In this document: one piece after another, positions 1 through 35,793 of the stretch
How positions within the stretch are numbered: the stretch's first letter is position 1
How the letters are laid out: each line of letters begins with the position of its first letter
Source of the DNA: Steroidobacteraceae bacterium
Lineage (GTDB): Bacteria > Pseudomonadota > Gammaproteobacteria > Steroidobacterales > Steroidobacteraceae
Length of the DNA stretch: 35,793 nucleotides
NCBI GenBank assembly: GCA_027456085.1
Contig: DAIDVO010000112.1
Location: 1 to 35,793 of the forward strand
Reading direction: 5' to 3'
Notes under the pieces: model-generated
Databases searched by the model: none
What the model was told of the DNA's origin: nothing
Seen by the model: only the letters and a program-made list of their open reading frames with translations
Made by a program: the position numbers and the translations under genes

Positions 1-1052
1 CCGAGCGCGACGCCGAAATTGCGCAGCACGGTCGAATCGGTGAGGTCGCGCTGCCAGCGGGAGATCGGTAATTTCTCGGCGAAGTGGGACAAGAGCGCGT
101 TCGCAATGCCGAGATTGCCTTCGGCGTTCTCGAAGTCGATCGGATTGATCTTGTGCGGCATCGTCGACGAGCCCACCTCGCCCTCGACGGCGCGCTGTTT
201 GAAGTAGCCGAGGGAGATGTAGCTCCACATGTCGCGCGCGAGATCCAGCAGCACCGTATTGGCGCGCATCACGGCGTGGGAATACTCCGCGATCCAGTCG
301 TGCGGCTCGATCTGGGTCGTGTACGCGTTCGGGCGCAGATCGAGCGACTCGATGAATGCGGCGCTGAACGCCTCCCAGTCGACGCCCGGCAGCGCCGCGA
401 CGTGCGCGTTGAAATTGCCGACCGCGCCGTTCATTTTGCCGAGTATCGGCACCGCTGCGATGCCGGCACGCTGCGCGCGCAGGCGCGCGGCGAAATTCGC
501 CATTTCCTTGCCCATCGTCGTGGGGGTCGCCGTTTGCCCGTGCGTGCGGCCGAGCATGCCCGCGTCCGCGTGACGGCTCGCGAGACTCTCGAGCATCGAG
601 CGCAATTCGTCGATCAGCGGGAGAAGGACCCGCACGCGCGCGGCCTTGAGCATCAAGGCGTACGCGAGGTTGTTGATGTCCTCGGAGGTGCAGCCGAAAT
701 GCACCCATTCCAATTCGGCGGGCGACGCGCCGCGCGACTCGAGCTCGGCGCGCATCCAATATTCGACGGCTTTCACGTCGTGATTCGTCCGCGCCTCGAT
801 TTGCTTGATCGCCGCGACGTCGGTCGCGGACGGATCCGCGGCGAGGCCCTGAAGCCACGCGCAGCACGGCGGCGGCAGCGCCGCGAGCGCTTCGCGCGCG
901 GGACCTTGCGCGAGCGCGAGGAGCCAGGCGCATTCGACGCGCGTCCGCTCCCGCATCAGCCCCGCTTCGCAGAACAGCGATCGAATGGCCGTCAGCTTGC
1001 CGGCATAGCGCCCGTCCAGAGGCGAAAGTGCGTCGATGGGGCGCGTAGACAT
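1..1052 (-). CDS. purB: adenylosuccinate lyase (partial, runs off the window start)
   Basis: Reverse-strand translation from ATG at 1052: MSTRPIDALSPLDGRYAGKLTAIRSLF...; contains the lyase signature GSSTMPHKINPIDFENAEG. Absent from the ORF track because it has no stop inside the window. Confidence 0.95.
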   Translation of the reverse strand, partial: MSTRPIDALSPLDGRYAGKLTAIRSLFCEAGLMRERTRVECAWLLALAQGPAREALAALPPPCCAWLQGLAADPSATDVAAIKQIEARTNHDVKAVEYWMRAELESRGASPAELEWVHFGCTSEDINNLAYALMLKAARVRVLLPLIDELRSMLESLASRHADAGMLGRTHGQTATPTTMGKEMANFAARLRAQRAGIAAVPILGKMNGAVGNFNAHVAALPGVDWEAFSAAFIESLDLRPNAYTTQIEPHDWIAEYSHAVMRANTVLLDLARDMWSYISLGYFKQRAVEGEVGSSTMPHKINPIDFENAEGNLGIANALLSHFAEKLPISRWQRDLTDSTVLRNFGVAL

Positions 1053-1104
1053 CGGAGTGTGAAGCCCGTGAATGATAGAATGCCGGCATATTACCGCAAT
1101 CGGC

Positions 1105-2523
1105 ATGAACCCGCGGGGACGCACCGTGAAGACCGCCGGCTTTCGCATTGAGTACGACAGTATGGGCGCCGTGGAGGTGCCTGAGACGGCGCTATGGGGC
1201 GCGGCCACCGCGCGCGCCTTGCGGAACTTTCCGCCGAGCGGCCTGCGGCTGCCGCGCGGGTTCATCCACGCGCTCGGGCTGATCAAAAGCTGCGCGGCGG
1301 CCGCCAACGCCGAGCTCGGCGATCTGCCGGCCGAGATGGCCGCGGCGATTCAAGGCGCCGCGGACGAAGTCGCGGCGGGCATGCACGACGATCAATTTCC
1401 GGTGGACTTGTTTCAAACCGGCTCGGGAACGAGCACCAACATGAACGCGAACGAGGTCATCGCCGCACTCGCGGGGCGGCGGATCGCGGCGCGCGTGCAT
1501 CCGAACGACCACGTGAACATGGCCCAGAGCAGCAACGACGTCATGCCGACGGCGATCCACGTCGCCGCGGTCCTCGCGCTGCAGGAACGGCTGCTGCCCG
1601 CGGTCGCGCACGTCGGTGCGACTCTCGGTGCGCGCATTCCCGCGCTGTGCGCGGTCGTCAAGACCGGCCGTACGCACTTGATGGACGCCGTGCCGCTGAC
1701 GCTGGGCCAGGAACTCGGCGGCTGGAAGGCTCAATTCGACGCCTGTCGCGATCGGTTGACCGCGGCGCTGCCGCGCCTGCTCGCATTGGCGCAGGGCGGC
1801 ACGGCGGTCGGCACAGGCCTCAATGCGCGGCCGGAGTTCGGCCGGGCTTTCACACGGCTGCTCGCGCGGCGCACCGCGACGGATTTCACCGCGAGCGACA
1901 ATTATTTCGCGGCGATCTCCGGACAGGAGACTGCCGTGGAATTGTCGGGAGCTCTGAAGGTTCTTGCGGTGGTCTCGATGAAAGTGGCGAACGATCTGCG
2001 CTGGATGAACAGCGGCCCGCTCGCCGGCCTCGCGGAGATTTCGCTTCCGGCCCTGCAGCCGGGCAGCAGCATCATGCCCGGCAAGGTCAATCCGGTCGTG
2101 CCGGAGGCGGTCGCGATGATCGCCGCGCAAGTGATCGGCAACGATGCGGCGATCGCAATCGCCGCACAGTCGGGTAATTTTCAATTGAACGTGATGCTGC
2201 CGGTGATCGCGTATAATTTGCTGCAGAGTATCGAGCTGCTCGCGATCGCGTGCCGCAATTTGGCCGACAAGGCGCTTGCGGATTTCACCGTGAACGAGGC
2301 CGGGCTGAGACGCGCGCTCGAGCGCAATCCGATTCTGGTGACCGCGCTGAACCGCTCGATCGGCTACGAGAGGGGCGCCGCCATCGCGAAGAGGGCCTAC
2401 GTCGCAGGCCGGCCGATCGCCGCGATTGCCGCCGAGATGACCGATCTGTCCGCCGCGGATCTCGCGCGTCTCCTTGATCCGCTCCAATTGACGAAGCGCG
2501 CCGGCCCCGGCGGCGCCGCTTGA
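1105..2523 (+). CDS. fumC: class II fumarate hydratase
   Basis: FRIEYDSMGAVEVPETALWGAATARA N-terminus and GSSIMPGKVNPVVPEA fumarase/aspartase signature. Start chosen at the in-frame ATG 1105 within ORF 1072..2523. Confidence 0.93.
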   Translation: MNPRGRTVKTAGFRIEYDSMGAVEVPETALWGAATARALRNFPPSGLRLPRGFIHALGLIKSCAAAANAELGDLPAEMAAAIQGAADEVAAGMHDDQFPVDLFQTGSGTSTNMNANEVIAALAGRRIAARVHPNDHVNMAQSSNDVMPTAIHVAAVLALQERLLPAVAHVGATLGARIPALCAVVKTGRTHLMDAVPLTLGQELGGWKAQFDACRDRLTAALPRLLALAQGGTAVGTGLNARPEFGRAFTRLLARRTATDFTASDNYFAAISGQETAVELSGALKVLAVVSMKVANDLRWMNSGPLAGLAEISLPALQPGSSIMPGKVNPVVPEAVAMIAAQVIGNDAAIAIAAQSGNFQLNVMLPVIAYNLLQSIELLAIACRNLADKALADFTVNEAGLRRALERNPILVTALNRSIGYERGAAIAKRAYVAGRPIAAIAAEMTDLSAADLARLLDPLQLTKRAGPGGAA

Positions 2524-2530
2524 ACATTGC

Positions 2531-3181
2531 ATGACCGCTGCAAGTTATACGCGCGCACGCATCCGCAGTGCACTGAACCCCCGGGCCTCGCAGGCAGGCG
2601 ACGACATGCAGTGGCTCGCAGGTTCGACTGCGGCGGTGCGCGCGCTCGTGCGCAGCACGCTGCCCGCGCCGCCGATGCCCGCCGCGGTGCTGGTACCCTT
2701 GGTCGAACGCGGGCACGGGTTCTCCGTGCTGCTGACGCAGCGCGCGGCCACGCTGCGGGAACATGCGGGGCAGATCAGCTTTCCGGGCGGGCGCATCGAG
2801 CCCGAAGACCCGGACGCATGGCATGCGGCGCTGCGCGAGGCGCGCGAGGAAATCGGCCTCGCACCGGAGTTCGTCGAGTTTGCGGGCTATCTGCCGGATC
2901 ACCTGATCATGACGGGATACCGGGTGACACCGGTCGTCGGATTCGTCGATCCGCGCTACGCGCTCGAACTCGAAGCGTCCGAGGTGGACGATGCGTTCGA
3001 GGTGCCGCTGGCATTCGTATTGGACCCGGCGAATCATTTGCCGCGCATGCGCCGCGTCGGCGACATAGACATTCCGGTCTTCGACATTCCGTACGGCAAG
3101 CGGCGCATTTGGGGCGCGACCTCGGCAATGCTGCTGACGCTGCGGCGCCAGCTCACCGAACGCGGATCCGCGCCGCAATGA
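2531..3181 (+). CDS. Nudix hydrolase, CoA pyrophosphatase (NudL-like)
   Basis: LTQRAATLREHAGQISFPGGRIEPEDPDAWHAALREAREEIGL: Nudix box plus CoA-pyrophosphatase-type upstream motif. Confidence 0.88.
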   Translation: MTAASYTRARIRSALNPRASQAGDDMQWLAGSTAAVRALVRSTLPAPPMPAAVLVPLVERGHGFSVLLTQRAATLREHAGQISFPGGRIEPEDPDAWHAALREAREEIGLAPEFVEFAGYLPDHLIMTGYRVTPVVGFVDPRYALELEASEVDDAFEVPLAFVLDPANHLPRMRRVGDIDIPVFDIPYGKRRIWGATSAMLLTLRRQLTERGSAPQ

Positions 3182-3975
3182 CCGATTCGATGGGCGAGTT
3201 GCTCGCGATCATGGCGCGGCTGCGCGGCGCCGGGGGCTGCCCGTGGGACCGCGCACAGACTTTCGCGTCGATCGCGCGTTACACGATCGAAGAAGCGTAT
3301 GAGGTCGCCGACGCGATCGAGAGCGAGGATCCCGCGCACTTGAGATCCGAACTCGGCGATCTCCTGTTTCAGGTCGTGTTCCAGTCCCAGATCGCAAGCG
3401 AACAGGGGCATTTCGATTTCGCGGCCGTCGCAGCCTCGATCTGCGACAAACTGGTGCGCCGTCACCCGCATGTGTTCGAAAGCGGCGTGAGCATGACGGC
3501 CGAAGAGCAAAGCGCGGCATGGGAGGGGATCAAAGCGCGGGAGCGCCGCGCCGCGGGCGCCGCGGGCGCCGCGAGCCGCGTGGACGAGGTGCCCCGATCG
3601 CTGCCGGCGTTGATGAGGACGCACAAGCTGGGGGCGCGGGCGGCTCACGCCGGGTTCGATTTTACCGAGCCTGGCGGCGCCGCGGCCAATGTCGCCGAGG
3701 AACTTGCGGAAGTGCTCGCGGCGGCCGCGGAGGGGCGGGCGGAGCTGCGCGCGGCGCGCGTCTTCGAGGAATTGGGCGATTTGCTGTTCGCAGCGGCGAA
3801 TTTGGCGCGCAAGCTCGGTGTCGATGCGGAGGCGGCGCTGCGCGCGGCGAATGCGAAATTCGAGCGGCGTGTCCGCGGCATGGAATCGCTGGCGGCCGCG
3901 CGCGGGCTGGACTTCGCGAGCTTGGGTCTTGCGGCGCAGGAAGCTCTTTGGCACGAAGCGAAGCTCGCCGAATGA
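3178..3975 (+). CDS. mazG: nucleoside triphosphate pyrophosphohydrolase
   Basis: MTDSMGELLAIMARLRGAGGCPWDRAQTFASIARYTIEEAYEVADAIE...; ATGA overlap with the preceding Nudix stop. Confidence 0.92.
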   Translation: MTDSMGELLAIMARLRGAGGCPWDRAQTFASIARYTIEEAYEVADAIESEDPAHLRSELGDLLFQVVFQSQIASEQGHFDFAAVAASICDKLVRRHPHVFESGVSMTAEEQSAAWEGIKARERRAAGAAGAASRVDEVPRSLPALMRTHKLGARAAHAGFDFTEPGGAAANVAEELAEVLAAAAEGRAELRAARVFEELGDLLFAAANLARKLGVDAEAALRAANAKFERRVRGMESLAAARGLDFASLGLAAQEALWHEAKLAE

Positions 3976-4006
3976 GGGCTGCGCGCCGCCGCGATCGAGC
4001 CTTGGC

Positions 4007-5573
4007 TCAGACGTTGAAGCGAATCCCCTGGGCCAACGGCAGTTCCGCGCTCCAGTTGATCGTCGTCGTTTGCCGGCGCATATAGGCTTTCCACGCGTCG
4101 GAACCGGCTTCGCGGCCGCCGCCGGTGTCCTTCTCGCCGCCGAATGCACCGCCGATTTCCGCGCCGGAAGTGCCGAGGTTCACGTTCGCGATGCCGCAAT
4201 CGCTGCCCTGTGCCGACAAGAAGCGCTCGGCGGCCTGCAGACGGTCCGTGAATATCGCCGACGATAGCCCATAGGGCACCGCGTTTTGCAGCGCCACGGC
4301 CTCGTCGAGGTCCTGGTAGGCGACGAGATACAGGATCGGCGCGAAGGTCTCATGCTGCACGATCGGCATGTCCGCCGTTGCGCGCACCAGCGCGGGCTCG
4401 ACGAAGTGGCCCGGACGGTCGAGCGCGCGGCCTCCGTACAGTACCTTCCCACCCTGCGATTTGGCGGCGGCGATCGATGCCTGGTACTGCTTGACAGCGC
4501 CGTCATCGATCAGCGGCCCCATCAGCGTGGCCGCATCCAGCGGATCCCCGATGCGCACCTGGCCGTAGGCCGCGATCAGCCGCCGCTCGAGCTCCGCGGC
4601 GCGCGACTCGTGCACGAGCACGCGGCGCGTCGTCGTACAGCGCTGGCCGGCGGTGCCGACCGCGCCGAACACGATCGCGGGGACCGCAAGGTCCATGTTT
4701 GCGGTTTCATCGACGATGATCGCGTTGTTGCCGCCGAGCTCCAACAGGCTCTTGCCGAGCCGTTCCGCGACGCGCACGCCGATGCGGCGGCCGACCTGCG
4801 TCGAGCCGGTGAATGAAACCAGTGCGACGCGCCGGTCGTCGACGAATTTCTCGGCGAGCTCGGTGCCGGCGTCGATGAACAGTTGGAAAATGGCCGGCAG
4901 CGAATGGCGTTCGAGAACGCGGTTGCAGATCCTCTGCACCGCGAGCGCGCACAGCGCGGTTTTCGGCGAAGGTTTCCAAACGGTCGCGTTGCCGCATATC
5001 GCGGCGATGAACGCGTTCCAAGACCACACCGCGACCGGAAAGTTGAATGCGGAAATCACGCCGACGACACCGAGCGGATGCCATTGATCGTACATCCGAT
5101 GCTGGCTGCGCTCGGAGTGCATCGTCGAGCCGTACAGCATGCGCGATTGGCCGACGGCGAAGTCGGCGATGTCGATCATCTCTTGTACTTCGCCGTCGCC
5201 CTCGGCCTTGATTTTGCCGTTTTCCAGCGAAACGAGGCTGCCCAAAGCGCTCTTGAACGTGCGCAGCTCTGCGCCGATCAGCCGAACCGCTTCGCCGCGC
5301 TTAGGCGCCGGGACCAGGGCCCAGCGATTTGCCGCCGCGACTGCGGACGCGACGACGTGTTCATAGTCCGCGGCCGTAGCCGCACGGACCTGCGCGAGTC
5401 TTGCGCCGGTCGACGGATTGTGCGAATCGATCAGCGGGCCCGCGCCTGCGTCGTTCCAGCCGTGGCTCGCGCTCCAGGCGCCGCCGTTGACGGCGCCCAA
5501 GCCGAGCGCCTCCAGCGGATCCTGCAGCGCTGCCGCATCGTTGATCGATCGGGAATCCTTCATATTGACCATG
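4007..5573 (-). CDS. amaB: aldehyde dehydrogenase, ALDH7/alpha-aminoadipic semialdehyde dehydrogenase type
   Basis: [42 protein letters not shown] and [40 protein letters not shown] are ALDH7-like. Start taken at ATG 5573 ([12 protein letters not shown]). Confidence 0.82.
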
Positions 5574-5761
5574 GGTGGTTCTCGTACAGCGCTCGGACGG
5601 ATTTGGATGCGGCGGCATTTTGGCGCGCGCGCGCGCGCAATGCCACCTGAATTCGCAGCTGCATGGGGATCCGAGGCGCCACAAACAAGGGCGCGCCGCG
5701 CACTTTGCATCGATCGTTCGCTTTGCACCCGGTTCGGCCTGTGTGTAGCATCCGGAATTCC

Positions 5762-7138
5762 ATGTCAAAAAGTGCCCTATTGACGAACTGGCATCCGGCG
5801 AGCTGGCAAAGCCGCCCGGCGGCCCAACAGCCGAGATATTCGCAGCCGGCGGTTTTGGAGCGCACGATTGCCGCTTTGAGCCGGCTTCCGCCGCTGGTCG
5901 TCTCCTGGGAGATCGAGGCGCTGCGCACCAAACTCGCGCAGGCCGAACGCGGCGAACAATTCTTGCTGCAGGGCGGCGATTGCGCCGAAAGCTTCGACGA
6001 TTGCGAATCCGACAATATCGCGCGCCGGCTGAAAATCCTTCTGCAGATGAGTCTCGTCATCCTGCAGGGAATGAAAAAGCCGGTGATCCGGGTCGGACGC
6101 TTCGCCGGCCAGTACGCGAAGCCGCGCTCGGCGGAGACGGAGACGCGCGACGGCCTCACGCTGCCGTGTTATCGCGGCGACAATGTGAATCGCCCGGGCT
6201 TCAGCCTCGCCGAACGCGAGCCGGACCCCACGCTGCTGCTGCGCGGCTACGAGCGCGCGTCGCTGACGTTGAATTTCGTAAGGGCGCTGATCGACGGCGG
6301 ATTCGCCGACCTGCATCATCCGGAATATTGGGATTTGGGCTTCCTGCGCCACTCGCCGTTGCGCGACGCGTATCAAGGCATCGTCGATTCGATCGCGGAG
6401 TCGCTGGATTTTTTCGAGTCCATGAGCGGTCTGCGCGTACATGCGGCTACTCGCTGCGACTTCTACACGAGCCACGAAGGGCTGCACCTGCTGTCGGAAC
6501 AGGCGCAGACGCGCTACATCGAGCGGCAAAAGCGCTGGTACAACCTGTCGACGCACATGCCGTGGATCGGCATGCGCACGGCTAATATCGATGGCGCGCA
6601 CATCGAGTATTTCCGCGGCATTGCCAATCCGATCGGTGTAAAGGTCGGTGCGGCGATGAGCGCCGAGTGGCTGCAGGAGCTCGTGCAGGTCCTGAATCCT
6701 CAGAATGAACCGGGGCGGCTGACGCTGATCCATAGGTTCGGGGCGAAGGATATCGAAAAGCGGCTGCCTGAGGTCATTCGCGCGGTGCGCGCGACGGGCT
6801 CGCGCGTGCTGTGGGTGTGCGATCCGATGCACGGCAATACGGAGACGACCGCGGGCGGAATCAAGACGCGGCGGTTCGAGAACATTCTCGCCGAGGTGGA
6901 GGCCGCTTTCCGGATTCACGAGGACTGTGGTTCGATGCTCGGTGGGGTGCACATCGAATTGACCGGCGAGGATGTCACCGAATGTATCGGCGGTGCACGT
7001 GGGCTTGCCGAGGCGGATCTTGCGCGCGCGTACAAGAGCGCCGTGGACCCACGTCTGAACGGCGAGCAATCCTTGGAACTCGCGATGCGAATCGCCCAGC
7101 ACGCGGCCGCCAAAAGACGATCCGCGAAACGCTCCTAA
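5762..7138 (+). CDS. class II (plant-type) 3-deoxy-7-phosphoheptulonate synthase
   Basis: [26 protein letters not shown]...[14 protein letters not shown]...[18 protein letters not shown]...[12 protein letters not shown]; class II DAHP synthase motifs. Confidence 0.95.
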
Positions 7139-7204
7139 GCGGCCTTGCAACGTCGTTGTCATAATAGAATAACTTTAGATTAAATAGATAGTTACGTTAT
7201 TAAT

Positions 7205-7219
7205 CGAGAATTATTCTCG
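7205..7219. repeat. inverted repeat CGAGAAT-T-ATTCTCG
   Basis: Read directly: 7-nt arms around 1 nt, in an AT-rich stretch downstream of the DAHP synthase. Confidence 0.6.
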
Positions 7220-7239
7220 CTTAGGCGTACGCGTTTTTC

Positions 7240-7565
7240 GAAACCCGGCTTGCCTCGATGCGCCCAGATGTTATTCTCCCACCCCCGGTACAGCTCCCGC
7301 CCGTAAACGCTGCAGCGCCGTAGATCCTAAAGGCATAGCCCCGTGTATCGCCTGACGGTGTCACCGACGCGCAAATAATTCGGGCCGCGCCACGGAATTA
7401 ATGCGCCGTCGCCTGGTCCCAAGTCGGTACGGCGACGGTTCGGAACCGGTCAGAGTGGCTCGTCTGATGAACTGAGCCAAGGGTTAGGTTGCGCTCGGGT
7501 TAGTCCAAGTCCAGGCGCGATCGACGGCGGGCTACGCGGAACACCGCGTAGCCCGTTTTTTGTTA
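7240..7565 (+). ncRNA. candidate structured non-coding RNA / long leader ending at an intrinsic terminator
   Basis: No convincing CDS. Successive stems CCGTCGCC(7406-7413)/GGCGACGG(7431-7438), TGGCTC(7456-7461)/GAGCCA(7474-7479), then a perfect terminator hairpin. The 5' boundary is a guess. Confidence 0.3.
7529..7561 (+). terminator. Rho-independent terminator
   Basis: GGGCTACGCGG (7529-7539) AACA CCGCGTAGCCC (7544-7554) then GTTTTTT: perfect 11-bp stem plus U-tract. Confidence 0.9.
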
Positions 7566-7582
7566 GTGAATCCATACCTGCC

Positions 7583-8215
7583 ATGAACAGCGCCTTTGAT
7601 CCCGGCTGTCGCCGATGTCCGCGCCTCGCCGGCTTTCTCGACGCGGTGAAGCGCCAACAGGCGCACTATTTCTGCAAGCCTGTGCCGCCGTTCGGCGACC
7701 CGCGCGCGCGCTTGTTGATCGTCGGGCTCGCGCCCGGCATGCATGGCGCCAATCGAACCGGTCGGCCTTTCACCGGCGACTTCGCCGGCATACTTCTGTA
7801 TGAAACGCTGCACAAATTGGGTCTCGCGACCGCGCCTGTGTCCGTGTCCTCGGACGACGGCCTCGTGCTGTACGGCGCAAGGATCACGAACGCGGTCAAA
7901 TGCCTGCCGCCCGAAAACAAGCCGCTGCCGGAGGAAGTGAGGAACTGCAACGAATACCTGTTCGAGGAGTTGGCGCAAAGCCCGCATGCGCGCGTGATCC
8001 TGGCGCTCGGAACCGTCGCGCATGCGGCGGTCCTGCGCGCGTGCGGCAGGAGGCCGTCGCAGCTGCGTTTTGCCCACGGAGCCGCATACGCGCTGGGGGA
8101 ACGGCGAACCCTCGTCGACTCGTATCATTGCAGCCGCTACAACACGCAGACGCGCAGACTGACTACCGCGATGTTCGAGAACGTCGTCGAGCGAGCGGCC
8201 GAGCTCGCCGCATGA
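7583..8215 (+). CDS. family 5 uracil-DNA glycosylase (UdgB-like)
   Basis: LLIVGLAPGMHGANRTGRPFTGDFAG and DSYHCSRYNTQTRRLT motifs typical of family 5 UDG; N-terminal Cys motif CRRCPRL. Confidence 0.88.
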   Translation: MNSAFDPGCRRCPRLAGFLDAVKRQQAHYFCKPVPPFGDPRARLLIVGLAPGMHGANRTGRPFTGDFAGILLYETLHKLGLATAPVSVSSDDGLVLYGARITNAVKCLPPENKPLPEEVRNCNEYLFEELAQSPHARVILALGTVAHAAVLRACGRRPSQLRFAHGAAYALGERRTLVDSYHCSRYNTQTRRLTTAMFENVVERAAELAA

Positions 8216-10056
8216 GCGTGGAGGCGCCGCGATCGGACCCCATGAGCTTCGACGCCAAGTCGTTCGTCGACGGTTTGCCGGCGCGACCCGGCGTGTACCG
8301 CATGCTCGGCCCCGCCGACGAAGTGCTGTATGTCGGCAAAGCGCGCAGCTTGCGCAGCCGCGTCGCCTCTTATTTTCAGCCGGGCAACGTCCACCCCAAA
8401 GTCCACGCGCTCGTCGCGAAGACCGCGCGCATGGAAGTGACGATCACGAACTCCGACACCGAGGCCTTGCTCCTCGAGCTGAACCTGATCAAGAAGCACA
8501 GGCCGCGGTTCAACGTGATCCTGCGCGACGACAAGAGCTTCCCGTTTCTCTACGTTGCCGCGAATCACGATTACCCGCGACTCTGCCTCTACCGCGGATC
8601 GCGCAAGGAACGCGGAAAGTTCTTCGGCCCCTATCCGTCGGCGGGCGCGGTGCGCGCAACGCTGCATCAGCTGCAAAAGCTGTTCCGGCTGCGGGATTGC
8701 GCGGACTCGTATTTCGCGAACCGTTCGCGTCCGTGCCTGCAATACCAGATCCAACGCTGCACGGCACCATGCGTCGGCTTGATCTCCAAGGAGCGCTACG
8801 CCGCGGACGTCGCGGCCGCGGTCAAGGTGCTCGAGGGACGGAACGACGAAGTGAGTCGCGATTTGGCGCGGCGCATGGAGGAGGCGGCGGCACGCCTGGA
8901 CTTCGAAGAAGCCGCGCATGTTCGCGATCAACTGGCCAGCTTGAAGATGGTCCAGGCGCAGCAGATCGTGACCTCGGACCCGCGCCATGATGCGGACGTG
9001 ATTGCGGCCGCGCCCGGCAACGGCGAGTATTGCGTGGCCCTGATGTTCGTACGCGCCGGAAGGAGCCTCGGCAGCACGACATTCTTTCCGAAGGCGCCTC
9101 TGGCGGAACCGACCGAAGTCCTGGCCGCCTTCATCGCCCAATATTACGCGGAACGCGAGGCGCCGCCCGAAATCATCGTCGGCGAGGATTTCGAGGAGAT
9201 ACCGGTGCTCGAGGAGAGCCTCGGGGCGCGCTCTTCGCATCGCGTGCGCATTGCCGCTTCGGTGCGCGGCATCCGTGCGCGCTGGCTCGAAATGATGCAC
9301 AACAACGCGATTCAAGCGGTCAAGATGCGCAATCTCGCGCGCGCGAGCATCGAGGAAAATCTTGCCCAAATGCGCGAGATCTTCGATCTTCGCGCGACGC
9401 CGAAGCGTTTGGAGTGCTTCGACATCAGCCACACCGGCGGCACCGATACGATCGCGTCCTGCGTGGTTTTCGGCGCGGAAGGGCCTTTGAAGAGCGAGTA
9501 CCGGCGATTCAACATCGCCGGCATCGAGCCGGGCGACGACTACGCCGCCATGTACCAGGCGCTCACGCGCCGCTACAAAAGAGTGCTCGCCGGCGAACTG
9601 CCGGCTCCCGACGTCGTCCTGATCGACGGCGGCAAGGGACAGTTGGCGCAGGCCGCGCGCGTGTTCGCAGAGCTGGAACTGAAGGGCATCACGTTGATCG
9701 GCGTCGCCAAAGGCGCGGATCGGCGCGCAGGGCAGGAGCAACTGTTCTTGTTGGGCCGCGACACGCCGACTATACTGCCCCCGGACTCCAGCGCCCTGCA
9801 TTTGATTCAGCGCGTGCGCGACGAGGCGCACCGGTTTGCGATCGCGGGTCACCGGCGCAAACGCGCGAAGCGGCACAACCGCTCGATACTCGAAACCATA
9901 CCGGGATTGGGACCCGTGAAACGACGCGAGCTGCTGAAACAATTCGGTGGATTGCAAGGGGTACTGCGTGCCGGTATCGATGATTTCCTGCAGATCCGGG
10001 GCCTCGGCCCGCGCCTCGCGGAGGTGATCTATGAACACCTCCACCCGGGCCGGTGA
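8212..10056 (+). CDS. uvrC: excinuclease ABC subunit C
   Basis: GIY-YIG start PARPGVYRMLGPADEVLYVGKARSLRSRVASYF; UVR region; C-terminal helix-hairpin-helix IPGLGPVKRRELLKQFGG. ATGA overlap with the UDG gene. Confidence 0.96.
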   Translation: MSVEAPRSDPMSFDAKSFVDGLPARPGVYRMLGPADEVLYVGKARSLRSRVASYFQPGNVHPKVHALVAKTARMEVTITNSDTEALLLELNLIKKHRPRFNVILRDDKSFPFLYVAANHDYPRLCLYRGSRKERGKFFGPYPSAGAVRATLHQLQKLFRLRDCADSYFANRSRPCLQYQIQRCTAPCVGLISKERYAADVAAAVKVLEGRNDEVSRDLARRMEEAAARLDFEEAAHVRDQLASLKMVQAQQIVTSDPRHDADVIAAAPGNGEYCVALMFVRAGRSLGSTTFFPKAPLAEPTEVLAAFIAQYYAEREAPPEIIVGEDFEEIPVLEESLGARSSHRVRIAASVRGIRARWLEMMHNNAIQAVKMRNLARASIEENLAQMREIFDLRATPKRLECFDISHTGGTDTIASCVVFGAEGPLKSEYRRFNIAGIEPGDDYAAMYQALTRRYKRVLAGELPAPDVVLIDGGKGQLAQAARVFAELELKGITLIGVAKGADRRAGQEQLFLLGRDTPTILPPDSSALHLIQRVRDEAHRFAIAGHRRKRAKRHNRSILETIPGLGPVKRRELLKQFGGLQGVLRAGIDDFLQIRGLGPRLAEVIYEHLHPGR

Positions 10057-10630
10057 ACGAAGAGTATGGGTGAACCTGCCGAATGCGCTGACTTGGCTGC
10101 GCATATTGATGATCCCCGCGATCGTGGTGCTGTTCTATCTGCCGTACCGGTGGGCGGACCCCGCGGCCTGCGCGAGCTTCGCGTTCGCCGGAATCACTGA
10201 TTCGCTCGACGGCTATTACGCCCGCAAACTCGGCTTGACCTCACGCCTGGGTGCGTTCCTCGATCCGGTCGCGGACAAGCTGATCGTCGCCTGTGCGTTG
10301 GTCCTGATCGTATCCAAGGATCCTCGCTGGTACATGGTGATCGTCGCGATCGTCATCATCGGACGCGAGATCGCGGTTTCGGCGCTGCGCGAGTGGATGG
10401 CCGAGATCGGTGCGCGCGGCCGCGTCGCCGTGTCCGGGTGGGGAAAGATGAAAACGATCATGCAGATCGTCGGGCTTTCATTCTTGCTCTTTCGCAGGAA
10501 CTTGCTCGGCATCCCGATCTATCATGTCGGCTTGATCTTGACCGGCATCGCCGCGGTCCTGACGCTCTGGTCGATGATCTTGTACTTGCGCCTGGCCTGG
10601 CCGGAATTGCGGGGTAGTTCAAGGCGTTAG
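10031..10630 (+). CDS. pgsA: CDP-diacylglycerol--glycerol-3-phosphate 3-phosphatidyltransferase
   Basis: VNLPNALTWLRILMIPAIV...ITDSLDGYYARKLGLTSRLGAFLDPVADKL: CDP-alcohol phosphotransferase signature; gammaproteobacterial order uvrC-pgsA-tRNAs. Confidence 0.95.
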   Translation: MNTSTRAGERRVWVNLPNALTWLRILMIPAIVVLFYLPYRWADPAACASFAFAGITDSLDGYYARKLGLTSRLGAFLDPVADKLIVACALVLIVSKDPRWYMVIVAIVIIGREIAVSALREWMAEIGARGRVAVSGWGKMKTIMQIVGLSFLLFRRNLLGIPIYHVGLILTGIAAVLTLWSMILYLRLAWPELRGSSRR

Positions 10631-10653
10631 CGGTATATTGCGATCTGTTGTCC

Positions 10654-10681
10654 TTGACTCCCGGCGGCGCGGCCCTACAAT
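10654..10681 (+). promoter_or_regulatory. sigma70-like promoter for the tRNA-Gly gene
   Basis: TTGACT (10654-10659), 16-nt spacer, TACAAT (10676-10681), GC-rich discriminator, about 16 nt upstream of the tRNA 5' end. Confidence 0.75.
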
Positions 10682-10697
10682 TGCGCGTCGGCAGAGG

Positions 10698-10773
10698 GCG
10701 GGAATAGCTCAGTTGGTAGAGCGCAACCTTGCCAAGGTTGAGGTCGCGAGTTCGAGCCTCGTTTCCCGCTCCA
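10698..10773 (+). tRNA. tRNA-Gly (GCC), CCA encoded
   Basis: GCGGGAATAGCTCAGTTGGTAGAGCGCAACCTTGCCAAGGTTGAGGTCGCGAGTTCGAGCCTCGTTTCCCGCTCCA folds as a cloverleaf with anticodon GCC. Confidence 0.97.
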
Positions 10774-10783
10774 GATTGTGAAC

Positions 10784-10815
10784 GAACCCCGGCGCGTCCG
10801 GGGTTCATCGTTTTT
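10784..10815 (+). terminator. Rho-independent terminator between tRNA-Gly and tRNA-Cys
   Basis: GAACCCCGG (10784-10792) CGCGT CCGGGGTTC (10798-10806) then ATCGTTTTT. Confidence 0.85.
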
Positions 10816-10821
10816 GACCAG

Positions 10822-10895
10822 GGCTAGGTGGCAGAATGGTCATGCAGCGGCCTGCAAAGCCGCGTACGCCGGTTCGATTCCGACCCTAGCCTCCA
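10822..10895 (+). tRNA. tRNA-Cys (GCA), CCA encoded
   Basis: GGCTAGGTGGCAGAATGGTCATGCAGCGGCCTGCAAAGCCGCGTACGCCGGTTCGATTCCGACCCTAGCCTCCA; acceptor GGCTAGG/CCTAGCC; anticodon GCA. Confidence 0.97.
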
Positions 10896-10931
10896 CAACA
10901 CAAACGCCCGCCCGGCATGCGCGACGCCGCA

Positions 10932-11259
10932 TGGTGCCCCGGGCCGGAGTCGAACCGGCACAGCCTTGCGGCCAACGGATTTTCATACCTCGACGGCTTT
11001 CACCGCCGCGCGCTGCGCGTTCGGGGTCTGGAGTGCGCCACGACCGTGGCAGCCGACAGCTGCGGTAGGTCCCCGCCGTCCACTCTCTACACCTGCCGGC
11101 TTAAGGCCTTGGAGCCTTACGTCGGATTGGTTCGGCGTTGCCTCGGACGCAGGGCCCAGGGGATTCACCGAGTTTGACGGGATCCAGCGGGGCGTTTCCT
11201 ACCCCCGCCGCTCAAATTTTCCTCAAGTCCGTTGCGTCTACCAATTTCGCCACCGGGGC
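10932..11259 (-). tRNA. tRNA-Leu (UAA), CCA encoded, interrupted by an intron (exons 11259-11225 and 10983-10932)
   Basis: Reverse strand 5' exon GCCCCGGTGGCGAAATTGGTAGACGCAACGGACTT; 3' exon AAAATCCGTTGGCCGCAAGGCTGTGCCGGTTCGACTCCGGCCCGGGGCACCA. Acceptor GCCCCGG/CCGGGGC; anticodon stem ACGGA/TCCGT re-forms only when the insert is removed; joined loop CUUAAAA gives anticodon UAA. Confidence 0.93.
10984..11224 (-). other. group I intron (IC3-like), ~241 nt, no internal homing endonuclease
   Basis: 5' splice site CUU with IGS GAG (P1 U.G wobble); P-like UCAAACUCGGUGAAUCC (+ strand 11161-11177); Q-like GGCAACGCCGAACCAAUCCGACG (11120-11142); R-like GGUGUAGAGAGUGGACGGCGG (11074-11094); S-like GCGCACUCCAGACCCCG (11022-11038); P7 GAGUG/CACUC; P3 CCGUC/GACGG; P9-like hairpin GGCGGUGAAAGCCGUC (10992-11007); intron ends in G. 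Confidence 0.9.
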
Positions 11260-11306
11260 ACTGGGCCCAGTCTACCGGAGGCCGCGGCGGCTTGCGTCGC
11301 GGCTTT

Positions 11307-11333
11307 CCGCGGCGCTTCTTCGGTGCGCCGCGG
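11307..11333. repeat. strong GC inverted repeat in the tRNA-Leu/ccmA intergenic region
   Basis: CCGCGGCGC (11307-11315), 9-nt loop, GCGCCGCGG (11325-11333). Confidence 0.7.
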
Positions 11334-11371
11334 TAGCCTCAACTGGTTGATTTAGCTAAGCTCGCCGCCTC

Positions 11372-12001
11372 ATGCAAGCGGATGCCCCCGAATTGACTGT
11401 CGACAAGGTGCACGTCTGGCGCGGTGAGCGCCACGTGCTGCGGGGTCTGAGCTTCCAGGTCGAGAGTGGGCAGCTACTGCACATCTGGGGCCCGAACGGC
11501 ACCGGCAAGACCACCTTGCTGCGCGTCGTCTGCGGCTTACTCCGGCCCGAGCAAGGCCAGGTCGCGTGGGCCGGCCAACCGATCGAACACATTCGCAGCG
11601 ACTACCAAGCGGCGCTCGCCTACGGCTCGCACGAGGCGGCGCTCAAAGGGGATCTGACGGCCTTGGAAAATCTGCGCTATGCCGTGGGGCTCAAGCGCCG
11701 GGTCGGCGACCAGGAACTGCGCGCGGCGTTGGATCGGACCGGCGTCGGCGCCTGCGCGGATCTGCCGGCGCGCGTGCTTTCGGCGGGGCAGCGCCGGCGC
11801 GTCGCGATGGCGCGGGTTCTCGCGATGCGCGCGTCTGTTTGGCTGCTCGACGAACCGTTCGCCAATCTCGATGCCGTGGGATCGGCGCTGCTCGCGCGCA
11901 TGCTCGAGGAGCACGCGGACCTGGGGGGTATGGCGCTCGTCGTCGCGCATCAGGCGCTCGACCTGCGCCGCCCGGTGCGGAGCCTCGAGCTGTGCGCATG
12001 A
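11372..12001 (+). CDS. ccmA: heme exporter ATP-binding protein
   Basis: Walker A GPNGTGKTTLLRVVCGLL; LSAGQRRRVAMARV; first gene of a ccm operon. Confidence 0.94.
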   Translation: MQADAPELTVDKVHVWRGERHVLRGLSFQVESGQLLHIWGPNGTGKTTLLRVVCGLLRPEQGQVAWAGQPIEHIRSDYQAALAYGSHEAALKGDLTALENLRYAVGLKRRVGDQELRAALDRTGVGACADLPARVLSAGQRRRVAMARVLAMRASVWLLDEPFANLDAVGSALLARMLEEHADLGGMALVVAHQALDLRRPVRSLELCA

Positions 12002-12678
12002 AGGTCGGCCCGTTTCGTGCGATGCGGCTCATCCTGCGCCGCGAACTCAGCTTGAGCTTCCGGCGGCCGGATCAATTGCTGCAGCCGCTGATGTTCTTTC
12101 TGATCGTCACCACCTTGTTTCCGCTCGCCCTCAGCCCGGAATTGTCGCTTCTTCGAGACATGGCGCCGGGTGTCCTTTGGGTGGCTGCGCTATTATCGTC
12201 GCTGTTATCGATCGATTCGCTGTTCAAGGGCGACGCGGATGATGGAACCTTGGAGCAATTGGCGCTGTCTGGTCACTCGTTGAGTGTCATCGTGATTGCG
12301 AAGACCATCGCGCATTGGCTCGTCAGCGGTGCGGCCCTGGTCGCGATGTCGCCGCTCGTCGCAACGGCGCTCGGCATCCCGGCCGGCGCGTTTGCGACGA
12401 TGATGTTCAGTCTCGCGCTGGGGACCCTGACGTTGAGCTGGCTGGGCGCGATCGGCGCGGGTTTGACGGTCGGGTTGCGGCGCGGCAGCGTATTGCTGTC
12501 GCTGATCGTTTTGCCGCTCGCGATGCCCTTGTTGATTTTCGGCGCCAGTGCAACCGATCGCGCGATCGGCGGACAGAGCCCGGCAGGCGCCTTGTATTTT
12601 TTGGCTGCGCTGTGCGTGTTCACGAGCACTCTGGCGCCGTTGGCGGCGTCAGTTGCGCTGCGGATTACGCTGGAATGA
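11998..12678 (+). CDS. ccmB: heme exporter permease CcmB
   Basis: MRLILRRELSLSFRRPDQLLQPLMFFLIVTTLFPLALSPE...; ATGA overlap with ccmA. Confidence 0.94.
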   Translation: MKVGPFRAMRLILRRELSLSFRRPDQLLQPLMFFLIVTTLFPLALSPELSLLRDMAPGVLWVAALLSSLLSIDSLFKGDADDGTLEQLALSGHSLSVIVIAKTIAHWLVSGAALVAMSPLVATALGIPAGAFATMMFSLALGTLTLSWLGAIGAGLTVGLRRGSVLLSLIVLPLAMPLLIFGASATDRAIGGQSPAGALYFLAALCVFTSTLAPLAASVALRITLE

Positions 12679-13433
12679 GAGGCGATTGGAATTCATCGAT
12701 GTGGACTTGGTTCTACAGACTGGCTTCACCCCCTTACGTGTACCGCACCGCCGCGGCCTTGACGCCGTGGTTCTTCGCGGGCGCGGCCCTGATGATCGGT
12801 TACGGGCTCGTCGATGGTCTGGCATTCGCGCCGCCCGATTATCAGCAGGGCGATGCGTTTCGGATCATCTACGTGCACGCGCCGAGCGCATGGCTTTCGC
12901 TGTTCGCATACACGCTCATGGCGGTGGCCGGCGCGATCGCATTGATATGGCGCATCAAGGTGGGCTACGCCGTTGCCGCGGCGGCCGCTCCGATCGGCGC
13001 ATCGTTCACGCTGGCCGCGCTGGTGACCGGCTCCTTGTGGGGCCGGCCGATGTGGGGCACTTACTGGGCTTGGGATCCGCGCTTGACCTCGGAACTGATC
13101 CTGTTGTTCCTTTATTTCGGCGTGATCTCGCTGCGCCAGGCGTTCGAGGATCCCGCCCGCGGCGACCGCGCAGCGGCACTGCTCGGCGTCGTCGGCGTCG
13201 TCAATGTGCCGATCGTGCATTTTTCGGTCACCTGGTGGAATTCCCTGCATCAAGGCGGGACGGTCATGAGGCTCGGCAAGCCGGAGATGCCGGGAAGCAT
13301 GCTCTGGCCGTTGCTCGCGATGCTGGCCGGGTTCATGTTCTTCTTCGGCGCCGTGCTATGCATGCGCGTGCGCGGTGAAGTGCTCAGCCGGGAGCGTCAG
13401 TCCGCTTGGGTTCGGGAAGCGGTCATATCATGA
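12675..13433 (+). CDS. ccmC: heme ABC transporter permease CcmC
   Basis: IIYVHAPSAWLSLFAYTLMAV...GRPMWGTYWAWDPRLTSELILLFLYFG: CcmC WWD-type domain. ATG at 12675 overlaps the ccmB stop; 12699 is an alternative start. Confidence 0.94.
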   Translation: MRGDWNSSMWTWFYRLASPPYVYRTAAALTPWFFAGAALMIGYGLVDGLAFAPPDYQQGDAFRIIYVHAPSAWLSLFAYTLMAVAGAIALIWRIKVGYAVAAAAAPIGASFTLAALVTGSLWGRPMWGTYWAWDPRLTSELILLFLYFGVISLRQAFEDPARGDRAAALLGVVGVVNVPIVHFSVTWWNSLHQGGTVMRLGKPEMPGSMLWPLLAMLAGFMFFFGAVLCMRVRGEVLSRERQSAWVREAVIS

Positions 13434-13603
13434 TTCGACCCGGATTTTGGGCTATGGGCGGCTACGCGCGCTTCGTCTGGCCGAGCATTTCGTTCGCGCT
13501 TGCGGTGTTGATTTGGAATGTCTGGTCCGCGCGGCGCCATCACGCGCGGGCATTGACGCGCGCAGCGCGCGCCGTGGCGATGGCGAGGAGCGAAGAGTCA
13601 TGA
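13430..13603 (+). CDS. ccmD: heme exporter protein CcmD
   Basis: Short membrane protein MIRPGFWAMGGYARFVWPSISFALAVLIWNVWSARRHH between ccmC and ccmE; ATGA overlap. Confidence 0.85.
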   Translation: MIRPGFWAMGGYARFVWPSISFALAVLIWNVWSARRHHARALTRAARAVAMARSEES

Positions 13604-14040
13604 CGCCGCGTCGAAAACGCATGTTGGTCGTATTCGGGATATTGAGCGGCGTCGCCGCCTCGGTCGCGCTTGCCGTAGTCGCCGGACGCCAAAACATCAG
13701 CTTCTATTACGATCCGACCCAGGTCGCGCTCGGCAAGGAGCCGCCGGGCAAGGGGTTCCGCCTCGGCGGAATGGTCGTCAAGGGCAGCGTTTCCCGCAAG
13801 CCGGGAGACCTTACGGTGCGATTCGTGCTCACCGACTTCGCGCATCAGGTGCCGGTCACCTATACCGGCGTGCTGCCGGATCTGTTCCGCGAGGGCCAGG
13901 GCATCATCGCGCACGGTACGATGGGCCCGAACGGCGAATTCGTCGCCGACGAGGTGCTCGCGAAGCACGACGAGAAATACATGCCGCCGGAAGTGGCGGC
14001 CTCTTTGAAAAACAAGCACGGCGTCAAACCGACGACTTGA
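13600..14040 (+). CDS. ccmE: cytochrome c maturation heme chaperone
   Basis: FRLGGMVVKGSVSRKPGDLTVRFVLTDF...VTYTGVLPDLFREGQGIIAHG...LAKHDEKYMPPEV: heme-binding HDEKY motif. Confidence 0.96.
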   Translation: MTPRRKRMLVVFGILSGVAASVALAVVAGRQNISFYYDPTQVALGKEPPGKGFRLGGMVVKGSVSRKPGDLTVRFVLTDFAHQVPVTYTGVLPDLFREGQGIIAHGTMGPNGEFVADEVLAKHDEKYMPPEVAASLKNKHGVKPTT

Positions 14041-14065
14041 ACGCCAAGCGGCGCGGAGTGTCCCG

Positions 14066-16039
14066 ATGATTCCTGAGTTAGGCATGTTCGCGTTGATCCT
14101 GGGGCTCCTGCTCGCCATGGCGCAGGCTTTTTTCGGCCTGGTCGGTGCCTGGCGCGAGGATCCCGCCTGGATGTCGGTCGCGCGGCCCGCGGTCGCCGGG
14201 CAGTTCGTGTTCGTCGCCACCGGTTTCGCGTGTCTCGTTCACTCGTTCGTCGTCAACGACTTTTCCGTCTTGTATGTCGCCAACAACTCGAACACGGAGC
14301 TGCCGCTGTTTTACCGCGTCGCCGCGGTCTGGGGAGCACACGAAGGCTCGCTCTTGCTGTGGGTCACGATTCTGGCGATTTGGAGCCTCGCCGTGGCGGC
14401 GTTCAGCCGCGGCCTGCCGCCGAGATTCGCGAGCCGCGTGCTCGGCGTCCTCGGGCTCGTCAGCACAGGCTTCTTGTTGTTCACCTTGTGGACGTCCAAT
14501 CCGTTCAAGCGCCTGATACCGGCCGCCGCGGACGGTGCGAGCCTGAATCCCATACTTCAGGATTTCGCGCTTTCGATTCATCCGCCGATGCTCTACACCG
14601 GCTACGTCGGGTTTTCGGTCGCGTTCGCGTTCGCGGTCGCGGCGATGCTGGAAGGGCGTTTGGATCAGGCCTGGGCAAAGTGGACGCGCCCATGGACGAT
14701 CTGCGCGTGGATATTCCAAACGATCGGGATCACGCTCGGCAGCTGGTGGGCGTATTACGAATTGGGTTGGGGCGGCTGGTGGTTCTGGGACCCGGTAGAG
14801 AACGCCTCGTTCATGCCCTGGCTCATCGGCACCGCGCTCATTCACAGCTTGAGCGTGACGGAGAAGCGCGGCATATTCAAGAGCTGGACGCTGCTGCTCG
14901 CGATTTTCGCGTTCTCGCTGAGCTTGATCGGCACCTTCCTCGTGCGTTCCGGCGTGCTGGTGTCCGTACACTCGTTCGCGACCGATCCGAAGCGGGGCCT
15001 GTTCATTCTGGCGGGCTTGCTCGTGACGATCGGCGGGTCGCTCGGGCTGTACGCGTGGCGCGCACCCAAGCTCTACGTACCCGGGGGATTCGAATTATTC
15101 TCGCGTGAGTTCTTCATCCTCGTGAACAACGTGCTGCTGGTATCCGTAGCGGGCCTGGTTCTGTGGGGCACGCTCGCACCGCTCTTCTACGAACTGCTGG
15201 GAATAGGCAAAATTTCGGTGGGCCCGCCGGTGTTCAATCTGATGTTCCTGGTGCCGATGCTGCCGATGATGGTGTTCCTCGCGATCGGCATGCATTCAGC
15301 ATGGCGCAGAGGCAAATTGAGCGTCGCGGCGAAGCCGATTTGGTGGCTGCTGGCGGCCGGGCTGGTCATCGCCCTCGCCGTGCAGCGTTGGATCTACGGC
15401 TCCGTGCATCTGGTCAGCATGGTCGGGCTCGCATTCGGCATATGGATCATGTTCTCGTCGCTGCTCGAGCCGCTGCAGCGCTGGCGCAAGGGCCAAAGGA
15501 TGACAGCCGCCGTCGCCGGCATGGCTATCGCCCATTTCGGGGTCGGCATGTTCGCGATCGGAGTCAGCACCGTCAATACCTACAAGATCGAGAAGGATGC
15601 CGCGATGAAACCGGGCGCGGTCTTCTCGATCGCGGGCTACGATTTCAAGTTCGTGTCGGCACACGACGTAGCCGGCCCCAACTACGAGGCCGTGCAGGCT
15701 CTCGTCACGGTGACCCACGACGGCAAGCTCGTGGCCACGCTCAAACCGCAGAAGCGCCATTTCGCGGTTCAACAGACCGACAACAGCCACGCGGCGATCG
15801 CGGTGAACGCGGGACGCGACTTGTTCGTCGCGATGGGCGATCCACTAGGCGACGGCGCATGGAGCATGCGCATCCAGTACAAGCCGCTGGTGCGCTACGT
15901 ATGGCTCGGGGCTCTCGTGATGGCGATCGGCGGCGCGGTCGCCGCGAGCGACAAGCGCTACCGCGTGAAGGCGCCGGTGACCACGGCCGAGGCGATCGCG
16001 CCGCCGCCCAAGCCGGATCCGGCGCCGGGTGTCGCCTGA
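14066..16039 (+). CDS. ccmF: heme lyase CcmF
   Basis: 657 aa, many TM segments, WGAHEGSLLLW and WAYYELGWGGWWFWDPVENASFMPWL motifs. Confidence 0.96.
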   Translation: MIPELGMFALILGLLLAMAQAFFGLVGAWREDPAWMSVARPAVAGQFVFVATGFACLVHSFVVNDFSVLYVANNSNTELPLFYRVAAVWGAHEGSLLLWVTILAIWSLAVAAFSRGLPPRFASRVLGVLGLVSTGFLLFTLWTSNPFKRLIPAAADGASLNPILQDFALSIHPPMLYTGYVGFSVAFAFAVAAMLEGRLDQAWAKWTRPWTICAWIFQTIGITLGSWWAYYELGWGGWWFWDPVENASFMPWLIGTALIHSLSVTEKRGIFKSWTLLLAIFAFSLSLIGTFLVRSGVLVSVHSFATDPKRGLFILAGLLVTIGGSLGLYAWRAPKLYVPGGFELFSREFFILVNNVLLVSVAGLVLWGTLAPLFYELLGIGKISVGPPVFNLMFLVPMLPMMVFLAIGMHSAWRRGKLSVAAKPIWWLLAAGLVIALAVQRWIYGSVHLVSMVGLAFGIWIMFSSLLEPLQRWRKGQRMTAAVAGMAIAHFGVGMFAIGVSTVNTYKIEKDAAMKPGAVFSIAGYDFKFVSAHDVAGPNYEAVQALVTVTHDGKLVATLKPQKRHFAVQQTDNSHAAIAVNAGRDLFVAMGDPLGDGAWSMRIQYKPLVRYVWLGALVMAIGGAVAASDKRYRVKAPVTTAEAIAPPPKPDPAPGVA

Positions 16040-16584
16040 TGTGGAAGTGGAAGTTCGTCCTGCCGATCGTCGCGTTCCTGGCGCTGATCGTGCTTTTCGC
16101 CTTCGGCTTGAATCCGAAGCGCGATCTGCATTATTTGCCGTCGCCGTTGATCGGCAAGCCGGCGCCGCAGTTCGCACTGTCCGACGTCCTCGATCCCAAC
16201 CGCATCGTCAGCAACGGCGCGCTGAAGGGCCATGTCTACGTGTTCAACGTCTGGGCGACATGGTGCGGCGCATGCCGGGAGGAGCACGAGACTCTGCTCG
16301 CGATCTCTCGGCAGAACGTGGTGCCGATCCTGGGACTGGATTGGAACGACCAACGCGATCGCGCGCAGCAATGGCTGCAGCAACTCGGCAATCCCTACCA
16401 GGGCGTGGGATTCGACGACAAGGGGCGCGTCGCGATCAATTGGGGCGTCTACGGCGCGCCGGAGACGTATCTCATCGATCGTCAGGGACGAATTCTCTAC
16501 AAGCACATTGCGCCGATGACGATGAACGTGTGGAACAAGCAATTCTTGCCGCGCATCGCCGCAGCCCGCCGGGGCGGCGCGTGA
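16039..16584 (+). CDS. ccmG: thiol:disulfide interchange protein CcmG/DsbE
   Basis: MWKWKFVLPIVAFLALIVLF...VFNVWATWCGACREEHETL (WCxxC thioredoxin fold); TGATG overlap with ccmF. Confidence 0.94.
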   Translation: MWKWKFVLPIVAFLALIVLFAFGLNPKRDLHYLPSPLIGKPAPQFALSDVLDPNRIVSNGALKGHVYVFNVWATWCGACREEHETLLAISRQNVVPILGLDWNDQRDRAQQWLQQLGNPYQGVGFDDKGRVAINWGVYGAPETYLIDRQGRILYKHIAPMTMNVWNKQFLPRIAAARRGGA

Positions 16585-17036
16585 GCCGCGGGGTCGGGGC
16601 GGAATTGGCGCGCCGCGCCGCCGCGGTGATCGCCGGCGTGTTCCTCATCGTCGCCTCATCTCAAGGCCTGGACGACCACGGCCAGCTCGAGAATCCGGCA
16701 CTGCAGGCGCGTTACGAACACATCACGCAGCAATTGCGCTGCCTCGTTTGCCAAAATGAAACCATTGCCGACTCGGACGCCGAGCTCGCCGCGGAACTGC
16801 GCGACGAGGTGCGGCAAATGCTGATCGCGGGCAAGAGCGATGCGGCAATTTACCGGTTCATGCGAGCCCGTTATGGGGAGTTCGTGCTGTACGACCCGCC
16901 GCTCGACGCCAGGACGATATTCATTTGGGGCGCGCCGTTCGCATTGCTGCTGATTGGCGGGATCGTGATCTATCGGGTCCTGCGGGTCCGGTCGCGCATG
17001 CCGTTGGATGATGAACAAGAGGCCGGACCGAAATAA
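16581..17036 (+). CDS. ccmH: cytochrome c-type biogenesis protein CcmH
   Basis: QLRCLVCQNETIADSDAELAAELRDEVRQML (LRCxxCQ); GTG start at 16581 overlapping the ccmG stop. Confidence 0.92.
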   Translation: MSRGVGAELARRAAAVIAGVFLIVASSQGLDDHGQLENPALQARYEHITQQLRCLVCQNETIADSDAELAAELRDEVRQMLIAGKSDAAIYRFMRARYGEFVLYDPPLDARTIFIWGAPFALLLIGGIVIYRVLRVRSRMPLDDEQEAGPK

Positions 17037-18049
17037 TGACTTCATTTCTAATCGTCGCGGCCCTGATGACCGCGATGGCTGCCGCGGCGGTGGCATATCC
17101 TCTGCTGCGCGATCGCCGCAGCCGCCTGGTCGCGCTGATCGCGACGGTCGTCCTGGTGGTCGGCGCAGGGACCCTCTACAAGCTCTGGTCGACGTGGAAT
17201 TGGAGCGCAACGGGCGCGCCCGGCGCCGCGCCGGTGAGCCCGCAGGTCGCGGCGATGGTCGCGAAGCTTGAACGGCACCTAAAGGATCATCCGGACGATC
17301 TGAACGGATGGCTCATGCTCGGGCGCTCGTACGTGGCGGTCAATCGCCTCGACGATGCGATTCAAGCGTTCGACCAAGCCTACACCTTGAGCGGCGGAAA
17401 GAATCTGGCGGCGGTCATCGGTTACGGCGAGGCGCTCGCGCTGAGATCGGGCGGCGAAATCACGCCGGAAGCCGCGCAATTGTTCGAGGATGCCGTGACG
17501 ATGGCGCCGGCCAATCCGAAGGCGCTCCTGTACGGCGGTTTCGCGGCAGCCGTGCGCGGCGAGAAGGATCTTGCGCGCAGCCGCTGGCAGGCGCTGATCG
17601 CCCTGAATCCGCCGCCCGAGGTCGTACAAATGCTGAACGCGCGAATCGCGCAGCTCGGACCCGCGACCGGCCCACCCGCGCCGGCGGCTGCGGTTGCGGC
17701 GTCATCCGCGACCGTGACGATCCATTTGACGATCGCGCCCGCGCTCAAGGCGCGCTTGCGCGCGAACGCGCCATTGTTCCTCTTCGCGCAGGAGCCCGGG
17801 GTTCGAGGTCCGCCGCTCGCGGTCAAGCGGCTCACCGTGGGCGCGATCGGAACCGACATTGAACTGTCGAGCGCGGATTCGATGATCCCCGGCCGGGTCT
17901 TGTCCGCCGGCGAGCACGTGATGCTCACGGCGCGCGTGTCGTTCAGCGGCCAGCCTATGCCGAGCGCCGGCGACCTATATGGCGCATTGCCATACGATGT
18001 CGGCAAGAAAGGACCTGTCGATCTCGTGATCGACCACATCGCCCAATAG
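17036..18049 (+). CDS. ccmI: c-type cytochrome biogenesis protein CcmI (TPR)
   Basis: Two N-terminal TM segments, LERHLKDHPDDLNGWLMLGRSYVAVNRLDDAIQAF TPR; last gene of the ccm operon. Confidence 0.9.
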   Translation: MTSFLIVAALMTAMAAAAVAYPLLRDRRSRLVALIATVVLVVGAGTLYKLWSTWNWSATGAPGAAPVSPQVAAMVAKLERHLKDHPDDLNGWLMLGRSYVAVNRLDDAIQAFDQAYTLSGGKNLAAVIGYGEALALRSGGEITPEAAQLFEDAVTMAPANPKALLYGGFAAAVRGEKDLARSRWQALIALNPPPEVVQMLNARIAQLGPATGPPAPAAAVAASSATVTIHLTIAPALKARLRANAPLFLFAQEPGVRGPPLAVKRLTVGAIGTDIELSSADSMIPGRVLSAGEHVMLTARVSFSGQPMPSAGDLYGALPYDVGKKGPVDLVIDHIAQ

Positions 18050-18058
18050 GGGTACTCG

Positions 18059-19774
18059 ATGAGCACCGCGAAGAATCTATTTTCCGGCCGGATTCTCGTC
18101 GACAACCTCGTGCCTTATCCGCGGATGGCGGACAAGGACCGCGAGGCGTTGCGCATGATCGTCGAGGCGACCGATCAATTCCTCGAGCCCAGGCACGCGG
18201 ACTTCAAGAGCTGGGACCGCGACGCAGAGCAGCCGCCGCAATTCATCCAAGGGCTGCGCGAACTCGGCTTGTTCGGGCTGATCATCCCCGAAGAACATGG
18301 GGGACTCGGGCTCTCGAATGCGGGGTACGCACGCGTGCTCGCCCAGACCAGCCGCCACGACAGCTCGGTATCGCTGACGATCGGCGCGCACAGCTCGATC
18401 GGAATGAAGGGCATCTTGATGTTCGGCACCGATGCGCAGAAGGCGCGCTACCTGCCGAGGCTCGCGCGCGGCGAAATGATCGCGGCCTTCTGCCTGACCG
18501 AGTCGAGCGCGGGCTCCGACGCCGCATCGATCCGCACGCATGCGCAAAGGAACGCGGACGGCAGCTGGACGCTGAATGGCGAGAAAATCTGGATTACGAA
18601 CGGCGGCATCGCGGATCTTTACACGGTGTTCGCGCGCACCGAATCGGACGCCGGCAAGATCACGGCGTTCATCGTCGAAGCCAAATGGCCCGGAGTCGCG
18701 CACGGCAAGCACGAGGACAAGATGGGCATTCGCGCCTCGTCGACGACGACGGTGAGCTTTGCGGATGTGAGGGTTCCCGCCGAGAGCGTGCTGGACGCCG
18801 AAGGCAAGGGATTCAAGGTCGCAATGGCGATCCTGAACAACGGCCGCACCGGTTTGGGGGGCGGGTCGGTCGGCGGAATGAAGACCGTGCTCGCGCTCGC
18901 GACCGAGCACGCCCGCGCGCGCAGGCAATTCGGGCGCTCGATCGGCGAGTACGATCTCGTCAAGGAGAAGATCGCGCAGATGACGGTCGACTGCTTCGCG
19001 GCGGAGAGCGCCGTGTGGATGGTCGCGCATTACATCGACTCCGGCTTCGATGATTATTCCGTGGAGGCCGCGATCAGCAAGGTGTTCGCGACCGAGGCGA
19101 TGCAGCGCTCGGCGTACGAGGGGCTGCAAATCGCGGGCGGCAGCGGCTTCATGCGCGATTACCCGTACGAGCAAATCACGCGCGACAGCCGCATTCTCAC
19201 GATATTCGAAGGTACCAACGAGGTGCTGCGGCTTTATATCGCGCTGTCGGGCTTGAAGGATCTCGGCCGCTCGCTCGGGGAATTGAAGTTCGCGCTGGAT
19301 GACATATTCAATCATCCGATCAAGGGCTTCGGCGTCATGGGCGATTATGCCGAAAAGCGCTTGACCCAGGCGACCGGCATAGGCCGCGACCGCATCTCCA
19401 CGCACATGCCGTCCTCGTTGCGCGATGCCTGCGAGGTTTACGAGAAGTACACGTTGGAACTCGCCAAGACCTGCGACTTCTGCCTGCGCCGCTACGGCAA
19501 GGCGATCGCCGATCGCCAGTTCGAGCTGAAGCGCATCGCCGACATCGCGATCGATTTGTTCGTCGGCCTATGTACGCTCGCGCGTGCCGCCTCGAACAGC
19601 GCGGCCGATCCTAAGGACACGCAGTCGATCGCGATCGCGAACATTTTTGCGCAACAGACGAAGCGGCGCATGGCGAACAATATCCGGCGCATCACCCGCA
19701 ACGAGGACGATTCCATCCGCGCGCTCGCCGACCACATCCTCGACGCAGGCGGCTATCCTTGGGATGTCCTGTGA
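18059..19774 (+). CDS. acyl-CoA dehydrogenase family protein with C-terminal extension
   Basis: AFCLTESSAGSDAASIRTHA, QIAGGSGFMRDYPYEQITRDSRILTIFEGTNEVLR; 571 aa. Confidence 0.92.
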   Translation: MSTAKNLFSGRILVDNLVPYPRMADKDREALRMIVEATDQFLEPRHADFKSWDRDAEQPPQFIQGLRELGLFGLIIPEEHGGLGLSNAGYARVLAQTSRHDSSVSLTIGAHSSIGMKGILMFGTDAQKARYLPRLARGEMIAAFCLTESSAGSDAASIRTHAQRNADGSWTLNGEKIWITNGGIADLYTVFARTESDAGKITAFIVEAKWPGVAHGKHEDKMGIRASSTTTVSFADVRVPAESVLDAEGKGFKVAMAILNNGRTGLGGGSVGGMKTVLALATEHARARRQFGRSIGEYDLVKEKIAQMTVDCFAAESAVWMVAHYIDSGFDDYSVEAAISKVFATEAMQRSAYEGLQIAGGSGFMRDYPYEQITRDSRILTIFEGTNEVLRLYIALSGLKDLGRSLGELKFALDDIFNHPIKGFGVMGDYAEKRLTQATGIGRDRISTHMPSSLRDACEVYEKYTLELAKTCDFCLRRYGKAIADRQFELKRIADIAIDLFVGLCTLARAASNSAADPKDTQSIAIANIFAQQTKRRMANNIRRITRNEDDSIRALADHILDAGGYPWDVL

Positions 19775-20693
19775 GCGGCGCGGTGACCGCCGGGGAACGG
19801 ACGCGCGCTGGATGGCGGCGGTATGGATCGCGGCGGGAATTCTCGCCGTGCATACGGCGCCGGCGCGGGCGGACTTGCGTTCCGCCGTCGAGTGGGCCCG
19901 GCTGCATAGTTGCGCGCGGGCGCAACCGGGCGGTTTGCGCGGCGACCGGCGCTTGCGCGCCGCGGCCGACGACGTTGCCGCCGGCCTATCCCTGCGGGGC
20001 GCCCTGGCCGCGGCTGGCGTGATCGCGTCCCGATCCGGCCTGCTGCGCCTGTCCGGCGCATTGACCGATGCGGACGTGGCCGATGCGCTCGCAAGCGGCG
20101 GCTGCCGCGGCGCGATCGCCGATCCGCACTTTCGCCGGTACGGCGCGGTGCGCCGCGGCCGGCGGCTGTGGATCGTATTGGCCTCCGCGGATTCGCCGCC
20201 GCGCGCCGCGCAGCAAGCGACGTACGACCGGCAGACCCTTCAGCTCGTGAATCGCGCGCGCAGCGCCGGCCGCCGCTGCGGCGCCGAGCGGTTTCCCGCG
20301 GCGCCGCCGCTGCGCTGGAGCCGCGCGTTGGCGGCGGCCGCAGACGCTCATTCGCGTGCGATGGCCGCGGACGGTAAGTTCGCGCATCGCGGACACGACG
20401 GCAGCACACCGGGCACGCGCGTTCTACGCGCCGGCGACGGCGCCTACCGCATCGTCGGAGAGAATATCGCCGCCGGCCCGATGACGCCGGCGCAAGCGGT
20501 CCGCGGCTGGCTCGCGAGTCCAGGCCATTGCGAGAACATAATGGACCCGCGCTTCCGCGATAGCGGCATCGCGTTCTCGGCCAATGCAGGCAGCGAGGGC
20601 GGCATCTACTGGACGGAGGATTTCGCTGCGCGCGCGGCGAACGCGCTCCAGCCTAGAAACAGCGCGATGCCCGCAAAGAATGCCGCGCCCTGA
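19764..20693 (+). CDS. CAP (SCP-like) domain protein, likely secreted
   Basis: LVNRARSAGRRCG...LAAAADAHSRAMAADGKFAHRGHDGSTPGTRV...VGENIAAG...AVRGWLASPGHCENIMDPRFRDSGIAF; N-terminal hydrophobic segment MAAVWIAAGILAVHTAPARA. Confidence 0.87.
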   Translation: MSCERRGDRRGTDARWMAAVWIAAGILAVHTAPARADLRSAVEWARLHSCARAQPGGLRGDRRLRAAADDVAAGLSLRGALAAAGVIASRSGLLRLSGALTDADVADALASGGCRGAIADPHFRRYGAVRRGRRLWIVLASADSPPRAAQQATYDRQTLQLVNRARSAGRRCGAERFPAAPPLRWSRALAAAADAHSRAMAADGKFAHRGHDGSTPGTRVLRAGDGAYRIVGENIAAGPMTPAQAVRGWLASPGHCENIMDPRFRDSGIAFSANAGSEGGIYWTEDFAARAANALQPRNSAMPAKNAAP

Positions 20694-21604
20694 GGCGCCG
20701 CGGACGCCCGTGCGGGACGCGCGACGAAGCGGACCAGCAGGATGCTCGCGGCAACGCCCGCGGCCAAAACCCGATCGTCGAAAAACAGCGCGGCGAGGAA
20801 GCGAATCGCCGCGTTCGCTGCGCCTGCGGGCCGGGGCGCGCCGGAGGACTTGCGCGCGGCGGCCGCGGGCGCAGCAAGACGTGCACGGCATAGTGCGACG
20901 AGCAGTGCCGCGACGATCCAATAGCCGAGGACCAGTGCGCCGAGCAGCGCATCGCCGCCGGGCCAGCCGATCTTGAGCCCTTCGCCGACCCAAAACGTCC
21001 CGAACGACGTCAGCAGCACGCCGACCGCGAATTTCAATGCGTTTTCCGGAATTCGCGCGAGCGGACGGTGCAGCATGAGGCCGAGCAGCGCCACGGTGAC
21101 GAGAGCCGCGAGCGCGGCGAAGGTCGCCGGCCACCACCGATGGCTGTTCGCGCCCACGGCCACGACGATGAACACGACCTCGATGCCTTCCAGCATGACG
21201 ATTTTGAAGCTCGCCGCGAATGCGAGCGCATCCCACGCATTCTTCCCCTTCGCCGCGCCGCGCAGGCGCATCGACGTATTTTCGAATTCCGCGGTCTCGT
21301 CGTGGAGCGCAATCGCGCCGGCCGAGCGCAGAATCGCCTTGCGCAGCCACCGCAGCCCGAATAGCAGCGCGAGTGTTCCGACGCCGAGTTGTACCAGCGG
21401 CAAGGGTATTTTCGCCGCCGACCCGCCGGCCAAACCCACGAATACGGCCAACACGGCCAATGCCGCGCCGGCGCCCGCCAGCGTGAACCGCCACCCGCGC
21501 GAGATGCCGACCGCCAGCACGACGGTCAATGCCTCGACGAATTCGACCAGCGACGCGAGGTAAGACGCGGCAACCGCCGCGCCGATGTGTGTCCAGGAGT
21601 GCAT
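20606..21604 (-). CDS. predicted membrane protein, COG4280-like
   Basis: MHSWTHIGAAVAASYLASLVEFVEALTVVLAVGISRGW...; several hydrophobic segments; FKIVMLEGIEVVFIVVAVG. Start at ATG 21604. Confidence 0.75.
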   Translation of the reverse strand: MHSWTHIGAAVAASYLASLVEFVEALTVVLAVGISRGWRFTLAGAGAALAVLAVFVGLAGGSAAKIPLPLVQLGVGTLALLFGLRWLRKAILRSAGAIALHDETAEFENTSMRLRGAAKGKNAWDALAFAASFKIVMLEGIEVVFIVVAVGANSHRWWPATFAALAALVTVALLGLMLHRPLARIPENALKFAVGVLLTSFGTFWVGEGLKIGWPGGDALLGALVLGYWIVAALLVALCRARLAAPAAAARKSSGAPRPAGAANAAIRFLAALFFDDRVLAAGVAASILLVRFVARPARASAAPQGAAFFAGIALFLGWSAFAARAAKSSVQ

Positions 21605-21713
21605 GTGCGCACGGTAGACGGCGGGTCTAGCTAGCGCAAGTCCGGCGGGAACCTTGCCCGCCGCGTGCTGTCCACCGTTAACTACAACGGGATTCAACAC
21701 GGGAGGAAGCGCG

Positions 21714-22319
21714 ATGGACCAAGCGTCATTGATGCCGATTCGGGCCGAGGGCGATGGCGTGTTGCCGGCGCGCACCGCGACGGAAGAAAAGGCCCTCGCC
21801 TACACCGACCCGGCGGTGTTGGCGCTCACCGATTTCACGCGTGAACAGCCGATAACCGTCGATGAGGAGCGGCAGATCGATGCGGCCCTCGAAGACATGA
21901 TCCGATTCGGCGTGCGCGCGCTATTGGTGCTGCGTGACCGGCGCATCGTCGGCCTGATCACCTCATACGACATTCAGGGAGAGCGGCCCCTTCAGTTTCT
22001 GCAGAACTCCACCTACGAGCGCCACCAGGACATCCGCGTCGGCCACATCATGACGCCATGGGATAAGCTGCCGGCGATCGACTGGGACGGCGTCCAGACG
22101 GCGCGCGCGGGCGACTTGTTGGAGGCCGTGCGTCACGCCGGGCTCACGCACCTTCTCGTGCTCGAGAAGGGAGCGGATCCAAAAACGGTCGTGCGCGCAA
22201 TGATTTCGCGCGCGCGGCTCGAACGGCAATTGCGCGCATTCGCGCCGCAGGCCGCGGCGGCCCCGTTCAAGGCGCGCGACGCGCGCGAACCAAAAAGTAT
22301 AGAGGCACACCGCAGATGA
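21714..22319 (+). CDS. CBS domain-containing protein
   Basis: MDQASLMPIRAEG...ALEDMIRFGVRALLVLRDRRIVGLITSYDIQG...VGHIMTPWDKLPAI...LTHLLVLE: paired CBS repeats. Confidence 0.85.
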   Translation: MDQASLMPIRAEGDGVLPARTATEEKALAYTDPAVLALTDFTREQPITVDEERQIDAALEDMIRFGVRALLVLRDRRIVGLITSYDIQGERPLQFLQNSTYERHQDIRVGHIMTPWDKLPAIDWDGVQTARAGDLLEAVRHAGLTHLLVLEKGADPKTVVRAMISRARLERQLRAFAPQAAAAPFKARDAREPKSIEAHRR

Positions 22320-23598
22320 ACAGAACGAAGCCCCACGCATTCGCCTCGGGGCCGGCGCCCGCGATCGCCCATAGCGAATAGAGCAGCGCGGCGCCGCCGA
22401 TGACCGCGAGAGACGCGGCGCCTAAGCGCGCACCGCGCATGTGGCCGGTCCACATGAGGCGCAGCAGCGCCAGTGCGCACAACGCATAGGTCACGAGGCA
22501 TGCGGTCGTGGACAACAGGATCATGAACGTGAAGATGCGCACCATCGATTGCTGATAATTCATCAGCACAAGCGCCGTGATCAGGCCGCTGCTGAACACG
22601 AGCGCGAATGTCGGCGTACGGCGCGGCGACTCGATGGCAAACACCTGCGGGAACACGCCGGTCTTCGCCATCGCATGCGGAACTTCTCCCTGAAGCAATA
22701 TCCAGCCGTTCAGCGCGCCGAAGCCGCTGATCGCCGCGAACGCCGCGACCAGCACGCCGGCCCGGTGGCCCCAGAGCCGCACGGCCAAATCGACGAAAGG
22801 CGCGTTGGAATGCGCAAGGACGCCGGCCGGGACCAGCAGAACCACCGTGCTGCACGCGATCAGGCATATCACGGCGGTCAATACCGTGCCGAGGAGCGTC
22901 GCGGCGGGAATCGTCCTGGAAGGGTCCCGCACCTTGGTCGCCGGAATCGTCGCCGATTCCAGGCCGAGCATCGCCCACAGCGTCAAAGTGGCCCCCGCGG
23001 TGACGCCGTGCAGCGAAATCGGCATGACCTTCGCGGCCGCCGCGAAGTCGCCCGCGCGCACCGCGAATATGCCCGCGGCGGCAATGGCTATCAGCGGCAA
23101 TATCTTCAGCACCGTGGTGATCGATTGCACCCAGCCCGCGGCACGCACGCCGTACCAATTGACGAACGTCAGTCCCCACAACATCGTCAGGGTGACGATC
23201 GCCGGAGCTTCATGGCTCGACGCGATCCATGGAATCAGGGAACTCAAATAGCTGACGGTGCCGGTCGCGATCGCGGCGTTGCCGACCCAAACCGAAATCC
23301 AATAGCCCCATGCGCCGAGAAACGCGGTCAAGGGTCCGAATGCGAGGCGTGTGTACGCGTACGGACCGCCGGCTGCGGGGTGGGCGCGGCTCAGTTGGGT
23401 GAATACGAGCGCGAGCGAGATCGCGCCGGCCGCGGTGAAAGCCCAGGAAATCGGGCTGTTGAGTCCGTAGGGTGCGAGCGAGGCGGGCAGCAAGAAGACG
23501 CCCGAGCCGATCGAATTGCCGACGACCAGCGCGACGCACATCCACAGTCCGAGAGGCGCGCGCCGACCCCCGGAGTCGACGGATGAATCGGTGCTCAT
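22267..23598 (-). CDS. APC superfamily amino acid permease
   Basis: MSTDSSVDSGGRRAPLGLWMCVALVVGNSIGSGVFLLPASLAPYG...: GSGVFxLP motif, multiple TM segments. Confidence 0.9.
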   Translation of the reverse strand: MSTDSSVDSGGRRAPLGLWMCVALVVGNSIGSGVFLLPASLAPYGLNSPISWAFTAAGAISLALVFTQLSRAHPAAGGPYAYTRLAFGPLTAFLGAWGYWISVWVGNAAIATGTVSYLSSLIPWIASSHEAPAIVTLTMLWGLTFVNWYGVRAAGWVQSITTVLKILPLIAIAAAGIFAVRAGDFAAAAKVMPISLHGVTAGATLTLWAMLGLESATIPATKVRDPSRTIPAATLLGTVLTAVICLIACSTVVLLVPAGVLAHSNAPFVDLAVRLWGHRAGVLVAAFAAISGFGALNGWILLQGEVPHAMAKTGVFPQVFAIESPRRTPTFALVFSSGLITALVLMNYQQSMVRIFTFMILLSTTACLVTYALCALALLRLMWTGHMRGARLGAASLAVIGGAALLYSLWAIAGAGPEANAWGFVLFICGVPLYFLVRARRAP

Positions 23599-23682
23599 CG
23601 GCGATCTGCCGCGAGGAAGTCATTGACAGATCGCATCGCCGCTAGCGTAATCGAGATCGGAGATCAAATCAAAGCGGTGGGC

Positions 23683-25005
23683 ATGAGTGCGATGATGATT
23701 CCGGAAAAACGCAGTGTTTTGCACAGTTGGTGCGTGCAGGCCGAATGGGACGCGCCGCAAATCGTCGGCGGCAAAGGCGCCGAATTTTGGGACGACGCGG
23801 GCCGGGTCTATCTCGACATGAGTAGCCTCGCCGAGTGCATGAACCTCGGGCACCAACATCCGCGGGTAATCCGCGCGATTCAAGAGCAAGCCGCCAGGCT
23901 CTGCTTCGTCACCTCGTCGTGGGGCGCGGAACCCCGCGCGGCGCTCGCCTCGCGCCTGTTGGAGCTGTCCGGCTTCACCGGCGGGCGCGTGTTCTTCACA
24001 TTGGGCGGCAGCGATGCGAACGAGCATGCGGTGAAATTCGCGCGCCAGGCGAGCGGCAAGCGCCACGGCAAGATCGGCACCCGCGACCGTTCGTACCACG
24101 GCGCGAGCTACGCGACGATGGCATTGTCCGGCGACAGCCGCACCCAGGACGTCGATGCGACGGCTTTCGGCGTCATGCGGGTGCCGCCGCCGTACGCCTA
24201 CCGCTGTCCTCACGGCACGGACGACGCGCAAGCATGCGCGGCGAGGAATGTCGCGCACATCGGCGCCGAGATTCGGCGCGTCGGCGCCGAGAACGTCGCG
24301 GCCGTCCTCATGGAGCCGAACGCGGGCACCAACGGCATCGTCGCACCGGAGAATCACTGGCCGTTGTTGCGTGCCGAGACCGCGGCCGCCGGCATCCTGC
24401 TGATCGCCGACGAGGTCATGAGCGGCTTTGGACGGTGCGGCGAATGGTTCGCATGGCAGCGCCACGGGCAGAGCGGTCGGCCGGACATGATGACGCTCGC
24501 GAAAGGATTGACCGGCGCGCACGTTCCGCTCGGCGCGGTCGTGGTCGCGCAGCATGTGGCCGAGCGCCTCGAGCACAGCATGCTGCTCACGGGACTGACG
24601 TACTGCGGTCATCCCCTCGCTTGCGCCGCCGGAATCGCCGCGCGCGAGACGTATGCGGCGGAAGGACTTATCGAGCGTTCGCGCACGCTCGGGCGCGGCA
24701 TGTTCGAGAGGCTGCGCGCGATGCAGCGCAAGCACGCCGTCATCGGCGATGTGCGCGGAGGCGACGGGTTGTTCGCGATCGTCGAACTCGTCAAGGATCG
24801 AAACTCGCGCGAGCCCGTAAGTTCCTGGCCCGCGCTGCACCCTTCGATGCGCGCGTTCGCCGCGCGCGCACTCGCGCAAGGTGTATCATTTGCCGTCCGC
24901 GGCAACTTGATCATACTTGCGCCGCCGCTAGTGATCGGGGAGAAGGAATTGCACGGCGCCCTCGATCTGATGAATACCTTGCTCGGCGAATTGGACTGGT
25001 CATGA
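23683..25005 (+). CDS. class III pyridoxal-phosphate aminotransferase
   Basis: LDMSSLAECMNLGHQHPRVIRAI, LLIADEVMSGFGRCGEWFAWQ, MMTLAKGLTGAHVPLGAVVV. Start uncertain: the ORF track extends to a TTG at 23623. Confidence 0.9.
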   Translation: MSAMMIPEKRSVLHSWCVQAEWDAPQIVGGKGAEFWDDAGRVYLDMSSLAECMNLGHQHPRVIRAIQEQAARLCFVTSSWGAEPRAALASRLLELSGFTGGRVFFTLGGSDANEHAVKFARQASGKRHGKIGTRDRSYHGASYATMALSGDSRTQDVDATAFGVMRVPPPYAYRCPHGTDDAQACAARNVAHIGAEIRRVGAENVAAVLMEPNAGTNGIVAPENHWPLLRAETAAAGILLIADEVMSGFGRCGEWFAWQRHGQSGRPDMMTLAKGLTGAHVPLGAVVVAQHVAERLEHSMLLTGLTYCGHPLACAAGIAARETYAAEGLIERSRTLGRGMFERLRAMQRKHAVIGDVRGGDGLFAIVELVKDRNSREPVSSWPALHPSMRAFAARALAQGVSFAVRGNLIILAPPLVIGEKELHGALDLMNTLLGELDWS

Positions 25006-26336
25006 AAAATCAGCATATGAAAATCGAAGCGCCGGGACCCAAGGCGCGCGCACTGATCGCCCGCGACGCCGCCGTGGTCTCGCCGTCCTATCCGCGCGAT
25101 TACCCGTTCGTGATGTCGCACGGCCGCGGCGTCGAGGTTTGGGACGTCGACGGCAATCGCTACCTGGATTTCGCGGCGGGAATCGCCGTATGCAGCACCG
25201 GCCATTGCCATCCCGAGGTCGTGCAATCGGTCAAGGACGCGGCCGACCGCTTCCTGCACATCTCCTCGGATTTCTGGCATGAAGCGCAGGTGCGCCTCGC
25301 CGAGCGCATCGACGAATTGTCGCCGATGGAAGAGCCGGTCATGAGCTTCTTCGCCCAATCGGGGACCGAGAGCGTCGAGGCGGCGTTGAAATTGGCGCGC
25401 TACGTGACCGCCCGCCCGCGCTTCATCGGCTTCATGGGAGGTTTCCACGGACGGACGATGGGATCGCTTGCGTTCACATCGAGCAAGTACACGCAGCAAA
25501 AGGGATTTTTCCCGGCGATGCCGGGCGTCACGCACGTGCCGTACCCGAACAATTATCGGCCGCTGTTCGCGGGCCGGGACCAAGGCGTCGCAAGCCTGAA
25601 TTACATCGAGGAGATCCTGTTCGCCGGCAATCTGCCGCCGAGCGAAGTCGCGGCGATCATGGTCGAGCCGATCCAGGGCGAAGGCGGCTACCTCGTGCCG
25701 CCGGACGGGTTTCTCGCCGGACTGCGGGCGCTGTGCGACCGGCACGGAATCCTGTTGATATTCGACGAAGTCCAATGCGGCATCGGCCGCACCGGGAGAA
25801 TGTTCGCGTGCGAGCACTGGGGTGTCGCGCCGGACATCATGACGCTCGCGAAGGGATTGGGCTCCGGCTTGCCGATCGGCATCATGACGGCGAAGAAGCG
25901 GATCATCGAGAAATGGGCGCGCGGCGCGCACGGCAATACCTACGGCGGCAACCCGCTGTGTTGCGCGGCCGCGCTCGCGACGCTGGATTTGGTCGAGCGC
26001 GAATATCGCGGCAACGCGGCGCGCACCGGCGAGTATTTTCTGGGTCGATTGCGCGGGCTTGCGCAGAAATATCCCGTAATCGGCGAGGTCCGCGGCAAGG
26101 GTTTGATGATCGGCATGGAATTGGTGAAGGAGCGGCAGGCCAAGACACCGGCCAAGGCCTTGTGTGACGCGTTGATCACGCGCGCATTTCACAACGGCTT
26201 GCTTTTGTTGTCCTGCGGCGCGAGCACGGTTCGATTCATGCCCCCGTTGATGGTGAAAGAGGCCGAGATCGACGAGGCGCTCGCGCTGCTCGAGGGGAGC
26301 CTCGTCGAGGCGCTCGCCGCGGAGGGAGCGCGCTGA
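25002..26336 (+). CDS. class III aminotransferase, 4-aminobutyrate aminotransferase-like
   Basis: YLDFAAGIAVCSTGHCHPEVV, GGFHGRTMGSLAFTSSK, LLIFDEVQCGIGRTGRMFACEH, MTLAKGLGSGLPIG; ATGA overlap with the previous aminotransferase. Confidence 0.92.
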   Translation: MKNQHMKIEAPGPKARALIARDAAVVSPSYPRDYPFVMSHGRGVEVWDVDGNRYLDFAAGIAVCSTGHCHPEVVQSVKDAADRFLHISSDFWHEAQVRLAERIDELSPMEEPVMSFFAQSGTESVEAALKLARYVTARPRFIGFMGGFHGRTMGSLAFTSSKYTQQKGFFPAMPGVTHVPYPNNYRPLFAGRDQGVASLNYIEEILFAGNLPPSEVAAIMVEPIQGEGGYLVPPDGFLAGLRALCDRHGILLIFDEVQCGIGRTGRMFACEHWGVAPDIMTLAKGLGSGLPIGIMTAKKRIIEKWARGAHGNTYGGNPLCCAAALATLDLVEREYRGNAARTGEYFLGRLRGLAQKYPVIGEVRGKGLMIGMELVKERQAKTPAKALCDALITRAFHNGLLLLSCGASTVRFMPPLMVKEAEIDEALALLEGSLVEALAAEGAR

Positions 26337-26402
26337 GGTCGCGGCACCAATAATCCCGGTGGCGCCGATTGTCCCGCGGGCATCGCGCGGACACCGTAGC
26401 GG

Positions 26403-26420
26403 CATAATAATTTATAATCG
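26403..26420. promoter_or_regulatory. AT-rich candidate operator/promoter element upstream of the PuuC-like ALDH
   Basis: CATAATAATTTATAATCG in an otherwise GC-rich region; resembles elements at 28009-28034 and 35648-35672. Confidence 0.35.
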
Positions 26421-26449
26421 GCCGATCGATACGGCGATCCACCGGGAGC

Positions 26450-27955
26450 ATGACGATGAGCTTAACTGCACTGACGAAGAGCGATTGGCACGAGCGCGCA
26501 TCCAAGTTGCGCTACGAGACGCGGCATTTCATCGACGGAAACTACATGGACTCCGTGGACGGGGGGCGTTTCACGGTGGTCAATCCCGCGACCGGTGCGC
26601 CGCTTTGCGAAGTGAGCGCCGGCACCGTCGCCGACATCGATATCGCGGTCGCGGCGGCCAAACGGAGCTTCGCCGCGCACGTCTGGAGCCGCAAGGCGCC
26701 GCGCGAGCGCATGGCCGTGCTGGCCCAATTCTCCAAGCTGCTGCTTGCGAACACCGAGCGATTTGCGCTGCTCGACACGCTCTGCATGGGCAAGCCGATT
26801 CACGACATGGTCACGATCGACGTGCCGTCCGCGGCGACGAATTTTGCGTACTTCGGCGAGTTGGTCGACAAGATCGAAGGCGCCGTCACCGCGACGGCCG
26901 CCGATGCGTTTCATTACATCCTGCGCGAGCCGCTCGGCGTCGTCGGCTGCATCGTGCCGTGGAATTACCCGCTGTTGATGGCGGCATGGAAGGTCGCTCC
27001 CGCGCTTGCGGCCGGCAATTCCGTCGTACTGAAGCCCGCGGAGCAATCGCCGCTGTCGGGATCCTTGATGGCGGAGCTGTTCATCGAGGCCGGCGGCCCG
27101 CCGGGCGTATTCAACGTCGTCAACGGTCTCGGTGAAACCGCCGGCGCGGCGCTCGCTCTGCACATGGAGGTCGCCAAGATCGCGTTCACCGGCTCCACCG
27201 AGATCGGCAAGAAGATGCTGGTCTACGCGGGCCATTCGAACATGAAGCGCATCGCCCTCGAGTGCGGCGGCAAGTCGCCGCAAATTTTTCTCGGGGATCT
27301 TCCGGATCTCGATGTCGCGGTGACCTACGCGATCAACGGCATCTACGGCAACATGGGCGAGGTGTGCAATGCCGGCTCCCGACTGTTGATCGATCGGCGC
27401 ATCGCGAAGGAATTCATCGCGCGGTTCATAGAGCGCGGCAAGAATGCGTACCGTGCCGGCGATCCTTTGGATCCGGCGACGAATTTAGGCCCGTTGGTCA
27501 CGGCCGCGCACCGCGCGCGCGTCATGAGCTACATCCAACGCGGCAAGAACGAGGGTGCGCGCCTCGAGTTCGGCGGCACGATGCCGGATGCGCCGGGCTC
27601 GTTCGTCGATCCGACGCTGTTCTCCGGCGTGAACAATCAAATGACGATCGCGCAGGAGGAGATCTTCGGGCCGGTCGCCGCGGCGATCGAGGTCGACGGC
27701 ATCGAGCACGCCGTGGCGATCGCGAACGATTCCATCTATGGGCTCGCCGCCGCGGTCTGGACGCGCGACGTGAGCGTGGCGCACAAGGCGGTGCGCGACC
27801 TCGAGGCGGGCGTGATATGGGTCAACTGTTTCGACCACGGCGACATGACGCAGCCGTTCGGCGGCTACAAGCAGTCGGGGCAGGGGCGCGATAAATGCGT
27901 CGAAAGCCTGCTGTCCTATACGCAGATGAAGTCCGCCTGGGTTCATCTCGGCTAG
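26450..27955 (+). CDS. aldehyde dehydrogenase, PuuC/KauB-like (aminoaldehyde or 4-trimethylaminobutyraldehyde type)
   Basis: GCIVPWNYPLLMAAWKVAPALAAGNSVVLKPAEQSPLS, ALECGGKSPQIFLGD, GEVCNAGSRLLI, GDMTQPFGGYKQSGQGRDK. Confidence 0.88.
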   Translation: MTMSLTALTKSDWHERASKLRYETRHFIDGNYMDSVDGGRFTVVNPATGAPLCEVSAGTVADIDIAVAAAKRSFAAHVWSRKAPRERMAVLAQFSKLLLANTERFALLDTLCMGKPIHDMVTIDVPSAATNFAYFGELVDKIEGAVTATAADAFHYILREPLGVVGCIVPWNYPLLMAAWKVAPALAAGNSVVLKPAEQSPLSGSLMAELFIEAGGPPGVFNVVNGLGETAGAALALHMEVAKIAFTGSTEIGKKMLVYAGHSNMKRIALECGGKSPQIFLGDLPDLDVAVTYAINGIYGNMGEVCNAGSRLLIDRRIAKEFIARFIERGKNAYRAGDPLDPATNLGPLVTAAHRARVMSYIQRGKNEGARLEFGGTMPDAPGSFVDPTLFSGVNNQMTIAQEEIFGPVAAAIEVDGIEHAVAIANDSIYGLAAAVWTRDVSVAHKAVRDLEAGVIWVNCFDHGDMTQPFGGYKQSGQGRDKCVESLLSYTQMKSAWVHLG

Positions 27956-28008
27956 CGGACCGGCCCGCGGCGTCGAATCGGCAGCCTCTCGCGGAGCGCG
28001 ATGTTTTT

Positions 28009-28034
28009 ATATTATACTCGTGACATTATAAACT
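28009..28034. promoter_or_regulatory. AT-rich candidate promoter/operator upstream of carnitine dehydrogenase
   Basis: TTATATTATACTCGTGACATTATAAA-type sequence; its half-sites resemble the BKACE upstream region (TTATATTATCTTGATGATAATAATT). Confidence 0.4.
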
Positions 28035-28050
28035 TGCGCGCGCGAGGATC

Positions 28051-29544
28051 GTGATCTTGAGAAACGTAAAGACACTCGGGCTCCTAGGTACGGGCGTGAT
28101 CGGCGGCGGCTGGGCGGCGCGCGCGCTGCATTTCGGAATCGACGTGGTTGCCGCCGACGTCAAGCCGGAGATGGAGGCGTGGATACGCGGCGCCGTCGAG
28201 AACGCGGAGCCCGCGCTCGCGCGCTTGACCTTCGCGCCGCTTCCGCCTAAGGGCAAGTTGTCCTTCACGACGGATTTGCGGGTGATGGCGGCCCAGGCGG
28301 ATTTCATACAAGAGAACATCCCCGAGCAATTGGAGCTCAAGCAGCGCATGCTCGCCGAGGTGAGCCGGCATGCACCGGCGGACGTCGTCATCGCCTCCAG
28401 CACGTCCGGCTTGATGCCGAGCGATCTGCAGCGCGACATGGTCGCACCGGAGCGCTTTTGCGTGGCGCACCCATTCAATCCCGTTTATCTCCTGCCGCTG
28501 GTCGAACTGGTCGGCGGCGGCAAGACCGTTCCCGCGACGATCGAGGCGGCGGCCGCGTTCTTCCGCTTCATCGGCATGCACCCGCTGCCCGTGCGCCGCG
28601 AGATACCGGGTCATTTGACGGATCGACTACAGGAGGCCTTGTGGCGCGAGATTCTGCACATGGTCAACGACGGCGTCGCGACGACCGGCGAACTCGATGA
28701 TTCGATCATCTACGGCCCGGGCTTGCGCTGGGCGGCGATGGGCACCAACATGATTTACCACCTCGCGGGCGGCGAGAGCGGCATGCGCCATATGTTGGCG
28801 CAGTTCGGTCCGTGCTTGAAGTGGCCGTGGACGAAGCTCGAGGCGCCGGAGCTCACCGAAGCGTTGATCGACCGCATGGTGGAGGGAACGCAGGCCCAGG
28901 CTCGCGGACGTTCGATTCGCGAACTGGAACGCCTGCGCGACGATTATCTGGTCGCCGTCCAGCAAGTCCTGCGCCAGTACGATATCGGCGCGGGCTCGAC
29001 GCTGCGCGCGCTCGAGGAGCGCCTCTACAAGGACGCCGCGGCGGCGGCCGGCGCGGGCCTTGCCGACAGCGCGGGACCCTTGCGCCTCGTTGAGACGGTC
29101 GTGCGGCCCGAATGGGTCGACTACAACGCGCACATGACGGATTACCGCTATCTGCATGTCTTCGGCGAGGCGATGGATGCATTTTACCGGACGATCGGAG
29201 TCGACGACGCGTACCGCAAGGCCGGGCGCATGTTCTACAACGTCGAAACGCACGTCGCCTATGCGCGCGAGGCGAAAGTCGGCGAACCGCTCTACGTGAC
29301 GACCCAGGTGCTCGGCTCCAACGAGAAGCGCTTGCACGTGTTTCACCGGCTGCACCGGCGGCGCGACGGCGAAATCATCGCGACCGGCGAACAGATGCAT
29401 CTGCACGTGGATACCGCGGCCGCCAAGGCCGCGCCGATCGAAATGGCGGTGCGGGCGAAGCTGGAGCGGATTCGCGCCGCGCATGCCGCGCTCCCCTGGC
29501 CCACGGAAGCGGGCCGGCACGTCGGCCGGACGAAGGCGTCGTAG
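28051..29544 (+). CDS. L-carnitine 3-dehydrogenase fused to a C-terminal hot-dog thioesterase (betainyl-CoA thioesterase)
   Basis: N-terminal 3-hydroxyacyl-CoA-dehydrogenase-type Rossmann domain KTLGLLGTGVIGGGWAARALHFGIDVVAADVKPE, EQLELKQRMLAEV, ASSTSGLMPSDLQ, HPFNPVYLLPLVELVGG; C-terminal VVRPEWVDYNAHMTDYRYLHVFGEAMDAFYRTIG thioesterase domain. GTG start. Confidence 0.9.
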   Translation: MILRNVKTLGLLGTGVIGGGWAARALHFGIDVVAADVKPEMEAWIRGAVENAEPALARLTFAPLPPKGKLSFTTDLRVMAAQADFIQENIPEQLELKQRMLAEVSRHAPADVVIASSTSGLMPSDLQRDMVAPERFCVAHPFNPVYLLPLVELVGGGKTVPATIEAAAAFFRFIGMHPLPVRREIPGHLTDRLQEALWREILHMVNDGVATTGELDDSIIYGPGLRWAAMGTNMIYHLAGGESGMRHMLAQFGPCLKWPWTKLEAPELTEALIDRMVEGTQAQARGRSIRELERLRDDYLVAVQQVLRQYDIGAGSTLRALEERLYKDAAAAAGAGLADSAGPLRLVETVVRPEWVDYNAHMTDYRYLHVFGEAMDAFYRTIGVDDAYRKAGRMFYNVETHVAYAREAKVGEPLYVTTQVLGSNEKRLHVFHRLHRRRDGEIIATGEQMHLHVDTAAAKAAPIEMAVRAKLERIRAAHAALPWPTEAGRHVGRTKAS

Positions 29545-29554
29545 GTTCCGCGCC

Positions 29555-30178
29555 GTGCCGAAGATCGTCGACCACGCGAAGCGGCGCGATGAGATCGCGC
29601 AAGTCGCGTGTCAAGTCGTCGCCGCGCATGGCTTCGAACACGCGACCGTCGCCCGGATCGCGCGCGCCGCCGGGTACACCACCGGCATGGTCGCGCATTA
29701 CTTCGATTCGAAACAGGAAATCATTCTCGCGGCATTGCGCTTGATGCTGACGCGCATTGAGGCGCGTCTCACGCGCCGCCATGAACTCGGCGAGGATGAT
29801 CTCGTCAGCGTGCTTTCCGAGGCGCTGCCGCTCGATGAACAGCGCTTCACGGAATGCGCGTTCTGGATGGCGTTCTGGGGACAAGTCTCGGCCGACAGGA
29901 ACCTGCGGCGCCTGAACGCATGTGTGCACCGCGAATACATGCGCCTATACGCGCGCTGTTTCGTCCGCCATTGGCCGGCTTCGTCCTCGTGGCCGAAGCC
30001 CGTTCGCGATCAAGCCCTGCGCTCGGTCGTTACTTTCGTCAATGGCCTGACCGCGAGCGCCGTCACCAGCCCCGCGGACTGGCCGCCCGCGACGCAGGTC
30101 GCGCAGCTTCGGCTGCAGCTCGGCATGTTGGGCATTTGGGCCAAAGGCAGACACTCGCGCAGCGCGGCCGCTGGTTGA
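29555..30178 (+). CDS. TetR family regulator, BetI-like
   Basis: MPKIVDHAKRRDEIAQVACQVVAAHGFEHATVARIARAAGYTTGMVAHYFDSKQEIILAALR; GTG start at 29555. Confidence 0.85.
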   Translation: MPKIVDHAKRRDEIAQVACQVVAAHGFEHATVARIARAAGYTTGMVAHYFDSKQEIILAALRLMLTRIEARLTRRHELGEDDLVSVLSEALPLDEQRFTECAFWMAFWGQVSADRNLRRLNACVHREYMRLYARCFVRHWPASSSWPKPVRDQALRSVVTFVNGLTASAVTSPADWPPATQVAQLRLQLGMLGIWAKGRHSRSAAAG

Positions 30179-30190
30179 AGGAGAACGGGA

Positions 30191-31354
30191 ATGGAATTTT
30201 CGCTGAGCGACGAACAGCAACTCATCATCAAGACGACGCGCGACTTCGTCAGAAACGAACTCTACCCGCACGAGCAGGAAGTCGAGGCGACCGGCGTGTT
30301 GCGCGCGGAATTGCACCAGGAACTCAAGGCGAAGGCGATCGCGGCAGGATTGTACGCCGCGAACATGCCCGTCGAAGTGGGCGGCGCCGGCCTCGATACG
30401 GTCGCCTGGGTGCTGTACGAGAAGGAGCTCGGGGCGACGAATTACGCGCTGCATTATTCCTGCGTCGGACGCCCGTCGAACATCCTGCTCGCCTGCGAGG
30501 GCGAACAGCGCGAACGCTACCTCCTGCCGACGGTGCGCGGCGATCGGACCGAATGCCTCGCGATGACCGAACCGGGTGCGGGCTCGGACTTGCGCGGCAT
30601 GAAGACTTCGGCGGCGCCCGCGGGCGGCGATTTCCTCATCAACGGCACGAAGCACTTCATCAGCCACGCCGATCACTCCGATTACGTGATCCTGTTCGCG
30701 GCGACCGGGGAAGAGCCGAGCGCGCGCGGGCCGCGCAAGAGGATGACCGCGTTCCTGATCGACCGGGATCACCCGGGCTTCACGATCCGGCCGGGCTATA
30801 CGAACGTCTCGCATCGCGGCTACACCAACAGCATTCTGGAGTTCAACGACTGCCGCGTGCCGAAGTCCGCGATTCTCGGCGAAGTTCACCGCGGCTTCGA
30901 GATCGCGAACAGCTGGCTCGGCGCCACGCGCCTGCAGGTGGCCGCGACCTGCCTGGGGCGCGCCGAGCGCGCGTTGGATCTCGCGACGCAGTGGGCCGCA
31001 CAGCGCGTTCAATTCGGCCAGACGATCGGCAAGTTCCAGGGGGTCGGTTTCAAGCTCGCGGACATGCTGGTCGAGTTGCGCGCGGCGGAGCTATTGGTGC
31101 TGCAAGCGGCTTGGAAGCGGGACCAAAAGATCGACAGCGACATGGACATGGCGATCGCCAAACTGAAGGCGACCGAGATGCTTGCGCTGGTCGCCGATGA
31201 AGCGCTGCAAATTCACGGCGGCATGGGGCTCATTAGCGATCTGCCGCTCGAGCGGATCTGGCGCGACGCGCGCATCGAGAGAATCTGGGAGGGCACGAGC
31301 GAGGTGCAGCGCCTGATCATTTCCCGCGGACTGCTGCGGCCGCTCGGAGGCTAG
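30191..31354 (+). CDS. acyl-CoA dehydrogenase (candidate gamma-butyrobetainyl-CoA dehydrogenase)
   Basis: MEFSLSDEQQLIIKTTRDFVRNELYPHE; CLAMTEPGAGSDLRGMKTSA; QIHGGMGLISDLPLERIWRDARIERIWEGTSEVQRLII. Substrate inferred from context. Confidence 0.9.
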   Translation: MEFSLSDEQQLIIKTTRDFVRNELYPHEQEVEATGVLRAELHQELKAKAIAAGLYAANMPVEVGGAGLDTVAWVLYEKELGATNYALHYSCVGRPSNILLACEGEQRERYLLPTVRGDRTECLAMTEPGAGSDLRGMKTSAAPAGGDFLINGTKHFISHADHSDYVILFAATGEEPSARGPRKRMTAFLIDRDHPGFTIRPGYTNVSHRGYTNSILEFNDCRVPKSAILGEVHRGFEIANSWLGATRLQVAATCLGRAERALDLATQWAAQRVQFGQTIGKFQGVGFKLADMLVELRAAELLVLQAAWKRDQKIDSDMDMAIAKLKATEMLALVADEALQIHGGMGLISDLPLERIWRDARIERIWEGTSEVQRLIISRGLLRPLGG

Positions 31355-32127
31355 CGCCCGGTCCAGCGCGGCTTGCGCTTTTCGGCGAAGGCGCGCGCGC
31401 CTTCCTTGAGATCCTCCGAGCGCACGACGCGTTGCACCGCGTCGAGCGAGTCGTGCAGCGTGAACGCCTCGTGCTCGGACAGGGTTTCGCCATGGCGAAT
31501 CAACTGTTTGAGCGCCGGAAACAGCAGCGGCGGCCCCTCGGTCAGCTGCCGTGCGATTTCGCGCGCCTTGGTCATCGCTTGCCCCTTCGGCACGACATGA
31601 TGCGCGAGGCCCCAGTGCTTCGCTTCCGCCGCGTCCATCCACCGGCCGGTCATCAGGAATTCCATCGCGACGTGGTACGGGATTCGGCGCGGCAGCTTGA
31701 TCGTGCCGGCATCCGCCAGAACGCCGACGTTGATCTCCGGGAGAGCGAACTTCGCGTGCTCGTCCATGACGATGATGTCGGTGCCCAAGACCACTTCGAA
31801 ACCGCCGCCGCAGGCAATGCCGTTGACGGCGGCGATGATCGGCTTATTGAGGTTGCGCGGATAGTTCAAGCCGCCGAAGCCGCCGACACCCCAGTCTTCG
31901 TCCGATTTCTCGCCGGCCGCCGCCGCCTTGAGATCCCAACCGGGGCTGAAGAACCGGTCGCCCGCGCCGGTGATGATTGCGATGCGCAGTTCGGCATCGT
32001 CGCGAAACGCGCTGAACACGTCGTTGAGGCGCCGGCTCGCCGCCAAGTCGATCGCGTTCGCCTTTGGCCGATCGATCGTGACTTCGAGAATCGCCCCATC
32101 CTTCTTCGTCTTGATTCCAGCATCCAT
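31351..32127 (-). CDS. enoyl-CoA hydratase family, crotonobetainyl-CoA hydratase (CaiD)-like
   Basis: ILEVTIDRPKANAIDLAASRRLNDVFSAFRDDAELRIAIITGAGDRFFSPGWDLKAAAAGE...ACGGGFEVVLGTDIIV; resembles CaiD. Confidence 0.87.
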   Translation of the reverse strand: MDAGIKTKKDGAILEVTIDRPKANAIDLAASRRLNDVFSAFRDDAELRIAIITGAGDRFFSPGWDLKAAAAGEKSDEDWGVGGFGGLNYPRNLNKPIIAAVNGIACGGGFEVVLGTDIIVMDEHAKFALPEINVGVLADAGTIKLPRRIPYHVAMEFLMTGRWMDAAEAKHWGLAHHVVPKGQAMTKAREIARQLTEGPPLLFPALKQLIRHGETLSEHEAFTLHDSLDAVQRVVRSEDLKEGARAFAEKRKPRWTGR

Positions 32128-32131
32128 TTAT

Positions 32132-34207
32132 TCATTCCTCCGTCAGTCGGATCAGTGCATCGACCGCTTGAGCGCCGCATCCCGCGGGACGCACGATCAG
32201 CGGATTGACATCCATTTCCACGAGCCGGTCTCGATGCGCCGCCGCGTAATGCGCGATACCGATCGCGGCGCCGACGAGCGCGCCGATGTCGGCCGCCGGC
32301 TTGCCGCGCAAGCCCTCGAGCAGGCGCCAGATCCGCAAGCGCCGCAGGCCGGCTTCGATGGATTCGGCTGTCCATGGCGGCAGCAAGCTCACCGTATCGG
32401 CCATGAGCTCCGCGAGAACGCCGCCGGCGCCGAGCACGAGCACTTGACCGAATTGCGGATCGACGATGACGCCGATCAGCATCTCGGCGACGCCGTCGGC
32501 GATCATTTCCTCGACGAGCAGCGATTGGGACAGCGCCCCGAGGCGCTCGGCCGCCGCCGCAGCGTAGGCGGCGTTGTTGATGCCGAGTACGACGGCGCCT
32601 AGCTCGGTCTTGTGTTCAAGCTGGCTGCCCACGGCCTTGATGACGACCGGAAACCCGAGCGAGGCGGCGGCGCCGGCCGCGGCGGATGGCGCCGCCAGTA
32701 CGCTTCGCGGGACGGCGACGCCGAATTGCGCGAGCGCCGCCTTGCCTTCATATTCCGTCCAGGTGCGCGTGCGCAGGCCGGCCTCAGCGGGACTGCGCGC
32801 CGGCCATAGAGGCTCGGGGGCAAGTCCGCCGCGCCATGCCTGGCCGACCGCGCCGGCGAGCGCCAGAGCCTCCAATGCCTCGCGCTGTCCCTGCAGCGGC
32901 ACGACACCGCCGCTCTGGCAGCGGGCGCGAATCCTCGCGCCCAGGGTCTCCGGCAGCGAGGCGATCAATGCGGCGCGGGTCGCGGCGCCGCGCGCCGACT
33001 CGATGAACACGTCGATGACCGCATCGAATGCGGCCGTATCGGCTTCCCCGTCGGGCGGGCAATCGAGCATGAAGCCGGCCGCGTCATAGCCGCTGTCGAG
33101 AACCGCCGCAAATACCTTGCGCAACGCGGGAGGGTCGAACCAGAGATACGTATGGATATCGAAAGGGTTCGCGACCGTGACCCGATCGCCCAACAGCCCG
33201 TGCAGTACGGCCGCCTGCGGCGCCGGAATCGGTGCGAAGTCCAGCGCGAGATCGCGCGCAACATCGGCGGTCATCGCCATGTCGCCGCCGGAAGCGCCCA
33301 TCACGAGGACCTTGCCGCCGCCGATCGGTCCACCGGCGTGGAAGACCTTGAGCGTCTCGCAGAGCGTGCCCAAGGTTTCGCAGCGCGCGAGTCCCGCTTG
33401 GCGGCAGAACGCGTCGAATATCGCATCGGCGCCGGCGAGCGCCCCGGTATGGCTGTGCGCGGTGCGCGCCGCCGCCGCGGTGCGTCCCGATTTGATGACC
33501 GCAATCGGTTTGCCGACGGCGCGCGCGCGCGCCGCGGCCTCGGCAAAGCGGCGCGGATCGCGGATGCCTTCGAGATACAAGCCGAACGCGCTGACGCGCG
33601 GATCGTCGCAGAGAATGTCGATCAAATCCTCGACGGCGATGCGGGTCTGGTTGCCGACCGTGAACAGATAGCCGATCGGCAGCGAGCGGTCGTTGAACAT
33701 CAGGGTCAGTGCGATCGTGCCGCTCTGGCAAATCAGCGCGACGCCGCGCTCGGGGGTTGCGCCGACGACCTGGTCCGGCATCATGGCGACGCGGTCGAAA
33801 TAATTCACGAAACCGTAGCAGTTGGGCCCGAAGAAGGGCAGGGCGTCCGCGCTCTTTTCGAGCTCGCGCGTGAGCAGCGCGCCCTGGTCGGTGCCGGTCT
33901 CCGAAAACCCGGAACTGAAGCAAACGAACCCGCCGGCCCCGCGGCGCGCGAGCGCTGCGGCGACCGCCGGCGCCTCATGGTTAGGCACCGCGAGAAAAGC
34001 CGCGTCCGGCGGCCCGGGAAGCGCATCGACCGAACGGTAGTACGTCCTCGACGCGGTCGACGGCTTGCTCGGGTGCACGCGCCAAATCGTCCCGCCGAAG
34101 CCTATCGCCGTGCAGCCTGCGGCGACCGCGTCGGTCCAGGCGCCGGCTCCGATCAGCGCGATGCTGCGCGGTGCGATCAGGCGGCGGATGGCGGCTGGCT
34201 CTGCCAC
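32132..34207 (-). CDS. acetate--CoA ligase family protein (NDP-forming acyl-CoA synthetase)
   Basis: RRLIAPRSIALIGAGAW CoA-binding domain; phospho-His motif AHSHTGALAG; C-terminal ATP-grasp FPVVIKAVGSQLEHKTELGAVVLGI...EMDVNPLIVRP. GTG start. Confidence 0.9.
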   Translation of the reverse strand: MAEPAAIRRLIAPRSIALIGAGAWTDAVAAGCTAIGFGGTIWRVHPSKPSTASRTYYRSVDALPGPPDAAFLAVPNHEAPAVAAALARRGAGGFVCFSSGFSETGTDQGALLTRELEKSADALPFFGPNCYGFVNYFDRVAMMPDQVVGATPERGVALICQSGTIALTLMFNDRSLPIGYLFTVGNQTRIAVEDLIDILCDDPRVSAFGLYLEGIRDPRRFAEAAARARAVGKPIAVIKSGRTAAAARTAHSHTGALAGADAIFDAFCRQAGLARCETLGTLCETLKVFHAGGPIGGGKVLVMGASGGDMAMTADVARDLALDFAPIPAPQAAVLHGLLGDRVTVANPFDIHTYLWFDPPALRKVFAAVLDSGYDAAGFMLDCPPDGEADTAAFDAVIDVFIESARGAATRAALIASLPETLGARIRARCQSGGVVPLQGQREALEALALAGAVGQAWRGGLAPEPLWPARSPAEAGLRTRTWTEYEGKAALAQFGVAVPRSVLAAPSAAAGAAASLGFPVVIKAVGSQLEHKTELGAVVLGINNAAYAAAAAERLGALSQSLLVEEMIADGVAEMLIGVIVDPQFGQVLVLGAGGVLAELMADTVSLLPPWTAESIEAGLRRLRIWRLLEGLRGKPAADIGALVGAAIGIAHYAAAHRDRLVEMDVNPLIVRPAGCGAQAVDALIRLTEE

Positions 34208-34210
34208 GAA

Positions 34211-34714
34211 CTATCGGCGCCGAATTTCGATCTTTCGCGACTGCGGCAATCCCGCATCGGTGCCGGCGGCCGCGCTGCGCAGCTCGAGGAGCCGCTGCTC
34301 GGCCGGCGGCGGAAACGGCGCGCTCGCCGGAGCGGCGCCTTGCATCACGTGCAGCAGCATCGCTTCCGCGACCGCGACCGGTTCGGCGACGCGCGCACAG
34401 GTGAACACGCCGCGCGCATGGATGCGCTTCTGATCGCAGTCCAACACGGCGATCTGCACGGCGAGATCATCGGATGCCTTGACCTCGCGAAGATAATGGA
34501 TGTGGGTTTCGAGCGTATACAGCGTGCAGTGCGTGCGCTTGCGGTAGGCTTCGTCGAGGCCGAGCTGATCCATGAACTCGTCGATCGCCGAGCTGAAGAC
34601 GACGCCGTAGTAGGCGTCGCGCAAATGGCCGTTATAGTCGATCCAATCGGCCGCGATCGCGGTCCGATACGGAGATAATTCGCCCGCATTCGCGCTCAAC
34701 GGCGTCGCCCTCAA
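34211..34714 (-). CDS. stand-alone thioesterase, betainyl-CoA thioesterase-like
   Basis: SPYRTAIAADWIDYNGHLRDAYYGVVFSSAIDEFMDQLGLDEAYRKRTHCTLYTLETHIHYLREVKASDDL; same W(I/V)DYN(G/A)H motif as the fused domain at 28.0-29.5 kb. Proposed TTG start at 34714 overlaps the BKACE stop. Confidence 0.83.
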   Translation of the reverse strand: MRATPLSANAGELSPYRTAIAADWIDYNGHLRDAYYGVVFSSAIDEFMDQLGLDEAYRKRTHCTLYTLETHIHYLREVKASDDLAVQIAVLDCDQKRIHARGVFTCARVAEPVAVAEAMLLHVMQGAAPASAPFPPPAEQRLLELRSAAAGTDAGLPQSRKIEIRRR

Positions 34715-35610
34715 CGCAGTTTCAGCCGTTCGCGCGCCTCGGCGGCGCTCAAAGCGCGCGCGCCCATCGCCTCGATGATCGTGCGCGCCTTTTGCACGAG
34801 CTGCGCGTTGCTCGCGTATACGCCCTTGCTGAGGTAGAGGTTGTCCTCGAGGCCGACGCGCACGTTGCCGCCCATCAGCACCGCTTGGGCGACCCAGGGC
34901 ATTTGCATGCGGCTGATCGCGAAAGTACCCCAATTGCAATCCGGCGGCAGCGCATTGACCATCGCGAGGAGATGACCGACGTCCGCCGGCACGCCGTACG
35001 GTATCCCCATGCACAGTTGGATCAGCGCGGGGGATTCGAGCAATCCTTCCTTGACCAGCTGCTTCACGAACCAGAGATTGCCGGTATCGAATACCTCGAG
35101 CTCCGGTTTGACGCGAAGATCCTTGAGGATCGCTGCGCCCTTGCGCAGGTAGTTCGGCGTCGAGACGTAGGCGCGGTTGCCGTCGCCGAAGTTCAGGCTG
35201 CCGCAATCCAAGGTGGCGATGTCCGGCCGATATAGGCCCTCGGCGCACAGGTCGATCACATGGCGCATGCGGTCCTCCTGGCTCACGAAGTAGCTGCCCG
35301 GGCCGGGGGTATCCTCAAGCCCCTTGTCGCCGACGACGATGTACCCGCCCATGCCGCAGGTGAGATTCACGATCACGTCGACCTTGCTCTCGCGAATGCG
35401 CTTGACGACCTCGCGGTAATGGCGCGTCGCCATGCTGAACGCGCCGGTATCCGGATCACGCACGTGAATGTGCACGATCGCGGCCCCGGCTCCGGCGGCG
35501 GCGATGCAGGCGGCGGCGATTTCCGCCGGCGTCACCGCGCAGTGCGGGCTCTTCGTCACTTTGCTGTCGTCGCCCGTGACGGCGCACGAGATGATGACAT
35601 CATGATTCAT
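34711..35610 (-). CDS. beta-keto acid cleavage enzyme (BKACE, DUF849), candidate 3-dehydrocarnitine:acetyl-CoA trimethylamine transferase
   Basis: MNHDVIISCAVTGDDSKVTKSPHCAVTPAEIAAACIAAAGAGAAIVHIHVRDPDTGAFSMATRHYREVVKRIRE: DUF849 N-terminus with VHIHVRD; VRVGLEDNLYLSKG C-terminal motif. Confidence 0.93.
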   Translation of the reverse strand: MNHDVIISCAVTGDDSKVTKSPHCAVTPAEIAAACIAAAGAGAAIVHIHVRDPDTGAFSMATRHYREVVKRIRESKVDVIVNLTCGMGGYIVVGDKGLEDTPGPGSYFVSQEDRMRHVIDLCAEGLYRPDIATLDCGSLNFGDGNRAYVSTPNYLRKGAAILKDLRVKPELEVFDTGNLWFVKQLVKEGLLESPALIQLCMGIPYGVPADVGHLLAMVNALPPDCNWGTFAISRMQMPWVAQAVLMGGNVRVGLEDNLYLSKGVYASNAQLVQKARTIIEAMGARALSAAEARERLKLR

Positions 35611-35651
35611 GGCGTTACCTTATGGGTTCTATGAATGGCAGGTCCGGATTA

Positions 35652-35670
35652 TATTATCTTGATGATAATA
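35652..35670. promoter_or_regulatory. palindromic candidate operator upstream of BKACE
   Basis: TATTATC-TTGAT-GATAATA, 7-bp perfect arms. Confidence 0.45.
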
Positions 35671-35676
35671 ATTAAA

Positions 35677-35690
35677 CCAGGCCGGCCTGG
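35677..35690 (-). terminator. candidate terminator of the truncated minus-strand gene
   Basis: CCAGGCCGGCCTGG palindrome just downstream of the stop at 35700, followed on the minus strand by TTTAATTATTATC. Confidence 0.4.
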
Positions 35691-35699
35691 AATCAGCGC

Positions 35700-35793
35700 C
35701 TAAGCGGCCGCGCGGCCGTGTCGGCCGCCGGCGAGCGCCTGTATGATCTGCTGCTCGCCGCAGACGCCGAGGATCCGTCCCTCGGACGCCAGC
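35700..35793 (-). CDS. C-terminal fragment of an unidentified protein
   Basis: Open minus-strand frame ...LASEGRILGVCGEQQIIQALAGGRHGRAAA* ending at TAG 35702-35700; too short to identify. Confidence 0.4.
   Translation of the reverse strand, partial: LASEGRILGVCGEQQIIQALAGGRHGRAAA

Follow-up and report, generated by a model that had tools for sequence, protein, structure and literature searches.

A group I intron between U34 and A35 of tRNA-Leu(UAA) in a Steroidobacteraceae genome, and its relatives in proteobacteria and phages

An interrupted tRNA-Leu(UAA) gene and its empty sites

The window analyzed here, a stretch of 35,793 nt from a Steroidobacteraceae bacterium, carries on its minus strand (11259-10932) a complete tRNA-Leu(UAA) gene that is divided between U34 and A35 by 241 nt (11224-10984; Table 1). 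A preliminary description, made from the letters alone, had proposed two complete tRNA halves around an insert of about this length, at the site of the cyanobacterial and plastid intron, and two lines of evidence agree with both proposals. ARAGORN, run with introns of 150-400 nt allowed, made a single call in the window, tRNA-Leu(taa) at c[10932,11259] with a 241-nt intron and the junction 'gactt-Intron-aaaat'; 100 dinucleotide shuffles of the window produced seven intron-tRNA calls in total, so that 0.07 would be expected by chance per stretch of this length. In addition, intronless genes from the same genus fix the junctions, as they align to positions 1-51 and 293-344 of the query with no sequence between. 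With default settings, ARAGORN reported only tRNA-Gly and tRNA-Cys in the window, as did Rfam at its gathering threshold, which gave no match in the 241-nt intron. The expectation that standard callers would miss the gene was thus borne out.

Table 1. Features of the interrupted tRNA-Leu(UAA) locus, in coordinates of the window
Feature	Positions	Strand	Evidence or remarks
tRNA-Leu(UAA) gene, interrupted, 3' CCA encoded	10932..11259	-	ARAGORN intron mode; only tRNA-Leu(UAA) found in the genome
5' exon, 35 nt, last base U34	11225..11259	-	35/35 identical to uninterrupted genes of G015, G005 and G002
Group I intron, 241 nt, 66% G+C, no homing-endonuclease gene, terminal G at 10984	10984..11224	-	
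3' exon, 52 nt, A35 to CCA	10932..10983	-	51/52 identical to uninterrupted genes of G015/G005
tRNA-Gly(GCC) and tRNA-Cys(GCA), convergent with tRNA-Leu	10698..10895	+	Default ARAGORN, Rfam
ccmA-like gene; flank in common with empty-site alleles of G015, G005, G006 and G002	11372..12001	+	71-75% protein, 74-76% DNA identity
P1: exon CUU (11227-11225) with intron GAG (11213-11211), U.G at 5' splice site	11211..11227	-	
P2 hairpin, pairing specific to the 241-nt intron	11185..11210	-	Other introns: only 66% of cells pair
P3 5' strand CCCGUC; partners 11080-11079 (GA) and 11075-11072 (CGGG)	11176..11181	-	Covariation
P4 5' strand; partner 11137-11132	11166..11171	-	99.6% paired, 2/6 pairs covary
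R-like core GTGTAGAGAGTGGACGGCGGGGACCTA: P7 5' strand, P3 3' strand, P8 start	11066..11092	-	Pattern match
P7 5' strand GAGUG; partner 11035-11031 CACUC	11081..11085	-	100% paired
P8; closing pairs 11071-11068 with 11045-11042	11042..11071	-	99.4% paired, two pairs covary
J8/7: GU, vs AA in 35-37/39 introns	11040..11041	-	U also in G205 only; G in G205, G020 and L051
P9.0 and P9 with GAAA tetraloop	10987..11027	-	P9.0/P9 94% paired with covariation; tetraloop helix 88.7%

In four genomes of the same genus (G015, G005, G006 and G002), an intronless tRNA-Leu(UAA) occupies the corresponding locus beside the same ccmA flank; G002, whose contig extends far enough, additionally retains tRNA-Cys and tRNA-Gly there. 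The exons are identical to these empty-site genes at 83-86 of 87 positions, the spliced 87-nt gene matching those of G015 and G005 at 86. Matches to the two exons that adjoin each other without an insert occur in at least nine genomes of the genus. The exons at 10932-11259 are thus the genus's own, and the intron alone either arrived here or, in sister species, left. In G010, another member of the genus, the intron-bearing tRNA-Leu(UAA) has different exons and is closely preceded by a broken remnant of the native tRNA-Leu(UAA), an arrangement that looks like replacement of the native gene by an incoming intron-bearing one. The UDG-uvrC-pgsA-tRNA neighborhood of the window finds its best matches in gammaproteobacterial MAGs (uvrC 51.5% to locus L278). 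The tRNA-Leu gene is convergent with tRNA-Gly and tRNA-Cys in the window and in G002, and co-directional with them in three members of the family.

The preliminary description held that an intact tRNA-Leu(UAA) elsewhere in the genome, combined with a lack of spliced product from this locus, would speak against its reading. A search of this draft MAG (81% complete, 204 contigs) found no second tRNA-Leu(UAA), the other leucine tRNAs being UAG, CAA, GAG and CAG; at 81% completeness a second copy could be missing, so the single copy is weak evidence when taken alone. The genomes with the closest introns, G020 (100% complete) and G205 (99%), likewise yielded only an interrupted tRNA-Leu(UAA), with other leucine-like matches to CAA, GAG, CAG and UAG. 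Since no other tRNA-Leu(UAA) was found in any of the three genomes, splicing is probably essential and, judging from these gene copies, the interrupted gene very probably yields a functional tRNA-Leu(UAA).

Group I core of the intron

To assess the group I fold, pseudoknot included, we counted pairs on a structure alignment of 39 introns from tRNA-Leu genes, nearly all proteobacterial. Standard pairs filled 89.6% of cells, compared with 73.7% when partners were shuffled and at most 42.3% when they were slid, and 43 of the 61 pairs had changes on both sides. P3-P6, P8 and P9 were also recovered independently by RNAalifold, a program that draws no pseudoknots; 36 of its 56 pairs show compensatory changes. 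The P3/P7 pseudoknot, P4-P6 and P8 are all in place with compensatory changes, and the insert is therefore a group I intron, as first described.

Individual elements could be checked in the same alignment. P7, proposed as GAGUG/CACUC, is paired in 39 of 39 introns, with GC/CG, UA/CG and AU/UA/GC swaps at three pairs in 14-18 of the 39 sequences; by analogy, it would be the guanosine-binding helix. For P3, proposed as CCGUC/GACGG, the two inner pairs hold and the three outer pairs are out of register: covariation gives CCCG-UC with GA-(CGG)-CGGG, whose outer four pairs form at 99.4% and each show changes on both strands. The flanking letters of the R-like core GTGTAGAGAGTGGACGGCGGGGACCTA are invariant across the 39 introns. 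The U.G wobble claimed for the 5' splice site (CUU/GAG) is kept in 34 of the 39, and the remaining five have C-G, all of them in tRNA-Leu(CAA) (L048, L062, L123, L127 and L375). Introns in the UAA and in the CAA gene coexist in some genomes. In a predicted P10 pairing, the UUU that precedes the exon CUU of P1 can pair with AAA of the 3' exon. The terminal G noted earlier is at 10984, and a G before AAAAT is invariant in the 39 introns, an invariance that tests the 241-nt intron more than the set because the other introns were cut partly by their terminal G. Nearly all of the 241 nt is core, leaving no room for a homing endonuclease. On the basis of its site, core strings and homology, we class the intron as IC3-like.

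A search with the Rfam group I model RF00028, which the preliminary description had proposed as a check, did not report the 241-nt intron at E=10, either in the window alone or genome-wide. Five cyanobacterial tRNA-Leu introns, the positive control, scored 77.5-96.3 bits. Eight related introns scored 28.9-42.1 bits, under the cut-off of 50, with close relatives down to E=1e-7, and a related Bradyrhizobium intron reached 57.7 bits. Because close relatives with the same covarying core do score (E=1e-7, 57.7 bits), we read the miss as a limit of the model, a score over its cut-off being no defining property of group I introns.

Relatives in bacteria and phages

Of 396 genomes sampled from the order, 85 (about a fifth) have the core motif, as do 30 of 398 drawn evenly from the phylum. 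The earlier view of a proteobacterial host and of an under-recognized intron lineage holds. Run on motif-bearing genomes, the intron mode of ARAGORN called mostly tRNA-Leu(UAA) at 34/35, the others being tRNA-Leu(CAA) and tRNA-Arg(CCU). A scan of named genomes, which used the exact core motif and gives lower bounds throughout, found tRNA-Leu(UAA) introns in at least 43 proteobacterial, at least 10 cyanobacterial, at least three Bacteroidota and at least four Acidobacteriota records. The proteobacterial records listed include Phenylobacterium, Hoeflea, Bradyrhizobium, Sphingomonas, Azonexus, Hydrogenophaga, Rivibacter and Pseudofulvimonas, and the Bacteroidota and Acidobacteriota introns come from MAGs. 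In the phylum sample, one genome has an intron that scarcely differs from the one in Bradyrhizobium lablabi, which identifies the phylum as Pseudomonadota.

Where ARAGORN called tRNA-Phe, -Ser or -His in related loci, the calls were mostly register errors of one or two bases for Leu(UAA) or Arg(CCU), and the Leu ones were recut. Related introns also follow CUU in tRNA-Ser(UGA) and tRNA-Thr(UGU), at two loci each and seemingly at the same 34/35 position, which suggests spread to tRNAs having the guide's target. The genome studied here also has a second tRNA group I intron, at L001:1501-1733 (contig C132, minus strand; 79.7 bits with RF00028), near a CAU anticodon; with the isotype judged by eye, it is consistent with the known tRNA-Ile(CAU) type.

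Default ARAGORN and RF00028 both miss such genes, and many genomes will therefore seem to be without a tRNA-Leu(UAA). Annotation as small hypothetical proteins, predicted at the outset, is what we found in the jumbo phage Atu_ph07, where the stretch with the interrupted tRNA-Leu(UAA) is annotated as a small 'hypothetical protein' with no tRNA. This cultured Agrobacterium phage (MF403008, 109890-116244) and the 735-kb phage LR756501 each have an unannotated group I intron in tRNA-Leu(UAA). Beyond these, tRNA-Leu(UAA) introns of 185-350 nt are present in 44 viral contigs, and longer ones in many more. RF00028 confirmed two of the viral-contig introns as group I (56.9 and 50.2 bits), one of them on a contig with homologs of rIIA, rIIB and an endolysin. 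A match in the crAss-like phage cr111_1 was rejected, there being no intron-tRNA at the locus. According to a 2014 review, all phage introns then known lay in protein genes (PMC3984707), and our search of open-licence papers found no literature on phage tRNA introns.

An HNH endonuclease gene lies inside tRNA-Leu(UAA) introns of 687-712 nt at six loci, L278 among them. Three of the six are the same uvrC-pgsA-tRNA-Gly-tRNA-Cys-tRNA-Leu locus, in Gammaproteobacteria, and the core of one HNH-bearing intron is 83% identical to an ORF-less intron from a genome of the order Steroidobacterales. On six phage contigs, which include one near-identical pair, an HNH-related frame of 200-208 aa overlaps the 5' end of tRNA-Leu by 14-17 nt at its own end. 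HNH genes and phage carriage fit a mobile, partly phage-borne family. On two viral contigs, L228 and L234, the intron-bearing tRNA-Leu(UAA) is followed at a distance of 155 nt by the start of a phage integrase gene, so the tRNA probably belongs to host DNA flanking a prophage and was not carried by the phage. Both are likely prophages that use this tRNA as their attachment site, and their introns cluster with bacterial ones.

Origin, splicing and comparison with known systems

In a maximum-likelihood tree of 95 introns, none of them from plastids, the 241-nt intron groups with those of G020 and G205 (100/99) and next with Roseateles and Rivibacter (98/97); the enclosing clade (100/98) has 51 rows, mostly beta- and gammaproteobacterial. 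Cyanobacterial introns form one clade (100/100) on a long branch. The intron of G010, although from the same genus, groups elsewhere, in a subclade that also contains introns from Azonexus, Hydrogenophaga and Achromobacter and from tRNA-Leu(CAA). A single clade comprising every tRNA-Leu(UAA) intron and none from another tRNA was rejected (AU p=0.001), because the group is interspersed with Arg, Ile-type, Ser, Thr and Leu(CAA) introns. The G+C content of the 241-nt intron is 66%, compared with 65% for its host, and its nearest relatives come exclusively from proteobacteria, the best match being 80% identical.

The preliminary description had called for such a phylogeny and had offered horizontal acquisition and an overlooked lineage as alternatives. 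These are not exclusive. The overlooked lineage is upheld, patchiness suggests horizontal movement and/or loss, and a direct recent gain from cyanobacteria is disfavored: the tree sets the intron in a proteobacterial clade apart from the cyanobacterial one, although the AU test does not reject joining the two (p=0.123). Together the data point to an old, widespread proteobacterial lineage whose patchy presence stems from repeated horizontal movement and/or loss, and they favor movement plus loss over pure vertical descent. Inheritance from an early proteobacterium with many losses and no recent transfer would match the deep, well-supported proteobacterial clade and the host-like G+C; a single origin of the genus's three introns stands at the 5% level (AU p=0.057), and recombination with an uninterrupted copy could remove an intron precisely. 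We nevertheless consider it unlikely, given that the genus's introns are split between two subclades, both of which also contain other families and betaproteobacteria, that the intron-bearing gene of G010 adjoins a broken native remnant, indicating gene replacement, that at least nine congeners have insert-free exon matches, and that HNH genes in relatives offer a means of spread.

The lineage has probably moved between strains and genera, most likely as DNA, either by homing, through HNH endonucleases within related introns or beside phage introns, or by transfer of whole tRNA genes; the 241-nt intron would since have lost its own endonuclease or never had one. No homing endonuclease was seen in its own subclade and the test of the genus's three introns is borderline, so this route is one that we infer. 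As part of one joint reading, which we put forward only tentatively, ORF-less introns such as this one could be settled descendants, with the cyanobacterial and plastid intron another.

In the transcript, the intron would fold into its P3-P9 core, P1 would dock (exon CUU with intron GAG), and two guanosine-started transesterifications would splice the intron out and join U34 to A35, a reaction required for reading UUA if this is the sole tRNA-Leu(UAA). Self-splicing and the guanosine start are inferred from sequence. The RF00028 miss and the GU in J8/7 leave room for weak activity or the need for a protein helper, and UUA is a rare codon in the window (10 of 8964), so poor splicing might be tolerated. 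The same observations, and the 81% completeness of the MAG, would also accord with a dead gene whose intron splices no more, UUA being read by another, unassembled or wobbling tRNA. That is improbable: every tRNA stem and the core helices are intact, the exons are nearly identical to those of live congeners, and the same J8/7 U is present in G205, where no other tRNA-Leu(UAA) was found. We conclude, with a probability of roughly 0.9, that the locus encodes a functional tRNA-Leu(UAA) with an ORF-less, IC3-like group I intron at 34/35 that is predicted to splice itself and belongs to a mobile proteobacterial lineage.

A recent acquisition directly from a cyanobacterium would account for the same tRNA and the same site, and the joint clade is not rejected (p=0.123), but it is very improbable, as the cyanobacterial clade stands at 100/100 on its long branch, joining it costs 24 log-likelihood units, and both the nearest relatives and the G+C are proteobacterial and host-like, respectively. 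Given the separate clade in the best tree and this p value, we file the intron as a proteobacterial branch of the same-site family and not as a cyanobacterial intron. An assembly chimera or chance resemblance, which a draft of 204 contigs might prompt, is scarcely credible in light of the many independent genomes with homologous interrupted genes and matching covariation, the flanks common to congeners and the 0.07 chance calls per window. Archaeal-type tRNA introns are short, with a bulge-helix-bulge, usually lie at 37/38 and occur in hosts with a splicing endonuclease; the length of 241 nt, the 34/35 site, the covarying group I core and the bacterial host rule out that type.

Textbooks present the tRNA-Leu(UAA) intron as an ancient one common to cyanobacteria and plastids, and trnL serves as a standard marker. 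The intron described here shares with it the tRNA, the 34/35 site, the splice-site U.G, the R-like core and the pseudoknotted P3/P7, whereas cyanobacterial introns form a separate clade (100/100) and score 77.5-96.3 bits with RF00028, most proteobacterial ones scoring below 50 and the 241-nt intron not at all. The preliminary description placed the known proteobacterial tRNA introns in other tRNAs, but putative group I introns in gammaproteobacterial tRNA-Leu-TAA were already noted in Beggiatoa 'BOGUAY' and Thiomargarita nelsonii (PMC4853749); that paper gives no type, structure or family, and the comparison here is by description only. Our search of open-licence papers found no further literature on proteobacterial tRNA-Leu introns. 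The 241-nt intron is thus not the first in a proteobacterial tRNA-Leu(UAA), and the addition is the breadth of the family and its under-recognized proteobacterial branch.

Introns in tRNA-Ile(CAU), found also in Azoarcus, are likewise small ORF-less group I introns in proteobacterial tRNAs, seemingly including the one at L001, but they occupy another tRNA, at a site after the CAU anticodon, and form a distinct clade (100/100) on a long branch. They have been reported from Acidovorax and Burkholderia (PMC8450103). The alphaproteobacterial tRNA-Arg(CCU) introns of the Agrobacterium type have an R-like core and nest among alphaproteobacterial tRNA-Leu(UAA) introns, but lie after the CCU anticodon, not at 34/35, and in a different subclade from the 241-nt intron.

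In collaborative homing, free-standing HNH endonucleases lie beside phage introns, for example F-CphI near cyanophage psbA. HNH genes directly upstream of several phage tRNA-Leu introns resemble this arrangement, although the target would be a tRNA gene, and the window itself has no such gene. For specialists, the greatest surprise is likely to be the phage and HNH context. An intron once held to be a cyanobacterial and chloroplast hallmark is widely scattered in proteobacteria and phages and escapes standard gene finders there. The same site is filled in many species of one proteobacterial order, in MAGs of Acidobacteriota and Bacteroidota and in phages; together with HNH-bearing copies and same-locus empty sites in sister species, this makes the long-debated alternatives of vertical descent and mobility directly testable against each other.
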